The notes under the pieces were generated by a model that was given only the letters and a program-made list of their open reading frames with translations, did no database searches and was not told where the DNA came from. From Pseudoxanthomonas sp. F37 (GTDB lineage Bacteria; Pseudomonadota; Gammaproteobacteria; Xanthomonadales; Xanthomonadaceae), in the NCBI RefSeq assembly GCF_022965755.1, contig NZ_CP095187.1, positions 620,001 to 684,000 of the forward strand: a stretch of DNA of 64,000 nt, read 5' to 3'. Shown here piece by piece: positions 1 to 64,000 of the stretch (positions are counted from its first letter, which is position 1; the number at the start of each line of letters is the position of its first letter). Both the position numbers and the translations under genes were made by a program.

Positions 1-719
1 GGCGTCGTGTAAAGGCCGGAGTTTGGCTCCCACTTCGCCTCAGTCCTGGGAACGGAGACGATCCACTCCACCCGGAGGACGTACTCTGAGTCGGCGACAC
101 TATCCGAATTCTCAGCCATGTCCTTTGCGACCAGATCAAAATGTTCGAGCAGTCGACCTTCATGGCGGTAGTCAAGATAGGGAACTGCGCGGGCCAAGAC
201 CTTGCCGACCCCAACGTAGCCGCTGCCCTTGAGGTAAGCCACCACGACGTCGCCTTCGGCGAGGTCGAGGATCTGGTCGCGCCATTGAGGCCCTTGCCCC
301 GCAGAGAGAAATCCAAGCCTCCGGCAGTCGTCCCAGTTGCGGTGAGATCCTTCTCCGACGTTGACGTAGTAGATGCCGTTCTGAAAGTCGAACGACGACA
401 GTTCGCGATGCAGCGTATTCCTTGGGCGGAAGAGAGATACGAAGCGTCCGGCGGCCTTGTTCGTAAGTCCTTTTCCCAGCTTCCAGATCAGCGTCGTCTC
501 TATGAGGTGAGCCTCCGCTTCAGAAAGCCCTGCGGCTACGGTTCGGATGATCGGCTGCAGTCCTTCTGCCTCAATGGCCCGGATACGTGCCACTTTTTCG
601 GAGTCCGAATCGTCGAACAGGTGCGCAAACCTGCGCGATCCCTTCCCCTTTCCGTAGTAGAACTCCTCATAGTTCCTCGGATCGATATACACGTAAACGT
701 AGTAGTTCCGGTCAGTCAC
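1..719 (-). CDS. GIY-YIG nuclease-like protein with EVE/PUA-like second domain (3' end beyond window)
   Basis: The reading frame is open from a GTG at 719 to the left edge, about 239 codons, so the C-terminus is missing. An AGGAG motif lies about 6 bases before the GTG, and an upstream ATG in the same stretch is closed at once by a stop. Residues about 5-30 look like a GIY-YIG core of the COG3680 type (YVYVYIDPRNY...YYGKGKGSR). From about residue 115 a second module begins (YYVNVGEGSHRNWDDCRR...GDVVVAYLKGSGYVGVGKV) that resembles EVE/PUA-like modified-base-reading domains. Family knowledge suggests DNA recognition coupled to cleavage, as in modification-dependent restriction; that role is inferred. 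It lies 50-odd bases from the end of an insertion sequence. Confidence 0.75.
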   Translation of the reverse strand, partial: MTDRNYYVYVYIDPRNYEEFYYGKGKGSRRFAHLFDDSDSEKVARIRAIEAEGLQPIIRTVAAGLSEAEAHLIETTLIWKLGKGLTNKAAGRFVSLFRPRNTLHRELSSFDFQNGIYYVNVGEGSHRNWDDCRRLGFLSAGQGPQWRDQILDLAEGDVVVAYLKGSGYVGVGKVLARAVPYLDYRHEGRLLEHFDLVAKDMAENSDSVADSEYVLRVEWIVSVPRTEAKWEPNSGLYTT

Positions 720-774
720 GGCCGCTCCTATGCCATCAAATAGCGCAGCCCCCTGCTGCGCTCGCGACTGGAAT

Positions 775-2087
775 TGTGAATCGACAGATCCGAAAATCAA
801 GGGGCAGCCCCGGCGGCAGCGATTTCCCAGTCGCGGTGGTGTGGCAGTCGAAGATCGTGCCGAATAGTCAGTCGTCCGGGCCGAACTGGATCGCGAAGCG
901 GTTCAGCGCTGCCTTCCAGTCGTGGACCGGGAGTGTCCATCGTCGGCTGATGTTTCTCAGCGCAAGATAGAGCAGCTTGAGCAGCGACTCGTCGTTCTGG
1001 AACGATCCCCTATAACGCATGACGCGCCGAAGACTCATGTTGACGGACTCGATGGTATTGGTCGTGTAGATGATCTTGCGGATCTCTTTCGGGAAGTCGA
1101 AGAAAGGGGTCAGTTGTTCCCAGTTTCGACGCCACGCTTGCCCGATCGTTGGGTAAGCTTCGCCCCATTTGGTGTCGAAATCAGCGAGCGCCTGCGCCGC
1201 GGCTTCAACCGTCGCGGCGGTGTATATCGGACGCAGATCGAGCGCCACATCCTTGCGAGATTTCCAGGATACGAAGTCGAGGCTGTTCCTGATCATGTGC
1301 ACGACACACAACTGCACGATGGTCTTCGGGAAGACGGCAGCGATTGCTTCCGGGAAGCCCTTGAGTCCGTCCACACAGGCGATGTGGATGTCCTGGATGC
1401 CGCGGTTCTTGATCTCGGTGAGCACCTGCAGCCAGAACTTGGCGCCCTCATGCGGCGAAACCCAAAGGCCTATGGCCTCCTTCTGCCCGGTGACGGTTAT
1501 TCCGATCACCACGTACACCGCTTTGGCTCTCGAGGCGCCGTCACGCACACGGACGTGGATACAATCCAGGTAAATCACAGGGTAAACGGCATCGAGCGGC
1601 CTGGACTGCCAGGCCTTGATCTCGTCCGCTGCTGTATCGGTGACTTTCGAGATTGCTGCTGGTGTCAACTCGATACCGTAGAAGTCCAGGACCTGCTCTT
1701 GAATTTCGCGAGGGGTCAGGCCCTTCGAGTACATGGCCATGACCTTGGTGTCGAGACCCTGGGGAATGGCGCGTCCCTTCGCCGCTTTGCCAGTCAAAGG
1801 GCTCTGCTCCGCAGCCGTGCTGAGTTCGCGTAGGTCAGACGCGACATCCTTTTGCTGCGGCATGCTGGCCGTCTGGCCGATGGGCAAGCTCAGGGAGCGC
1901 GCTATGAGCTGCTGGGCGAGCTGCTGAATCAGTCCATCGTTACCGAGTATTTCCTCTCGCGGCCGATCAGCGAGCAACGCGTCGAGGAGGTCGTTGGGTA
2001 TGGGTTGCGCGCGCTTGGGCATGACGTCGTGGCCTCTTGATCGGAGGCGCAATTTCTACGGGTGACTTATTACTCGGACGTGTCACT
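775..2087 (-). mobile_element. IS256-family insertion sequence, about 1.3 kb
   Basis: The element is placed around the IS256-type transposase. Candidate ends start with GTGA at 776 and its complement TCAC ending at 2086, with further partial match (CG...TCCGA) inward, so the terminal repeats are imperfect. Outside them TGGAAT occurs at 769-774 and again at 2088-2093; the two flanking 8-mers agree at 6 of 8 positions, as expected for a decayed target duplication. The resulting length of about 1,313 bp fits the family. The exact ends are inferred and could be off by several bases. Confidence 0.55.
868..2022 (-). CDS. IS256-family (mutator-type) transposase
   Basis: This 384-aa DDE transposase would cut and join the ends of its insertion sequence. 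It shows the hallmarks of the IS256 family: a conserved YPVIYLDCIHVRVRDG block (first catalytic Asp), HIACVDGLKGFPEAI (second Asp), VQLCVVHMIRNS, and the C-terminal YTTNTIESVNMSLRRV block with the catalytic Glu. Length is normal for the family (about 400 aa) and no frameshift is seen, so the enzyme may be active. The ATG at 2022 is preferred over an in-frame codon 10 residues upstream because AAGAGG precedes it. The family assignment is secure; the element's activity is not known. Confidence 0.93.
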   Translation of the reverse strand: MPKRAQPIPNDLLDALLADRPREEILGNDGLIQQLAQQLIARSLSLPIGQTASMPQQKDVASDLRELSTAAEQSPLTGKAAKGRAIPQGLDTKVMAMYSKGLTPREIQEQVLDFYGIELTPAAISKVTDTAADEIKAWQSRPLDAVYPVIYLDCIHVRVRDGASRAKAVYVVIGITVTGQKEAIGLWVSPHEGAKFWLQVLTEIKNRGIQDIHIACVDGLKGFPEAIAAVFPKTIVQLCVVHMIRNSLDFVSWKSRKDVALDLRPIYTAATVEAAAQALADFDTKWGEAYPTIGQAWRRNWEQLTPFFDFPKEIRKIIYTTNTIESVNMSLRRVMRYRGSFQNDESLLKLLYLALRNISRRWTLPVHDWKAALNRFAIQFGPDD

Positions 2088-2093
2088 TGGAAT

Positions 2094-2560
2094 ACGGGCG
2101 CGTTATTTAGTTGCGAGAAACCATATATGTGCGTGCCCTCGCGTTTCGAGGTAATCGATCTGTATAGGTGCTCTGCCGTTCTCACGGCTGTGATAGCCGC
2201 AGGGAGGACGAGGATCAACCGCATCTGAGCTGAATCGCCGACCCTTGCAGTTCTGATGCCAGGGTCGTAGTCGCTGGCCTTACTGGAACGCCTGACCGAA
2301 CAAGGAGATCCGCGAGCGGCACCGATGCCGTGTCGTGCGGTAAGTGGCTCGTAAGTCGGACGGACATTGCATACCAGACCCGCTGGCACGCTGCCTTGGC
2401 GGATCCACACACAGGGCGCTACGGCCGTTACGGGGTCAGGCATCGCGCCCCAGGTGAGCACCTGAGCGCTGACACGTGTTACAAGTCGCACCCAGTCCTA
2501 GACGGTGCCAACGGTTGGGCGTACCACTGCGCCGAAATAATCCAGTGCCAAGGCCGCGAT
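2094..2560. other. gene-poor stretch between IS256 element and next gene
   Basis: About 470 bases. Open frames on both strands are short, lack ribosome-binding sites and encode low-complexity or unrecognisable peptides. No repeat, RNA gene or convincing promoter was seen. Confidence 0.5.
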
Positions 2561-4210
2561 TTAAGTGTGTGTGCTGGTTAGATGTGTGGGCAGGTGACCG
2601 ACAATCACCAGCTGCTGCTGGTCGTCCCAGCTGAAGTAGATTCTCAGGCCTTGGCGACGATCTCGGCTGTCTGACCCTGCGACGTGCATGTCCAGCTTAT
2701 ATGTCGTGCCCTCCCAAGACACCCGATACTCACCCGCATACTGTCGAGTATCGACGGCCTCACCGGTAGGCGAAATGCGCACCCCCAACTCGGCCTCTTT
2801 CGCGCGGCACTTTGCCAGATGATCAGCACCACCCATCACCTTCATTTCCCAATATTCCTGGGCGAGTAGAGCGCAGCAACGCAGGAGCAGCTCAGGGTCA
2901 GCGTAATCCGGCACGGAAGCCGCCGCGCGTGATGCCTTGGGGGTGATGATCATACGGCCCGTGAAGTTCTCTTCCGCCCATTCCTCTAGCTCATCAACTG
3001 GGCGAGTGAAGTCCAATGGAGGGGCAGCACGAAGCCGGTTGAGTTCCTCCTCCAGCCTGCGGATCTGGCCCGTGTAAGCGTAGAGCCTAGCCTGGGCCTG
3101 ACGCTTGGCCTCCTCAGCCGCCTGCGCGCGTTGTTCTTCGTCCAGCGCCATCCTTTCCCAGCCTTGGGCAGCGTCCCGCAGCACCGCAATGTCCGCCGCG
3201 AAGTCTTGGGTGCTGGTCGCCGGGAGCGAAGGCCCAGTGATGGCCGACCGCAGTCGGCGATCCGCCGCGATGCCTCGAATGAGGGCGAAGCTGGGTAGAT
3301 CTTTGTTGCCGTCACGACGATCCACCGTGTCGCTCATCGCAACAAACTTCATCTGCTTTTGGGCGGTCGGCAGTCGGTGTCGCCACGATTGGCCAACGTA
3401 GAGCGGATGCCTGAAGCGATCATCGGCATCAGGGTCAAAGCCAACCCGGTAGATGCGGATCGCGTCCCCGAATACCCCGTGACCGCGACCATATCGGAGC
3501 GTGAGATCTTGCGCCGCATCAGGCGATACCACTGCCACAATCGCCAATCCTGCGAACTGCCTCGCCAGACGCTGTGGTTCGATCAACGGTGTGCCGTTGC
3601 GAGGAGTGCTTGCGACAATGACCGACACCGACCTCATCTTGGACTCGATAATCTGGATCAGCGTGTCCAAGTCCCGGGGAGCGTCCACCTCCCACGGCTG
3701 ACCGTCCAACGCCCGACCAGCGTCTTCCAGTCCAGCTCGTTGGGCAAGCATGCCGACAACGGCCGGCACCGCGGGACTACTGATCGTTGAATCCACTCCT
3801 GCAGGTACAAACGCGCAGAGAGTGCAGGCAACGGCCGGCTGTCTGTCGGGTCCCATGTCAGCCAACACCAGCTCAACTCGCCACTGGCGCCCGGCCACCT
3901 CCGTGCAGGGGTCGTCACACCGAATCGCCCACAGCCCGGGAGACGACTCGATCGCCAAAGCCCGAGTGCTGGCGTCATCTTCTATTTGGACCGGACGGTC
4001 ACTGATCGCCTGCGAATCCGAGATCTTCCAGCGCTTCTTCGTGCGCAGCCAGTCGAGGGTGACGGCACGCGCTGTGCTTAGGGGATCATCCCCGTCTGCC
4101 CGGTTTACTCGACCCACAATCTGCGCGAGCCGCTTGTAGCGGCCAGGCTCAAGCTCGATAGCCCTGTCCCACGGCGCCTGCGGTTCGGCGCGACCAATGC
4201 CTGCTTCCAT
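2561..4210 (-). CDS. uncharacterised protein with coiled coil and RelE-like C-terminal segment, next to restriction-modification genes
   Basis: 549 aa from the ATG at 4210, which has a strong GGGGAGG five bases upstream; an in-frame GTG 19 codons earlier lacks this. Three parts are visible: an N-terminal/central region of about 330 residues with alternating strands and helices (for example PLIEPQRLARQFAGLAIVAV and IRIYRVGFDPDADD), a charged coiled coil at about 335-392, and a C-terminal region ending in LDMHVAGSDSRDRRQGLRIY and VIVGHLPTHL. That last segment resembles the fold pattern of RelE/HigB-like proteins and recurs in large bacterial proteins of unknown function. It is transcribed divergently from the XamI-like operon with a 286-base shared upstream region. 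A defence role is inferred only from position. Confidence 0.75.
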   Translation of the reverse strand: MEAGIGRAEPQAPWDRAIELEPGRYKRLAQIVGRVNRADGDDPLSTARAVTLDWLRTKKRWKISDSQAISDRPVQIEDDASTRALAIESSPGLWAIRCDDPCTEVAGRQWRVELVLADMGPDRQPAVACTLCAFVPAGVDSTISSPAVPAVVGMLAQRAGLEDAGRALDGQPWEVDAPRDLDTLIQIIESKMRSVSVIVASTPRNGTPLIEPQRLARQFAGLAIVAVVSPDAAQDLTLRYGRGHGVFGDAIRIYRVGFDPDADDRFRHPLYVGQSWRHRLPTAQKQMKFVAMSDTVDRRDGNKDLPSFALIRGIAADRRLRSAITGPSLPATSTQDFAADIAVLRDAAQGWERMALDEEQRAQAAEEAKRQAQARLYAYTGQIRRLEEELNRLRAAPPLDFTRPVDELEEWAEENFTGRMIITPKASRAAASVPDYADPELLLRCCALLAQEYWEMKVMGGADHLAKCRAKEAELGVRISPTGEAVDTRQYAGEYRVSWEGTTYKLDMHVAGSDSRDRRQGLRIYFSWDDQQQLVIVGHLPTHLTSTHT

Positions 4211-4496
4211 TCGATTCCTCCCCAGGATCGTTGATGCTACATGACGTAAGACTTGGCATCGCGCCACTTTTTTCTGTCTCGCTGTGCGGTGAGACTGGTC
4301 GCCTGGACTTCGTCAGGCGAGGTGCATCCGTAGGGAATTGCAGCTGCTCTGGGCGCCCGTTAAACCGGGAATGCTCGCCCGAAACCCACTCCGTGCGCCC
4401 GTGGCACGCCGACGATGAGGCGTCTCGCTGAGTGCGACGATGTTGGCTCAATCTTCGGTGACACCCATACTTGGACTTTGGGAAGAGGGAGCCACG

Positions 4497-5456
4497 ATGG
4501 GCGTAAATCTCGATAAGCCGGACCGATGGAAGGCCGACGTGGCTAAGTCGGTGGACATGTACAACGATTGGTTCTTGAAATTCGCCCCCAAGGCTTTCCG
4601 GGAAACGCGCGTGGAGACCACCAAGGCGGTGGAACATAGCTTGGACATCACCCGGCACCTACGCGATATCGGCCCCGACACGTTCCGCGCCAATCCCACC
4701 ATCTTGCCGACGCTACGGATGTCCACCTGCCCACCCTTGGCCGTAGACCGCTTGGTAGGCCTCGCGGGTGTGAGTGACAGCTTGGTGGACAACCTGGAGA
4801 AGAAACAGCGCCTACCGCCACGCATGCCTGCGGCCGACGTGGACGCCGATCTGACCAAGATCGGCGACATCATCGAGCGTATGGCTGACCCGGATATTTT
4901 CGTCTGGTTGGCGCGTGGCGACGAGCCCACGGAGGCCGAAACGCACCGGGCGGCCACCATCGTAGCGGATCGGCTCTGTGGCGCGGTGGCCAATCCCATC
5001 ATCAGGAACGCGCAAGAAGAACGGCAGCTGGCCGCAATCAAGAAGTGGTTGGAGGCCAATGGGTATAAGGAAGTGCCGGCGGGTGCCCGCGTTGATTTCC
5101 GCAAGATGACGCCGGGCACCTTTAGTTTTCGCCTGAACGTCCAGGTGCTGGCTGGCACCACCAAGCCGGTGAACATCCCAGTGGACGCAGTCATCATGCC
5201 CAAGGCCGCCAAGGCCGGACAGTTGCCCATCTTGGTGGAGGCTAAATCGGCCGGAGACTTCACCAACACGAACAAGCGCCGCAAGGAAGAGGCGGTAAAG
5301 ATGGCACAGCTGAAAGCCGCCTACGGGGACGACGTGCGGTTCGTGCTGTTCCTATGCGGTTACTTCGACAGCGGTTATTTGGGCTACGAGGCCGCCGAGG
5401 GCATTGATTGGATTTGGGAACACCGGATAGACGACTTGTCCGAACTGGGATTGTGA
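4497..5456 (+). CDS. XamI-like type II restriction endonuclease
   Basis: 319 aa. The sequence matches the RE_XamI family, whose founding enzyme cuts GTCGAC; specificity here is not proven. The C-terminal half has a PD-(D/E)xK-like arrangement: VDAVIMPK followed by LPILVEAKSAGDF, then KRRKEEAVKMAQL and VRFVLFLCGYFD. The ATG at 4497 is chosen because GAGGGAG sits 6 bases upstream. The stop overlaps the start of the methyltransferase by one base (TGATG), indicating translational coupling, with the nuclease gene first. Cytoplasmic; expected to cleave unmodified incoming DNA while host sites are protected by the downstream methylase. Confidence 0.85.
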   Translation: MGVNLDKPDRWKADVAKSVDMYNDWFLKFAPKAFRETRVETTKAVEHSLDITRHLRDIGPDTFRANPTILPTLRMSTCPPLAVDRLVGLAGVSDSLVDNLEKKQRLPPRMPAADVDADLTKIGDIIERMADPDIFVWLARGDEPTEAETHRAATIVADRLCGAVANPIIRNAQEERQLAAIKKWLEANGYKEVPAGARVDFRKMTPGTFSFRLNVQVLAGTTKPVNIPVDAVIMPKAAKAGQLPILVEAKSAGDFTNTNKRRKEEAVKMAQLKAAYGDDVRFVLFLCGYFDSGYLGYEAAEGIDWIWEHRIDDLSELGL

Positions 5457-6958
5457 TGATTGAGCAGTTGGAAGCCCGGCGCCTGGAACTGCAGGCGTCG
5501 CTGGACGCGGAAAAGACCGCCGAGGAACGGAACAAGATGGGGCAGTTCGCTACCCCGTCCGCGTTGGCGCGCGACGTGCTGACCCATGCAGAGGCGTTGC
5601 TGCCTGCGCGGGGCAAGGTGCGGTTCTTGGACCCAGCATTGGGCAGTGGGGCATTCTACGCTGCCCTGTTGCGTGTGTTCGGTTCGCGCAGGGTGGACGA
5701 CGCCCAAGCGTTCGAGATCGATCCGCACTACGGGCAGACGGCGGAACAGTTGTGGACGCCCAACGGCCTGGCACTGACGCACGGCGACTTCACTCGGGCC
5801 GAGCCGCAGGCGCGCTTTAACCTCGTCATCTGCAACCCGCCTTACGTACGTCACCACCACTTGAGCGCGAGCGAAAAGCAGCACTTGGCCGAACGCACCC
5901 TGGCGGCTACTGGCCGGCAGTTGAGCGGGCTAGCCGGACTGTATTGCCACTTTTTGCTCCAGTCTCACGCATGGATGGCGCCCGAGGCCATCGCTGGCTG
6001 GCTCATCCCCAGCGAGTTCATGGACGTCAATTACGGCCAACAGGTCAAGGACTACTTGCTACAGCAGGTCACCTTGCTTCACATCCACCGGTTCGATCCG
6101 CGTGACATGCAGTTCTCCGACGCGCTGGTGTCCTCGGCCGTCGTCTGGTTCCGCAACGCCCCCCCGCCTGCTGGCCACGCAGCACGCTTCACGTTCGGCG
6201 GCAGCCTGGCCCAGCCGGGACACGCACTGGACGTGGCGGTCACCGACTTGGCCGCGGAACGCAAGTGGACTCGCTTCCCCTTGCTGGGAGTGAGGCAGCC
6301 CACTGGCGAGCGCCGAACCGTGGGCGACCTGTTTAAGATCAAAAGGGGCCTGGCAACCGGCGACAACGGGTTCTTTGTGCTCGATGAAGCCGCCGTGCGA
6401 GCGCGTGAGCTCCCCGCGCAGGCCCTGCGCCCCATCTTGCCCAGCGCCCGGTATGTGGAAGGCGACGCCATCGACGCCGACGCGCAAGGCCTGCCGACGA
6501 ATACCCGCCGGCTGTTCCTGCTGGACCCGCGCATGGACCAAGCCGAAATCGAACGACGGTTCCCCACGCTGGCGGCTTACCTCGCCGAAGGTCGAGCCCA
6601 GGGGTTGCCAGAGCGTTACCTGTGCCGCAGCCGCAAGCGCTGGTATGACCAGGAGCAACGCGAGGCCGCCCCCATCGTGTGCACCTACATGGGACGCTCG
6701 GATAGGAAAGGCGGTCGGCCGTTTCGCTTCATCCGCAACCGAAGCCAGGCCACAGTGGCCAACTCCTACCTGGCCATGTATCCCACGCCACTGCTGCAAG
6801 AACGGTTGGCCAGTGATCCGACGTTGCTCGATCGGGTGTGGCAGCAGCTCAACGCTATCGCCCCAGACGACTTGCTGGGCGAGGGGCGGGTGTACGGGGG
6901 CGGGCTGCACAAGCTAGAACCGAAGGAGCTGGCAAAGGTTCCGTTGGCGTTGGATTAA
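5456..6958 (+). CDS. N6-adenine DNA methyltransferase, partner of the XamI-like enzyme
   Basis: 500 aa, class I SAM-dependent methyltransferase of the Eco57I/TaqI type. Motif I is at about residues 52-60 (FLDPALGSGAFY), and the catalytic motif IV NPPY is at about 126-129 (LVICNPPYVRHHH), which defines amino-methyltransferases acting on adenine. The region after about residue 290 is the target-recognition part typical of M.TaqI-like enzymes. An early GQFATPSALARDVL segment is the usual family entry motif. It starts inside the stop codon of the nuclease gene. Its stop is followed within a base or two by the broken end of another gene, which marks an old junction. Expected role: protection of host sites. 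Confidence 0.9.
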   Translation: MIEQLEARRLELQASLDAEKTAEERNKMGQFATPSALARDVLTHAEALLPARGKVRFLDPALGSGAFYAALLRVFGSRRVDDAQAFEIDPHYGQTAEQLWTPNGLALTHGDFTRAEPQARFNLVICNPPYVRHHHLSASEKQHLAERTLAATGRQLSGLAGLYCHFLLQSHAWMAPEAIAGWLIPSEFMDVNYGQQVKDYLLQQVTLLHIHRFDPRDMQFSDALVSSAVVWFRNAPPPAGHAARFTFGGSLAQPGHALDVAVTDLAAERKWTRFPLLGVRQPTGERRTVGDLFKIKRGLATGDNGFFVLDEAAVRARELPAQALRPILPSARYVEGDAIDADAQGLPTNTRRLFLLDPRMDQAEIERRFPTLAAYLAEGRAQGLPERYLCRSRKRWYDQEQREAAPIVCTYMGRSDRKGGRPFRFIRNRSQATVANSYLAMYPTPLLQERLASDPTLLDRVWQQLNAIAPDDLLGEGRVYGGGLHKLEPKELAKVPLALD

Positions 6959-7102
6959 CTCCGGTCACAAACAGCCAGATCGAGTCGTGGCCCTTGGGCC
7001 GGAAGATCCCGTTGTTGATGCTGGCGTCCGCGATGTTGAACTGCGCCTTGAGTTCGGCGCGCGTGTACACCTGGCCGACGACTAGATCCCTGGATGACTT
7101 CA
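6959..7102 (-). pseudogene. truncated N-terminus of a DUF3427/nuclease-type protein
   Basis: About 48 codons from the ATG at 7102 encode a recognisable N-terminal module (VGQVYTRAELKAQFNIADAS then NGIFRPKGHDSIWLFVTG) found at the start of many HNH-, PLD- or DUF3427-containing restriction-type proteins. Similarity ends at about 6960, directly beside the TAA of the methyltransferase; beyond that the frame merely runs antisense through that gene. The rest of the protein is missing. The simplest reading is that the restriction-modification pair was inserted into, or recombined across, an older nuclease gene. Confidence 0.7.
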
Positions 7103-7579
7103 TGGCGTCCCTTGTGTCTGCATGGATGTGCGTTGCATGCGGGAGGTCAGCCGTGGCTACCTCCTGGTGGCACGGCTGAAATCTTATACGCGCCAGAACG
7201 CACTGGAGTGCGTCTGGGGAATGATGGATTGCGCCAGGTAGGGTGGGGCGGATCAGGGTGCGCGCGGCGCGTACGCGCTGACTGACGCGCAATCGGCGCG
7301 AACGGAATGCCGGAATACAGGTCCCAGTTGGATCCGGCACCCAGTTGTCGTCAGCGGGATCCTCGTCCATTCCGGGCGCATCCTGACGTCCAGGTCTCTT
7401 TGAGACACATCCGTCTAGTCGCCCCCCACTCCGGGATGTCACGCTCGCCTAGGTATTTCTTAATTACTTCTAAGCTTTAAGGTATTAAGAGATATAGAGG
7501 AAAGCGTGACCGGAAAGCGTGACATCTCCGGTGGCCGAAGTCGCTGCGTGACGCTTGGGTGCGCTGGACCTTTCTGAGC
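7103..7579. other. intergenic stretch with AT-rich core and AGCGTGAC repeats
   Basis: No gene is supported here. From 7436 to 7556 the sequence changes character: an 11-bp perfect inverted repeat (GATGTCACGCT at 7436-7446, complement at 7516-7526) brackets a 50-odd-base AT-rich run, an extra AGCGTGAC lies at 7503-7510, and a fourth related copy is near 7546-7556. Arrays of short repeats beside an AT-rich segment are typical of plasmid or integrative-element origins or of operators. Confidence 0.5.
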
Positions 7580-8629
7580 TCACGGCGTGTCACTCACCAA
7601 TGCCGCGGCGCGCTCCCTATCGCGCTGGCGACGTTTTCGCTCGGTGGCCAACTGGCGCTTCTTGTCTGCCTGCGGGTCGGCACTTCCGGTTGCATGCTTG
7701 AGCTCGGCAGTCGCCGCATCCCAAAGGCGAGCACACTGTGTAGCTAGCGTACAGTCGCTACAGGCAGGATCACGTGCATGCGCCTGAAGGCCGAGACATG
7801 CCGGAATATGCGTAGTGGGAGGATCGCGTTTTGGCGGCGGGAGAGGGTCTACCAGGCTGCGCAGGGCGTCTTCGACCAGGCCGGGCCGCCGATGGAACAC
7901 TCGGCGGGCCAAGGCTTCATCGATGGCGCCGAGCCTGCCCATGTAGTTCGCGAGCGTGATCTCGGGGTTCTTCGCCATCATGACTCGGTGTTTCAGGAGG
8001 CGCAGCGCCTGAAGGCGCGGGCGGCTGCACTTCTCGTCGCCAACGAACAGACGTGCATCCCATTCATCAGCGAAGATGGCGAACGTGTCCCGGGAATCCG
8101 ACCATCGCGCCTGGGCCGCCGCCAGCGCTTTCGCACTGTAGAGCTGATTTGGAGCAAGAAGCTGCTTGCGATTCTTCTGGCGTGCTGCCCAGGCCATTGT
8201 CGCATCCAGGAACACCTCATAGGGCATCCCAAGACGGTCGGCCTCTTGGCGTGCGCGCCAGAGGGAATTGATCTGGCGGGAGTCGTTCTGAAAAAGGTCG
8301 GGGCTTACAGGTATCTGGCGGGCCGCGGTTAGATAGTCCCGGACCTGACCGTAATGTGTGCGGTAGGCATCCAGGTAGAGCTCGCAGAACAGCTCGGTTC
8401 GGCGGATGGCGGTCATGTAGCCATAGGCAACCCAGGCGGATCGCGTGATCCGTGCCTCCTGTTGCAGCACGTCCGGGCGAACAATCTCACGAACGACCGC
8501 GATCTCGCCCGCTCGGGCTCGGGCGGCCGAGACGTGCTTTCGATAGCTGCGCAGTCGAGATGCCCTCGATTGGCGGTCACGGACACTGGTGCCGGACCAT
8601 TTCTGCTTGCGTGAGACGGAGTTCGACAA
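7580..8629 (-). CDS. hypothetical protein with C-terminal cysteine cluster
   Basis: 349 aa; I do not recognise the family. The frame is closed by a stop 8 codons before the TTG at 8629, which is the only plausible early start. The N-terminus is strongly basic; the middle is helical and rich in Arg, Trp and Ala. Near residues 285-305 there is a cysteine cluster (CLGLQAHARDPACSDCTLATQC), spaced C-x11-C-x2-C-x5-C, that could bind zinc or an iron-sulfur cluster. The C-terminal 40 residues are highly charged (KKRQLATERKRRQRDRERAA), suggesting nucleic-acid contact. The gene ends beside the repeat/AT-rich patch at 7436-7556, so a replication or regulatory role for the island is possible but unproven. 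Confidence 0.65.
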   Translation of the reverse strand: MSNSVSRKQKWSGTSVRDRQSRASRLRSYRKHVSAARARAGEIAVVREIVRPDVLQQEARITRSAWVAYGYMTAIRRTELFCELYLDAYRTHYGQVRDYLTAARQIPVSPDLFQNDSRQINSLWRARQEADRLGMPYEVFLDATMAWAARQKNRKQLLAPNQLYSAKALAAAQARWSDSRDTFAIFADEWDARLFVGDEKCSRPRLQALRLLKHRVMMAKNPEITLANYMGRLGAIDEALARRVFHRRPGLVEDALRSLVDPLPPPKRDPPTTHIPACLGLQAHARDPACSDCTLATQCARLWDAATAELKHATGSADPQADKKRQLATERKRRQRDRERAAALVSDTP

Positions 8630-9306
8630 TGGTGTTCTCGTGGCTCGGGTTTAGATAGCTGGTGCGGATCGCTGCATCGGTATGACTTGTTATAGCCACT
8701 TGCTGCTAATTCGGCTGTTGGAAGTTCAGGCAGTTTTCAGATCTGCGTTAAGCGCCGCAAAAATGAAAGTCGCCTAAAAAAAGATCGTGAACGGGTGCGC
8801 TTCGTGTGCTATTTCGCGCGCACGCGCTCATCAGTTGAACACCGCCCAGGAGGGCTATCAGAAGGCGGGCACCATGCTTCCCCGTAGCGCCTAATCGGTG
8901 CACCGGGCGCGTGCACATCGGATCCTTAGGAGGGGCCATCAGGAGAGTGTGTCCACGCCAAATCGCTGCTTTGGGCGTCCTAAGGGGTACTACTGACTCT
9001 CGCCTTTCTCGGAGGTCAGGAGCCACCGTGAAGCAGATTGATGAGCGTATGAGTTGGAGTTGACGCGTCATCGCCCTCGCTCTCCGGCTGACATAGCCTG
9101 ATGGCCCAGGAGCGCCCGTCGAAGTGGCAGCGTGACTCATCTTTCGCGGCGTTAGCGCATTGAAACGTCACGAAATCGTCAATAAGAATTCGCGATCAGA
9201 GCCGGGCTGACGCGGGTCTCGACCTATGACTATCAACGATTTACGGTGATGTATAAGCCCGAAAGACCCGTTGTGAGGGGCCGCATCGCGAAAAATGATG
9301 CGAGTC

Positions 9307-9333
9307 AGGACTTCGCGCGAGAAGCGAAGTCCT
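9307..9333. repeat. perfect hairpin, 10-bp stem and 7-base loop
   Basis: AGGACTTCGC at 9307-9316 pairs exactly with GCGAAGTCCT at 9324-9333. There is no T run on either side, so it is not a standard terminator. It could be a protein-binding palindrome, a recombination site or an RNA structure. Confidence 0.6.
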
Positions 9334-9575
9334 AGAACGGCGCCGGATGTGCGGTAGTGCGTCTGCCGAAGTCCGCGCAGCCCTGACCAATCTCCATAGT
9401 TTGGAGCGCACTCTGCACATCAGCGATTCGCCCGTCGCCCCGGCTCAAGGGGCGCATGACGCAGGTGAGCGACCATAGGTCCTGCGCTGGACGAAGGTAG
9501 ATTCGCCCAAGTTGCCTGTCACGTTCAAGCCAGACGAAGCCACACCTGGCTGTAGGGATTTTCCTATCGCAGCCC

Positions 9576-9594
9576 GCCTGCTCGCAGGCTTTTT
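9576..9594 (+). terminator. terminator-like stem-loop
   Basis: GCCTG / CAGGC with loop CTCG, followed by TTTTT at 9590-9594. The orientation suits plus-strand transcription, although no plus-strand gene is recognised upstream. Confidence 0.45.
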
Positions 9595-9667
9595 GGGCAT
9601 GTGGAAAGAAGGGGCGGCGGTCCGCCTCCCCGCTGTGAATCCCTTTTCCGCCGGTGGCCGCGGACTT

Positions 9668-10033
9668 CTACTTGATCCTCACCCAACTGAAGTCAAAGAT
9701 GCCAACCCCCTCATCCATGCGCCACGCCCTGCGTACTTGGTCACGCTTGCTTGCTTCGGCGTAGAACTGGAAGTCATACGACTGCGGTCTGCCATAGCCG
9801 CCGAAGCCGTTCTTGGCGCGCACACGGCACTCGAGGATCGGCTCCTTCGACGCATAGCGTTCCGCTTGGCTGGGGGTGTGGTCGCTACGCCAAGAGCAGT
9901 CGAACTGAGCGCTGTCCGGGTCGCGGAGCTGGGTCTTGACCAGAGCGTGAGCAGCCTGGATCTGACGTTCTTCCTGGCTGGTGCATGCGGTCAGGGCGAC
10001 GATAGCGACGAGGGGCAGGGTGATGGATCGCAT
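9668..10033 (-). CDS. small lipoprotein of unknown function
   Basis: 121 aa from the ATG at 10033. The N-terminus is a lipoprotein signal peptide (MRSITLPLVAIVALTACTSQ) with lipobox LTAC and Cys17 as the lipidation site. The mature part carries AHALVKTQLRDPDSAQF, then two cysteines (FDCSW, LECRV) that could form a disulfide, and NGFGGYGRPQSYDF near the middle. This pattern is common in small exported proteins of phage- and island-borne regions. It lies directly downstream of the integrase gene (gap of 51 bases, same strand). Function unknown; location is probably an envelope membrane facing the periplasm. Confidence 0.75.
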   Translation of the reverse strand: MRSITLPLVAIVALTACTSQEERQIQAAHALVKTQLRDPDSAQFDCSWRSDHTPSQAERYASKEPILECRVRAKNGFGGYGRPQSYDFQFYAEASKRDQVRRAWRMDEGVGIFDFSWVRIK

Positions 10034-10084
10034 TGGGTTGGCTCTCTGTGGTGGGTAATGAAGGGTCTGCGACGCGCGCACAGC

Positions 10085-11302
10085 TCAGGCAGCGAGCTTC
10101 TCGACGGCGGCTGCCAGGTGTTCCGGCGCGAGGTGGGCATATCGGAGGGTCATCGTTAGATCGGCGTGGCCAAGTAGTTCGCGGACCGTGTTGAGATCGA
10201 CTCCAGCCATGACCAGCCGGCTTGCAAAGTGATGGCGCAGGTCGTGAAAGCGGAAGCCCTCGATCCGCGCTGCGGTCAGCAGGGTGTCCCAGGACGACTT
10301 GATGCCGGAGATGCCGAACACGCTGCCCGACACGGCGGACTGCAACGCCCATTGCCGCAGCACGGTCATGGCTTCGGCGTTCAGGGGGACATGGCGCTGC
10401 TTGCCGGACTTGGCGTTCTCCCGGCGCACCGTGAGCATCCGCGCCTGCAGATTGATGTCCGACCAGTCCAGGGCCAGCAGTTCGCCCCTGCGCAGACCGG
10501 TGTTCATCGCCAGCAGCACGACCGGCGTTAGGTGGTCGGCATAGGCCCCTTCGGGTACTTCGGGGAACAGCGGGCGTCTCCGGGCTGCTCGCCAGTCATT
10601 GGCTGATCTGCGCGCGGCAGCGTGTTCCAGGTCGCGCGCTGCAAGGGTTTCCCTGAGGCGCTGCTCTTCGGCGGGGCTTAAGAACCGCACAACGCTCCGA
10701 GGCTTGGCCGCCTTCATGCGCAGCTGCTGGATGGGGTTCTGCTCCAACATCCCCCACTTCACTGCCTTAGCGATCACGGCGCGGAAGCTGGCTAGGTCAC
10801 GCCACGCGGTTGCCTTGGTGATGAGACCCGCCCGGTCGGGGCGGGCCTTGGTCTGCAGTCGCTCCATCCACCAGCGCTCGACCCAGGCCGCGTTGATGTC
10901 GGACATGGGCATGTCGAGCGCGGCAGGGAATACCCGCTCCAGGCGACTGATGTACTTGTCCGCCCCTTTGAGCTCGCTGCACGCCCAAGGGCGGTAGTGG
11001 TCGCGCAGGAACTCCGCGAGGGTGATCTTCGGGGCGGCGGGCTTGGCGATGCTGGGCAGCCCGGTCTGGATGTACTCCGCGATGATCTTGCGGGCGATCT
11101 CCCGAGCCTCGTCAAGCGTCAAGTGACCAGCAGACCCCAGCGTACGACGCTTCCCGTGCTCCCAGGTGACGACCCAGGCTTTATGCCCACTGGGCTGCAC
11201 CCGAAGCAGTAAGCCGCGCACCTGCGTGTCCCTGAGCTCGTACGCGCGATCCTTGGGCTGGGCAGTGGCAACGAGTCGTTTGGTGAGGGTGGTGACTGAC
11301 AT
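10085..11302 (-). CDS. tyrosine-type site-specific integrase
   Basis: 405 aa, phage/island integrase. It has an N-terminal arm-binding region (LRDTQVRGLLLRVQPSGHKA), a core-binding helical domain (about residues 90-200) and the catalytic domain with the tyrosine-recombinase set: Arg in MNTGLRRGELL, HxxR in FHDLRHHFAS, His in LLGHA and the nucleophilic Tyr in TLRYAHL. All are present, so it should be active. It would excise or integrate an element by strand exchange at att sites. A nested palindrome lies immediately upstream. No att core was identified; the nearest tRNA gene is about 3.8 kb away at 15,101. Confidence 0.95.
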   Translation of the reverse strand: MSVTTLTKRLVATAQPKDRAYELRDTQVRGLLLRVQPSGHKAWVVTWEHGKRRTLGSAGHLTLDEAREIARKIIAEYIQTGLPSIAKPAAPKITLAEFLRDHYRPWACSELKGADKYISRLERVFPAALDMPMSDINAAWVERWWMERLQTKARPDRAGLITKATAWRDLASFRAVIAKAVKWGMLEQNPIQQLRMKAAKPRSVVRFLSPAEEQRLRETLAARDLEHAAARRSANDWRAARRRPLFPEVPEGAYADHLTPVVLLAMNTGLRRGELLALDWSDINLQARMLTVRRENAKSGKQRHVPLNAEAMTVLRQWALQSAVSGSVFGISGIKSSWDTLLTAARIEGFRFHDLRHHFASRLVMAGVDLNTVRELLGHADLTMTLRYAHLAPEHLAAAVEKLAA

Positions 11303-11310
11303 CCGGGCGG

Positions 11311-11343
11311 CTTCCTTGGTTGGCGTAAGCCAACGATAGGAAG
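11311..11343. promoter_or_regulatory. nested palindrome upstream of the integrase start
   Basis: CTTCCT (11311-11316) pairs with AGGAAG (11338-11343), and inside it TTGGC (11320-11324) pairs with GCCAA (11329-11333). It begins 8 bases upstream of the integrase ATG. It may be an operator for autoregulation or a leader-RNA hairpin; which one is not decided by the sequence. Confidence 0.5.
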
Positions 11344-11416
11344 GGCCGGAGGTTCATGATTGGATGCGGATCGTCCGCGTCTATCGGCGCGACAACTGCA
11401 GGGGGCGCGAGGTCGT

Positions 11417-11830
11417 TTACGGCCAATTAGGGCGCACGTGACGGAGATATTTTCCTGAGAGCAGAGAATTGCCGGCGAGCGCGCGGCTCACGCTATCCCT
11501 CGCACTTGCATGGAGCGCACCGACACGGATGCCGGGATCGCTGCTCAGAATGCCGCTGAGCTTCTCGTAGCTGTATTCGTGCGACAACTGGTTGCAAGCA
11601 ACGTAACTGTCGTGGGTTAAGAATCCGGCGTGATCAGTAGCCCGGATGAGCGCCATGCAGGCGACGATCTCGGGAACCCCGGCCTGGAATTCATTAAGCG
11701 CTGAGTTGATGAGGAACATGCGCAGAGGGTCAAGTGCCGCCACCACGAAGAACTTGGGTTTCGGTGGATTGCACAGTGTGCACCTAAGGCGGAAGACGTC
11801 GCCAACTTGGATTGGAGGCTGAGCGGCCAT
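11417..11830 (-). CDS. probable toxin of a Panacea-type toxin-antitoxin pair
   Basis: 137 aa from ATG 11830; a TTG 11 codons upstream would overlap the preceding gene and is less likely. The N-terminal half (IQVGDVFRLRCTLCNPPKPK then FFVVAAL) has the strand-rich GDV-start pattern seen in PemK/MazF-like and other SH3-barrel-type proteins, but similarity is too weak to name the family. It lies 14 bases downstream of the Panacea-domain gene on the same strand, the usual arrangement for these modules, with the antitoxin gene first. Toxicity and target are inferred from this context only. Confidence 0.6.
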   Translation of the reverse strand: MAAQPPIQVGDVFRLRCTLCNPPKPKFFVVAALDPLRMFLINSALNEFQAGVPEIVACMALIRATDHAGFLTHDSYVACNQLSHEYSYEKLSGILSSDPGIRVGALHASARDSVSRALAGNSLLSGKYLRHVRPNWP

Positions 11831-11844
11831 CCCTGGCGTGACCT

Positions 11845-12471
11845 TTAAACTGCTTCTCGCCAATGAGTGCGTTTTTCGGGCATGCGAGCTTCTCCGGGGT
11901 TGTCGTCACGGAGGTGTTGGATGATCTCGTCTGCGTTGTCGAATTCCTGAGCAATGCTTTCTTTGCTCATGCGAGCCGACTTCTTGAACAGGCGGCTGAT
12001 GAACGTCCAAGCATCCTTCCACGCGGAGTCATGGGACATATCCCTTATGGCCCACTTGCCAACTCGCTTGTACGTGTCGATCACTGCGCGCAGCGAGTTG
12101 ATTTCACTCTCGCTCAGTTCTTCAAGATCGGGCGCCTTCTTCAGCTCAATCATGTGATTGGCGTGGTACACAAAAAACTCGCGCGCGCGCAAAAAATCTT
12201 TGTCGGAGGAGTCGTCCCCTCGCACATGCTTCAGCATGCTGTAGGTGAAGCTGGGCACCGGCCCCTTCTCCATGGCGCAATACTGTTCGCCCGCGATGAA
12301 GCGGCCGAACTTCTCCAGATGGAGTTTGTCTGCCAAATACATCATTTTCATGATCGGGTAGAGCGACTCGTTCGTCTCTTGGACTAAGAGGGCCGTTGCA
12401 GCGATGGCCTTGTCTACCTCAAATGCGGCTCTATTCGCCTGGCGACCACTCATGGTCATCTCCACTTGCAT
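11845..12471 (-). CDS. Panacea-domain (SocA/DUF4065-type) antitoxin
   Basis: 208 aa from the ATG at 12471, chosen because GGGGAG lies 7 bases upstream; other in-frame ATGs at 12486, 12459 and 12453 have poorer sites. The fold-defining pattern is visible: KMMYLADKLHLEKFGRFIAG followed by QYCAMEKGPVPSFTYSMLKH, then a charged C-terminal helix region. This is the helical Panacea domain found in SocA-like proteolysis adaptors and in PanAT antitoxins that neutralise many unrelated toxins. The next gene downstream is the candidate toxin. Together they would act as an addiction module stabilising the island, a role inferred from family and location beside the integrase. Confidence 0.85.
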   Translation of the reverse strand: MQVEMTMSGRQANRAAFEVDKAIAATALLVQETNESLYPIMKMMYLADKLHLEKFGRFIAGEQYCAMEKGPVPSFTYSMLKHVRGDDSSDKDFLRAREFFVYHANHMIELKKAPDLEELSESEINSLRAVIDTYKRVGKWAIRDMSHDSAWKDAWTFISRLFKKSARMSKESIAQEFDNADEIIQHLRDDNPGEARMPEKRTHWREAV

Positions 12472-12972
12472 CCCGTCTCTCCCCATAACCGGACGCTTGC
12501 CCGCTGGACCCCGTTTTGAGAAGGGTGCGGGCCACCCTCTCACGTACTACATTGCTTCGATGCGCTCGTAGAGCTCAGGAAAGCATAGCTCGTTTGCATT
12601 AAGCCTAGGCAACCGCTCGTAGGCGGGCTCAGACTAACGAGGTCGAAGGCCCCCCCCGTCCAATACGAAAAACATATAAGACCTTGAATTTGTTGGAATT
12701 TGATCGATCGCCGACAATCGGTGGCTGCGAGGGCGAGGTCTAGCCAAAGTAGGCGTCGAGAACTGCCGGGGGCCAGATTGCGCAACGATCGGTGTCCCAC
12801 TAGGGGCTCACACTCTCGTGTCCCTCCTAAGCCACTCTGAGGTCATCCCAGTCCGGGTGGGTCGGAGAGCGGGATCGGTGGCGCTATGGGAGGGGCTTCA
12901 GCCGCGCCATAGCTGTGAAGAACACTTGCCTAAGCTTGGCCGCGCAGCTTTAAGTGCGCCCGCCACGCCCAG
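12472..12972. other. 500-base gap with no gene seen
   Basis: Only short unsupported frames. A C8 run and an AT-rich patch occur around 12650-12700, upstream of the antitoxin gene, and might include its promoter; no motif is clear enough to mark. Confidence 0.45.
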
Positions 12973-13671
12973 TTACTTTACAGATGGAGCCAGAGGCGAC
13001 GGGGGCGAGCTCAATGTCATGGTGGTGGCCACGTTCCAGCTCTTCGGCGAATCGAGACGGCCAACGACCTGATATCGCTGGACCAGAAAACCATCACTCG
13101 CATCTTCCGTGATGACGTGTACAAGCCCCTCATTGGCAAGAAGAGAAACTGCTGGACGGATTTGATTCGGCTGGGCTCCCGACTTGTCTCGCAATGTCTG
13201 GTGTCTCAGTGCTACGACAACGTTATCGTTGGGTCGTCCCGCCAGCATGATCAAGTAAAGCTTTAGGGCGACCAGTGCAGTAGTTCCTCGATGGGGAATC
13301 TTCGGCACTCGTTGAAGAACCTGCGCTCTCGGAAGCTTAGCCCACCCCCCCGCGCCCTCTTCGGGGCGCAAGAGTTCGAAGTCAGACGGGGCGGTTCGAT
13401 TTCCGGGCTTGTAAGAAATCAGGCCCGCCGCAACCGCACGATGAATGCCTCGCAGCGTCATCACTCGGCTCAACTGCGTCAGGTCCTCGAGGTCGTTGAG
13501 TGAGGCTCGCACTTCAAAGCTGGACGCGTCGGAACGCTTAGCGGCGGCCAGTCCGAGATAGATGCGTAGGGCCGCCTGCGAGAGCCCCGCGGATTGCCCT
13601 CCATGAAGAGAGGTCAATGCTTCACTCCCTGGCCGAAACCACCAGGACGGCAGCTTTCCCCATGGCCTCAT
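12973..13671 (-). CDS. hypothetical protein with two winged-helix-like repeats
   Basis: 232 aa. Two similar helical/wing units are visible: residues about 30-100 (LSQAALRIYLGLAAAKRS ... RVMTLRGIHRAVAAGLISY) and about 128-205 (TTALVALKLYLIMLAGRP ... NQIRPAVSLLANEGLVHVI). Each has a helix, a turn, a recognition-type helix and a beta wing, as in wHTH DNA-binding proteins of plasmid or phage regulators. The ATG overlaps the stop of the preceding membrane-protein gene (ATGA), so the two form an operon. No catalytic motif seen. A DNA-binding or replication-regulatory role is inferred. Confidence 0.65.
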   Translation of the reverse strand: MRPWGKLPSWWFRPGSEALTSLHGGQSAGLSQAALRIYLGLAAAKRSDASSFEVRASLNDLEDLTQLSRVMTLRGIHRAVAAGLISYKPGNRTAPSDFELLRPEEGAGGWAKLPRAQVLQRVPKIPHRGTTALVALKLYLIMLAGRPNDNVVVALRHQTLRDKSGAQPNQIRPAVSLLANEGLVHVITEDASDGFLVQRYQVVGRLDSPKSWNVATTMTLSSPPSPLAPSVK

Positions 13672-13826
13672 CGCCGCTCTCCAAGCCGCGCGATCCGTTC
13701 AATCGTGGTCAGCACCCGCACCCCAAGGCGATAGATCAAGAACACGAAAGCGAGAACTACCACTGCCAGAACAACAATGGGTTCACCGCCAAGCAGGGCC
13801 TCCAACATCGACTTCAGCCATTCCAT
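13668..13826 (-). CDS. small single-span membrane protein
   Basis: 52 aa from the ATG at 13826, preceded by GGAG 8 bases upstream; a longer in-frame ATG at 13856 lacks a ribosome-binding site. One hydrophobic segment (IVVLAVVVLAFVFLIYRLGV) spans the membrane at about residues 16-35, followed by a basic tail (IERIARLGERR). Its TGA overlaps the start of the winged-helix gene by 4 bases. Function unknown; this arrangement could tether or regulate the downstream protein. Confidence 0.6.
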   Translation of the reverse strand: MEWLKSMLEALLGGEPIVVLAVVVLAFVFLIYRLGVRVLTTIERIARLGERR

Positions 13827-14070
13827 AACGCGGCTCCAGAACACGCTGACTCGCATTTCGCTGAAGCAAGCGCGCCTTGTCTAGAAAGAGCAATATTCAG
13901 AATAGCGTCAGATATGCCGCCTTAGCCTTGATTTTAAAAGGGAAAGGAGGTGGTTCTGAGTCGTGTAAGGTAGTTCACGAGAAGACCAAAGACCGCCTAT
14001 TCAGGTATCGGCTGGGGTCTAGCGGAGTGCGCTCGCTCCCTGCTCAGGCCGGCGAGACCGGACACATACA

Positions 14071-14850
14071 TCACCGCTGCTCAACGAAGGTTACAGTCAC
14101 GGGCTCGCCAGCAAGGTCGACGGAAATGGTCAACTGTGCGGCACTCTGCCTGTCCCGCTTGGGCAGCGAGAACCGAACATCTCCTAGGATGAATTCCCCC
14201 GGCGACAACGTGTTGGCCTTGAGAGCGCGGCTCTGTAGGTCGCGACGTGCGAAGTCGGCATTTGCCCTTTGGCGATCGAAGATGGCCTGATTCTGCCTGT
14301 CCGCAGCCAGGCGGGCCTGTTGTGCGGCAGCTGCGTTGTAGGTGGTCCCGGAGTAGGTTCCTGACGTGTACGCGGTGCCCGTAGCGTAGCCGCCTGAGCC
14401 ATACGCATATGCGTTCGTTCGGCTGTTGTACGTGCCGTAATTGGTCTGGTAGCCGGCGTTGGAGGCAGACATGTTGTTGCCAGCCGCAGCGAGGCCCGCT
14501 GCCACTGCTGCCCACGTCTCCTGGCGCTTCTGTTCGCGCAGCCGGTCGTCGTAGGTTAGGACCGTAAGGGGGCCGGAAGGAGTCGACGCTGTGAAGGATC
14601 GCTCCGAGATGTTGAAGCTTTCCTCGCCGATGTTCTTGATGCCCACCTTCAAGAAGGCCGACTTCTTATCTCTCGGGACATAGGTAATGAACAGGACGGC
14701 ATTGGTCGTGGGTGCGATGAGCACAACTTCGCCGTCCTGGTACTCGACCGTCTGATCGTCACCAGGCACAGGCTCAAAGATTCGCTCTGCGGCGTGACCA
14801 GGCGCAGCGACAAGTACGAACGCTAGTAGTGCCGTGTATGCCAGTTTCAT
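14071..14850 (-). CDS. secreted protein with Tyr/Gly/Thr-rich middle, function unknown
   Basis: 259 aa from the ATG at 14850, which follows GGGGAGGGG. A Sec signal peptide is clear (MKLAYTALLAFVLVAAPGHA, cleavage after AHA-like site), so the protein is periplasmic or exported. Residues about 25-110 form a beta-rich domain (VEYQDGEVVLIAPTTNAVLF). The middle (about 125-175) is low-complexity with Asn, Ser, Tyr, Gly and Thr (SNAGYQTNYGTYNSRTNAYA). A beta segment near the end (ISVDLAGEPVTVTFVEQR) closes it. No enzyme motif seen. It is the last gene before the tRNA-Met terminator region and may be the edge of the island or a host gene. Confidence 0.7.
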   Translation of the reverse strand: MKLAYTALLAFVLVAAPGHAAERIFEPVPGDDQTVEYQDGEVVLIAPTTNAVLFITYVPRDKKSAFLKVGIKNIGEESFNISERSFTASTPSGPLTVLTYDDRLREQKRQETWAAVAAGLAAAGNNMSASNAGYQTNYGTYNSRTNAYAYGSGGYATGTAYTSGTYSGTTYNAAAAQQARLAADRQNQAIFDRQRANADFARRDLQSRALKANTLSPGEFILGDVRFSLPKRDRQSAAQLTISVDLAGEPVTVTFVEQR

Positions 14851-15048
14851 GATGCCCCTCCCCGATGAGCATGGTCGCGCACGCGCGGCTGCAGCGCTAC
14901 AAGGCAAGGCGCGTGCCAGGGGGGTAATTGAAGACCTGCTCCTAAGGTGGGAGTAGGTGAGAGCGTGCCGGGGAGGGGTAGACTTCCGCCTAAGCCGCCC
15001 TGAAGCCGCCTCCACCCCTCCCGGCAAACCCAAGATCACGCCCAACAA

Positions 15049-15071
15049 AAAACCCGCCTCGCGGCGGGTTT
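15049..15071 (-). terminator. rho-independent terminator after tRNA-Met
   Basis: AAACCCGCC (15050-15058) pairs with GGCGGGTTT (15063-15071) around a TCGC loop. On the minus strand the stem is followed by a run of six T, so it ends the tRNA-Met transcript. Confidence 0.85.
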
Positions 15072-15100
15072 GTTCAACGCGTTGATTCCGCTCGGGAATC

Positions 15101-15177
15101 TGGTGGCTATGGGTGGACTCGAACCACCGACCCCAGCATTATGAGTGCTGTGCTCTAACCGGCTGAGCTACATAGCC
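15101..15177 (-). tRNA. elongator tRNA-Met (CAT anticodon)
   Basis: 77 bases including an encoded CCA end. The acceptor arms GGCTATG and CATAGCC pair perfectly; the D-loop (TAGCTCAGCCGGTTAGAGCA), the anticodon arm reading CTCATAA and the T-arm GGTTCGAGTCC are standard. The A-T rich acceptor and purine pattern fit elongator methionine rather than initiator tRNA. It stands at the boundary between the accessory region on its 3' side and core genes. Confidence 0.95.
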
Positions 15178-15293
15178 GCGTGAACCGCGTATTCTTCATT
15201 TCGACCCCCTGCCTGTCAAGCCGGGCGGCCGCGCTTGTCGCCTGCGGCGGGGCGTGGCAGAGTCGGGGACAGTAGATTTTAGGAGTCCGCATC

Positions 15294-15893
15294 GTGATCG
15301 ATCCGGACGGCTACCGACCCAATGTCGGCATCGTGTTGATGCGGCCCGATGGCCGGGTGTTCTGGGCACGGCGCGTGCGCCGGGATGGCTGGCAGTTCCC
15401 GCAGGGCGGCATGAACACGGACGAGACCCCGGTCGAGGCCATGTACCGCGAGTTGCGCGAAGAAACCGGCCTGTTGCCCGAACATGTGGAAGTTCTGGGC
15501 GTCACGCCCGGCTGGCTGCGCTATCGCCTGCCGCCCCGTGCCATCCGGCGCAACGAACGCCAGGTCTGCATCGGCCAGAAGCAGGTCTGGTTCCTGTTGC
15601 GCCTGGTCGGCGATGAAGCCCACCTGCGGCTGGACCTGACCGAGAGCCCCGAGTTCGACCACTGGCGCTGGGTGGACTTCTGGTACCCGCTGGAGCACGT
15701 GGTGATCTTCAAACGCCGCGTCTATGCCCGTGCCCTGGGCCACCTGGCTACCTTCGCCCGCTCCGTGGCCGGTCCCCAGGCCATCCCCGCCGCATTGCCG
15801 GCCGCCTCCCGCGCACCGGACGGTGCGCGCCGGCGGGGCCGCGACCGGCCCGCACGTAAACGGGGCGGCACCGGCGAACCCGCCAAGAATTGA
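15294..15893 (+). CDS. rppH: RNA pyrophosphohydrolase RppH
   Basis: 199 aa, starting at GTG 15294 with AGGAG 8 bases upstream. It removes pyrophosphate from the 5' triphosphate of mRNAs and so opens them to RNase E decay. The Nudix box is complete at about residues 38-60 ([20 protein letters not shown]), and the RppH-specific start (YRPNVGIVL...WQFPQGG) and QKQVWFLL segment are present. The last 40 residues are a basic, Arg/Ala-rich tail, longer than in Escherichia coli. Cytoplasmic. A TAGATT -10-like element is at about 15271. Confidence 0.95.
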
Positions 15894-15909
15894 CAATCAT
15901 TCTCATTCA
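15888..15909. promoter_or_regulatory. Fur-box-like operator upstream of bfd
   Basis: TGACAATCATTCTCATT starting at 15891 closely follows the Fur consensus (GATAATGATAATCATTATC-type) and overlaps the rppH stop codon. It lies 52-70 bases before the bfd start, as expected for iron-dependent repression. Confidence 0.7.
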
Positions 15910-15960
15910 AGGTGGAATGGTGCCGGGCCATTCCGTGCCTGCCGTCCTGCCGCCGACACC

Positions 15961-16173
15961 GTGTACGTCTGCATCTGCAATGGCGTGACCGACCGCCAGA
16001 TCCGAGAAGCCGCCGCGGCCGGATGCGCCACCGTGGCCGAACTGACCATGCGCACCGGCGCCGGCGCCACCTGCGGCAGCTGCCTGGAGATGGCGGCGGA
16101 CATCCTGCACGCGGCGCAACCGGCCCCGCGCGAGTCGCTGCTCCCCATCCTCACCCTGCCGAACGCCGCCTGA
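15961..16173 (+). CDS. bfd: bacterioferritin-associated ferredoxin
   Basis: 70 aa from GTG 15961. A [2Fe-2S] protein of the BFD-like family: the cluster ligands are the CIC pair at the N-terminus (VYVCICNGVTDRQI) and the CGSC pair later (GAGATCGSCLEMA). In studied bacteria Bfd donates electrons to bacterioferritin to release stored iron. The Fur box upstream implies induction under iron limitation. No clear ribosome-binding site is seen before the GTG, but no better in-frame start exists. bfr follows 110 bases downstream. Confidence 0.9.
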   Translation: MYVCICNGVTDRQIREAAAAGCATVAELTMRTGAGATCGSCLEMAADILHAAQPAPRESLLPILTLPNAA

Positions 16174-16283
16174 CGCGCCGCGCCCGGCGGCCCCTGCGCG
16201 CCAAGATGATCACGATTCGCGTTCCGGCACCGGTGGCGCGCGCGGGCTAACCTGTGCCCTCCATCTGTCCACGGAGCATGGCC

Positions 16284-16726
16284 ATGAAAGGCGACGCCAA
16301 GGTCATCGAGTACCTCAACAAGGCGCTCTACAACGAGCTGACCGCGATCAACCAGTACTTCCTGCACGCCAAGATGCTGAAGAACTGGGGCTTCAAGGAA
16401 CTGGCCGAGCACGAGTACAAGGAATCCATCGACGAGATGAAGCACGCCGACAAGCTGTCGGAGCGCATCCTGTTCCTCGATGGGCTGCCCAACTTCCAGG
16501 CGCTGGGCAAGCTGCGCATCGGCGAAACGCCGCGCGAGATCCTCGAATGCGACCTGGCCCTGGAGCAGGAAGCCCTGCCGCCGCTGCGCGAAGCCATCGC
16601 CTACTGCGAATCGGTGGCCGACTACGTCAGCCGGCAGTTGTTCGTGGACATCCTGGATTCGGAAGAGGAACACATCGACTGGCTGGAAACCCAGCTGTCG
16701 GTGATCGACCGCATCGGCGAGCCGAA

Positions 16727-16754
<28 letters not shown>
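16284..16754 (+). CDS. bfr: bacterioferritin
   Basis: 156 aa iron-storage subunit. The ferroxidase and haem residues fall at canonical positions: Glu18, Glu51, His54, with the haem ligand Met52, and later Glu/His residues in [12 protein letters not shown] 16284 is preferred over ATG 16278 because GGAG lies 8 rather than 2 bases away. A TAACCT -10-like element is at 16248-16253. Twenty-four copies would form a shell storing ferric iron. The 3' end overlaps the convergent hybrid kinase gene by 28 bp. Confidence 0.95.
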
Positions 16755-19249
<2,495 letters not shown>

Positions 19250-19251
19250 CG

Positions 19252-21153
19252 TTACAGCACCGCGTTGTGGAAGTCGAAGCCGAGTTCGCTGCCGACCGCC
19301 TGCACCAGGTTGCCCTGGATGAAGTCCACGCCGCCCATCCACATGGCCGCGGCGGCCTGCGGATCCTCGATCTGCTGGCCGATCACCTGCAGGCCCTGGC
19401 GGTGGGCGTTGTCGATGATCCCGCGCAGCTGGTCGCGCAGCTGCATGTCGGCATGCGCACTGGCGTATTTGCTGGACACGCGCACGAAGCCCAGCGGCAA
19501 CTGCGTGAGCAGCGCATCGGCCTCGGCGCCCGGCTCGAACTGGCTGAGGCAGAACTGCACGCCGGCCGGCATCAGCTGCTGGCAGAACTGGCGCAGGGTG
19601 ACGGTGTGGATCAGCGCATCGGCCAGGCGCAGGTCGATGACCAGCGAGGTACCCTCGATGCCGCGCGCGCGCAGCGCGTCGAGCAGCCACTGCGCATGCG
19701 ACTCGCGCGCCAGCGAGCGCGGCGACTGCGACACGAACAGGCGCAGCGACGGTCCCTGGGCCTGGCGTTCGGCCAGCACGTAAAGCGCGTGTTCCAGCAC
19801 CCAGTGATCGATCTGGGCGATGCCGCCGGCCAGTTCGGCGGCCGGGATGACCTGCGAGGCGGGCAGCAGCGAGCCGTCGGGCTGGCGCATGCGCAGCAGC
19901 ACCTGGTACTGCGCCTGCTCGCTGCCGGCGACGGCCACGATGGGCTGGTAGGCCAGCTCGAACTGGCCATCCTCCAGCGAGATGCGCGGGGCATCGTCGT
20001 CGATCTCGGCCGGGACGTACTCGGCCACGCTGTCCGGCTTCAGCCGGGCCTGCAGCACCGCGCGCTCGATCGCCTCCAGCGCACTGCCCGCGTCGGCGAA
20101 GCCCAGCGACAGCGCGGTGTAGCCCACCGAACTGCGCAGCTTGAGCACTTCGTTGGCGCGGGTCTGGAAATCGTGGCTGCCCAGTCCGTCGCGCAACTGC
20201 TGGGCCAGGGCCGGCAGGGTGGCTTCGTCCACGCCGTCGGCCAGCATCAGGAAACTGTTGTCGTTCAGGCGCGCCACCGGGTGCGGCGACGCGGCGGCGG
20301 CCAGCTGGCGGCCCGCCTGGTTCATCAGGTGCTCGAACACCGCGTAGCCGTAGCGTTCGCGCAGGCTCAGCGCGCTGTTGACCTCGACGAAGAACAGCCC
20401 GCCGCGCGACTGCCGCTGCAGCGAATCGGCCAGATGCTGCAGCACGAAGGTGCGCGTGGGCAGGCCGGTGTCGCTGTTGACCGAAGGGCGCGGGGCCTGC
20501 AGCGCCTGGTTGCGCTGGCGCGCGCGCTGGATGCGGTTGGAGACCGCCGCGATCAGGTGGCGCGGCCGGATGGGTTTGTTGAGGAAATCGTCGGCGCCGC
20601 TTTCCAGTACCTCGAACTGGCGCTCGGGGTCCGGGTCGCCGGTCAGGAACACGATGGGCAGGTGCAGGTACTCGGGCTGCTGGCGCAGCAGCATGGTCAG
20701 CGACATGCCGTCCTTGCCAGGCATGTGCAGGTCCATCAGCACCAGATCGGGGCGGAAGCGGCGCATCGCGTCCAGCAGGCCGTCGGACTGCATCTGCACC
20801 TCGGCCTGCATGCCGGCACCGTGCAGCACGCTCTGCGCGAACAGCGCCTGCCCGCGGTCGTCCTCGACGATCAGCACGCGGTACGGGGATTCGGGATCGA
20901 CCGGCTCGGGCACCCGGTTCGCCGCGGATGCGGCGGGCGCCTCCGGCGGCGGGGTGGCCGGCGCGGTGTCGACGGGGGGCTGCGGGAGGGGATTCATCGT
21001 GGGGGAGTCTCCGGCATCGGGGGCCTGTTCCAGGTCCTCGGGCGTGGCATCGCCCACCCAGCGGCGCCAATGATGGGCCGGCGGGGTTTCCGCGCGCAGG
21101 CGCGAGCGTGAGGGCTCATCCTGCGGGCGGGACGTGGAATCGAGGACGGACAT
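19252..21153 (-). CDS. REC-GGDEF-EAL protein with degenerate catalytic motifs (FimX-like c-di-GMP effector)
   Basis: 633 aa. After a Pro-rich, disordered N-terminus (to about 90) comes a receiver domain with VLIVEDD and phospho-acceptor Asp in LVLMDLHMPGKDG. A GGDEF-like domain follows in which the signature is replaced (RLNDNSFLML), so cyclase activity is unlikely. The EAL-like domain begins FELAYQPIVAV, and the EAL position reads QVLLRM, lacking the catalytic Glu, so phosphodiesterase activity is also unlikely. This degeneracy is the hallmark of FimX-type proteins that bind c-di-GMP and control type IV pili, but no PAS domain is seen. It is the first gene of a coupled pair with the hybrid kinase, which may phosphorylate its receiver. 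Confidence 0.8.
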   Translation of the reverse strand: MSVLDSTSRPQDEPSRSRLRAETPPAHHWRRWVGDATPEDLEQAPDAGDSPTMNPLPQPPVDTAPATPPPEAPAASAANRVPEPVDPESPYRVLIVEDDRGQALFAQSVLHGAGMQAEVQMQSDGLLDAMRRFRPDLVLMDLHMPGKDGMSLTMLLRQQPEYLHLPIVFLTGDPDPERQFEVLESGADDFLNKPIRPRHLIAAVSNRIQRARQRNQALQAPRPSVNSDTGLPTRTFVLQHLADSLQRQSRGGLFFVEVNSALSLRERYGYAVFEHLMNQAGRQLAAAASPHPVARLNDNSFLMLADGVDEATLPALAQQLRDGLGSHDFQTRANEVLKLRSSVGYTALSLGFADAGSALEAIERAVLQARLKPDSVAEYVPAEIDDDAPRISLEDGQFELAYQPIVAVAGSEQAQYQVLLRMRQPDGSLLPASQVIPAAELAGGIAQIDHWVLEHALYVLAERQAQGPSLRLFVSQSPRSLARESHAQWLLDALRARGIEGTSLVIDLRLADALIHTVTLRQFCQQLMPAGVQFCLSQFEPGAEADALLTQLPLGFVRVSSKYASAHADMQLRDQLRGIIDNAHRQGLQVIGQQIEDPQAAAAMWMGGVDFIQGNLVQAVGSELGFDFHNAVL

Positions 21154-21238
21154 CAGGCTTCCCCAAGCTGAGCCCCATTATGCGATGAAGTTCACGGCCG
21201 AGGCAGGAGAGCCATGATCCCCGAAGCGCCGGCCCCTG

Positions 21239-21859
21239 TCACGGGCCGGAGGTCGGGGGTGTCGCCTGCGCCGATGGCGCCGCCTGCAGCAGGCGCTTCA
21301 GTCCGCGCGAGACCTTGCGCCAGACCCACCACACCGCCAAGGCGATCAGCAGCGACACCCCCATCACCAGGCATAACGCAATCCAGGGGTGCGCAAAGGC
21401 CAAGGCCAGCCCGCCGACCACCACGGCATCCTCGGTGACCGAGGCGGCCCAGTTGCTGACCGGCTCGGGCGAGGTGTTCATCAGCGCGCGCGATCCGCTT
21501 TTCAGCACATGGCTGGTCAGCGCGATGCCGGCCCCCGCGGCCAGCGCGCCGCCGCTCAGCTGCCCGTCGGGCGAGAGCGTGGCGGCGGCGAGGAAAGCGC
21601 CCGCCGGTACGCGGGCCAGGGTCTGCAGCAGGTCCCAGCCCGAATCCACGCCCGGAATCTTGTCGGCGAAGAACTCGGCCAGGGCCAGCGCGCCGGAGGT
21701 GCCCAGCACCCACCAGGACTGGGTGGCCTGCAGCGCCGGCGGCAGGTCCAGCCAACCGAGGGCGCCGGCCAGGCCCACGCCGAACACGGTGAGGTAGACG
21801 CGGATCCCGGCCATCCATGCCAACAGGATCCCAATTACGAAAAGATGCGCTTCGGACAT
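21239..21859 (-). CDS. DUF4126 family inner-membrane protein
   Basis: 206 aa from the ATG at 21859 (GGGAG upstream). Several hydrophobic helices are visible (FVIGILLAWMAGIRVYLTVF, WIALCLVMGVSLLIALAVWW) with the family segments GYLDLP-like near residue 35, FADKIPGVDSGWD and NTSPEPVSNW. The domain is known only as DUF4126; its biochemical role is unknown. It is divergent from the DUF6776 gene with a 98-base shared upstream region. Confidence 0.8.
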   Translation of the reverse strand: MSEAHLFVIGILLAWMAGIRVYLTVFGVGLAGALGWLDLPPALQATQSWWVLGTSGALALAEFFADKIPGVDSGWDLLQTLARVPAGAFLAAATLSPDGQLSGGALAAGAGIALTSHVLKSGSRALMNTSPEPVSNWAASVTEDAVVVGGLALAFAHPWIALCLVMGVSLLIALAVWWVWRKVSRGLKRLLQAAPSAQATPPTSGP

Positions 21860-21957
21860 CCCGGCCACTCCCGTTAGACTCGTGGGCTCGCGCCACTGCG
21901 GCGAGTATAGGGGTCCCGTCTGGCTGCCGGCTGAGCATCGCCCGCCGCCCGTCCACC

Positions 21958-22692
21958 ATGTCCGCACCTGTTCCTTCCCGCTTCCGGATCGTGCCGCGCG
22001 AGGTGGCCGTACGCCGCCGCGGCACGTCGCTGCTGCTGGGCCTGGCCTGGCTGGCCAGCCTGGGCGCGGTCTGGTTCCTCGCCAGCCACACCGCGGCCCC
22101 GCGCCTGGCCCGGGCCGATGCGGCGCGGGCGCGCGCCGAGCAGGCCTTGCAGGCGGCGCAGGCCGAAGCGCGCACGCTGCGCCAGCGCGAATCCACCCTG
22201 GCCCGTTCCGACCAGATCAGCCGCGCCGCCAACGCCGAGGTGCAGGATGCGCTGGCCGAGCGCGACGAGGAAATCGCCGCGTTGCGTGCCGACGTGGCCT
22301 TCTACGAGCGACTGGTGGGATCGACCAGCCAGCGCAAGGGGCTCAGCGTGCACGTGGCCGAGTTCGCGCCGGAAGCCGGCGGCACCTGGCGTTACCAGAT
22401 CATGCTGACGCAGACGCTCAACCGCGGCGCGATCAGCCAGGGCCAGATGCGTTTCAGCGTGGAGGGCGTGCGCGACGGCAAGCTCGCCGCGGTGCAGTGG
22501 GACGAACTGCACCAGCAGCGCGGCGCGCCCGGGCAAACCTATTCCTTCCGTTATTTCCAGCAGTTGGACGGCAACGTGATGCTGCCGCACGGGTTCACGC
22601 CGCAACGCGTCAAGGTGACGCTGAACGGCGAGGACGCGGCGGTGGAGCAGGCCTTCGACTGGAAGACCGCCACAGCCGCAGGAGGCAAGTGA
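21958..22692 (+). CDS. DUF6776 membrane-anchored coiled-coil protein (copy 1)
   Basis: 244 aa. One N-terminal transmembrane helix (SLLLGLAWLASLGAVWFLAS), a coiled coil at about 55-110 (ARAEQALQAAQAEARTLRQR), then a beta-rich domain with GLSVHVAEF, LTQTLNRGAISQG and SFRYFQQLDGNVMLPHGF. The bulk faces the periplasm. The same layout and motifs recur in the gene at 23166, so the two are paralogues flanking the bactofilin. The start codon of the bactofilin follows one base after the stop, suggesting co-translation. Function unknown; cell-shape or envelope assembly with bactofilin is a reasonable inference. Confidence 0.8.
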   Translation: MSAPVPSRFRIVPREVAVRRRGTSLLLGLAWLASLGAVWFLASHTAAPRLARADAARARAEQALQAAQAEARTLRQRESTLARSDQISRAANAEVQDALAERDEEIAALRADVAFYERLVGSTSQRKGLSVHVAEFAPEAGGTWRYQIMLTQTLNRGAISQGQMRFSVEGVRDGKLAAVQWDELHQQRGAPGQTYSFRYFQQLDGNVMLPHGFTPQRVKVTLNGEDAAVEQAFDWKTATAAGGK

Positions 22693-22693
22693 G

Positions 22694-23119
22694 ATGTTCA
22701 AGCCCAAGCCCATCCGTCCCGACGTGGGCGCCATCGACACCCTGATCGGTCCCCAGGTCACCATCCGCGGCGACGTGATGTTCAGCGGTGGCCTGTACGT
22801 GGAAGGGCACATCCAGGGCAAGGTGATCGCCGAAGCCGGCGGGCGCGCCGTGCTGACCCTGGCCGAGCAGGGCAGCATCGAGGGCGAAGTGCAGGCGCCG
22901 GTGGTGGTGATCAACGGCCGCCTGACCGGCGACGTGCACGCGCACGAGCGCATCGAGCTGGCGGGCAAGGCCCGCGTGCAGGGCAACCTGCATTACAAGG
23001 TGGTGGAGATGAGCGCGGGCGCCCAGCTGACCGGGCGCCTGGTGCATGCCGATGCCGTCCCCGCCGCGGGGCACGAGGGCGCGGTCGCGCCGGAAGCCTG
23101 GGCGGCCGCCGACGCCTGA
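22694..23119 (+). CDS. bactofilin (polymer-forming cytoskeletal protein)
   Basis: 141 aa. The DUF583/bactofilin beta-helix is seen from about residue 15 to 120, as short repeating turns (VTIRGDVMFSGGLYVEGHI, IEGEVQAPVVVINGRLTGDV, VQGNLHYKVVEMSAGAQLTG). Bactofilins form nucleotide-independent filaments at the membrane and guide wall synthesis, stalks or motility machinery. Short flexible tails flank the core, as usual. Located between two DUF6776 paralogues in one operon. Confidence 0.93.
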   Translation: MFKPKPIRPDVGAIDTLIGPQVTIRGDVMFSGGLYVEGHIQGKVIAEAGGRAVLTLAEQGSIEGEVQAPVVVINGRLTGDVHAHERIELAGKARVQGNLHYKVVEMSAGAQLTGRLVHADAVPAAGHEGAVAPEAWAAADA

Positions 23120-23165
23120 CCGGGCATTCAGAGCCCGCTGGGACCGGCCGCGCTATCCTGCGGCC

Positions 23166-23894
23166 ATGAACGCCAGGCCCGCTCCGCCGACCGTGCCACC
23201 GCCCCGTTTCCGCAGGGGGCCGGTGATCGCGGGCATCGCGCTGGCCATGGCCCTGGCGCTGGGCGGCTGGGCCCTGTGGCGCGCGCTGGCGGGCGGCGCC
23301 GACGGTGAGGCTACGCCGTCGCAGCTGCGCGAGCAGCAGCGACGGATCGAATCGCTGGAGCAGCAGGTGGCCACCCTGTCGCGCTCGGACCAGATCAGCC
23401 GCGACGCCAACCGCGACCTGCAGGCCACGCTGTCCGAACGCGACGAGGAAATCGCCGGCCTGCGCGCCGATGTGGCCTTCTACGAACGCTTCGTCGGCGC
23501 CACCGCCCAGCGCCGCGGCCTGTCCGTGCACGAACTGACCCTGCAGCCGCAGGACGAGCAGGCCTGGCACTTCACCGCCACGCTCACCCAGAACCTCAAT
23601 CGCGGCGCCGTCAATGCCGGCCGCCTGCTGGTGTCGGTGGAAGGGACCGAGGCCGGCAAGCTGCGCCGCCTGGCCTGGTCCGACCTGCGCCAACAGCCCG
23701 ATGCGCCAGGCGTGCCGTATTCGTTCAAGTACTTCCAGCAGGTCGAAGGCGACCTGCTGCTGCCGCCGGGCTTCAAGCCGGTCCGCGTCATCGCGCGCGT
23801 GGTGCCGCAGGGCGGCGCCGCCGTGGAACAGTCGTTCCCGTGGGCGCAGGCCGCGGCGAAGGAAGGCGCCGGCGAGGGGGCCGGCGCGCACTGA
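23166..23894 (+). CDS. DUF6776 membrane-anchored coiled-coil protein (copy 2)
   Basis: 242 aa. Transmembrane helix at about 20-40 ([19 protein letters not shown]), coiled coil at about 55-105 ([20 protein letters not shown]), then the beta domain with [31 protein letters not shown] and [19 protein letters not shown]. It aligns along its length with copy 1, including the LSRSDQISR and SERDEEIA motifs. A TATCCT element ends 6 bases before the ATG, so the transcript may be leaderless. Confidence 0.8.
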
Positions 23895-23931
23895 GCTTGA
23901 ACTGATTTCCGCCAGCCCCCATCCTTCCCTC

Positions 23932-24318
23932 ATGACCACCGTTGTCTCACTGCCCACCGCACCCGCCGCGCCCGACTACCAGTCGATCGACCGGCCGTTG
24001 AACTTCACGCCCGCCGCGGCGGCGAAGGTGCGCGAGCTGATCCGCGAAGAAGGCAGCGACAGCCTGGCGCTGCGCGTCTACATCCAGGGCGGCGGCTGCT
24101 CGGGCTTCCAGTACGGGTTCGAATTCGACGAGAACCGCGCCGAGGACGACGTGGCCGTCGATACCGATGGCGTCTCGCTGCTGGTGGATCCGCTGAGCCT
24201 GCAGTACCTGATGGGCGCGGAAGTGGACTACAGCGAAAGCCTGCAGGGCGCGCAGTTCGTGATCCGCAACCCCAACGCCAAGACCACCTGCGGCTGCGGC
24301 AGCAGTTTCAGCATGTGA
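23932..24318 (+). CDS. erpA: iron-sulfur cluster insertion protein ErpA
   Basis: 128 aa A-type carrier that delivers [Fe-S] clusters to apo-enzymes such as those of isoprenoid synthesis. The three conserved cysteines are present: [11 protein letters not shown] and the C-terminal [29 protein letters not shown] and the family length fit ErpA rather than IscA because of the extended N-terminus and [16 protein letters not shown]. The stop overlaps the nudC GTG by 4 bases, so both are probably translated together. Confidence 0.93.
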
Positions 24319-25292
24319 ACCCCGGCCTGCCGCGTTCCGTGACAGGTCTGCTCGCTCCCCCCGTGCCACTGGCCGGCTTCGCCTTCGCAGGCGACACGCT
24401 GGACCGCGCCGATGCGCTGCGTGACGACGCCGAGGCGTTGGCGCGGCTGTGGCCGTCCGCGCGCGTGCTGCTGCTCGACGAGGAGGGGCGTGCGCTGGCG
24501 GACGGGGCGGGCATGCGGTTCCCGGTGTCGGGCGCGACGCTGGGCGGCGGCCCGGGCGCCAGCCTGTTCCTCGGGCTGAAGGACGGGATGGCCTGGTTCG
24601 CTGCCGACGCGCGGCACCATCCGGTGGACGCGCCTTCCCGGATCGACCTGCGCCGCGCGGCGGCGGCATGGTCCGCCTTCGACGCCGGCGTGTTCGCCAT
24701 GGCGCGCGCGCTGCTGCACTGGCAGTCCGCCACGCGCTTCTGCAGCGCCTGCGGCGGGGCCATCACCTTCCGGCGCGCGGGCTACATCGCCCATTGCACG
24801 CACTGCGGCAAGGACCACTATCCACGCGTCGACCCGGCGGTGATCGTCGCCGTCAGCGATGGCGAGCGTCTGCTGCTGGGTCGGCAGGCGGCCTGGCCGC
24901 CCAGGCGCTACTCGGTGGTCGCCGGCTTCGTTGAGCCGGGCGAGACGCTGGAACAGACCGTGGTGCGCGAGGTGCTGGAAGAGACCCAGGTGCGCGTGCG
25001 GCACTGCCGCTATCTGGGCTCGCAGCCCTGGCCGTTCCCCGGCGCGCTGATGCTCGGCTTCAGCGCCGTCGCCGAAGCGGATCCGCCGCAGGTCGATGGC
25101 GAGCTGGAGGACGCGCGCTGGTTCACCTTCGACGAGATCGACGCGGCACTGGCCCGCGAAGGCAACGACGACGGTGCGGGCCTGCTGCTGTCGCCTTCCA
25201 TCTCCATCGCGCGCGCCCTGATCGAACATTGGCATGCCGGCATGCGGGCATGCCGCGTGGATGCCCCGACGCTCGCCGAGACCGGGCATTAA
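24315..25292 (+). CDS. nudC: NADH pyrophosphatase / NAD-RNA decapping enzyme NudC
   Basis: 325 aa from GTG 24315. It hydrolyses NADH to NMNH and AMP and can remove NAD caps from RNA. A four-cysteine zinc site (CSAC ... CTHC, about residues 143-164), a Nudix box ([20 protein letters not shown]) and the NudC-specific [14 protein letters not shown] motif, which reads the nicotinamide side, are all present. The N-terminal domain is diverged, as is common. Overlaps erpA by 4 bases. Confidence 0.93.
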
Positions 25293-25305
25293 CAGGCGGC
25301 GGGAC

Positions 25306-25311
25306 TAGAAT
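25306..25311 (+). promoter_or_regulatory. TAGAAT -10-like promoter element for ampE
   Basis: ACTAGAATCCCCGC lies 20 bases before the GGAGG ribosome-binding site. The same TAGAATCC string precedes the GT4 gene at 52467. No good -35 box was recognised. Confidence 0.45.
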
Positions 25312-25331
25312 CCCCGCACCGGAGGAACCGC

Positions 25332-26228
25332 ATGTCGATCACGCTTGTCGCTGTCGTGCTGGCGCTGGTGCTGGGCCACGTCGCCCCCTCCCTGGTCGCC
25401 GCCTTCCGCCAGTACGCCTGGTACGACGCATGGTTGCGCTGGTTGGGCGAGGGCGGGCGCGACAGTGCCGGATTCCAGGGCGGCCGCTACGGCATCGCGC
25501 TGGCGCTGGCGCCGGTGCTGCTGGTGGTCGCGCTGCTGCAGTGGCTGCTGGACGGTCCGCTGTACGGCCTGATCGGCCTGCTGTTCGACATCGTGGTGCT
25601 GGTATATGCCTGGGGCCCGCGCGATCTCGACGTGGACGTGGAAGCCATCATCGACGCGCACGATGCGCCGACGCGGCGCGCCGCCATCGCGCGCCTGGGC
25701 CTGACCGGCGAAGCAGCGGCACTGGACGGTCCGGCGCTGGTCGAAGCGGTGTTCGCCAATGCCCTGCGCCGCTGGTTCGGCGTGCTGTTCTGGTTCCTGC
25801 TGCTGGGTCCGGCGGGGGCGCTGCTCTATCGCCTGTCCTCGCTGGCCGTCGACGGCGAGTCGGCGAGCGAACTGCCGGAACAGACCCGAGCGGGCGCACG
25901 CGCGCTGCTCACGGCCCTGGACTGGCCGGTGGCCCAGCTGATGACGCTGGCGATGGCGCTGGTGGGCAACTTCGACACGGTGTTCTCGGCCTGGCGCGAA
26001 GCGGGCGGGGCGCGGTTGCGCCTGGATACCGGCTTCCTGGGCAGCGTCGCGCGCGCCAGCGTACGCGGCGAACTGGCGGAAGAGGCCGAGGAGTACGCCG
26101 AGGAGGGCATGGTGCAGGCCATGCGCGAACTGCCCGAGCTGCGCGACGCGATGAGCCTGGTGTGGCGCATCCTGCTGCTGTGGCTGGCGGTGCTGGCGGT
26201 GTTCGTGATCGGCGGTTGGGTGGGCTGA
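25332..26228 (+). CDS. ampE: AmpE-like inner-membrane regulatory protein
   Basis: 298 aa with a GGAGGAACCGC ribosome-binding site. Four hydrophobic segments are visible: N-terminal (LVAVVLALVLGHVAPSLV), about 50-70 (LALAPVLLVVALLQWLL), about 70-90, and C-terminal (LLWLAVLAVFVIGGWVG). The cytoplasmic/periplasmic loops carry GPRDLDVDVE and the family pattern FANALRRWFGVLFWFLLLG. AmpE proteins belong to the CobD/CbiB-like superfamily and are linked to beta-lactamase induction in enterobacteria; without a neighbouring ampD that role here is uncertain. Confidence 0.8.
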   Translation: MSITLVAVVLALVLGHVAPSLVAAFRQYAWYDAWLRWLGEGGRDSAGFQGGRYGIALALAPVLLVVALLQWLLDGPLYGLIGLLFDIVVLVYAWGPRDLDVDVEAIIDAHDAPTRRAAIARLGLTGEAAALDGPALVEAVFANALRRWFGVLFWFLLLGPAGALLYRLSSLAVDGESASELPEQTRAGARALLTALDWPVAQLMTLAMALVGNFDTVFSAWREAGGARLRLDTGFLGSVARASVRGELAEEAEEYAEEGMVQAMRELPELRDAMSLVWRILLLWLAVLAVFVIGGWVG

Positions 26229-26240
26229 CCCGCGACATGG

Positions 26241-26263
26241 AAAGGCCCGCCGAAGCGGGCCTT
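26241..26263. terminator. bidirectional terminator hairpin
   Basis: AAAGGCCCG pairs with CGGGCCTTT around CCGAAG. It separates ampE from the convergent dispanin operon and can serve both strands. Confidence 0.8.
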
Positions 26264-26287
26264 TCCACCAGGGGTTGATGCCCCCGG

Positions 26288-26557
26288 TTACTGCGAGAGG
26301 GCCGCCATGCCGCCCATCGCGAAGATGAAGATGATGTAGAGCACCACCAGGGACACGCCGGCGATCGCCGACCACATGGCCCACTTCTTCGCCTTGTCCG
26401 AGGCTTCCTGCGCGCCCGCGACGTCGCCGGCGGCCAGCTTGCCGTTGACCTGCGCCGCGAACACGATGGAGACGATGCCCAGCGGCAGGCAGCAGAACAG
26501 CGTGGACAGGATCGCCCACACGAGATTGTTGGGGACGTAGGACGGGCTGGTGTTCAA
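26288..26557 (-). CDS. CD225/dispanin-family membrane protein
   Basis: 89 aa from TTG 26557 (GGAG upstream). Two transmembrane helices with the dispanin core between them: VPNNLVWAILSTLFCCLPLG, then IVSIVFAAQVNGKLAAGD and AQEASDKAKKWAMWS. This is the bacterial counterpart of the IFITM/dispanin fold. Such proteins in bacteria have no assigned biochemistry. It is the last of three similar genes here. Confidence 0.88.
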   Translation of the reverse strand: MNTSPSYVPNNLVWAILSTLFCCLPLGIVSIVFAAQVNGKLAAGDVAGAQEASDKAKKWAMWSAIAGVSLVVLYIIFIFAMGGMAALSQ

Positions 26558-26614
26558 GCGAAGGATCTCCGGGTGGATGGAGTGGAAGAAAGAGGGGTGG
26601 CCGCGGCGCGCTGC

Positions 26615-27028
26615 TCAGCCCGGGGCCAGCATCGAGAAGGGGAACCAGGGCAGGTTGCGCGCGATCCAGTAGGCCGGCAGCAGGACCAGCCAGAACCGCG
26701 GCGCCAGCAGCACGCGCATGACGGGCTCCAGCGTGCGCGGGCGCCAGCCCTGTCCATGCGCGATCATCATCGGGATGGCGGGCAGCAGCAGCATGGCCAG
26801 CGGGTTCATCGTGAACGCGCGCGCCAGATCGCCGTGGACCAGCGCATGCAGCGCGCGGGTCAGCCCGCAGCCGACGCAGAAATAGCCGGTCAGCGCACGG
26901 AACATGCAGCCCGGGAACGGGCTGTGGGCCGCGTTCGGATCGAATTCCCGCAACAGCCAGACGCCGACGGCGGCCGCAAGGGCCGCCGCCGTCAGCGCCA
27001 GATAGTGCGGGGCACGCAGTGAGGTCAC
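26615..27028 (-). CDS. DUF2752 membrane protein
   Basis: 137 aa from GTG 27028, which overlaps the stop of the upstream dispanin gene by 4 bases. The DUF2752 signature PGCMFRALTGYFCVGCGLTR is at about residues 38-58, with three hydrophobic helices (LALTAAALAAAVGVWLL, AMLLLPAIPMMIAHG, FWLVLLPAYWIARNL). The CxxCG core cysteines are conserved across the family, but function is unknown. Co-occurrence with dispanin genes is seen in many bacteria. Confidence 0.85.
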   Translation of the reverse strand: MTSLRAPHYLALTAAALAAAVGVWLLREFDPNAAHSPFPGCMFRALTGYFCVGCGLTRALHALVHGDLARAFTMNPLAMLLLPAIPMMIAHGQGWRPRTLEPVMRVLLAPRFWLVLLPAYWIARNLPWFPFSMLAPG

Positions 27029-27360
27029 TGCGACTGCTGGATCTGTTCCATCATCATCATGTACTGCTCCATGCCGCCGGTGGCGAACATGGCGATGTTG
27101 ATCAGCAGGCCGATGATGGCGAACGCGGTGGCGACCCAGCACCAGGTCTTGGCATTGGCCGACGCACGCTGCGCGCCTTCCAGGTCGCCCTGGTTGAGCT
27201 TGCTGTTGACCTGCGTGGAGAACACGATGGCGACGATGCCGATCAGGCCGAGCGGGCAGCACAGGCAGGTGGCCAGCACCGTGGACACGATGGCCCATGC
27301 CAGGTGATTGGGCACGTTGCCCGGTGCGGCGGTCGAAGGCATGGGAGGTACGGCGCTCAT
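27025..27360 (-). CDS. CD225/dispanin-family membrane protein with Met-rich tail
   Basis: 111 aa. Same layout as its neighbours: NVPNHLAWAIVSTVLATCLC then CPLGLIGIVAIVFSTQVNSK, second helix ATAFAIIGLLINIAMFATGG. The C-terminal tail (MEQYMMMMEQIQQSQ) is unusual, with four consecutive methionines that might contact a metal or a partner. Translationally coupled to DUF2752. Confidence 0.88.
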   Translation of the reverse strand: MSAVPPMPSTAAPGNVPNHLAWAIVSTVLATCLCCPLGLIGIVAIVFSTQVNSKLNQGDLEGAQRASANAKTWCWVATAFAIIGLLINIAMFATGGMEQYMMMMEQIQQSQ

Positions 27361-27403
27361 GCAGGCGTTCCTTGTAAGTGGAGGAGAGATCGTGCGAGCC
27401 GGC

Positions 27404-27691
27404 TTACATGCCGCTCAGGCCGCCCAATAGTGCCAGACCGCCGAACAAAAAGAACCACAGCGCGATCAGGATGGGGGCGATCAGCGCCGACGCGATGGCC
27501 CAGTTCAAGGCCTTGCGCGAGGCCTCCTGCGCGCCGGCCAGATCGCCCGCGGCGCGCTTGCCGTCCACCTGTGCGGCGAACACGATGGAGACGATGCCCA
27601 GCGGAAGGCAGCAGAACAGCGTGCTGAGGATGGCCCACACCAGATGGTTGGGAACGTAGGGGCCTGGCGTGACGGGCGGGACGGCGCTCAT
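27404..27691 (-). CDS. CD225/dispanin-family membrane protein
   Basis: 95 aa from ATG 27691 (an in-frame start 19 codons earlier lacks family similarity). It is nearly identical in its first half to the copy at 26288 (VPNHLVWAILSTLFCCLPLG), so the two are recent duplicates, whereas the second helix (SALIAPILIALWFFLFGGLA) has diverged. Probably the promoter-proximal gene of the four-gene cluster. Confidence 0.88.
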   Translation of the reverse strand: MSAVPPVTPGPYVPNHLVWAILSTLFCCLPLGIVSIVFAAQVDGKRAAGDLAGAQEASRKALNWAIASALIAPILIALWFFLFGGLALLGGLSGM

Positions 27692-27807
27692 GACGGTTCT
27701 CTTGCGGCGGGAAGACGGACGGGGACGTCCACCGCAGGCGGCAGGCACGTGTAGCGAACGAGGATCCCCGCGGACAGCCTAGCCGGGATGGCGGCCGGGT
27801 GGAAGCA

Positions 27808-29706
27808 TCACGCCGCGTCGCCGCGCAAGGCGCGCACGCGGGCCTCCAGTGCGTCGGCGGTGGCCGTCGCGCCGTCCATCGGCTCGCCCGCCATCACCTC
27901 CACGTGCGCGCGGAAGCGGCGCGGCACGCGCATGCGGCCCAGGCGCGTATCGCGCCGGCTCCACATGCTGGCCCACATCCCCTTCAGGGCCATGGGCACC
28001 ACCGGCACCGGGCGGCGTTCCAGGATCTTCTCCACGCCGGACTTGAAGGCGGCGATCTGGCCGTCCTTCGTCAACGCGCCTTCGGGGAAGATGCCCACGA
28101 TCTCGCCCGCCGCCAGCGCCGCGTCGATCTCCTCGAAGGCGCGGCGCATCAGCTCCGGGTCCTCCTTCGCGCCGGCGATGGGGATCGCCTTGGCGGTGCG
28201 GAAGATCCAGCTCATCACCGGGATGTTGAAGATCCGGTAGTACATGACGAAGCGCACCGGCCGAGGGATGGTGGCGGCCAGGATCAGCGCGTCCATGTAG
28301 CTGACGTGGTTGCACACCAGCAGCGCCGGGCCCTCGTCCGGCACGTTCTTTTCGATGCCGTGCAGGCGCAGCCGGTACAGCGTGCGCACCAGCAGCCAGC
28401 TGAGGAAGCGCATCAGGAACTCGGGCACTATCGTGAAGATCCAGACCGCCACCACGGCGTTGGCGATCGCCAGCGCCAGGAACATCTGCGGGCTGCTCCA
28501 GCCCAGCCCGCGCTGCAGGGCCAGCCCGGCCAGCGCGGCCAGCACGATGAAGCCCGAGTTCTGGATGTTCAGTGCGGCGAACACGCGCGCCATCTGCGAG
28601 GCGTGCGTGCGGCTCTGGATCAGCGCGAACAGCGGCACCACGAAGATGCCGGTGAACAGGCCGATCCCCAGCAGGTCCACGATCAGGCGCGCACTGCCGG
28701 GCTGGCGCACGAACTGCGCCAGCTCCAGCCCGCCCACGGGCGCAAGGCCGGGGCGCGCGAAATACAGGTCCAGCAGGAACGCGCTCATGCCGAACGCGCC
28801 CACCGGCACCAGGCCGATCTCCACCGTGCGGCCGGACAGTTTTTCGCACAGCAGCGAACCCACGCCGGTGCCGATGGAGAACAGCGCCAGCGCGAACACG
28901 TACAGCGTGGCCGAATCGGCCGGCCCGCCCAGGTGGAGCTGCGCGTAGGTCGGCAGCTGCGAGGTCAGCAGGGTGCCGAAGAACCAGAACCACGACACGC
29001 CCAGGATGGCATTGCGCACGGCCAGCTGCTGCTTGGCCATGCGCAGCACCGCCAGCGACTCGGGAATCGGATTCCAGTGCACCTTCAGGTCCGGCGCGCC
29101 CGCATCCATGCGCGGGATCATCCGCGACAGCACGTTGCCGAGCACGGCCAGCAGCACGATGGCGATGGCGGCGGCCTGCGGGCCATGCGCACCGGCCACC
29201 TGGAAGATCATGCCGCCGGCGATCATGCCGCACAGGATGGAAATGGACGTGCCCATCTCGACCAGGCCGTTGCCGCCGGTCAGTTCCTCCGGCTTGAGGA
29301 TGGCCGGCAGCACGGAGTACTTCACCGGCCCGAACAGCGTGGACTGCACCCCGGTGCAGAACAGCGCCACCAGCAGCAGCGGCAGGTTCTGCAGCAGGAA
29401 GCCCACCGCCGCCAGCGACATGATCACGATCTCCATGGTGGTGGTGATCACGATCAGCCGCTGCTTCTCCAGCTTCTCGGCGATCTGGCCGGCGATGGCG
29501 GAAAACAGGAAGTACGGCAGGATGAAGATGGCGGGCGCCACGATGGCGTACAGCGCGCGGTCCTCGGTGCTGGCGCCCAGGAAGATCAGCAGGCCGATGA
29601 TGGCCTGCCGGTACACGTTGTCGTTGAAGGCGCCCAGGGCCTGGACGGTGAAGTAAGGCAGGAACCGCCGTTGTGTCAGCAGTGAGAACTGGCTGTAGCC
29701 GGACAT
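27808..29706 (-). CDS. MFS lysophospholipid transporter fused to PlsC-type acyltransferase
   Basis: 632 aa. Residues about 1-420 are an LplT-like MFS transporter of 12 helices (FLPYFTVQALGAFNDNVYRQ at the start; TLFGPVKYSVLPAIL). Residues about 440-632 form a 1-acyl-glycerol-3-phosphate acyltransferase domain with the catalytic HX4D (NHVSYMDAL) and the FPEG motif (GIFPEGALT). Known relatives (LplT-Aas) flip lysophospholipid inward and re-acylate it, usually with an additional acyl-ACP synthetase domain, which is absent here. Inner membrane; phospholipid repair is the probable task. Confidence 0.9.
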   Translation of the reverse strand: MSGYSQFSLLTQRRFLPYFTVQALGAFNDNVYRQAIIGLLIFLGASTEDRALYAIVAPAIFILPYFLFSAIAGQIAEKLEKQRLIVITTTMEIVIMSLAAVGFLLQNLPLLLVALFCTGVQSTLFGPVKYSVLPAILKPEELTGGNGLVEMGTSISILCGMIAGGMIFQVAGAHGPQAAAIAIVLLAVLGNVLSRMIPRMDAGAPDLKVHWNPIPESLAVLRMAKQQLAVRNAILGVSWFWFFGTLLTSQLPTYAQLHLGGPADSATLYVFALALFSIGTGVGSLLCEKLSGRTVEIGLVPVGAFGMSAFLLDLYFARPGLAPVGGLELAQFVRQPGSARLIVDLLGIGLFTGIFVVPLFALIQSRTHASQMARVFAALNIQNSGFIVLAALAGLALQRGLGWSSPQMFLALAIANAVVAVWIFTIVPEFLMRFLSWLLVRTLYRLRLHGIEKNVPDEGPALLVCNHVSYMDALILAATIPRPVRFVMYYRIFNIPVMSWIFRTAKAIPIAGAKEDPELMRRAFEEIDAALAAGEIVGIFPEGALTKDGQIAAFKSGVEKILERRPVPVVPMALKGMWASMWSRRDTRLGRMRVPRRFRAHVEVMAGEPMDGATATADALEARVRALRGDAA

Positions 29707-29849
29707 GCGCCCTCCGTGGGTTGCGCGCAGCCTAGCAAATCGCGGTGACGCTGCCAGCCGGCGCGCCCGACAGTGTTCCGTCTGCGGCGTTGATGCCGCC
29801 CGGTGGCGGGCGGATAGTGGCGCCCCCCACGTCCTTGATGTCCCCCGCC

Positions 29850-30956
29850 ATGAGCCTTCTGTTCTCGCCGCTCGACTTCGGGCCGCTGCGCCTGTCCAAC
29901 CGCATCGTCATCGCGCCGATGTGCCAGTACTCCGCCGAGGACGGACGGGCCACCGACTGGCATGCCTTCCACTGGCCCAACCTCGCCCAGTCCGGCGCCG
30001 GGCTGGCGATCGTCGAGGCCACCGCGGTGTTGCCGGAAGGCCGCATCAGCTGGGCGGACCTGGGCTTGTGGGACGACACCACCGAGGCCGCGTTCGCCCG
30101 CGCGCTGGCGGCGACGCGCCGCTATTCGAAGATGCCGCTGGGCGTGCAGCTGGCGCACGCCGGGCGCAAGGCGTCCACGCATCGCCCGTGGGAGCACGGT
30201 GGCGCGCAGATCGCGCCGCAGGCGCCGCACGGCTGGCAGACGGTGTCGGCATCGCCGCTTCCCTACGGCGCGGGCCAGCATCCGCCGCTCGCGCTGGACC
30301 AGGCCGGCATCGACGCCGTCATCGCCGCCTTCGCCGCGAGCGCGCGCCGTGCCGCACGCCTGGGCCTGGACCTGGTGGAGATCCATGCCGCGCACGGCTA
30401 CCTGCTGCACCAGTTCCTGTCGCCGCTGGCCAACCAGCGCGACGACGCCTACGGCGGTCCGCTGGAGAACCGCATGCGCCTGCTGCTGCAGGTGTTCGAT
30501 GCGGTCAAGGCCGCGGTGCCCGCCTCGATGGCGGTCGGCGTGCGCATCTCCGCCACCGACTGGGTGGACGGCGGCTGGGACCTGGCGCAGAGCCTGGTCC
30601 TGGCGAAGGCGCTGCAGGCGCGCGGCAGCCACTTCATCCATGTGTCCAGCGGCGGCCTGCATCCGGCGCAGAAGATCGAACCGGCGCCGGGCTACCAGGT
30701 GCCGTTCGCCGAGGCGATCAAGCGCGAGGTGGACGTGCCGGTGATCGCCGTCGGCCTGATCACCACGCCGCAGCAGGCCGAAGCCATCCTGCAGCAGGCC
30801 CAGGCCGATGCGATCGGCATCGCCCGCGGCATCCTCTACGACCCGCGCTGGCCCTGGCACGCAGCCGCGGCGCTGGGCGAGCGGATCGCCATCGCGCCGC
30901 AGTACCTGCGCAGCGCGCCGCGCGAGTACGCGGCCAGCTTCGTGCAGGCGCCGTAG
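29850..30956 (+). CDS. Old Yellow Enzyme family NADPH:flavin oxidoreductase (YqjM/XenA-like)
   Basis: 368 aa TIM-barrel flavoenzyme that reduces activated alkenes and nitro compounds. YqjM-class features: Cys in IAPMCQYSAEDG near residue 25, substrate-binding His pair (QLAHAGRKAS and EIHAAHGYLLHQFLSP), phosphate-binding VIAVGLITTP and GIARGILYDPRWPW with the terminal Arg finger region. ATG 29850 is chosen over upstream codons because family similarity begins there. The physiological substrate is unknown. Divergent from the MFS-acyltransferase gene. Confidence 0.92.
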   Translation: MSLLFSPLDFGPLRLSNRIVIAPMCQYSAEDGRATDWHAFHWPNLAQSGAGLAIVEATAVLPEGRISWADLGLWDDTTEAAFARALAATRRYSKMPLGVQLAHAGRKASTHRPWEHGGAQIAPQAPHGWQTVSASPLPYGAGQHPPLALDQAGIDAVIAAFAASARRAARLGLDLVEIHAAHGYLLHQFLSPLANQRDDAYGGPLENRMRLLLQVFDAVKAAVPASMAVGVRISATDWVDGGWDLAQSLVLAKALQARGSHFIHVSSGGLHPAQKIEPAPGYQVPFAEAIKREVDVPVIAVGLITTPQQAEAILQQAQADAIGIARGILYDPRWPWHAAAALGERIAIAPQYLRSAPREYAASFVQAP

Positions 30957-30959
30957 GGC

Positions 30960-32252
30960 TCAGGCGTCCGCGCGTTCGCGCGCGATCGCGCGCCAGCCGA
31001 TGTCGGTGCGGTGGAACTCGTGGGTCCATCGCACCTTAGCGACGCCCGCGTATGCGTTGCGCTGCGCCTCGGAGACCGACCCGCCCAGCGCGGCCACGCA
31101 CAGCACGCGTCCGCCGGCGCTGACCACGCGGCCTTCCGCATCCAGTGCCGTCCCGGCATGGAAGACCTTGGCCGTCGCGGGCACTTCATCCAGTCCGACG
31201 ATCACCTCGCCGGTCCGCGGCGTGTCCGGATACGGCGCGGCGGCCATCACCACGCCCAGCGACGGCCGCGGGTCCCACTGCGCCTCCGTCGCGTCGAGCC
31301 GGCCGTCGATCGCCGCTTCCACCAGGTTCACCAGGTCCGACTGCAGGCGCAGCATCACCGGCTGCGTTTCCGGATCGCCGAAGCGCACGTTGAATTCGAT
31401 GACCTTCGGCGCACCGCTGGCATCGATCATCAGGCCGGCATACAGGAAGCCGGTGAACGGCACGCCATCGGCGATCATGCCCTGCACGGTGGGGTTGACC
31501 ACCTCGCGCATGACCCGCGCATGCACCTCGGGCGTCACCACGGGCGCGGGCGAATAGGCGCCCATGCCACCGGTGTTGGGCCCGGTGTCGCCGTCGCCGA
31601 CGCGCTTGTGGTCCTGGCTGGTGGCCATCGGCAGCGCGGTGGCGCCATCGACCATCGAGATGAAACTGGCCTCCTCGCCCTCCAGGAATTCCTCGATCAC
31701 CACGCGCGCGCCGGCATCGCCGAAGGCGTTGCCCGACAGCATGTCGCGCACGGCGGCCTCGGCTTCGTCCAGCGTCATCGCCACGATCACGCCCTTGCCC
31801 GCCGCCAGGCCATCGGCCTTCACGACGATCGGCGCGCCTTTCTCGCGGATGTAGGCCAGCGCCGCGTCGACATCGGTGTGCACGGCATAGAACGCGGTGG
31901 GAATGCCGTGGCGTGCCAGGAAGTCCTTGGCGAACGCCTTGCTGCCTTCCAGCTGCGCGGCGGCCGCCGTGGGGCCGAAGATGCGCTGGCCCGCCGCGCG
32001 GAAGCGGTCCACCACCCCGGCCACCAGCGGCACTTCCGGGCCGACCACGGTCAGGCCCACGCCTTCCTGCTGCGCCAATGCCAGCAGGCCGTCGATATCG
32101 GTGACCTTGATCGCGACGTTGCGGCATTTGGCTTCCGTCGCCGTGCCCGCGTTGCCGGGCGCGACGATCACCTCGTCCACCCGCGGCGACTGCGCCAGTT
32201 TCCACGCCAGGGCGTGCTCGCGACCGCCGGAACCGATGACCAGGACTTTCAA
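30960..32252 (-). CDS. purD: phosphoribosylamine-glycine ligase
   Basis: 430 aa from TTG 32252 with GAGGAG 6 bases upstream; the start residue reads KVLVIGSGGREHALAW. It ligates phosphoribosylamine and glycine with ATP in purine synthesis. ATP-grasp landmarks include KADGLAAGKGV, HKRVGDGDTGPNTGGMGAYS and EFNVRFGDPETQ. It ends 3 bases from the OYE gene's stop (convergent). Cytoplasmic, same strand as purH with two unrelated genes between. Confidence 0.96.
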   Translation of the reverse strand: MKVLVIGSGGREHALAWKLAQSPRVDEVIVAPGNAGTATEAKCRNVAIKVTDIDGLLALAQQEGVGLTVVGPEVPLVAGVVDRFRAAGQRIFGPTAAAAQLEGSKAFAKDFLARHGIPTAFYAVHTDVDAALAYIREKGAPIVVKADGLAAGKGVIVAMTLDEAEAAVRDMLSGNAFGDAGARVVIEEFLEGEEASFISMVDGATALPMATSQDHKRVGDGDTGPNTGGMGAYSPAPVVTPEVHARVMREVVNPTVQGMIADGVPFTGFLYAGLMIDASGAPKVIEFNVRFGDPETQPVMLRLQSDLVNLVEAAIDGRLDATEAQWDPRPSLGVVMAAAPYPDTPRTGEVIVGLDEVPATAKVFHAGTALDAEGRVVSAGGRVLCVAALGGSVSEAQRNAYAGVAKVRWTHEFHRTDIGWRAIARERADA

Positions 32253-32281
32253 GGGGCACTCCTCATGCAGGGATGGCGCGA

Positions 32282-32701
32282 TCACGCCGGTGGCGCCGGA
32301 CACGCGCTTACGGGAAGTTCGGTTTCGAAGAACAGCTTGTCGTGGCGGTCGACGAAGCGGCGCACCAGCACGGCATCGGTGCCCAGCAGCGGCTGCAGGG
32401 CGGGCAGCGCGCACAGCGAGGCCATCTGCTGCTGCTCGCTGTCGCGCAGCGCGTCGAATCCGGGCGCCTGGCGGGTCCTGTCCGCATCGCCCGTGGGACT
32501 GCGCACCAGCAGCACCAGGCGGTCGCCTTCCACCGATACCGATTCGGTCACCAGATCCTCGAAGTAGGGCGCGGGCAGGGTGCGCGCGAGCGTGTCGCGG
32601 GCCTGCTGCAGGGCGTGCCGGGTGTCCAGGCAGCCGGTCAGCGCGAACAGGCTGGCCAGCAACAGCGACAGGGCGGGATACCGGCGCTTCTTCATGGGCA
32701 T
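32282..32701 (-). CDS. putative lipoprotein of unknown function
   Basis: 139 aa. ATG 32701 has GGAG 5 bases upstream; an ATG two codons later is also possible. Signal peptide with lipobox LTGC (SLLLASLFALTGCLDTRHAL). The mature protein is helical then beta-rich (SVSVEGDRLVLLVRSPTGD, AVLVRRFVDRHDKLFFETEL) with no enzyme motif. It sits 29 bases upstream of purD on the same strand. Not recognised beyond family-level hypothetical. Confidence 0.75.
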   Translation of the reverse strand: MPMKKRRYPALSLLLASLFALTGCLDTRHALQQARDTLARTLPAPYFEDLVTESVSVEGDRLVLLVRSPTGDADRTRQAPGFDALRDSEQQQMASLCALPALQPLLGTDAVLVRRFVDRHDKLFFETELPVSACPAPPA

Positions 32702-32718
32702 GCGTGCTCCGGCGGGGA

Positions 32719-33216
32719 TCAGGCGAGAGTGAATGCGTCGTGGTAGGCGACCGTGGCGTCGGGCGGTGGGCCACCCGACGGCAGGGCCATGAAGCAGTCG
32801 GCCGGTGCGTGCGGATAACGCAGCGAGGCATGCCGGCGAAAGCCGAAACGCCCGTAGTACGCCGGATCGCCCAGCACCACGCAGCCGGCGGCCCGCTGGG
32901 CCCACAGTTCCGTCAGCGCGGCGCGGATCAGGGCGCTGCCCACGCCGTGGCGCTGGTCGCGCGGATCGACCGCCACCGGCCCCAGCCCGAACCAGCCGGG
33001 CGTGCCATCGCTGAGCACGACCGGCGACACCGCCACGTGTCCGGCGATGCGGCCGTCGATGTCGGCGACCAGCGACAGGCTCAGCGCTCCGGCGTCGCGC
33101 AGCGCGTCGATGATGCGCGACTCGCCGCCGCCGGCGTGCTTCGCCCCCGCGAACGCCGCGTCGGTGAGGCAACGGATCGCGTCATGGTCGCTGCGGGTCT
33201 CGGCGCGGATCCACAT
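32719..33216 (-). CDS. GNAT family N-acetyltransferase (YhbS-like)
   Basis: 165 aa from ATG 33216. The acetyl-CoA-binding motif is at about residues 73-95 ([20 protein letters not shown]), followed by [20 protein letters not shown], which is diagnostic of the YhbS/NAT subgroup. Substrate not predictable. It lies between purH and the lipoprotein gene, 10 bases from purH. Confidence 0.9.
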
Positions 33217-33226
33217 GGCGGCGTGC

Positions 33227-34813
33227 TCAGTGGCGGAAATGGCGCACGCCGGTGAACACCATCGCGATGCCATGTTCGTCGGCGGCGGCGATCACTTCGC
33301 TGTCGCGCATGGAGCCGCCCGGCTGGATCACGGCCTTGATGCCCGTGGCGGCGGCGGCATCGATGCCGTCGCGGAACGGGAAGAACGCATCGCTGGCCAT
33401 CACCGACCCTTCCACCACCAGGTTCGCGTCGGCGGCCTTGATGCCGGCGATGCGCGCCGAGTACACCCGGCTCATCTGGCCTGCGCCGACGCCGATGGTG
33501 CGGTGGTCCCTGGCGTAGACGATGGCGTTGGACTTGACGAACTTGGCCACCTTCCACGCGAACAGCAGGTCGTCGAACTGCGCCTGCGTCGGTGCGAGCC
33601 TGGTCACCACCTTCAGCTCCTCGCGCGTCACCACGCGGTCGTCGGCGGTCTGCATCAGCATGCCCGAGCCCACCCGCTTGGTGTCGATGAAGCCGCGCGA
33701 GGCCGGCGCCAGCGGGATGCGCAGCACGCGCACGTTGGCCTTCCTGGCCGCGTAGTCGAGCGCGCCCGGTTCGTAGTCCGGTGCGATCAGCACCTCGACG
33801 AACTGGCGGTCCAGGATGACCTTCGCCGTGGCCGCGTCCAGCGTGCGGTTGAAGGCGATGATGCCGCCGAAGGCGCTGGTCGGGTCGGTGGCGTAGGCCA
33901 GCTCGTAGGCATCGCCGCAGGCCACGCCGACGGCCACGCCGCAGGGGTTGGCGTGCTTGACGATGACGCAGGCCGGCGCATCGAACTGGCGCACGCATTC
34001 CCAGGCCGCATCGCTGTCGGCGATGTTGTTGTAGCTCAGCTCCTTGCCCTGCAGCTGGGTGAAGGTGGCCAGCGATCCGGGCGCGGGATGCAGGTCGCGG
34101 TAGAACGCGGCCTGCTGGTGCGGGTTCTCGCCGTAGCGCAGGTCCATCACCTTGACGAAGTTGCCATTGGCCTGGGCGGCGAACGCGGCGCGCGCCGGGA
34201 CCTCGCCCGAGGTGTCGGTGACGGAGGACAGATAGGTGCTGATGGCCGCGTCGTACTGGGCCACGCGGTTGAACGCGGCCACCGACAGCGCGAAGCGCGT
34301 GGCGGCCGTCAGCGCACCGCCGTTGACGTCGAGCTGGGCCACCAGGTCCGCGTACTGCGAGGGATCGGTGGCCACCGCCACGCGCGCGAAATTCTTCGCG
34401 GCCGAGCGCAGCATCGCCGGCCCGCCGATGTCGATGTTCTCCACCGCATCGGCCAGCGTGCAGCCGGCCTTGGCGGTGACCGCCTCGAACGGATACAGGT
34501 TCAGCACCAGCAGGTCGATCGCGCCGATGCCGTGCTCGGCCATGACCGCATCGTCCACGCCGGCGCGGCCCAGCAGGCCGCCATGCACCTTCGGGTGCAG
34601 CGTCTTGACGCGGCCGTCCATCATTTCCGGAAACCCCGTGACCTCGGCGACGTCGCGCACGGCCAGGCCGGCGTCACGCAATGTCTTGGCGGTACCGCCG
34701 GTGGACAGCAGTTCCACGCCATGGCGCGCCAGCGCATGGGCCAGGTCGAGCAGGCCGGTCTTGTCGGAAACGGACAGCAGCGCCCGTCGCACGGGCAGGA
34801 GATCGAGGGTCAT
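33227..34813 (-). CDS. purH: bifunctional AICAR transformylase / IMP cyclohydrolase
   Basis: 528 aa from ATG 34813. The N-terminal MGS-like cyclohydrolase (about 1-195) starts [20 protein letters not shown] with STGGTAKTL and [13 protein letters not shown]; the C-terminal transformylase contains KHANPCGVA and [11 protein letters not shown] with catalytic Lys-His region. It completes de novo IMP synthesis. The preceding gene on the strand is fis, the usual Xanthomonadaceae order. Confidence 0.97.
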
Positions 34814-34876
34814 GGGCGGGGTGGTGCGGAGCGGGGCGCGGATTATAACGCGCCGCAGCAACGGCCCCGGGGCGGC

Positions 34877-35149
34877 TCAGGCCAGCCCGTAGTCCTTGAG
34901 CTTCTTGCGCAGCGTGGCGCGGTGGATGCCCAGCATGGCCGCGGCGCGGCTCTGGTTGCCGTCGCAGTGGTTCAGCACCTCCACGAACAGCGGGATCTCC
35001 ATTTCGCGCAGCACGATCTCGTAGACGTCGTCGGCATCGCAGCCGTCGAGATCGCGCAGGTAGCGGCGCACCGACTGGGCGACATGCTCGCGCAGCGGCG
35101 GACGTGAAGCGGCGCGTGGTGTGTCCTGGCGGGTGGAGGCAGCGTTCAA
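34877..35149 (-). CDS. fis: DNA-binding protein Fis
   Basis: 90 aa from TTG 35149, which follows GGGGA 6 bases upstream; a TTG 6 codons earlier has no such site. The HTH at the C-terminus ([20 protein letters not shown]) is the Fis signature, with the dimerisation helices in [20 protein letters not shown]. Fis bends DNA and adjusts rRNA, recombination and virulence gene expression. Upstream of purH on the same strand. Confidence 0.94.
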
Positions 35150-35268
35150 TCGGGTCCCCTGGCGCAACAGCAGCAGATGTCCGCCATGTGCTTGAGGGTA
35201 TGCGGCGGGGGGACGAGTCTAGCGCCTGCTCGCCGGGCGCGCATCCGCTTTTTGATGAACCGGGGACG

Positions 35269-36144
35269 TCAACGGAAGTCGAAGGAGAACGCGACGACGT
35301 TCGCGCTGGGTTCGCGGATGCGCACCGCCATCTGCGCGCTCTGCCCCGGGCCGATCGGGGCCGGCCGCTCGTCCTGCGGCAGATAGTCGCCCGGCTGCAG
35401 CGCGCGTGCGCCCAGCGTGCGGCCGTCGGCGTCCTTGAGCGTCAGCAGGATCACCGGCCAGGCCTGGGCCCAGCGCGCGTCGTTGCGGAAGGTGGCCTGC
35501 GCCTGCAGGGTGCCGGGCTGGCCCAGGATGGGACGCACGTCGCGACTGAGCATGGTGAAGGCGGCCGGTTCGCGCCAGGTGGGGACCTCGCAGCGGAACA
35601 CGGCGCACAGCGCCACCACCATGGGGCGCCACGCCGCCTGCGTCGCCAGTCGTGCGCGGTCGGCCAGCACGACCTGCACGCACAGCAGCAGGCTCAGCGC
35701 GATGACCGCCACCCATTGGCGGCGCGCCCGCCGCACCCGCACCGGCGTGGTGCGCGCAGGGTGCAGGAAGCGGGGGGCGGTGGCCTTGCGCGCGGGAACC
35801 GGCGCCGGCTCGGGCGCGACCACCGCATTCGCTGCCGCGCCTGCGTCGGCCTGTACGTTGTCCTCGCCTGGCGGGGTGTCGTCGACCTGCGGCGCTGCCT
35901 GCGGGAGGTCCCGTGGCGTGACATCGACCTGCGCTGGCGGCAGGTCCGCCAGGCCGGGTGCGGCATCCGGCTGCGCCGGCGAGGCCGCCGCCGGATGGAG
36001 GAAGACCGCCAGGCTGGGCGACCCGCCACCAGCGGGGGCGCCGACGGCCAGGGATGCGCCGCAGTGCGGGCACGGTGCGGGCGATGCATCGTGCCCGGCT
36101 TGCGGATCGACAGGGCGTTGGCACTGCGGGCAGGAGATCGGCAT
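35269..36144 (-). CDS. DUF3426 zinc-ribbon membrane protein
   Basis: 291 aa; ATG 36144 begins MPISCPQCQRPV. The zinc ribbon CPQC...CPHC is at about residues 5-30, a Pro/Ala-rich linker (about 45-125) follows, then one transmembrane helix (WVAVIALSLLLCVQVVL) and the DUF3426 periplasmic beta domain (ILGQPGTLQAQATFRNDARW, LGARALQPGDYLPQDER). The family always sits between prmA and fis in these genomes; its role is unknown. A TTG 4 codons upstream is an alternative start. Confidence 0.85.
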   Translation of the reverse strand: MPISCPQCQRPVDPQAGHDASPAPCPHCGASLAVGAPAGGGSPSLAVFLHPAAASPAQPDAAPGLADLPPAQVDVTPRDLPQAAPQVDDTPPGEDNVQADAGAAANAVVAPEPAPVPARKATAPRFLHPARTTPVRVRRARRQWVAVIALSLLLCVQVVLADRARLATQAAWRPMVVALCAVFRCEVPTWREPAAFTMLSRDVRPILGQPGTLQAQATFRNDARWAQAWPVILLTLKDADGRTLGARALQPGDYLPQDERPAPIGPGQSAQMAVRIREPSANVVAFSFDFR

Positions 36145-36207
36145 GGGCTTATTCAACCATGCGCGCAGCGGGGCGTGTTGTGAGCATGGGCGTGGCGCGC
36201 CCGCGGC

Positions 36208-37122
36208 TCAGCGGCGGATGCCGTCGATGCGCATCCAGTCGCCGTCGCGGGTGGCGGACAGGGCATCGAACCAGGGCGCATAGCGCACCAGCAGTTCGTC
36301 TTCCTGTCCCTGCAGGATGCCGGACAGGGCGATGCGGCCGCCGGGCGCGACGCGTGCGGCAAGCCGTTCCGCCAAGGCATCGAGGGCCGAGGCCAGGATG
36401 TTGGCCACCACCACCGGATAGGTCGCGACCGGTTCGTCGTCGGGCAGGTACACGCTGAAGTCCGCGTCCACCGCGTTGCGCTGCGCGTTGTCCGCGCTGG
36501 CCAGCAGGGCCTGCGGGTCGTTGTCCACGCCCACCGCCTTCGCAGCGCCCAGCTTGAGCGCGGCCAGCGCCAGGATGCCGGACCCGCAGCCGAAATCCAG
36601 CACGCGCCGGCCCTGCAGCAGGCCATCGGCGGCCAGGGCGTCCAGCCAGCGCAGGCACAGTGCGGTGGTCGGGTGCGTGCCGGAGCCGAACGCCAGTCCC
36701 GGATCCAGCCGCACGATGGCCGCATCGCCGCCCGCCTCGGACGGCACGTCGTGGTTCCACGGCACGATGAACGTGCGCGCGCCGAAGCGCATCGGCTGGA
36801 ACTGGTCCAGCCAGGCGCGTTCCCAATCCTCGTCCGCCACCTTGCGGAAGCCGATCTGCGTCCAGTCCAGGCCCGGGTCGAAGGCCTCCAGCGCGGCCAG
36901 CAGGGTCAGCGCATCGGCGTCGGCGTCGAACAGTGCGGTCAGCACCAGCGTCTTCCACAGCGGCGTCTGGCCCACGCCCGGCTCCAGGATGGCGCGCTCG
37001 TTGCCGGTGTCGGCATCGGCATCCAGCAGCGTGACCGACAGCGCGCCGACATCCTCCAGGGCGGTCTCGTAGCGCGGCTGCTCGACTTCGGTGCAGCGCA
37101 GGGAGAGTTCGAGGTAGGGCAT
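36208..37122 (-). CDS. prmA: ribosomal protein L11 methyltransferase
   Basis: 304 aa. It trimethylates L11. The SAM-binding motif is at about 170-180 ([20 protein letters not shown]) and the motif IV-like [13 protein letters not shown] follows; the [15 protein letters not shown] segment is diagnostic of PrmA. ATG 37122 starts [10 protein letters not shown], where family similarity begins. Same strand as DUF3426-fis-purH. Confidence 0.95.
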
Positions 37123-37243
37123 GCGGGGCAAGGAGGACGTGGACAGGTCGCGATTGTCTCATGTGGCAACGTGGCGGCGACGAAAGGCGCGATGGGGGGC
37201 GCAGGCGTGCGTGCAGCGCGTTGAAAGGCCTGGAAGCTGCCCG

Positions 37244-37249
37244 GATAAT
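37244..37249 (+). promoter_or_regulatory. GATAAT -10-like element, probable leaderless start
   Basis: GATAAT ends 6 bases before the GTG at 37256, leaving no room for a ribosome-binding site; the transcript would begin at or beside the start codon. Confidence 0.5.
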
Positions 37250-37255
37250 GGCCGC

Positions 37256-38191
37256 GTGCCCCGGAAGCTGCTGATGCCGATGATGCTGGTGGGCCTGCTG
37301 GGCGCGCTGGCGTGGGTTCCGCTGCGTCAGGCGGGCCTGTTGCCGTCGGCAGCTTCCAGCGCACCCGCTGTGGCGGCCGGCGGCGAGATGCTGGCCGATG
37401 CGCCGCCCACCTCCGAGGCCAGGCTGCGTCCTGTCGCCCTGCGTGCGAGGCCTGCGCTGTCCCCGCTGAGGCGCGCGTTCGAAGAAAGCGGCGACCTGTT
37501 CGCCTACGCTCACGAGCTGAGGGGGCTGGCCGCGGCCGGCGATGCCGATGCCATGTGGCTGCTCAGCCTGGTGCACGACTACTGCGCCGGCTATGCGGCG
37601 GACCCGGTGGGGTATGCGCAGGACACGCGCGTGATCGAGCGTCTGGGCCTGTCCAACGGCGCCGCCATGCTGTCCGCGCGCCAGCGTGTGCAGCAGCGCT
37701 GCGCGCGCTTCGTGCCGCAGGATGGCTTCTCGTTGCCGATGATCGTCAACCAGCGCACGCAGGCGGCGCGCGCGGGCAGCCTGGCCGCCGAGGCCGCGCT
37801 GCTGGCGATGGAGCGTCCGCTGGAAGAGGGCGACGACTACCGCCGCGACCTGGTGCAGCGCGTGCTCGATTCCGGCGATCCGTTCGCCTTCGTCGCCATC
37901 GCGCCCGCGATGGGCAGCGTGGGCGGTGCGCGTGGCGACACGCTGGGCGAGGTCTCCGGCAGCGAGTTGAGCGAGATCGCGTGGCGCATCGCGTCGTGCA
38001 GGCTGGGCATGGACTGCGGCCCGGACGGGTCGATGATGACCAGCTACTGCGTCAACGGCGGCATCTGCTCGCAGGACGCATCGCAGGATTTCAGCAGCTT
38101 CGCGCGGGACGCCGGCATTCCCCGCCAGGGCGAAGACAACGTGGAAGAGATGGTGGGGACCTTGCTGTCCCGCACGGGAGTGGAAGGATGA
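37256..38191 (+). CDS. hypothetical exported protein, helical and cysteine-containing
   Basis: 311 aa from GTG 37256. N-terminal hydrophobic segment (KLLMPMMLVGLLGALAWVPL) acts as signal anchor. The rest is mostly helical; a repeat-like FAYAHELRGLAAAGDADAMW resembles a Sel1/TPR-type motif. Six cysteines in the last half (HDYCAGY, QQRCARF, SCRLGMDCGPD, YCVNGGICSQ) suggest disulfides in the periplasm. Overlaps the next gene by ATGA. I do not recognise a named family. Confidence 0.7.
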   Translation: MPRKLLMPMMLVGLLGALAWVPLRQAGLLPSAASSAPAVAAGGEMLADAPPTSEARLRPVALRARPALSPLRRAFEESGDLFAYAHELRGLAAAGDADAMWLLSLVHDYCAGYAADPVGYAQDTRVIERLGLSNGAAMLSARQRVQQRCARFVPQDGFSLPMIVNQRTQAARAGSLAAEAALLAMERPLEEGDDYRRDLVQRVLDSGDPFAFVAIAPAMGSVGGARGDTLGEVSGSELSEIAWRIASCRLGMDCGPDGSMMTSYCVNGGICSQDASQDFSSFARDAGIPRQGEDNVEEMVGTLLSRTGVEG

Positions 38192-38544
38192 AATACAAGC
38201 GCACGCGGCCGGGGAGCAATCTGCTGGTCTGGAGCCTGGTGGTGGTGGCCTACGCGGCGGCGGCGGCCACGCTCGTGATCGAAACGCGGGACCCCCAGTA
38301 CCGCGACCTGTCGCGGATCGGGCACATGACCATCCACGCGCCGGAGGACGCCCGCCGCCTCGGGGCCGCGCAGGTCGCCGCGCTGTATCGCGCGCGCAGC
38401 GGCACGCCGTTCTCCACGCTCTCGCCCGGCAGCACCATCAAGGTGGTATGGCCTGACGGTTCGGCCGAAACGGTGCGCATCACCGACCCGTCGTCGCCGC
38501 TGGGCGTGGAGCCGGTGCCGGGCACCCAGCAGGCGCCGCCCTAG
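38188..38544 (+). CDS. small membrane-anchored hypothetical protein
   Basis: 118 aa. N-terminal helix (NLLVWSLVVVAYAAAAATLV) then a soluble domain (DLSRIGHMTIHAPEDARRLG, IKVVWPDGSAETVRITDPSS). Its ATG overlaps the stop of the upstream gene (ATGA), so the two are an operon. No motif recognised. Confidence 0.7.
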   Translation: MKYKRTRPGSNLLVWSLVVVAYAAAAATLVIETRDPQYRDLSRIGHMTIHAPEDARRLGAAQVAALYRARSGTPFSTLSPGSTIKVVWPDGSAETVRITDPSSPLGVEPVPGTQQAPP

Positions 38545-38571
38545 CGCGTCCTGCGCAGGGCGGCAACGCGC

Positions 38572-38600
38572 AAGGGCCGGGAGGCGCACTCCCGGCCCTT
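38572..38600. terminator. terminator-like hairpin between convergent genes
   Basis: AAGGGCCGGGA (38572-38582) pairs with TCCCGGCCCTT around a 7-base loop. The T run is weak (GCCGTTT), so termination may be partial; the pairing is perfect. Confidence 0.7.
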
Positions 38601-38626
38601 GCCGTTTCCGCCGGGATGTCGCGGTG

Positions 38627-39853
38627 TCAGCCGCCGATCAGCCCCTTCAGCAGGCTGCGCAACGGCTTCTTCTGTTCCTCGGGCTGCGCTTGGCTGTCGT
38701 CCTCCCTCTCCATCGGCGACAGGTCCATGCCCAGCATCGCGCTGCCGGTGGACTTGGTGCGCACGCGCACGTTCCATTCCGGATTCCACGGTTGCTTGGG
38801 GTCCGAGGGCCTGGGCGGCCAGGCGATATGGCTCTCCGGACCGTAGGCGATGATGCTGAGCAGGCCGCCACCGCCCTCGCGTCCCGCTTCGCCGGGGCCG
38901 GCGAAGATGCCCTTCGGCACTGCGCACTGGGTGGCGGTGCGCGGCAGCAGTACCTTTTCCTTCGTCCAGCGCTCGATCAGCGAGCCGGTCAGGTAGTCGA
39001 AGATGTCTTGCCCGGCATCGGGCACTTCCGCGCTGCTCCACAGCACCACGTCCTTGCCCTGGGTGCCGACCGCATGCAGGAAATACGCCTGCGCGCGATC
39101 GACGGGCGTCCAGCGCCACGTCTGCCCCTCGGCCAGCGAGCCGGTGCTCTGCAGGTCGATCTTCGGCATGAAATCGGCGACCTGCTTCAGCTCGAACGCG
39201 AGCGATTCGGGGATGCCCGGCCCGGTGATCCGGTGCGCGCCCTGCAGCGATGCCCCATCGGGCACGCGCTTGCCGGACTTCGGATTGGGCCACAGCGCGT
39301 AGGCGGGGTCGGCTTCGATGTCGCGATCCGGTGCGTAGCGGCCCTGCATCGAGCCGCTGACTTCCACCTTGCCGCCGCTGGCGTTGATGCTGATGATCTT
39401 CGGTTGGCCCGGACGCACGGTGCTGCCGCAGCCCCAGTAGATCAGCAGGCGGGCCTGGCCCTCGGGCGGTGCGTACTCGCCGCGGCGCTCGGGCGGTGCG
39501 GGCGTGCGCACCGGCGGCACCAACGGCAGCGAGGCGCCCAGGCGCAGTCCGGCGGGGATGCGCTGTTGGGCTTCCTTGCCGGGCTGGGGACGGTTGTACA
39601 GCGCGATGTCGAGGTATTGCCCCGTCATCATCGGCATCCGCGTCTGCCCGTAGTGCGCCTGCTGCGCGCCGCCGCCCATCATGCGCGAGGCCATGCCGCC
39701 AAGCGGGCCCAGGTCGGGCATGCCGGCCATGGAGTGGGTGGCCACGTCGATCCAGACCTGGGTCGGCGGACCGGCGGTGGGGGCGCTGGCGGCGGGGGCG
39801 GCCGCGATGACGGTGGCCAGGGCCAGGAACAGGGGGCGGGGCAGCGGACGCAT
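38627..39853 (-). CDS. secreted hypothetical protein
   Basis: 408 aa. Signal peptide (MRPLPRPLFLALATVIAAAP, cleavage near ASAPTAG). The middle has IYWGCGSTVRPGQPKIIS and DYLTGSLIERWTKEKVLLPR, and the C-terminus is charged (MEREDDSQAQPEEQKKPLRS). No catalytic motif or fold is recognised. It is widespread as a hypothetical in Xanthomonadaceae. Convergent with the pair above. Confidence 0.7.
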   Translation of the reverse strand: MRPLPRPLFLALATVIAAAPAASAPTAGPPTQVWIDVATHSMAGMPDLGPLGGMASRMMGGGAQQAHYGQTRMPMMTGQYLDIALYNRPQPGKEAQQRIPAGLRLGASLPLVPPVRTPAPPERRGEYAPPEGQARLLIYWGCGSTVRPGQPKIISINASGGKVEVSGSMQGRYAPDRDIEADPAYALWPNPKSGKRVPDGASLQGAHRITGPGIPESLAFELKQVADFMPKIDLQSTGSLAEGQTWRWTPVDRAQAYFLHAVGTQGKDVVLWSSAEVPDAGQDIFDYLTGSLIERWTKEKVLLPRTATQCAVPKGIFAGPGEAGREGGGGLLSIIAYGPESHIAWPPRPSDPKQPWNPEWNVRVRTKSTGSAMLGMDLSPMEREDDSQAQPEEQKKPLRSLLKGLIGG

Positions 39854-39981
39854 CGTGCGTTCTCGTCGGGGGATCCGTTTCCTCCAACGCCGGAGCGGTG
39901 TCCCGCCGGACACGCACCTTGCCCGGCTTGCGCCACATGCGGCCCCGCGGCGGATGCGGGGCCGTGGCGTATCGTGGCGTA

Positions 39982-41349
39982 TCAGACCAGCGAAATCGCC
40001 TTGTTCTTGCGTTCGGCCAGGCGCTTTTCCAGGTAGTGGATGTTCTGGCCGCCGGCCTGGAAGCCCTGGTCGCGCATGATGCGCTGCTGCAGCGGGATGT
40101 TGGTCTTGATGCCGTCGATGACCATCTCGCTGAGCGCCACGCGCATGCGCGCGATCGCCGTTTCGCGGTCGGGCCCGTGCACGATCAGCTTGGCGATCAT
40201 CGAATCGTAGTTGGGCGGCACGCGGTAGCCTTCGTAGATGTGCGTGTCCACGCGCACGCCGGGGCCGCCCGGCGGGTGGAAGTGCTGGATCAGGCCCGGG
40301 TGCGGCATGAAGGTATCCGGGTCTTCGGCGTTGATGCGGCACTCGATCGCGTGGCCGCGCAGCACGATGTCGGACTGCTTGATGCTCAGCTTGTGGCCGG
40401 CGGCGATGCGCAGCTGCTCGCAGACCAGGTCGATGCCGGTGATGCGTTCGGTCACCGGATGCTCCACCTGGATGCGGGTGTTCATCTCGATGAAGTAGAA
40501 GCGGCCGTCCTCGAACAGGAACTCGAACGTGCCCGCGCCGCGATAGCCGATGCGCAGGCAGGCCTCCACGCAGACCTTGCCGATCTCGTTGCGCAGTTCC
40601 TCGGTGATGCCGGGCGCCGGCGCTTCCTCGACCACCTTCTGGTGGCGACGCTGCATCGAACAGTCGCGTTCGCCCAGGTGGATGGCGTTGCCCTGGCCGT
40701 CGGCCAGCACCTGGATCTCCACGTGGCGCGGATTCTCCAGGAACTTCTCCATGTAGACCTCGCCGTTGCCGAAGGCCGCCTTGGCCTCGGACTTGGTGGT
40801 CTCGATGGCCGCCTTCAGCGCGCCCTCGACATGCACCACGCGCATGCCGCGGCCGCCGCCGCCGCCGGCCGCCTTGATGATCACCGGGTAGCCGATCTCG
40901 CGCGCGATCCGGGTGTTGGCGACGATGTCGTCGCCCAGCGGACCGCCGCTGCCGGGCACGCACGGCACGCCGGCGGCCTGCATGGCGCGGATCGCCTCCA
41001 CCTTGTCGCCCATCATGCGGATGGTGTCGGCCTTGGGCCCGATGAAGATGAAGCCGGACTGCTCCACCCGCTCGGCGAAGTCGGCGTTCTCCGACAGGAA
41101 GCCGTAGCCGGGATGGATGGCCTGCGCGTCGGTCACCTCGGCCGCGGCGATGATCGCCGGGATGTTGAGGTAACTGTCCTTCGAGGCGGCGGGACCGATG
41201 CAGACCGACTCGTCGGCCATGGCCACGTGCTTGAGGTTGCGGTCGACGGTGGAATGCACCGCGACCGTGCGGATGCCCAGGGTGTGGCAGGCGCGCAGGA
41301 TGCGCAGCGCGATCTCACCCCGGTTGGCGATAACGACTTTATCGAGCAT
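39982..41349 (-). CDS. accC: acetyl-CoA carboxylase biotin carboxylase subunit
   Basis: 455 aa ATP-grasp enzyme that carboxylates the biotin of AccB. Motifs: [20 protein letters not shown] at the start, [14 protein letters not shown] (glycine-rich ATP loop), [34 protein letters not shown] (catalytic Glu/Asn region) and [12 protein letters not shown]. Part of the first committed step of fatty-acid synthesis. It should be transcribed with accB, but a four-helix-bundle gene lies between them here. Confidence 0.97.
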
Positions 41350-41357
41350 GGGAGGGC

Positions 41358-41387
41358 CGGGAATTGGGAGTGGAGAATGGGGAATCG
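41358..41387. repeat. left inverted repeat of the S23 cassette
   Basis: 30 bases matching the complement of 41773-41802 at 26 positions, built of GGGAAT-type units. It lies between the accC start and the end of the four-helix-bundle gene. Confidence 0.8.
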
Positions 41388-41403
41388 TGAAGAGCCGGGA
41401 TTT

Positions 41404-41790
41404 TCATGACGCGTGCGCCTTCTGTTTGCCGATCGCGTTCATCAGCGCCGTGAGTCTGGCGAAGATCCGGTCGATGAGCTCGACCGGCGCCGGAGAAGCG
41501 GCTGCGAAACCGAGCCGGACCGCGATCTGTCGCTGGGTGTCGAGTTCTGCGAGCGAGCCGCGCGCGATCGAGAGGAAGCGCTGATACTCGGCGCTGGACC
41601 GGCGGGCGGCGCCTTCGGCGATATTCGAAGGAATGCTGATGGCGGAACGTCTCATCTGTGCGGTCAGGCCGAAGCGCTCGGAGTCGGGAAAGGTCTCGGA
41701 CATCCTGTAGACAATCTCCACAAGCTCCATCGAGTCGCGCCATACATCGAGCCGCTCGTGCGGTCTCTTCGACGATTCCCGATTATCCAT
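41404..41790 (-). CDS. four-helix bundle protein (S23/Avd-like) inserted in the acc operon
   Basis: 128 aa. Helical throughout, with the family motifs ERLDVWRDSMELVEIVYRMS, FGLTAQMRRSAISIPSNIAE and GAARRSSAEYQRFLSIARGS. Homologues are the S23 intervening-sequence proteins of 23S rRNA genes and the Avd proteins of diversity-generating retroelements. Its first six codons (MDNRES) lie inside the right-hand 30-bp inverted repeat, which also supplies a GGGA-type ribosome site. The gene splits accB from accC. Function here unknown; cassette mobility is inferred from the repeats. Confidence 0.85.
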   Translation of the reverse strand: MDNRESSKRPHERLDVWRDSMELVEIVYRMSETFPDSERFGLTAQMRRSAISIPSNIAEGAARRSSAEYQRFLSIARGSLAELDTQRQIAVRLGFAAASPAPVELIDRIFARLTALMNAIGKQKAHAS

Positions 41791-41802
41791 TCCCGATTCC
41801 CG
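41773..41802. repeat. right inverted repeat of the S23 cassette
   Basis: 30 bases, inverted partner of 41358-41387. It overlaps the start codon of the four-helix-bundle gene and ends 4 bases from the accB stop codon. Confidence 0.8.
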
Positions 41803-41806
41803 CAGA

Positions 41807-42286
41807 TCACCCGATGACGAACAACGGCTGGTCGAATTCGATCGGTTGGCCGCTCTCGGCCAGGACCGACAGCACCGTGCCCGACACGTCGGCTTCGATG
41901 GGGTTGAACATCTTCATGGCTTCGATGATGGCCAGCGTCTCGCCGGCCTTCACCGCCTGGCCCACGCTGACGAACGCCGGCTTGTCCGGCGCCGGCGAGG
42001 CGTAGAAGGTGCCGACCATCGGCGCGCGCACCACATGGCCGTCCGGCAGTGCGTTGCCGGGCTTGGCGGTGCCGCCGGTGGAGGCTTCGGTGGGCGAGCT
42101 CATCGGCATGGGCGCGGCCGGGCGCGGCTCGGCGTAGGCGACGGGCGCCGGGGCCGCGGGCGCCGCATAGCCGCCCTTCGGCGTGCGCGCCAGGCGCACG
42201 GACTCTTCGCCTTCCTTGATCTCGATTTCGGCCAGGTTCGACTCTTCCAGCAGGTCGATCAGTTTCTTGATTTTGCGGAGATCCAT
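41807..42286 (-). CDS. accB: biotin carboxyl carrier protein of acetyl-CoA carboxylase
   Basis: 159 aa. The biotinylated lysine lies in [15 protein letters not shown] within the C-terminal lipoyl-like domain ([20 protein letters not shown]); the middle is an Ala/Pro linker. It carries CO2 from AccC to AccA/AccD. The N-terminus ([20 protein letters not shown]) is canonical. Confidence 0.97.
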
Positions 42287-42338
42287 GGGAGCCTCTTGGT
42301 TGAACGATGTTCCGCGCGCGGAACAAGAAGAAGGAGGG

Positions 42339-42779
42339 TCAGGCGGGCAGCCGCTGCAGGGCGGCGTCCAGCGCGTAGCGATAGCTGTCGGCGCCGAAGC
42401 CGCACACCACGCCCACCGCCTTGTCGCTGAAGTAGCTGGTGTGGCGGAAGGGCTCGCGGCTGTGCGGATTGGACAGATGGATTTCGATGAAGGGCAGCGC
42501 CACGCCGGCCAGTGCGTCGCGGATGGCGACCGAGGTGTGGGTGAACGCCGCCGGGTTGATCAGGATGAAGGCGGTACCATCGGTGCGGGCGGCCTGGATG
42601 CGGTCGACCAGGGCATGCTCGGCATTGGACTGGAAGCAGTCCAGCCGATGGCCGGCGGCCTGGGCCTGTGCGGCCAGGGACCGGTCGATGTCCGCCAGCG
42701 TCGCATGGCCATACACCTCCGGCTCGCGGGTGCCGAGCAGATTGAGGTTGGGACCATGCAGGACCAGCAGCTTCGCCAT
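42339..42779 (-). CDS. aroQ: 3-dehydroquinate dehydratase, type II
   Basis: 146 aa. Shikimate-pathway enzyme that dehydrates 3-dehydroquinate. Motifs: [20 protein letters not shown] with the catalytic Tyr, [40 protein letters not shown] with the catalytic His. Conventional neighbour of accB-accC in many bacteria. Confidence 0.96.
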
Positions 42780-42973
42780 TCGCGCCTCCAGCGGAAGGGC
42801 GGCAGTCTGCGTGAAGCCGGCGATGCTGTCCAGTTCGCCGAAGTTTCGGCCGATTTAAGCGCGCGTTTGAATCGGGCGGGGTGGCGTGTGCCTGCCCGGG
42901 TCCGGCCGCTGGCGCCGGCCTCACGCCGGATTCGCACGCCGGGACGGGCTCTGCCCTAGGCTGGCCGGCCTGC

Positions 42974-43441
42974 ATGTCATGGGCGACCTTCGGGGTGTTC
43001 ACCTTACACATCGTCTGCACGGGCAACCTTTGCCGCAGTCCGATCGCGGCGGCCCTGTTCCGTTCCCGGCTGCCGGCCGATCGCTGCCGGGTGCTCGCCT
43101 CCGGTCTGGCGGCCCAGCCGGGCCGCAGCATCGATGCGTCCGCCGTCCGGGTCCTCCAGGCGCATGGCCTGAATGCGCTGGAGCCTGTTGCGCGTGCGTT
43201 CCTGCCCGCGTCGGTCGGACCGGAGGATCTGGTCCTGGTCATGCAGCGCAGGCACGTGCGGGCGGTGCGCGCGCTGGTGCCGGCCGCGCGTGCCCGCACC
43301 CACCTGCTCGGCCGTTGGGGAACTCCGAAGGAGATCGACGATCCCGTCGGCGGCACCGGCGAGGATTTCGAGCGCGCCTACGCCCTGATCGAACGCTGCG
43401 TGTCGGAATGGTGCGCGCGCGAGCCCCGCCTGGCGGCCTGA
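42974..43441 (+). CDS. low-molecular-weight protein tyrosine phosphatase (Wzb-like)
   Basis: 155 aa. The P-loop CTGNLCRSP (C-x5-R-S) and the acid loop DDPVGGTGED define the family. In polysaccharide loci such enzymes dephosphorylate the Wzc-type tyrosine kinase and cycle export. ATG 42974 is used; GTG 42995, just before the P-loop strand, is an alternative since no clear ribosome site is visible. First gene of the polysaccharide locus. Confidence 0.88.
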   Translation: MSWATFGVFTLHIVCTGNLCRSPIAAALFRSRLPADRCRVLASGLAAQPGRSIDASAVRVLQAHGLNALEPVARAFLPASVGPEDLVLVMQRRHVRAVRALVPAARARTHLLGRWGTPKEIDDPVGGTGEDFERAYALIERCVSEWCAREPRLAA

Positions 43442-43625
43442 ACGCCCTCACGCCTGCTCTCCATCTTCCTGACTGGACCGTTAGGCGCCGCGTCGCATTT
43501 CATGCGCTCATCAAATTCCTGTCCGTAGCCTCCGGTCACTCAACAGCGCCCCGTGTTGAAGAGCAGGATCCCGAAAGGACCAGGGTTCCTCGGGGCATTC
43601 CAGCCATAGCAACCCTGGGTGACAG

Positions 43626-45986
43626 ATGGAGAATGCAAGGGTCGTCGCCGCGGGCGCCATCGCGCTCGCCGCCACGTTGTTCGCCATATTCTCGATGCGG
43701 CCATGGGCCCGGCGGGTCGGTCTGGTGGACCGCCCGAGCGGGCGCAAGCAGCACGTGGGCCGGGTGCCCGTGATCGGGGGCATCTGCTTCTTCGTGGGCA
43801 CGCTGGTGGGCCTGGGCTATCTGGGCTATGTCGACCGCTTCGTGATGAGCCTGATGATGGGCAGCGCGCTGATCGTGGCCATCGGCGTGGCCGACGACAT
43901 CAGCCACCTGAGCGTGCGCACGCGCCTGCTGGTGGAGGCCGCCATCGTCGGCCTGGTGATCCTCAGCACCGGCTACTACCTGGACCACGTGGGCGGCCTG
44001 ATCCCGATGTTCGACCTGCGGCTGGGCCTGCTCGGCATTCCGGTGACGATCATTGCGGTGATCGGGTTGATGAATGCGTTCAACATGATGGACGGAATCG
44101 ACGGCCTTGCCGCCTCCACGGCGATGGTGTCCATCGCGGCCATCCTCCTGTTCGCGCACGACGGCGCGCCCGGCGTGGGTACCACGCTGATGCTGCAGAT
44201 CCTGTTCGCATCGCTCATCCCGTACGTGTTCGTCAACCTGGGCTGGCCCGACGGACGCAAGATCTTCATGGGCGACGCCGGCAGCACGGTGATCGGATTC
44301 CTGGTGGGCTGGAGCCTGATCCACCTGAGCCATCCGCGCATGGGCAGGATGGTGCCCGTCGAAGTGCTGTGGTGCGTGGCCCTGCCGGTGATGGACACCG
44401 CGGCGGTGATGTATCGCCGCATGCGGCAGGGGCGCTCGCCGTTTGCGGCCGATCGCCAGCACCTGCATCACCTGCTGGTGGATCGCGGCCTGTCGGCACA
44501 GGCGTCGCTGTGGATCATCGTCGCGATGGGCGCGGCGCTGGCGCTGCTCGGCTACGCGTTGCGCGACATGCCGCAGCCGCTGAGTTTCCTCGTGTTCGTC
44601 GCCACCGCCGTGGCCTACATCGTCGGCTTCCCGCGTGCGCTGGAGGCGGTGGAACGGCGGTTGTCCGGGGCCGCGCCGGCGCGGCGCCTGCGCCGCGGGC
44701 ATCGCGATTTTCCCGACGATGGCGAGCTGAACCATGCGCCGGTATCGGTGCGGCCGTTGGATCCCCGGTCGCTCGAAGCGCTGGCGGGGAGGCGTGTGCC
44801 GGGGGGCGCAACCGCGCGTCGCGACGATGCTCCCCTGCACGCGCTCTGCCTGGTGAATGCGTCCTGCGAGGGCGCCGGGGTTGCGCCCATCGCACGGCGC
44901 CTGGCGGGCGATGCGCGTTTCCTGGCGACCGTCTGCGTGGCGGAGGGGCCGGGTGGCGACGCCGGGCACCTGCTGCGGATGTTCGGGTTGCAGGCGCAGG
45001 CCAGCGTGTCCGCCGAAGGCGGTGGTTCCGTCGCCTATGGCGACGCGCAGGCGGAGATGCAGCAGCTGATCGGTGAGACGGACCCGGACCTGATCGTGGT
45101 CCCCGGCGATGCGCCCGTGACCTTTGCGATGAGCCTGGCGGCGCACGCGCGCGATGTCCCGCTGGTCTGCGTGGACGCCGATGCGCCGGCCTCCGGCGGG
45201 CAGCATTGGCCGAGCGAGGCCAGCCGGCGCATCGTGCAATCGCTGGCCGCGCTGCACGTCGCGCCGAGCGAACGGACCGGCCGCCGCCTCAGGGGCGAGG
45301 GCGTGCCGCGCGAGAGCATCCTCGTGCAGGCGGACGTGGCCGACGAGGCGCTGCGCACCGCGCTGCGCCAGATCCGCCGCGATGCCGACCTGGCGCGCGC
45401 GCTGGCCGGGGGCTTCGGTTTCCTGCGCGGCAACGCGCCGCTGGTGCTGGCCGTCAGTGCGCGCGGCGACGGGCCGGGGCAGGGCGCGTTCTCGGATGCG
45501 CTGGCGATGGTCGCGCGCCGCCGCCCCGACGTGGACATCGTCTGGGTGGGGGGCGTGGGCGTGGCGCCCGGCGAAGGCGGCGACCCGCTGCATGCGTTCG
45601 CCAACGTGCATCCACTGGATGTCGGCGACTTCCTCGCGTGGGCCTTCCTGCTCGAGCGTGCGCACCTGGTGCTGGTGGAGTCGGGCGCGCCGCCGCGGCG
45701 CCGCCTGCTGGGCAAGCCCGTGCTGCTCGCTCAGGAAGAGACGGGCGGGGAGGACGACGCCGTCGCCATCGGCACGACCCCCGTGGCGATCGCCGGCCGC
45801 GTGCTGACCCTGCTGGGCGATGACGCCGTCTATGTGTCGCTGTGCGATGTGCCCGACCTGGACATTCCCCGCGACGACCGCTGCGCCCCGGTGCTGGACG
45901 CGCTGGCAGGCCTGCGCACCGTGTGCGCGCCGCACCCTGCCCATTCCGGCGTGGAAGAGCGGCTGGACGCCCGGGCCGCGTCATGA
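43626..45986 (+). CDS. WecA-like polyprenyl-P sugar-1-P transferase fused to a degenerate WecB-like domain
   Basis: 786 aa. Residues about 1-345 are a polytopic WecA/MraY-type enzyme with VADDISHLS, FNMMDGIDGLAAST, IFMGDAGSTVIGF and the HH in RQHLHHLLVDRG; it would load the first sugar phosphate on undecaprenyl phosphate. Residues about 395-786 align in pattern with UDP-GlcNAc 2-epimerase (WecB): LIVVPGDAPVTFAMSLAAHA, EASRRIVQSLAALHVAPSER and FLLERAHLVLVESGAP. Several catalytic positions are changed: the HVEAGLR-equivalent reads CVDADAP, the HRRE-equivalent reads SARGDG, and the SGGIQEE-equivalent reads SGAPPRR. The second half is probably a binding or regulatory domain. The fusion is unusual; no stop or frame slip separates the halves. 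Confidence 0.88.
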   Translation: MENARVVAAGAIALAATLFAIFSMRPWARRVGLVDRPSGRKQHVGRVPVIGGICFFVGTLVGLGYLGYVDRFVMSLMMGSALIVAIGVADDISHLSVRTRLLVEAAIVGLVILSTGYYLDHVGGLIPMFDLRLGLLGIPVTIIAVIGLMNAFNMMDGIDGLAASTAMVSIAAILLFAHDGAPGVGTTLMLQILFASLIPYVFVNLGWPDGRKIFMGDAGSTVIGFLVGWSLIHLSHPRMGRMVPVEVLWCVALPVMDTAAVMYRRMRQGRSPFAADRQHLHHLLVDRGLSAQASLWIIVAMGAALALLGYALRDMPQPLSFLVFVATAVAYIVGFPRALEAVERRLSGAAPARRLRRGHRDFPDDGELNHAPVSVRPLDPRSLEALAGRRVPGGATARRDDAPLHALCLVNASCEGAGVAPIARRLAGDARFLATVCVAEGPGGDAGHLLRMFGLQAQASVSAEGGGSVAYGDAQAEMQQLIGETDPDLIVVPGDAPVTFAMSLAAHARDVPLVCVDADAPASGGQHWPSEASRRIVQSLAALHVAPSERTGRRLRGEGVPRESILVQADVADEALRTALRQIRRDADLARALAGGFGFLRGNAPLVLAVSARGDGPGQGAFSDALAMVARRRPDVDIVWVGGVGVAPGEGGDPLHAFANVHPLDVGDFLAWAFLLERAHLVLVESGAPPRRRLLGKPVLLAQEETGGEDDAVAIGTTPVAIAGRVLTLLGDDAVYVSLCDVPDLDIPRDDRCAPVLDALAGLRTVCAPHPAHSGVEERLDARAAS

Positions 45987-46059
45987 AGATCGCATCCCCA
46001 CCCTCCGCATGCCGCCAACGACGGCGTGCCCACGACACGACATGCAAGCGAGGTGAACC

Positions 46060-48317
46060 ATGGCGACGCAGCTGATCACACGACGCGGCCAGGAGCGACC
46101 GGCACTGGCGGCGGCATCCCTGCGCGGCGACGACATCGACATCCCCGCACTGTTCTCGATGCTGGCGGCGCGGAAGAAGTTCATTCTCCTGGGTACAGCC
46201 GCCTTCGTGCTGGCGAGCCTGGCCTATCTGGCCGTGGTCACGCCCCGCTACGAAGCCAACGCGGTGGTCCAGGTGGAGAGCCGGCCGGCGATCCCCCCGG
46301 GATCAGCCAGAACACGGCCATGCAGGCGCCGCCCGCCATTCCCACTCCCGGCACCACCGAGGTGCAGCTGCTGACCTCGCGCCGCGTGATCGGCGAGGCG
46401 ATCTCGAACATGGACCTGGATGTGGACGTGAAGCCGCTGCATCTGCCGGTGGTCGGCGACTTCATCGCCCGGCGCCACGAACAGGCCAGCCCCGGCCAGC
46501 TTGCGGCGCCCTGGTTCGGCCTGTCCCAGTACGGGTGGGGTGGCGACGTCCTCGACATCGCCCGGCTCGACGTGCCGGCGCACCTGCTGGGCGTACCGCT
46601 GGAGCTGACGGCCGGACGCGCCGGCAGCTACGTGCTGTCGGCGCAGGGGTCGGTGCTGGCACGCGGTCGCGTCGGTGAACCGGTGAGCGCAGGGGGCGTG
46701 GTGATGCAGGTGCGCAGGCTCACCGCCCATCCCGGCATGCGTTTCCAGGTGACGCGCCACGATCCGTCGGCGGTGATGGCTGCCCTCAAGGAGAACATCA
46801 CCGCCACCGAAATGGGCCGCAACTCCGGCGTGATCGGCCTGGTGTACGCACATGCCGATCCGGAGCGCGCCCGGCGCGTGCTGGACGAGGTGACCGGCGC
46901 CTATGTCCGCCAGAACGTGGCGCGGATGTCCGCCGAAGCGGCCAGCCGGCTGGAATTCGTCACCGAGCAGTTGCCGAAGGTGCGCGAGGACCTGGCCAAG
47001 GCGCAGGCGGCGCTCACCGCGTACCAGACGCGGACCCAGACGCTGGACGTGGCCACGCAGAACCGCGCGCTGCTCGACCAGACCATCGCGCTGGACGCCA
47101 GCATCCAGCAACTGCGCATCAAGATGACGGAAGTGGAGAATCGCTACACGGCGGCGCACCCGACCTACCGCGCACTGCAGGACCAGATCAACCGGTTCCA
47201 GGGCGAGCGGAACGGCCTGCAGGGCCGCATCCACGGCCTGCCGGACACGCAGCAGGTGCTGTTCCGGCTCAACCGGGATGTCGAGGTCACCAACCAGACC
47301 TATGCCAACCTGCTGGACCAGGCCCAGCAACTGGAGATCGCCAAGGCCAGCGCCGTGGGCAACGCCCGCGTGATCGATCCGGCCGCCGTCAACCTCAACA
47401 GCCCCGCCTGGCCCCGGCCGTTGCCGGTGCTCGCCGCCGGCACGCTGCTCGGCCTGGTGGTGATGGTGGTCGTGGTGCTGTTGCAGCAGATGTTCCGCCG
47501 CGGCGTGGAAGACCCCATCGACATCGAACTGCTGGGCCTGCCGGTGTACGCGTCCATCCCGTTGAGCAGGAAAGGCCAGGCGCTGACCCATCGCATGCGC
47601 CACCGGCGCCGCGACGGCACTTCGCGCCTGCTGGCCCTGAATGCGCCGGCCGACCTGGCGATGGAGGCGCTGCGCTCGCTGCGTACCAGCCTGCACTTCG
47701 CGCGCATGCGCACGCGCAACAACCTGCTGATGATCTCCGCGCCCAGCCCCGGCGTGGGCAAGACCTTCATCTGCGCCAACCTGGCCGTGACCATCGCCCA
47801 GACCGGGCAGCGCGTGCTGCTGATCGATGCCGACATGCGCCGCGGCACGCTGCATGACGCGGTGGGCGTGCGCTGGGAGAACGGCCTGTCCGACGTCATC
47901 GCCGGCCGCATTGCGCTGGACGATGCGGTCCGCCGCGTCGCGGGCGCCGACAACCTGTCCTTCCTCTCCCGCGGCGCGATACCGTCCAACCCGTCGGAGT
48001 TGCTGATGCACGACAACTTCAGCGATCTGCTCAAGCGCGTCTCTGGCGAGTACGACATCGTGCTGATCGATACCCCGCCGGTGCTGGCGGTCACCGATGC
48101 CGCGGTCATCGGCCACCACGCGGGCACCTGCCTGATGGTGGTGCGCTTCGGCCTGAACCAGCAGCGCGAGATCGCCCTGGCCAAGCAGCGCCTGGAACAG
48201 AATGGCGTGGAGGTGAAGGGCGCCATCTTCAACGGCGTGGAGAAGCGCGGCGCAGGCGAATACGCCTACACGTACTACGAATACCTCCCGGCGCCCCGCG
48301 CCGGAGCGGGCCGGTAA
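46060..48317 (+). CDS. wzc: Wzc-like chain-length/tyrosine autokinase, with -1 frameshift in this sequence
   Basis: The ATG at 46060 follows GAGGTGA, and the first 79 codons hold the Wzz start (FSMLAARKKFILLGTAAFVL, TM1). At a run of six C (46293-46298) the frame must slip by -1 to continue into QNTAMQAPPAIPTPGTTEVQ and the rest; the joined product is about 752 aa. Later come coiled coils (about 270-420), TM2 (VLAAGTLLGLVVMVVVVLLQ) and the BY-kinase with Walker A SPGVGKTFICANLA, Walker A' LLIDADMRRG, Walker B IVLIDTPPVL and a Tyr cluster at the end (EYAYTYYEYL). The locus gene order fits Wzc. Either a sequencing error, a true mutation or ribosomal slippage could explain the break. Confidence 0.82.
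46293..46299 (+). other. C6-G slippery site, point of -1 frame change in wzc
   Basis: C CCC CCG in the upstream frame satisfies the X XXY YYZ pattern for -1 slippage, and is also a typical place for a one-base indel or read error. Confidence 0.7.
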
Positions 48318-48330
48318 GGGGGCGCCGCCG

Positions 48331-49764
48331 ATGCAGATCACGATGTCGCCCTACTACGGCACGCCGGATTTCTCGGTGCTGGACCGGCACCCGGAATACC
48401 ACCGCATCGACCCGGTGTCGGTGGCCGACCTGTTGCGCAACGCCTTCGTGTATCCGCCGCATTCCATCTATGAGGGCGTGAAGCTGGTGACGTTCGGCTT
48501 CTCGGCGGACCAGGACATGCGCGCAGCGCCCGACTTCCATTTCAGGTTCCGCAACGCCGGCGAGGTGCCGGAAGTCGCCGACCGCCCACAGGACTGGATC
48601 GCGGTCTACCACCGCATGTTGTGCGATGCCATCACCCGCACGTGCGCCGGCATGCGTTCGCCCTGGCAGCTGCAGAGCGGAGGCAAGGATTCCACGACAC
48701 TGGCCATCGCCCTGGCCGAGGCGCGCCCGGACGCCACCTGCATCACCTACCTCGGCGGGCGCGAGGAGAACGAACTGGATTCGGCGCGCCACGTCGCCAC
48801 CCGGCTCGGCCTGCGTCACGAGGCGCTGGTCTGCGATCCGGGACGCGCCTACGACCGCTATCTGGCGCTGGCGGCGCGCATGCCGCTGCTGACGGCGGAT
48901 TTCGCCCTGCTGTCCTATGCCGACCTGGCGACCGAGGTGGCGGCCAGCGGTGGCGATGGCCTCATCGACGGGCTGGGGGCCGACAGCTACTTCGGCACGC
49001 CGGTCGACCTGCAGCAGCGGCTGACGGTGCGCCTGGCGCGCGGTCTGAGGCTGCCGTTCGACGCGACCGGGCTTCCCGGCGTGTCGGGCAGTTTTCCGCT
49101 GTGCTTCGCCCTGGGCACGCTGCAGATGACGCCCATCGAGCGGGTGTTCCCCGGTTCGCGCTTCAGCGATGCCGAGGTGGATGCGCTGTTCGGCCGCGAC
49201 ATCGCGCGGCACTCGCGCGGGCGGCTGTCGTTGTTCAGGAGGGAGATCGCCTCCGCCACCAGCGCGTGGGAGTGGCGGGACATGTCGATGTCCATCGCCG
49301 GCTCCGCGGGCGCCTTCGCCAAAGGCCTGTACACGGCGCATGGGGCCGGCCTGGGCGCCGCGTATCCCTTCTGCGATCGCGCGCTGCGCGAGTGGATCCA
49401 CCACGAGGTACCGCGCGGGCAGAAGGTGGATCCGGAGACGGGGCTCAACAAGGTCCTCATCCGCCGGCATATCGCCGCGCACTTCGGCGAGCTGCCCTAC
49501 GTGCAGCGCAAGGGCAGCTTCCGCTTCGATGTGTGCGGACTGGCGGCGCAGCGGTTCGACCAGGTCCATGCCTTCGCCGCCGGGGCCCGCGACCTGCTGC
49601 CCGGCGCGCAGGCGTGGCTGGAACGCAATCGCGGCCGCCTGGACAACAAGTACCACGCGTCCAAGTTCTACCTGCTGGCCGTAGTGTTGCCGTGGCTGGC
49701 GGCGCATGCATCGCAGGCCGCGGGCACGGTGCCAGCACCGCGGCGCGACGCGATGGCGGCCTGA
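48331..49764 (+). CDS. asparagine-synthase-like ATP-pyrophosphatase enzyme lacking the glutaminase domain
   Basis: 477 aa. A PP-loop (WQLQSGGKDSTTLAIAL) at about residues 110-126 and later YLGGREENELDSARHVA and LIDGLGADSYFG match the synthetase half of asparagine synthases; the usual N-terminal Cys2 glutaminase is missing, so ammonia or another amine donor is needed. In a polysaccharide locus an amidation or amino-acyl decoration of uronic acids is a plausible task. It lies 13 bases after wzc and its stop shares a base with the next ATG (TGATG). No chemistry can be confirmed from the sequence. Confidence 0.82.
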   Translation: MQITMSPYYGTPDFSVLDRHPEYHRIDPVSVADLLRNAFVYPPHSIYEGVKLVTFGFSADQDMRAAPDFHFRFRNAGEVPEVADRPQDWIAVYHRMLCDAITRTCAGMRSPWQLQSGGKDSTTLAIALAEARPDATCITYLGGREENELDSARHVATRLGLRHEALVCDPGRAYDRYLALAARMPLLTADFALLSYADLATEVAASGGDGLIDGLGADSYFGTPVDLQQRLTVRLARGLRLPFDATGLPGVSGSFPLCFALGTLQMTPIERVFPGSRFSDAEVDALFGRDIARHSRGRLSLFRREIASATSAWEWRDMSMSIAGSAGAFAKGLYTAHGAGLGAAYPFCDRALREWIHHEVPRGQKVDPETGLNKVLIRRHIAAHFGELPYVQRKGSFRFDVCGLAAQRFDQVHAFAAGARDLLPGAQAWLERNRGRLDNKYHASKFYLLAVVLPWLAAHASQAAGTVPAPRRDAMAA

Positions 49765-50813
49765 TGCGGCTGTCCCGCCGCCGCCTCGTCGGGGCCGGCA
49801 CCGGCGTGATGCTCGCCTCGATCCTGCCGGTCTCCCGCGCACGGGCCCTGGATGCGCGCGACTTCGGCGCGCGCGGCGACGGGGTCAGCGACGATACGCG
49901 CGCCCTGCAGGCGGCCATCGATGCGTTGCCCGACGGCGGCACGCTGGCGCTGGGGCCGGGCCACTACGTGATCGATCCCGAGCGCAGCCTGCGCCTGCGT
50001 TCGCACACCCGCCTGGCCATGGCGCCGGACACGCGGCTGGTCGCGCGCGCCAACGCAGCCCCCCGGGCCTACGTGCTGCTGATCGAAGGCGTGCGCGATG
50101 TGCAGGTCAGCGGCGGCAGGATCGTCGGCGACCGCGACCATCACCGTTCCACCGCCGGCGAGTGGGGCCACGGCATCATGGTGCGGGGGGCGGAACAGGT
50201 GCTCCTGCGCGAGCTCCACATCAGCCGGTGCTGGGGCGACGGCATTTCCGTGGGCGGCATCAGTGGCGCGCGCGTGCTGCCCAGCCGCGACATCCGCATC
50301 GAGGACGTGGTCTGCGCGGGCAATCGCCGGCAGGGCCTGACGATCGGGCGGTCGCGCAACGTCCGTGTTCTGCGCTCGCATTTCCTCGCCACGCAGGGCA
50401 CGCTGCCGGGATGCGGCATCGACATCGAACCGGACCCCGGCGACGGCGCCGAGGACATCGACATCGAAGCCTGCACGCTGCGCGGCAACCACGGAGCAGG
50501 CCTGCAGGTATACGAACGTGGCCGCCGCATCGGCGTGCGCCGCTGCATCATCCGCGGCAACCGCGGCGACGGCGTGCTGATCCGCGGCGGAGAGCAGTGC
50601 GTGATCGAAGACAACGACATCGCCGACAATGGCCTGCGCGGCATCGCGGTGCGCGGCGGTGGTCACGACATCACCGTGGCGGGCAACCGGTTCTCCGGCA
50701 ATGCCGCAGGGCTGCGCAAGCGGCGGCCGCAGGCCATGAAGGGCTGGATGCACGTGGACGTCGCAAGCACGGCCAGGGACGTGCGGGTGCAACGGAACAA
50801 CCGGTTCGAGTAG
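49764..50813 (+). CDS. exported parallel beta-helix protein (pectate-lyase-like), copy 1
   Basis: 349 aa. N-terminus resembles a Tat-like signal (MRLSRRRLVGAGTGVMLASI). The mature part opens DARDFGARGDGVSDDTRALQ (pectate lyase 3 entry), then repeated beta-helix coils with [37 protein letters not shown] and GIDIEPDPGDGAEDIDIE. These coils occur in polysaccharide lyases, epimerases and depolymerases. The core is closely related to the protein at 51116. Probably periplasmic, trimming or editing the exported polymer. Coupled to the asparagine-synthase-like gene. Confidence 0.85.
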   Translation: MRLSRRRLVGAGTGVMLASILPVSRARALDARDFGARGDGVSDDTRALQAAIDALPDGGTLALGPGHYVIDPERSLRLRSHTRLAMAPDTRLVARANAAPRAYVLLIEGVRDVQVSGGRIVGDRDHHRSTAGEWGHGIMVRGAEQVLLRELHISRCWGDGISVGGISGARVLPSRDIRIEDVVCAGNRRQGLTIGRSRNVRVLRSHFLATQGTLPGCGIDIEPDPGDGAEDIDIEACTLRGNHGAGLQVYERGRRIGVRRCIIRGNRGDGVLIRGGEQCVIEDNDIADNGLRGIAVRGGGHDITVAGNRFSGNAAGLRKRRPQAMKGWMHVDVASTARDVRVQRNNRFE

Positions 50814-51115
50814 CGGGCCGCAGCCACGCAAGCGGACGCGACCGAGGCCGCAAGCGAGCGGTACCGTGCGGCTGCAAGCGGACTCATCCGCGCTGGGAAA
50901 GCGGGCTCAACCATGATCGGGCGCGTGACGATGCGTGACGGCGTTCGCACGAACGACGCCCGCGCGCCTGCAGTGTTTGAACGCGCTCACAGATGCGCGC
51001 GCAGGTTAACCGGCGGTTGCGTTTGCATCGCTACAGTGGCCCCCGCCGCGGACTTCACGCGGCGCTCACATGGCCATTTTTTCCGACGGGCAGTCGCCCG
51101 CGAGGGGTTACGTTT
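50814..51115. other. intergenic stretch between the two beta-helix genes
   Basis: 302 bases. It is less structured than the coding flanks; a CGCAAGCG-like motif recurs near 50826-50876. A promoter for the second beta-helix gene is likely here but no -35/-10 pair is convincing. Confidence 0.45.
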
Positions 51116-52351
51116 GTGAAGAAGAAGGTTCTCGCGCACGAACTGCGCGGGGCAGGAATGCCTCGGCGCGATTTCCTGCGCAAGTCGATGGTCGCCGCGC
51201 TGCCCGTCATCGGCGCCGCGGGCGGTATCAGGCACGCGTTCGGCGCGGTCATGGCGGGCAACCTGCCGGCGCTGTCGATGTCGGCCACGGCCGTCTACGA
51301 CCCGCCGGCCCGCACGCGCGGCACGGCCACGCTGAGCGTGCGCGACTGGGGTGCCGCGGGCGACGGTGCGCGCGACGACACCACCTCGTTCCAGTCCGCC
51401 ATCGACGCACTGCCCTCGACCGGCGGTACCGTCCACGTGCCGGCCGGCGACTACGTGATCGATCCGACACGCAACGTGCGGCTGCGCAGCAACATGCACC
51501 TGCAGCTGGCGGACGGGGCCGTGCTGCGGGCCAAGCGCAACGACCAGGAACGCGCCTACGTGCTGATGGCCTACAAGGTCAGCGACGTGGAGATCTCCGG
51601 TGGCCGCATCATCGGCGACCGCGACAACCACCTGGGGACCACCGGCGAATGGGGCCACGGCATCATGATCCGCGGATCGTCGCGGGTGACCGTGCGCGAC
51701 ATCCACATTTCGCGGTGCTGGGGCGACGGCGTCTCCATCGGCGGCGCCATGGTGACCGGGGCGCCCACCATTGCCTGCAATGACGTGGTGATCGCCAACA
51801 TCGTGAGCACCGGCAATCGCCGCCAGGGGCTGACCATCGGCTGCGCCACCAACGTGAAGGTGTACGACAGCGAGTTCAGCGACACGCGGGGCATCGCGCC
51901 CGAGTGCGGCATCGACGTGGAGCCGGATTCCAACGACGCCCGCACCACCTCGACGGTGCATATCGAGAACTGCCTCATCCGCGGCAATGCGGGCAACGGC
52001 CTGCTGCTCTACAAGCGGGTCAAGGGGGTGACCGTCAAGCGCTGCACCATCGAGTACAACGGTGGGCACGGCATCCTGACCATCGGGCCGGAGAGCGGAT
52101 ACGTGGCGCTCAACACGATCCGGCACAACTATCTGGTGGGCATGATGCTGGGCGCAGCGACCTACAACTACCAGGTCAGCGGCAATGTCTTCCGCAACAA
52201 CCACACCCGCCTGCACGGCGTGAACACGGTGATCAATCCCCTGGTCGCGATGACCGGCCTGGTGGACGGAAACAAGGGCAACGGTGCGCATATCGCCAAA
52301 GTGTCCACCGCCACCGAGATCCGGGTGACCACCAACCAGTACGCCAAGTAG
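51116..52351 (+). CDS. Tat-exported parallel beta-helix protein (pectate-lyase-like), copy 2
   Basis: 411 aa from GTG 51116 (GAGGGG upstream); an ATG at 51158 would shorten it by 14. A twin-arginine motif ([20 protein letters not shown]) begins at residue 15. Then [64 protein letters not shown] and [20 protein letters not shown] follow, the same coil order as copy 1. The two differ mainly at the ends. Tat export implies folding before transport. Substrate unknown, presumably the polymer of this locus. Confidence 0.87.
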
Positions 52352-52372
52352 CCTTCGGGTGAAGAGGGGGTC

Positions 52373-52397
52373 AAGAGGCGGCGGCAGGCCGCCTCTT
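52373..52397 (+). terminator. terminator-like hairpin after the second beta-helix gene
   Basis: AAGAGGCGGC pairs exactly with GCCGCCTCTT around a 5-base loop; followed by CCATTTCC. Marks an operon boundary ahead of the glycosyltransferase block. Confidence 0.75.
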
Positions 52398-52466
52398 CCA
52401 TTTCCGCGTTCACGCGCGCAGGTGTCTTGTGGTGAGTGCGTCAATGGATCGGCGGGGGCGGTTTCC

Positions 52467-52472
52467 TAGAAT
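52467..52472 (+). promoter_or_regulatory. TAGAAT -10-like promoter element
   Basis: CCTAGAATCCGC is 34 bases before the GT4 start, after the terminator, and matches the element before ampE. It would start a second transcription unit of the locus. Confidence 0.5.
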
Positions 52473-52500
52473 CCGCAGGTCGATCCGCGCGGAGCCCGCC

Positions 52501-53652
52501 TTGAAGTTCATCCTGTTCGCCAACACCGACTGGTATCTCTACAACTTCCGGCTGTCCACCGCCCGCGCGTTGCAGGCCCGGGGCGTGGACGTGGTCATGG
52601 TTTCCCCGCCGGGCGAGTTCGGTCCGCGTTTCGCTCAGCACGGTGTGCGCTGGGTGCCGCTGCGCATGCAGCGCGCCAGCCTGAATCCGCTGCGCGAAGC
52701 GGGAACGCTGGCCGGGCTGGTCGCGCTGCTTCGCCAGGAGCGGCCCGACCTGCTGCACAGCTTCACGCTGAAGTGCGCCGTGTACGGTGCGTTGGCGGCG
52801 CGCGCGGCCAGCGTGCCGGCCTACGTCAATGCGGTGACGGGCCTGGGCTACGTCTTCGCCAGCGACCGGATGAAGGCGCGCGTGCTGCGCCCGGTGGTAT
52901 CGGCGCTGATGCGCATGGCGCTGGGCAGCGAACGCTCGCGCGTGATCCTGCAGAACCCCGACGATGCGCAGGCCTTCCATTCCCTGCGCCTGGCGCCGCC
53001 CCAGCACATCCGCCTGATCCGCAGTTCCGGTGTCGACATCGCCCGCTTCAACACGGAAGGCCGCCAGGCCGGTGATGGCGCGCTCCGCGTGCTGCTGGCG
53101 GCACGCCTGCTGAAGGAGAAGGGCGTGCGCGAGTACGCCGAGGCATCGGCACGCTTGCGCGCTGCCGGGCGCGATGTGCGGTTCCTGCTGGCAGGCATGC
53201 CCGATGAAGGCAATCCGGGTTCGGTGACGCGCGCGGAAGTCGAGGGGTGGCAGGCACAGGGCCTGCTGGACTGGCGGGGGCACGTGGACGACATGCCGGC
53301 CCTGCTGCGCAGCGTGGACGTCATGGCGCTGCCGAGCTATTACCGCGAAGGCGTGCCGAAGAGCCTGATCGAAGCGGCCGCATGCGGGATCGCGCTGGTC
53401 ACCACCGATCTGCCGGGTTGCCGGGAGGTGGTGACCCGGGACGGCCATGACGGCCTGCACGTGGCGCCGCGGAGCGCCGCGTCGCTGGCGCAGGCGCTGG
53501 CGCGCCTGGACGACGACCGCGTCCTGCTGCGCAGGTTGGGCGAGCGCGCGCGCCAGAGGGCCCTGGCCGACTTCGATGAGCGTGCGGTGATCCGGCGGAC
53601 GTGCGAGGTCTACGACGAGCTGTTGCCACGGCCGCTCGCGGCGGCGGCATGA
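52501..53652 (+). CDS. GT4 family glycosyltransferase
   Basis: 383 aa from TTG 52501 with GGAG 6 bases upstream. GT-B fold: N-terminal NTDWYLYNFRLSTARALQAR, HSFTLKCAVYGALAARAASV and VTGLGYVF, which resemble PglA/CapM-like N-acetyl-sugar transferases; C-terminal donor site LLAARLLKEKGVREYAEA and the E-x7-E-like segment REGVPKSLIEAAACGIALVT. Adds a sugar to the undecaprenyl-linked intermediate. Overlaps the flippase gene by 4 bases. Confidence 0.88.
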   Translation: MKFILFANTDWYLYNFRLSTARALQARGVDVVMVSPPGEFGPRFAQHGVRWVPLRMQRASLNPLREAGTLAGLVALLRQERPDLLHSFTLKCAVYGALAARAASVPAYVNAVTGLGYVFASDRMKARVLRPVVSALMRMALGSERSRVILQNPDDAQAFHSLRLAPPQHIRLIRSSGVDIARFNTEGRQAGDGALRVLLAARLLKEKGVREYAEASARLRAAGRDVRFLLAGMPDEGNPGSVTRAEVEGWQAQGLLDWRGHVDDMPALLRSVDVMALPSYYREGVPKSLIEAAACGIALVTTDLPGCREVVTRDGHDGLHVAPRSAASLAQALARLDDDRVLLRRLGERARQRALADFDERAVIRRTCEVYDELLPRPLAAAA

Positions 53653-54953
53653 GCCGGGTCCTGCCCGTGCCGTGGCGTCCGGCGCTCGCCGCGCTGTCCC
53701 TCCTGTCGCTGGCGACCGCGGCGGGTGCGGCGATGGTCTTCCTCAGCCAGGTGCTGCTGGCGCGCCATTTCGGTCCATCGCAGTACGGCCTGTTCGCCTC
53801 ATCGCTGGCCACGGTCAGCCTGGTCGCGCCGTTGGCGGGTTTCGGTCTGTCCCAGTTCCGCTTGAAGGCGCATGGCGCCGAAGGCTGGGCCGCCGAGCGG
53901 TGGCAGCCGGCCGCGACGCGCTTCATCGCCGTCACCAGCCTGCTGGCGGTGGCCGGCATCGTGGCGTGGGCCCTGGCCGGGCCACCGGTGGACGCGGCGA
54001 CCCGGCACATGCTGCTGGTCCTTGCGCCCTTCGTTCTGGGCCTGCTGGCGGTCGAGCAGATCGGCAGCAAGCTGCGCCTGGAGGAGCGGCACGGCGCACT
54101 CGCGGGCTGGCAGCTGCTGATGCCGACGGGACGGTTGGCGATCGCCCTGCTCGCCGTGGCGGGACTGTCGATGTCGATCCATGCCGTGGCTTGGGGTCAC
54201 CTGGTGCTGGCGGTCGTCGCACTGGTGCTGGCGCTGCCGCAGTGGCAGGCGATGCATCGGGGCCGCTGGGCGTTGAAGGGCCACGGTCCGCGCGATGCCA
54301 CGCACGTGCGGGACATCGCACGGCCCGACGCGCGCGCGCTGTTGCGCCTGGCGTGGCCCTACGGCGTGGCGGCGGTGCTGTACCCGGTGTTCTTCCAGAT
54401 CGGCACGGTGCTGCTGAAATACCTGCGTGGCGACGCCGAGGCCGGCGTGTTCGGCATCGCGCTGGCGGTGATGACCGCCATCTACCTGTTCCCCGCCACG
54501 GTGTACCAGAAGTTCCTGCTCGCGCGCCTGCACCGGTGGGCCGTGCACGACCGCGCGCGCTTCCGCCAGGTCTACCGGCTGGGCTGCATCGGCATGCTCG
54601 CCAGCGGGCTGGCGGTCGGTGCGCTGCTGGCGGCGCTGTCGGGTGAAGCGGTGCGCATGTTCGGCCATCGCTACGCGGGCCTGCAGCCGCTGTTGATGCT
54701 GATGGCGGTGTGCGTGCCGCTGCGCTTCCTGTCCACCGCGGTGGGCGCGGTGCTGCTGACGGAAGGGCAGATGGCCTACCGCGTCGGCGCCATGCTCGCG
54801 GCGGCCGTGGCCGCCACGATGTTCAACCTGATGCTGATCCCGGCCTACGGCGCCCTGGGTGCTGCCTTCGCCACGCTGGCGGCAGAGGGCCTGTTGCTGC
54901 TGGCCATGTACCACGGCGCGCGACGCGCCGCCGTGCTGCGGGGTGGGCCATGA
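53649..54953 (+). CDS. wzx: Wzx-type polysaccharide flippase
   Basis: 434 aa with about 12 to 14 hydrophobic helices and the MATE/polysaccharide-transport pattern near the start (FLSQVLLARHFGPSQYGLFA). It should move the lipid-linked repeat unit across the inner membrane. ATGA overlap with the preceding and following genes shows tight coupling. Assignment rests on topology and context. Confidence 0.83.
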   Translation: MSRVLPVPWRPALAALSLLSLATAAGAAMVFLSQVLLARHFGPSQYGLFASSLATVSLVAPLAGFGLSQFRLKAHGAEGWAAERWQPAATRFIAVTSLLAVAGIVAWALAGPPVDAATRHMLLVLAPFVLGLLAVEQIGSKLRLEERHGALAGWQLLMPTGRLAIALLAVAGLSMSIHAVAWGHLVLAVVALVLALPQWQAMHRGRWALKGHGPRDATHVRDIARPDARALLRLAWPYGVAAVLYPVFFQIGTVLLKYLRGDAEAGVFGIALAVMTAIYLFPATVYQKFLLARLHRWAVHDRARFRQVYRLGCIGMLASGLAVGALLAALSGEAVRMFGHRYAGLQPLLMLMAVCVPLRFLSTAVGAVLLTEGQMAYRVGAMLAAAVAATMFNLMLIPAYGALGAAFATLAAEGLLLLAMYHGARRAAVLRGGP

Positions 54954-56083
54954 CCCTGCGCACGGCGTTCACCGGGTACTACGGAATGCGCAATTTCGGC
55001 GACGACCTGTTCGGCGTGCTCTGCGCGCGCGCGGCGCAGGCGTACTGGCGCGCCGCCCCGCGCGTGGTGGGGCCGCCGCTGGCATCGGCTCCCGCGCCCG
55101 GCACGGTGCCGCGCCGGTATCCGACCCGCTGGTACGGCGGCACCGGGGTCGTCGGCAAGGCCAGCCGATGGCTCAGTTTCGCGCGCGGCCTGCGTGACTG
55201 CGATGTGCTGGTGATGGGTGGGGGTTCGGTGATCACGGCGCGCGAATCGTTCCGCAAGCCGATGATGCTGGCGGCGGTCGAGCGCGGCGTGCAGCTGGCC
55301 GCGGTCGGTGTGTCGATCGGCCCCTTCGACTCGACGCGCGACGAGGCGTCGGTCGCCGCGTTCCTGCAACGATTCCGCTATCTGTCCGTGCGCGATGCGC
55401 GCTCGCACCGGTTGGCGCACGCGATGGGACTGGAGGCGATCACGCATGCCGGTTGCGACCTGGCCGCGCTGTTGCCCGCGCTGGGGCCGGTCGTCGCTGG
55501 CCCGTTGAAGGTGCCGGATGCACCCGTACGTATCGGCGTGGCGCCATGCCGCTACCGCGAGGACGGCGATTATGCCGCGCCTTCGCGGCGGCGCTGGGAG
55601 GAGCACCTGATCGCGGCCCTCGCCGCGCTGCGGCGGACGCGCGAGGTGGCCGTGGACGTGTTCAGCCTCAACGAGCATCCCCGGCACGGCGATCGGGCGC
55701 TGGCGCAGGCGCTGGTGGACAGGCTGCGCACCGAAGGCGTCGCCGCGGAATGGCGCGGTTACGCCAGCCAGGACCCCCTGCGCACGGTGGATGCGCTTGC
55801 GGCCTGCGATGTGGTGGTGAGTGCGCGCCTGCACGGCGCGATCGTCGCTTACCTGCAGGAGGTGCCGTTCATGATCATCGACTACCACCCCAAGTGCCGC
55901 GACTTCGCCAACGACATCGGCCTTGACGAGACATTGCGGGTCACCGCCGCGGCGACCGGGAACCCGTTCAGCGAGGCCTTGCCCGCCTTGCTGTCCGGCG
56001 AACGGCGGCCGCGCGTTCCACGCGGCGAATACGCCGCACGGGCGCCGGAGATCTTCCAATGCGCACCCTGGGCAAACGCATGA
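54950..56083 (+). CDS. polysaccharide pyruvyl transferase family protein
   Basis: 377 aa. The family landmarks are YYGMRNFGDDLFGVLCARAA at the start, VLVMGGGSVIT in the middle and SARLHGAIVAYLQEVPFMII near the end. Members (WcaK, GumL-like, CsaB) transfer a pyruvyl ketal from phosphoenolpyruvate to a sugar, giving the polymer negative charge. Coupled to its neighbours by 4-base overlaps. Confidence 0.9.
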   Translation: MTLRTAFTGYYGMRNFGDDLFGVLCARAAQAYWRAAPRVVGPPLASAPAPGTVPRRYPTRWYGGTGVVGKASRWLSFARGLRDCDVLVMGGGSVITARESFRKPMMLAAVERGVQLAAVGVSIGPFDSTRDEASVAAFLQRFRYLSVRDARSHRLAHAMGLEAITHAGCDLAALLPALGPVVAGPLKVPDAPVRIGVAPCRYREDGDYAAPSRRRWEEHLIAALAALRRTREVAVDVFSLNEHPRHGDRALAQALVDRLRTEGVAAEWRGYASQDPLRTVDALAACDVVVSARLHGAIVAYLQEVPFMIIDYHPKCRDFANDIGLDETLRVTAAATGNPFSEALPALLSGERRPRVPRGEYAARAPEIFQCAPWANA

Positions 56084-56928
56084 ACCTCCCTCGTCCGCAA
56101 CGCATTCCCCGCACCGCCAGCGCGCCGGCACCGGTCAGCGTCGTGGTGCCGTGTTTTCGCTGCAGCGATACCATCGGCGCTGCGGTGGCCTCGATCGCGG
56201 CCCAGCGCCGGCGGCCGGCCGAAGTGCTGCTGGTGGACGATGCCAGCGGCGACGGCACGCTGGACACGCTGCATCGTGTCGCGGCGGCGTATCCGGCGGG
56301 GTGGGTCAAGGTGATCGCGTCGTCGCCGAACGGCGGACCTTCGCGCGCGCGCAACCTGGGCTGGCAGCAGGCGCAACAGCCCTACATCGCCTTCCTCGAT
56401 GCGGACGACACCTGGGCGCCGGACAAGCTCGCCCTGCAGATGGCCGAACTCGAACGCGATCCGCGCATCGCCCTGATCGCGCACGGGATGAAGGTCGCGC
56501 CACGCGGCACTGCGCCGGCACCGGTGCGTGGCGGGGTGCGGGCGCGGGTGATCGGGCGCCGGCGCCTGCTGCTCAACAATCCGTTTCCCACGGCGTCGGT
56601 GATCCTGCGGCGCGACCTGCCGTTCCGCTTCGACGAGCGGTTCCGGCGGGTGGAGGACTTCCTGCTGTGGGCGCAGATCGGCTTCTCCGGCTATCGCTGC
56701 GTCAAACTCGACCAAGTGCTCGCCTACTGGCACAAACCCACCTTCGGCGCGGCCGGACTCAGTGGCGATCTGGACGCGATGCATCGTGCCGGCAAGGACG
56801 TGCGCCGGGAACTGCTGGCGGCGGGGCTGGTCACCCGGGGCGAGCATTGGTTCGCGCGGGCTGTGGGACTGGTGCGGCGCGGACGCCGGCGCGTGCTGAT
56901 GCTGTTGCGGCCGGCCGCCACACGGTGA
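56080..56928 (+). CDS. GT2 family glycosyltransferase
   Basis: 282 aa from ATG 56080, which overlaps the previous stop; ATG 56059 is a longer alternative. GT-A motifs: VSVVVPCFRCSDTIGAAVAS, LLVDDASGDGT, NGGPSRARNLGW and the DxD motif AFLDADDTWAPDK. The end has no transmembrane helix. Adds one sugar of the repeat unit; donor unknown. Confidence 0.9.
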   Translation: MNLPRPQRIPRTASAPAPVSVVVPCFRCSDTIGAAVASIAAQRRRPAEVLLVDDASGDGTLDTLHRVAAAYPAGWVKVIASSPNGGPSRARNLGWQQAQQPYIAFLDADDTWAPDKLALQMAELERDPRIALIAHGMKVAPRGTAPAPVRGGVRARVIGRRRLLLNNPFPTASVILRRDLPFRFDERFRRVEDFLLWAQIGFSGYRCVKLDQVLAYWHKPTFGAAGLSGDLDAMHRAGKDVRRELLAAGLVTRGEHWFARAVGLVRRGRRRVLMLLRPAATR

Positions 56929-56932
56929 GCAC

Positions 56933-57991
56933 ATGAAGGCCTCCGCCAGCGCGCTCGCCCCGCTGCATCCCGCCCGCCGCCCCCATGCGAGCGCCGAGCG
57001 CGGCTTGGGCATCGCATGGCTGTTGATGGTGGCCGTGTTCGGCTGCTGGCTGGTGGGCAGCCGTCCGCTGCACATCGGATCGGATACCGAAACCTACGCC
57101 GGCTTCTTCGAGAGCCTGGACCAGGGCGTGCCGGAAACGCGGCTCGAACCCGGTTTCGCCTACCTCAGCTACGGCCTGCGGCTGCTGGGCCTGGGCGTGC
57201 CGGGCTACCAGGCGGTGCTGTTCGCGCTGCTGCTGGCCGCTGTCGCCATCGCCGTGCGGGTCAACCACCGCGCGTTCCCGCCGACCAAGGCGTATGCCAC
57301 CCTGCTGTGCGCCTCGCTGCTGTTGCTGTTCATCTCGCCCATGTTCGTCAACGCGTCGATCAACGCGATCCGCCAGGGCCTGGCCGCTCCGCTGGTGTTC
57401 GCCGCATTGCTCAGCTTCCAGCAGCGGCGATGGTGGGGCTTCGTGCTGCTGGGCGCGCTCGCGGCCAGCCTGCACGTGTCTTCGCTGCTCTATCTGGCCT
57501 GTGCCCCGGCGCTGCTGCTGAGGCCTAACCTGTTGCGGACGCTGGCGGCGCTGGCTTTCCTGGCCTACGCCAGCGGCCTGTCGATGAAGGGGGTGGCCGC
57601 GGTGTCGCCGGCGCTCTACACCACCGTGATGGAATACACCGCCAACGACAACTATCGCGCAGGCGTGCGCATCGACTTCGCGGTGTTCACCATGTTCTGG
57701 TACGTGCTGATGCTGGCGGTCTCTCCCTGGGTGCAGGCCGGGGCGCGCAAGCCGCTGCAGGACGGCGCATCGGTCTACCTGGTCATGGTGCTGCCGTTCT
57801 TCGCGATCGGGTGGGGCTACTTTTCCAACCGCTACCTGCTGCCCGGCTGGCTCGCGGTGTCGTTGATCCTGGCGGCCGCCTGCTGCTACAGCAGGCTGGC
57901 GCCGCTGCGACAGCCGCTGCTGCTCGGCGCCGGCCTGGCCGCGGCCTGTGGCGTGCTGTTCTTCTATGTCAGCCGTGGCATCGTCATCTGA
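56933..57991 (+). CDS. EpsG-like polysaccharide polymerase (Wzy role)
   Basis: 352 aa, about ten hydrophobic helices. EpsG/Wzy-like features: HIGSDTETYAGFFESL (a conserved D-x-x-x-Y loop), EPGFAYLSYGLRLLGL, NAIRQGLAAPLVF and GALAASLHVSSLLYL. It would join repeat units in the periplasmic leaflet. In the gene order it follows the glycosyltransferases. Confidence 0.83.
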   Translation: MKASASALAPLHPARRPHASAERGLGIAWLLMVAVFGCWLVGSRPLHIGSDTETYAGFFESLDQGVPETRLEPGFAYLSYGLRLLGLGVPGYQAVLFALLLAAVAIAVRVNHRAFPPTKAYATLLCASLLLLFISPMFVNASINAIRQGLAAPLVFAALLSFQQRRWWGFVLLGALAASLHVSSLLYLACAPALLLRPNLLRTLAALAFLAYASGLSMKGVAAVSPALYTTVMEYTANDNYRAGVRIDFAVFTMFWYVLMLAVSPWVQAGARKPLQDGASVYLVMVLPFFAIGWGYFSNRYLLPGWLAVSLILAAACCYSRLAPLRQPLLLGAGLAAACGVLFFYVSRGIVI

Positions 57992-58001
57992 GGCGGGGCT
58001 G

Positions 58002-58766
58002 ATGGAGGCGTTGGCCGGACTGGTGGTGTCGCTGAGCTATCCCCCGGCGTTCTCGCTGTGCCTGCTGGGCGTTGCGGTGCTGGCGTGGCTGTTGCGGCGG
58101 CGCAGGGCCGCCGCTGGCATCGCGGGCATGGCGCTGGCGTGGTCGGCGCTGTGGTCCATTCCCTTGGCATCCGAGATGTTGCGGGGCACGCTGGAGCAAC
58201 GCTACGCCGTGCGCGAGGTAACGGCATTGCCGTCCGCCGATGCGATCGTGGTGCTGGGCGGTGGCAGCCACTATGCATGGCTCGACCAGCCGGACGTCGA
58301 TCCGGCGAAGCTGCGCAGCAGCCGGCTCGCCGCCGGTGCGCGCGCCTGGCATGCAGGCAAGGCACCGAAGCTCATCCTCAGCGGCGGTGGCGTCGGCAAC
58401 ACCACCGAAGCCCGCCGCATGGCCGAGGCGATCCAGCGTCTGGGCGTGCCGCAGGACGCCCTGTTGCTGGAGGAACGCAGCCACGACACCCGCGACAACG
58501 CGCGTTTCAGCACGGCGCTGCTCGAGGCTGGGCACGGTGGCCGCCATGTGCTGCTGGTGACCTCCGCGCTGCACATGCCGCGCGCCGCGCTGCTCTTCAC
58601 CCGGGCGGGCGCCGTGGTGACGCCGGTACCGGTGCCGGAAGGACGGCCGGCAGTCGGCCTGCGCGCGCGCTGGCTGCCATCGCGGCGCGCGCTGTGGCGC
58701 AGCGGCCGCGCGTTCAAGGAGTTCGCGGCGCTGGCCGCCGCGTGGATCGGCGCGCCCGGGCATTAA
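58002..58766 (+). CDS. membrane DUF218 (ElyC/YdcF-like) protein
   Basis: 254 aa from ATG 58002 with GAGG 8 bases upstream. Two N-terminal helices (FSLCLLGVAVLAWLL, IAGMALAWSALWSIPLA), then a DUF218 domain with AIVVLGGGSHYAW, ILSGGGVGNTTEARRMAEAI, LEERSHDTRDNARFSTALL and LVTSALHMPRAALLFTRAG. ElyC in E. coli affects undecaprenyl-phosphate use, so a lipid-carrier role near this polymerase fits. Function in this locus not shown. Confidence 0.87.
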   Translation: MEALAGLVVSLSYPPAFSLCLLGVAVLAWLLRRRRAAAGIAGMALAWSALWSIPLASEMLRGTLEQRYAVREVTALPSADAIVVLGGGSHYAWLDQPDVDPAKLRSSRLAAGARAWHAGKAPKLILSGGGVGNTTEARRMAEAIQRLGVPQDALLLEERSHDTRDNARFSTALLEAGHGGRHVLLVTSALHMPRAALLFTRAGAVVTPVPVPEGRPAVGLRARWLPSRRALWRSGRAFKEFAALAAAWIGAPGH

Positions 58767-58881
58767 TCCCCGGTTGGGTCGCTTCCGCCGTTCTCTTCAC
58801 GCCGCCGTTGCCACGATCCCGTGAACGTCCGCGCCCCCTGCCCGGCATGGGTGCCGCAATCCAGAAACAGCGAGGTATCCG

Positions 58882-59994
58882 GTGGTGAACATCCAGCGTC
58901 CTGTCCAAATCCTGCTCGCAGCAGCCGTCGTCTCCGCGCTTTCCGCGTGCTCACTCGGCCCGGGCCAGCACATGATGCGCAGCGCCAGCGTGCCGAGCGG
59001 CGAAGGCCAGGCGCAGAGCGACGTGCGCATGGTGCCCATCACGCAAGCGCTGGTGGCCGCGCCGCGTACGGCCGTCGTGCTGCCGCCGGTGCTCGCCCAG
59101 TACCGGCCCGAGGCTTACCGGATCCAGCCGGGCGATACCCTGATCGTCACCGTGTGGGACCACCCGGAGCTGACCACGCCCGCGGGCAACCAGCAGCAGG
59201 CCGCCACCAACGGTCGCCTGGTGCAGCCGGACGGCAGCTTCTTCTTCCCGTACGCGGGCAAGCTCAACGTCACCGACATGACGATCGAGCAGGTGCGCAG
59301 CACCCTTGCCAGCCGGCTGAGCCAGTACCTGAAGTCGCCGCAGGTCGACGTGAACGTGGTCGGTCACGGCGCGAGGGTCACGCTGCAGGGCGCGTTCGAG
59401 GACACCACGCCCCAGGAGTTCACCACGGTGCCGTTGACGCTGGCGCAGGCGGTGGGCCGTGCACGCATCAATGTGGAAGAAGCCGACCTGTCCGGTTTCG
59501 TGCTGACGCGCGACGGCACCGACTATCCGCTGGACCTGGATGCGTTGAACCGCGGAGGGACCGTCGCCGCCGACGTGTACCTGAAGCCGGGGGACCGGCT
59601 GCACATGCCGTTCAACGACCGCAAGCAGGTCTATGTCATCGGCGAGGTGCTGCGCCCGCAGGCGCTGACCTTCAAGACCACCGACATGAGCCTGACCCAG
59701 GCCCTGGGCCGTACCGGGGGCCTGAACCCGGTGACGGCCAAGGGCGGCGCGGTCTACGTGATCCGCGGCATGGAAGACAACTCGCACAAACAGGCGACGG
59801 TGTACCACCTGGATGCCGCGTCACCGGTCGCCTTCACCCTGGCGGACCGCTTCCCGCTGCGGCCGGGCGACGTGGTGTGGGTGGGCCCGGCAGGCGTCAC
59901 GCGCTGGAACCGCTTCCTGACCCAGCTGCTGCCGCTGTCCGGGATCATCAGCAATGCGGCCGCGGCGCAATACAACTTCGACCGCGGCAACTGA
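58882..59994 (+). CDS. Wza/GumB-like outer-membrane polysaccharide exporter
   Basis: 370 aa from GTG 58882 with GAGG upstream; a second GTG follows immediately. Lipobox LSAC (VVSALSACSLGPG). Poly_export domain at about 75-170 (YRIQPGDTLIVTVWDHPEL) and SLBB units at about 170-330 (VTLQGAFEDTTPQEFTTVPL, VYVIGEVLRPQALTFKTTDM, TQALGRTGGLNPVTAKGGA). A Wza-type octameric pore with the Wzc-like kinase. Ends near a convergent gene. Confidence 0.92.
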   Translation: MVNIQRPVQILLAAAVVSALSACSLGPGQHMMRSASVPSGEGQAQSDVRMVPITQALVAAPRTAVVLPPVLAQYRPEAYRIQPGDTLIVTVWDHPELTTPAGNQQQAATNGRLVQPDGSFFFPYAGKLNVTDMTIEQVRSTLASRLSQYLKSPQVDVNVVGHGARVTLQGAFEDTTPQEFTTVPLTLAQAVGRARINVEEADLSGFVLTRDGTDYPLDLDALNRGGTVAADVYLKPGDRLHMPFNDRKQVYVIGEVLRPQALTFKTTDMSLTQALGRTGGLNPVTAKGGAVYVIRGMEDNSHKQATVYHLDAASPVAFTLADRFPLRPGDVVWVGPAGVTRWNRFLTQLLPLSGIISNAAAAQYNFDRGN

Positions 59995-60011
59995 TCGTGC
60001 GCCGATGCGCT

Positions 60012-60392
60012 TCACGCATCCAGCGGTTCTTCCTCGCGTGCGTAGGGCAGCGGACGGGGCATCGGCGACGGCAGCGGTGAAGGCCGCGCTTGGCCCGCGG
60101 CCGGGCGTGGCGTGTTCCGCCGCGCCGCCAGGGCACGCAGGCGGTCGGTGCGGGCCAGCGCCCAGCGCGCAGACCAGCGCATGCCCGCGGGCACCGAGCG
60201 TACCGCGACGTTCGCCTGCGGTTGCCGCGGATCGTCCAGCAGGACGACCACCAGCCAACCGCCGCGGCATGCGCTCACTTCCAGCACGGGATGTCCGTCG
60301 AGATCCAGACGCGCACCGCTCCAGTCGTCGTCGGGCGTCGCTTCCACCCACTGGAAATCGTCGGGGAGTTTCATGGGGACAGCCTTGGTCAT
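60012..60392 (-). CDS. hypothetical protein with DDDWSGARLDLDG core
   Basis: 126 aa from ATG 60392; another ATG at 60374 begins MKLPDDFQWV. A short beta-rich region (SGARLDLDGHPVLEVSACRG, WLVVVLLDDPRQPQANV) precedes a Pro/Arg-rich tail. I do not recognise the family. It lies convergent with the outer-membrane exporter gene. Confidence 0.6.
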   Translation of the reverse strand: MTKAVPMKLPDDFQWVEATPDDDWSGARLDLDGHPVLEVSACRGGWLVVVLLDDPRQPQANVAVRSVPAGMRWSARWALARTDRLRALAARRNTPRPAAGQARPSPLPSPMPRPLPYAREEEPLDA

Positions 60393-60700
60393 GGGGAGGG
60401 CCTTCTCGCTTGCACTGGGGGAAAGTCGATCGCAGGGCGCGATCCGGTCCGCCATCGACGGACCCGACGTGTCTGTTCGCGCTCAAACGCGGACACGCAT
60501 GTTCTTCGTGTGCTCCGATCATAAGGAACGCGAGGGCGTCACGACGATTTCGGCTGAGTCCGCTTCAGCAACAAGCCAGTGATGTGGGCATGCGTGCACT
60601 GCATCACATCGAGTCATGTGCGTGAACGGCGTTCACATGCTCATCGCATCGCGCGCGCGTGTTCCTTCAGCGCCGTGTCCGCTGTGCTCTAGGCGTGGCG
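60393..60700. other. intergenic region between divergent small genes
   Basis: About 308 bases shared by the DDDW protein and the KGG protein. No motif of confidence was seen; probably both promoters. Confidence 0.45.
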
Positions 60701-60955
60701 ATGACTGACGAGAAGCGCAAATGGGGATTCGCGCTGCTGACGCCCGAGCAACGGAAGGACATCGCACGCAAGGGGGGGCGTGCGGCGCAGAAGCGCGGCC
60801 GCGCGCATCGGTTCGACAGCGAGGACGCGCGCGAGGCAGGCAGGAAGGGCGGGGCGAAAGTCAGTCGGGACCGCGAGCACATGGCGCGCATCGGTGCGAA
60901 GGGCGGTCGCGTCAAGTCGCGCGACCGTCTGGCGTCATCCGACGAGGAAGAATGA
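60701..60955 (+). CDS. KGG-repeat stress protein (YciG-like)
   Basis: 84 aa. Three KGG motifs: ARKGGRAAQKRG, AGRKGGAKVS and IGAKGGRVKS, the family mark of YciG/con-10-like small basic proteins that accumulate under stress. Charged and probably disordered. ATG 60701 is the only start near the family start. Confidence 0.83.
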   Translation: MTDEKRKWGFALLTPEQRKDIARKGGRAAQKRGRAHRFDSEDAREAGRKGGAKVSRDREHMARIGAKGGRVKSRDRLASSDEEE

Positions 60956-60979
60956 TGCAAGGACCGCGCGCTGGCGCGC

Positions 60980-61573
60980 TCACTCCACCCAGCCGCTGAT
61001 CTCGCCGTGCTCGAAGGGGCCGACCTTCTGCCGCGCGATGCGGCCATCGGCATCCACCAGCACGGTGTAGGGCAGTACGCCCTTGGCATTGCCCAGCCAG
61101 ACGCTGGCATCGGCCGGGCCCGGCGTGTCCAGCAGGATCGGATAGCGCACGGGCACGCGCGCGGTGAAGTCGCGCACGCCTTCGGGCGTATCGAGGGCCA
61201 GGCCGAGCACCTGCACGCCGGCTTCGCCCTGAGTGGCGGCGAAGCGGTCGAGCTCGGGCATCTCCTCGATGCACGGCCCGCACCAGCTGGCCCACACGTT
61301 GATCAGCAGCCGCCTGCCCGCATAGCGCGTGCGCAGGTCGACGAGGGCGCCATCCAGGCCGGGCAATGCGATGGCAGGCATCGGGTCGCCGATGCCGGCG
61401 GGCGCCACGCCGGCCGGTGGCGCGGGCGCGGTGGCGTTCGTGGCCGCATGCAGGGCGCGTTCGCCGGCGCGGGTGCGCCAGAGCGGGTTGCCGTCGAACC
61501 ACAGACTGGCCAGCAGGCCCAGGCCACCGGCGGCAACCGCCACGAGCAACACGCGCGAGGTCGTCGCCCTCAT
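60980..61573 (-). CDS. TlpA/ResA-like periplasmic thioredoxin
   Basis: 197 aa. N-terminal anchor (VLLVAVAAGGLGLLASLWF), then a thioredoxin fold with redox centre NVWASWCGPCIEEMPELDR. Members reduce disulfides for cytochrome maturation. ATGA overlap with the end of dsbD, so both are transcribed together and DsbD may feed it electrons. Confidence 0.92.
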   Translation of the reverse strand: MRATTSRVLLVAVAAGGLGLLASLWFDGNPLWRTRAGERALHAATNATAPAPPAGVAPAGIGDPMPAIALPGLDGALVDLRTRYAGRRLLINVWASWCGPCIEEMPELDRFAATQGEAGVQVLGLALDTPEGVRDFTARVPVRYPILLDTPGPADASVWLGNAKGVLPYTVLVDADGRIARQKVGPFEHGEISGWVE

Positions 61574-63855
61574 CGCGCAGCGCGCTCGAAGGCCCGGCGC
61601 ACGCCGTCCTGGGTCAGGACGGTCGGCAGCACTTCCCCGGCCCCACCGCCGCGCGGGTACACCACGTACAGCGGCACGCCGACCGCGCCGTGTTCTTCGA
61701 GGAAGGCGGTGATGGCCGGGTCCACGTTGGTCCAGTCGCCGGTCATCATCACCGCGTCATGGGTCTTGAGCAGCTCGCGGAAGGCGGGCGTCGAGAGCAC
61801 GGCCTTCTCGTTGGCCTTGCAGGTGACGCACCAGTCGGCGGTCATGTCGACGAAGACGATGCGGCCCTCGGCGCGCAGGGCCCGCAGGGCTTCGGCGGAA
61901 TAGGCGACATGGTCCTCGCCGCGCGGCGCACTGGTCGATGCCGTCGGCAGGCGATGCGCCACCACCAGCGGCACCACCGATGCGGTGACCAGCAGCGCCG
62001 CCAGCACGCGCTGCAGCGGCGCCGCGCGCAGCCGCAGGCGCTGCCACCACCACAGGCCCAGCGCCAGCACCACCAGGCCCGCCAGCGCGAGGCCGACGGC
62101 GTCGATGCCGCGCTGGTTGCCCAGCACCCACAGCAGCCAGACCGCGGTGAGGTACATGGGGAAGGCGAGCACCTGCTTGAGCGTTTCCATCCACGCGCCC
62201 GGTCGCGGCAGGCGCTGCGCCAGCGCCGGCACGAAACCGATCAGCAGGAACGGCAGCGCCAGGCCCAGGCCCAGCACGGCGAATACCAGCAGGCCCAGCA
62301 GGCCCGGCGCGGTGAAGGCGTAGGCCAGCGCCACGCCCATGAACGGCGCAGTGCACGGACTGGCCACCACCACCGCGAGCACGCCGGTGAAGAAGTCGCC
62401 GGCCGGGCCGCTGCGCGTGGCAAGGCCGTGGCCGGCACCGGCCAGGCGGTGGCCCACCGTGAACACGCCCGACAGGCTGAGGCCCACGGCGAACATCACG
62501 TACGCCAGCACGCCCACCACCCACGGCTGCTGCAGCTGGAAGCCCCAGCCCAGCGCCTGTCCGGCGAATCGCAGCGTGAGGGCCAGGGCTCCCACGGCGA
62601 TGAAGCTGACCAGCACGCCGGCCGTGTACCACAGCGCCCGCCGGCGCGCGTCGGCGCCGCTGCGCCCGCTCTCGGCCAGCGACAGCGCTTTCAGCGACAG
62701 GATCGGCAGCACGCAGGGCATCAGGTTGAGTACCAGGCCGCCCAGCAGCGCGAACGCGAAGGCCGTCAGCAGCGATACCGATCCACGCTCCGAAGCGCGC
62801 GCCAGCACCTCCTCGGGCGGACGCGTGCGGGCGACGTCGCCGCCGCCCGTCCGCATATCGGCGGCCTGCGGGTTCCCGGCCCCTGCCTCTGCGGGCGTCA
62901 TCGTCGGCGCCACCTCGGCGGGGGCCTGCGTGACCGGCGCATCCGCCGGCGTCACCGCGCCGGCCGGGATGGCCAGCTTCACCCGCCGTGTCATCGGCGG
63001 ATAGCAGATGCCGTCGGTCTGGCAGCCCTGGAACGTCACCCGCAGCGTCGCGGTCACCGCGTCGGCACGGGTGCGCTTCAGCGGCACCGGCACTTCGGCC
63101 TGGTCGAAATAGACGGTGACGTCGCCGAAATGCTCATCCCGGTGCGCGACGCCCTTCGGCCAGCGCGGTGCCTGCAGCGACACGCCCTGCGCACCTTCCA
63201 GCGCCATCGAAGTGCGGTCGCGATACACGTAGTAGCCGCGCGCGGGCGTGAAGCGCAGCAGCAGTTCGTCGCCGTCGAAGGCGATCGCCTCGAAGGCGAA
63301 CGCCTGTTCCGCCGGCAGCGGCAGCGCATCCAGGCCGGCCTGCGGCGTCTGGCCGAGCAGGTTGCCGGCGCGCGCGCCCGACGCCAGCGGAACGAAGGCA
63401 GTGCCCTCGGCGGCCGGCAACGCCACCTTCAGCGTGCGCGTCTGCGGCGGGTAGCAGATGCCGGCGTCGGCGCAGCCCTGGTACTTGATCTTCAGCGTGA
63501 CGCTGTCGGCGCTCGCCGCCGATTGCCCGGGCAGGGTGGCGAGCAGTTCGCCGCGGTAGGTTTCGACATCGCCGAAGAACTCGTCCCGGTAGGCCTTGCC
63601 CTTGGGCAACTGCAGCGGCTGCGCGACGAAGCCCGCATCGGCCTCCACGCCGGTGCGGTGCCGGTACAGGTAATAGCCGTCGGTGATCTTCCAGCGGATC
63701 TCGATGCGGTCGCGCGCCGGCGCGCTGGCGCTCAGCACGAAGGCTTCGTCCACCGGCAGCAGGTCGTCCTGGGTGATGGCGGCCGAGGCTGTCGGTGCGA
63801 CCAGCGAGGCGAGGGACAGCAGCAGGCAGGCGAGCAGGGTGCGGATCGGCGTCAT
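61570..63855 (-). CDS. dsbD: thiol:disulfide interchange protein DsbD with duplicated N-terminal domain
   Basis: 761 aa from ATG 63855 after a signal peptide (RTLLACLLLSLASLVAPTAS). Two tandem DsbD-alpha domains occur at about 26-150 and 180-300; each carries a redox CxDxGICYPP motif (GCADAGICYPP, GCQTDGICYPP). The membrane part has NLMPCVLPILSLKAL and VVASPCTAPFMGVAL, the cysteines that pass electrons. The C-terminal thioredoxin-like domain has ADWCVTCKANE. It should move electrons from cytoplasmic thioredoxin to periplasmic proteins. The doubled input domain is unusual (single copy in E. coli). Confidence 0.94.
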   Translation of the reverse strand: MTPIRTLLACLLLSLASLVAPTASAAITQDDLLPVDEAFVLSASAPARDRIEIRWKITDGYYLYRHRTGVEADAGFVAQPLQLPKGKAYRDEFFGDVETYRGELLATLPGQSAASADSVTLKIKYQGCADAGICYPPQTRTLKVALPAAEGTAFVPLASGARAGNLLGQTPQAGLDALPLPAEQAFAFEAIAFDGDELLLRFTPARGYYVYRDRTSMALEGAQGVSLQAPRWPKGVAHRDEHFGDVTVYFDQAEVPVPLKRTRADAVTATLRVTFQGCQTDGICYPPMTRRVKLAIPAGAVTPADAPVTQAPAEVAPTMTPAEAGAGNPQAADMRTGGGDVARTRPPEEVLARASERGSVSLLTAFAFALLGGLVLNLMPCVLPILSLKALSLAESGRSGADARRRALWYTAGVLVSFIAVGALALTLRFAGQALGWGFQLQQPWVVGVLAYVMFAVGLSLSGVFTVGHRLAGAGHGLATRSGPAGDFFTGVLAVVVASPCTAPFMGVALAYAFTAPGLLGLLVFAVLGLGLALPFLLIGFVPALAQRLPRPGAWMETLKQVLAFPMYLTAVWLLWVLGNQRGIDAVGLALAGLVVLALGLWWWQRLRLRAAPLQRVLAALLVTASVVPLVVAHRLPTASTSAPRGEDHVAYSAEALRALRAEGRIVFVDMTADWCVTCKANEKAVLSTPAFRELLKTHDAVMMTGDWTNVDPAITAFLEEHGAVGVPLYVVYPRGGGAGEVLPTVLTQDGVRRAFERAAR

Positions 63856-63859
63856 CGGG

Positions 63860-64000
63860 TCACTCGGGTCGGGCGTCGGCGCGCGTTTCCGCGGCGACCC
63901 AGTCCAGGTAGGCGGGCAGGCCGGCGGTTTCGACCGCCAGGATCTCGGGCAGTTCATACGGATGGAGTTCGGCCAGCCGCGTCATGAGGGCATCGCGCCG
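63860..64000 (-). CDS. cutA: CutA-like divalent-cation tolerance protein (partial, 5' end beyond window)
   Basis: 47 C-terminal residues to the stop. The tail LHPYELPEILAVETAGLPAY then LDWVAAET is the CutA signature. The gene ends 4 bases before dsbD's ATG, as in many Xanthomonadaceae. Role: trimeric, metal-linked; biochemistry not settled. Confidence 0.9.
   Translation of the reverse strand, partial: RRDALMTRLAELHPYELPEILAVETAGLPAYLDWVAAETRADARPE

Follow-up and report, generated by a model that had tools for sequence, protein, structure and literature searches.

Between accB and accC of Pseudoxanthomonas sp. F37 lies a single 445-bp unit, 41358-41802, in which a gene of the S23 family is enclosed by two inverted arrays of tandem heptamers (Table 1; coordinates are those of the window, the whole 64,000-nucleotide stretch of DNA that was analyzed). 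Arrays of this kind frame most of the S23 genes sampled in the Xanthomonadaceae and many in other phyla, and the heptamer sequence, as read from gene trees and genome-wide repeat counts, follows the S23 protein and not the host. The comparison suggests that the seven-base repeats dispersed in many bacterial genomes are the termini of mobile elements of a kind not yet described. We somewhat favor the reading that the unit is an array-ended S23 element whose protein would recognize its own array and promote insertion or replacement.

Table 1. Features of the accB-accC region in the window
Feature	Coordinates	Strand	Remarks
accB, upstream host gene	41807..42286	-	junction empty in at least 18 congeners
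Spacer, accB stop to element	41803..41806		4 nt
accB-side terminal array	41772..41802	-	GGGAATC GGGAATG GATAATC GGGAATC (minus strand)
S23 / 23S-IVP / four-helix-bundle gene	41404..41790	-	128 aa, codirectional with accB and accC
accC-side terminal array	41358..41388	+	GGGAATT GGGAGTG GAGAATG GGGAATC (plus strand), inverted relative to the accB-side array
Spacer, element to accC start	41350..41357		8 nt
accC, downstream host gene	39982..41349	-	other flank of the element

The two arms match in inverted orientation at 27 of 31 positions – and over slightly longer stretches, 41358-41394 and 41765-41802, if a small gap is allowed – and nowhere else in the 64-kb window do two 31-nt stretches within 620 nt of each other match in inverted orientation at 26 or more positions. 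The frame of inverted repeats described in the initial annotation (26 of 30 positions) is thereby borne out; what was overlooked is that each arm is itself a tandem array of four GGGAAT(N) units, variants included, with the G-rich strand running inward from both ends, and that the repeat is already known from xanthomonads (PMC4692102). The ATG of the S23 gene and the GGGA upstream of it lie inside the accB-side array, as had been noted of the start codon, and the tight fit between the host genes is likewise as described, 4 bases separating one arm edge from the accB stop and 8 the other from the accC start. RNA of the element is predicted to fold with a closing stem formed by its ends (z=-2.7). 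The view that gene and repeats form one unit is supported.

The S23/IVS protein has been known since 1993, and to our knowledge no enzymatic activity is known for the four-helix bundles of this family. The product of the cassette gene matches PF05635 (23S_rRNA_IVP; E=2e-32, 112 bits against a cut-off of 33.8) and TIGR02436 (four helix bundle protein; 4.7e-31, 107 bits against a cut-off of 24), and its solved relatives include 2gsc (XCC0516 of Xanthomonas campestris; E=5.5e-39) and 2rld. Two Avd models give 14.7 bits (cut-off 80) and 14.8 bits (cut-off 40), so that of the earlier label ‘S23/Avd-like’ the first half stands and Avd is a distant relative only. The PF05635 gene is the only one in the element, which encodes neither a catalytic domain nor a transposase, in agreement with the initial annotation; a PADLOC search gave no defense-system match for the protein. 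As cited in PMC10053308, the structure of XCC0516 (Lin et al. 2006) is a ring of five four-helix bundles.

The architecture is general. A search for repeats around four-helix-bundle genes of relatives had been suggested, and such repeats are present: among 112 Xanthomonadaceae PF05635 genes from 100 genomes (the better-scoring matches of one family search), 98, from 90 genomes, lie between inverted repeats for which a period of exactly 7 fits best, as against 0 of 392 random window places and 2 of 222 neighboring places in the same loci. The remaining 14 loci mostly have apparent degenerate arrays. Heptamers around these genes include GGGAATN, GGGATTC, GGGACTC, GGGACCG, GTGATTC, GGAACGA, GAGGCCA, AGGGCTC and AAACCTG, and exactly four units are present in 151 of 202 arms; period and unit number are constant while the heptamer sequence varies widely. 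A profile scan of genome contigs with an S23 alignment found 80 loci spread over many phyla; several candidate phyla and a Methanophagales archaeon are among the hosts. Outside the Xanthomonadaceae and Rhodanobacter, 54 of 74 loci are framed by inverted arrays (control, 2 of 149), with a unit period of 7 in 42, 8 in ten and 9 in two; on cyanobacterial plasmids 11 of 12 loci have period-7 arrays (e.g. AGGGAGT, CAGAAGT, AGGGAAC). Unit length follows the S23 tree weakly (3 of 200 shuffles as low, on a poorly resolved tree). No Rfam family was matched in 20 loci, chiefly ones without detected arrays, and these are therefore not in rRNA genes. Units of eight bases are seen at L205 (the Methanophagales archaeon contig), L212, L195, L210, L224, L249 and L251, and at L228 and L208 the array on either side of the S23 gene has over 20 units, versus the usual four.

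Which heptamer an element has appears to be a property of its protein. Placed on the tree of S23 proteins, the six heptamer groups are explained by 11 changes, as against 62.6 with shuffled labels, a result partly confounded with insertion site because the elements occupy few sites. At accB-accC alone, with the same 54 rows on either tree, the number of changes in heptamer class is 4 for S23 and 15 for accC, both trees being short and partly unresolved. Several genomes with two S23 genes (for example G000, which is the window's genome, G303, G084, G177, G222, G236 and G269) have at each gene the heptamer of that protein's own clade.

Dispersed arrays, counted as unit pairs in 62 genomes (counts that include overlapping units of one array), also match the resident gene. 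The genome's own heptamer has at least 10 matches in 55 of 56 genome-class pairs, and a class is enriched where its cognate S23 gene is present (GGGACYN, p=2.7e-10; GGGAATN, 1.5e-6; GTGAWTC, 1.9e-4; GGGATTN, 0.012). Many genomes also have arrays of a class for which they have no sampled S23 gene. Genome G081 has about 700 GGGATTN unit-pair matches and no sampled S23 gene of the class, and all 64 among the matches listed lie on one contig and on its plus strand, whereas the pairs elsewhere are inverted. The window's genome has 32 GTGAWTN matches and no S23 gene of the GTGAWTC class; these arrays are possibly relics of a lost element.

Only two PF05635 genes are present in the window's genome, at accB-accC and at nrdA-nrdB, the latter framed by another period-7 array, GGAACGA, which has about 25 matches scattered through the genome. 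The 24 gene-less inverted pairs that were read there have spacers of about 10-140 bp and include copies cognate to its S23 genes. Repeats without the gene, which the initial annotation had set down as telling against a mobile cassette, do occur, with tens to hundreds per genome, yet they are gene-less pairs carrying the heptamer of the resident gene. Gene-less and gene-bearing elements have an outer GCC and an inner AAGCG motif in common, as expected if the gene-less forms are internal deletions or minimal ends of gene-bearing ones. No compensatory matching between arms was found in gene-less elements, an element's own arms being no more alike than foreign arms (p=0.86); arm pairing is thus not specifically maintained, which fits recognition of a single unit rather than of a hairpin.

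At two junctions followed across the genus (G000:C1:465620-465735 and 466595-466710, L034; congeners L295-L324), gene-less elements vary much as the S23 cassettes do. Some congeners have such an element there and others none; in still others the pair belongs to a different heptamer class, or palindromic repeats of unrelated sequence take its place (GTAGGGTGGGC..., TGTAGAGCGGAGC..., TGTAGGAGCGGC...). It looks as though some junctions draw in palindromic elements of whatever kind.

S23 genes themselves occupy few places. The 112 sampled Xanthomonadaceae genes are at about 13 sites, with 56 at accB-accC, 28 at carA-carB and 12 at nrdA-nrdB, so that three junctions hold 96 of the 112 copies; one further copy lies between dnaK and dnaJ. 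Orientation is constant at each site: sense in 54 of 54 at acc, alike in 28 of 28 at car (sense where read), and alike in 12 of 12 at nrd, where the copy of the window's genome is antisense to the operon. An S23 element between ribonucleotide reductase genes is also found on a Nostoc edaphicum plasmid (L285), in another phylum from the window's genome (L010/L030); the element runs antisense in each, but the heptamer is AGGGAGT on the plasmid and GGAACGA in the window's genome.

Among the 29 readable accB-accC junctions in the genus, 18 are empty, nine have an S23 element – of three heptamer types – and two have a gene-less GGGACCG pair. The expectation that accB and accC would be nearly adjacent without the cassette is confirmed, the accB stop being about 10 nt from the accC start in 16 of the 18 empty junctions. 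No target-site duplication was recognized between empty and occupied accB-accC junctions, which are short and diverged.

The earlier description of the unit as a mobile cassette holds in part. Genomes have one S23 gene or a few, and near-identical copies were not found at different sites: each of the 613 pairs of similar elements has homologous flanks. Free hopping within the Xanthomonadaceae is rejected on this ground, and with 56 of the 112 copies at this junction and only about 16 outside the three main ones, transposition to new sites is rare or old. Two Calothrix plasmids with the same S23 gene are uninformative on movement because the backbone is common to both. What stands is that the cassette is exchanged whole and with sharp edges. 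Where two genomes are at least 96% identical in accC, the identity of their S23 genes is 0.80-0.98 if the heptamer class is the same (51 pairs) and 0.68-0.77 if it differs (33 pairs), and relatives that differ by a swap have flanks 97-99.8% identical around S23 genes 68-77% identical. In one such pair (G012 and G036) the two flanks have identities of 97.2% and 99.7%, and it is at the outer edges of the arrays that identity falls, to 66% across the element. The outermost array units switch class together with the gene. Near-identical flanks, divergent genes and sharp borders at the array edges together indicate that the cassette is replaced as a unit.

The strongest alternative to a role for S23 is still recombination that has its breakpoints in the arrays. 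According to this explanation, which we consider unlikely, the cassette is passive: an old, vertically inherited gene, swapped between species by ordinary homologous recombination via arrays or flanking genes, with no part for its protein. The concentration of 96 of the 112 copies at three junctions, in one orientation each and in many genera, is in its favor, as is the conservation of accB, accC, carA, carB, nrdA and nrdB, which are able to recombine. Yet no imported flank is seen: the 75 nt of accC adjoining the element have a divergence of 0.035 in swapped and 0.037 in unswapped pairs, and flank identity is 97-99.8% up to the array edge. Because the adjoining accC is no more divergent in swapped pairs, the cassette has changed without visible import of flank, and allelic recombination importing flanks is not supported. 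Passive exchange also does not account for the change of class in the outermost units along with the gene, for the match of dispersed arrays to the resident S23 class, or for the same architecture at unrelated sites in many phyla.

A second explanation takes the arrays as host G-quadruplex or hairpin regulatory elements (Rehm et al. 2015), with S23 as a co-opted regulator or a bystander. GGGAATC oligonucleotides do form quadruplexes in vitro and most of the repeats are transcribed (PMC4692102), and the ends of the S23 element form the closing RNA stem noted above. Quadruplex formation is rejected as a common principle, however, because 43 of 101 elements have four G3 tracts in neither arm (31 of 101 have them in both), and units such as GTGAATC, GAGGAAC, CAGAAGT, TTAGTGG and AAACCTG keep the architecture without G3 tracts; since close congeners have empty sites, the arrays are moreover dispensable there. 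We give this explanation little credence.

Similarly improbable is an RNA-level IVS, excised from mRNA by S23 and host RNase III and spread via reverse transcription in trans: although the gene family, size and terminal stem are as in the Coxiella IVS (PMC4990558) and the S23 family is distantly related to the Avd of diversity-generating retroelements (PMC10053308), the Avd models are far under cut-off, the reverse transcriptase that the initial annotation suggested looking for in trans is not found, there being no RVT_1 (PF00078) match in the window's genome or in most S23-bearing congeners, and the nrd copies all lie the same way, antisense to nrdA-nrdB in the window's genome, so that sense RNA of that copy is not the operon transcript.

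In the array-ended S23 element that we favor, two convergent arrays of about four heptamers would act as the ends, and the S23 protein, which in a solved relative forms a pentamer of four-helix bundles, would recognize its own heptamer array, either as DNA or as the terminal stem of the transcript. Through this recognition S23 may help the segment between the arrays to be inserted or replaced at favored gene junctions, both for the copy that encodes it and, in trans, for array pairs without a gene at other places in the genome. A two-part system of this kind, a protein and the array-bounded DNA that it would act on, is the simplest reading. We infer both the binding of S23 to the arrays and the need for S23 in exchange; the proposal is weakened because no catalytic domain is encoded, and breakpoints in the arrays could swap cassettes without S23. 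The crowding of copies at three junctions, the lack of likeness between the arms of gene-less elements, the arrays that have no sampled cognate gene and the failure to recognize a target-site duplication also count against it.

More tentatively, and with somewhat less confidence than for the single element, we propose that tandem heptamer, 8-mer and 9-mer arrays across bacteria, including the cyanobacterial and Xanthomonas repeats, may be the ends and gene-less derivatives of one ancient mobile class. Its sole product, the S23 pentamer, would read the unit length and sequence of the array and direct site-specific insertion and replacement with no conventional transposase, integrase or reverse transcriptase involved, and the 23S rRNA IVSs would be members that entered rRNA genes.

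Two old puzzles are joined here, the role of the S23/IVS protein and the heptanucleotide repeats that litter many bacterial genomes, and the pairing of protein with cognate array makes both directly testable in xanthomonads or cyanobacteria. PF05635 has been associated with cas loci (PMC3936711) and with DGR or immune loci (PMC10053308). Array-flanked S23 elements lie within CRISPR operons on an Anabaena sp. 90 plasmid (L290; cas6 / S23 / cas4) and in Picosynechococcus sp. PCC 7003 (L294; cas10 / S23 / cmr3). In CRISPR operons and in defense-association screens, members of the family may be passengers at gene junctions and not functional partners.

Among known systems, the 23S rRNA IVSs with an S23p frame (Leptospira, Coxiella) are closest in content, having in common with the element PF05635, a size of about 430-450 bp, terminal repeats of about 28-31 bp that here too form a stem around the S23 frame (the 27/31 match and the predicted closing RNA stem), fixed insertion points and sporadic distribution. 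The Coxiella 23S IVS is 428 nt long with a 28-bp stem and has tandem heptamers, GACAGAT, just upstream of the S23p start (PMC4990558); as described there, it ties rRNA-borne elements to the same plan. Unlike these IVSs, the element lies between protein genes and not inside rRNA, its relatives are sense or antisense according to site, and there are many gene-less pairs of matching heptamer; arrayed heptamer ends or cognate dispersed repeats are not given as a general feature in the IVS reports. The GGGNATC repeats of xanthomonads are of the identical class, with about four tandem GGGAATN units in an inverted convergent pair. Rehm et al. (2015) described them in Xanthomonas and Nostoc, with four units preferred and 70-75 convergent inverted pairs per genome, near stop codons; the arrays were described alone and explained by quadruplexes, generally without a link to mobile elements (PMC4692102). 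In contrast to those repeats and the cyanobacterial heptanucleotides, the arrays here are tied to S23 genes, and many of the heptamers cannot form quadruplexes. The repeat is therefore already known and its combination with the S23 gene apparently new: in the open literature searched (preprints and subscription papers lay outside the search) no paper was found that links heptamer arrays to S23 genes in general, the sole hint being the Coxiella IVS paper, and the initial annotation's suggestion of an undescribed element holds for the combination of gene and array. Papers on constant-size tandem repeats concern units of 20-21 and 52 nt and not heptamers.

The Avd proteins of DGRs are similar in distant homology and in being pentamers of four-helix bundles, whereas no reverse transcriptase, template or variable repeat is present here. 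RAYT genes are single-copy genes at fixed loci between inverted repeats, accompanied by dispersed gene-less cognate repeats; the RAYT proteins belong to the Y1 HUH transposases, and the REP sequences are imperfect palindromes. As in such REPtrons, gene-less copies of the cognate repeat are dispersed in the same genome, but S23 has no transposase domain, no Y1 HUH gene lies between the repeats, and the ends are tandem heptamer arrays. The S23 system is thus like REP/RAYT in organization and like the 23S IVS in content, with the defining features of neither.
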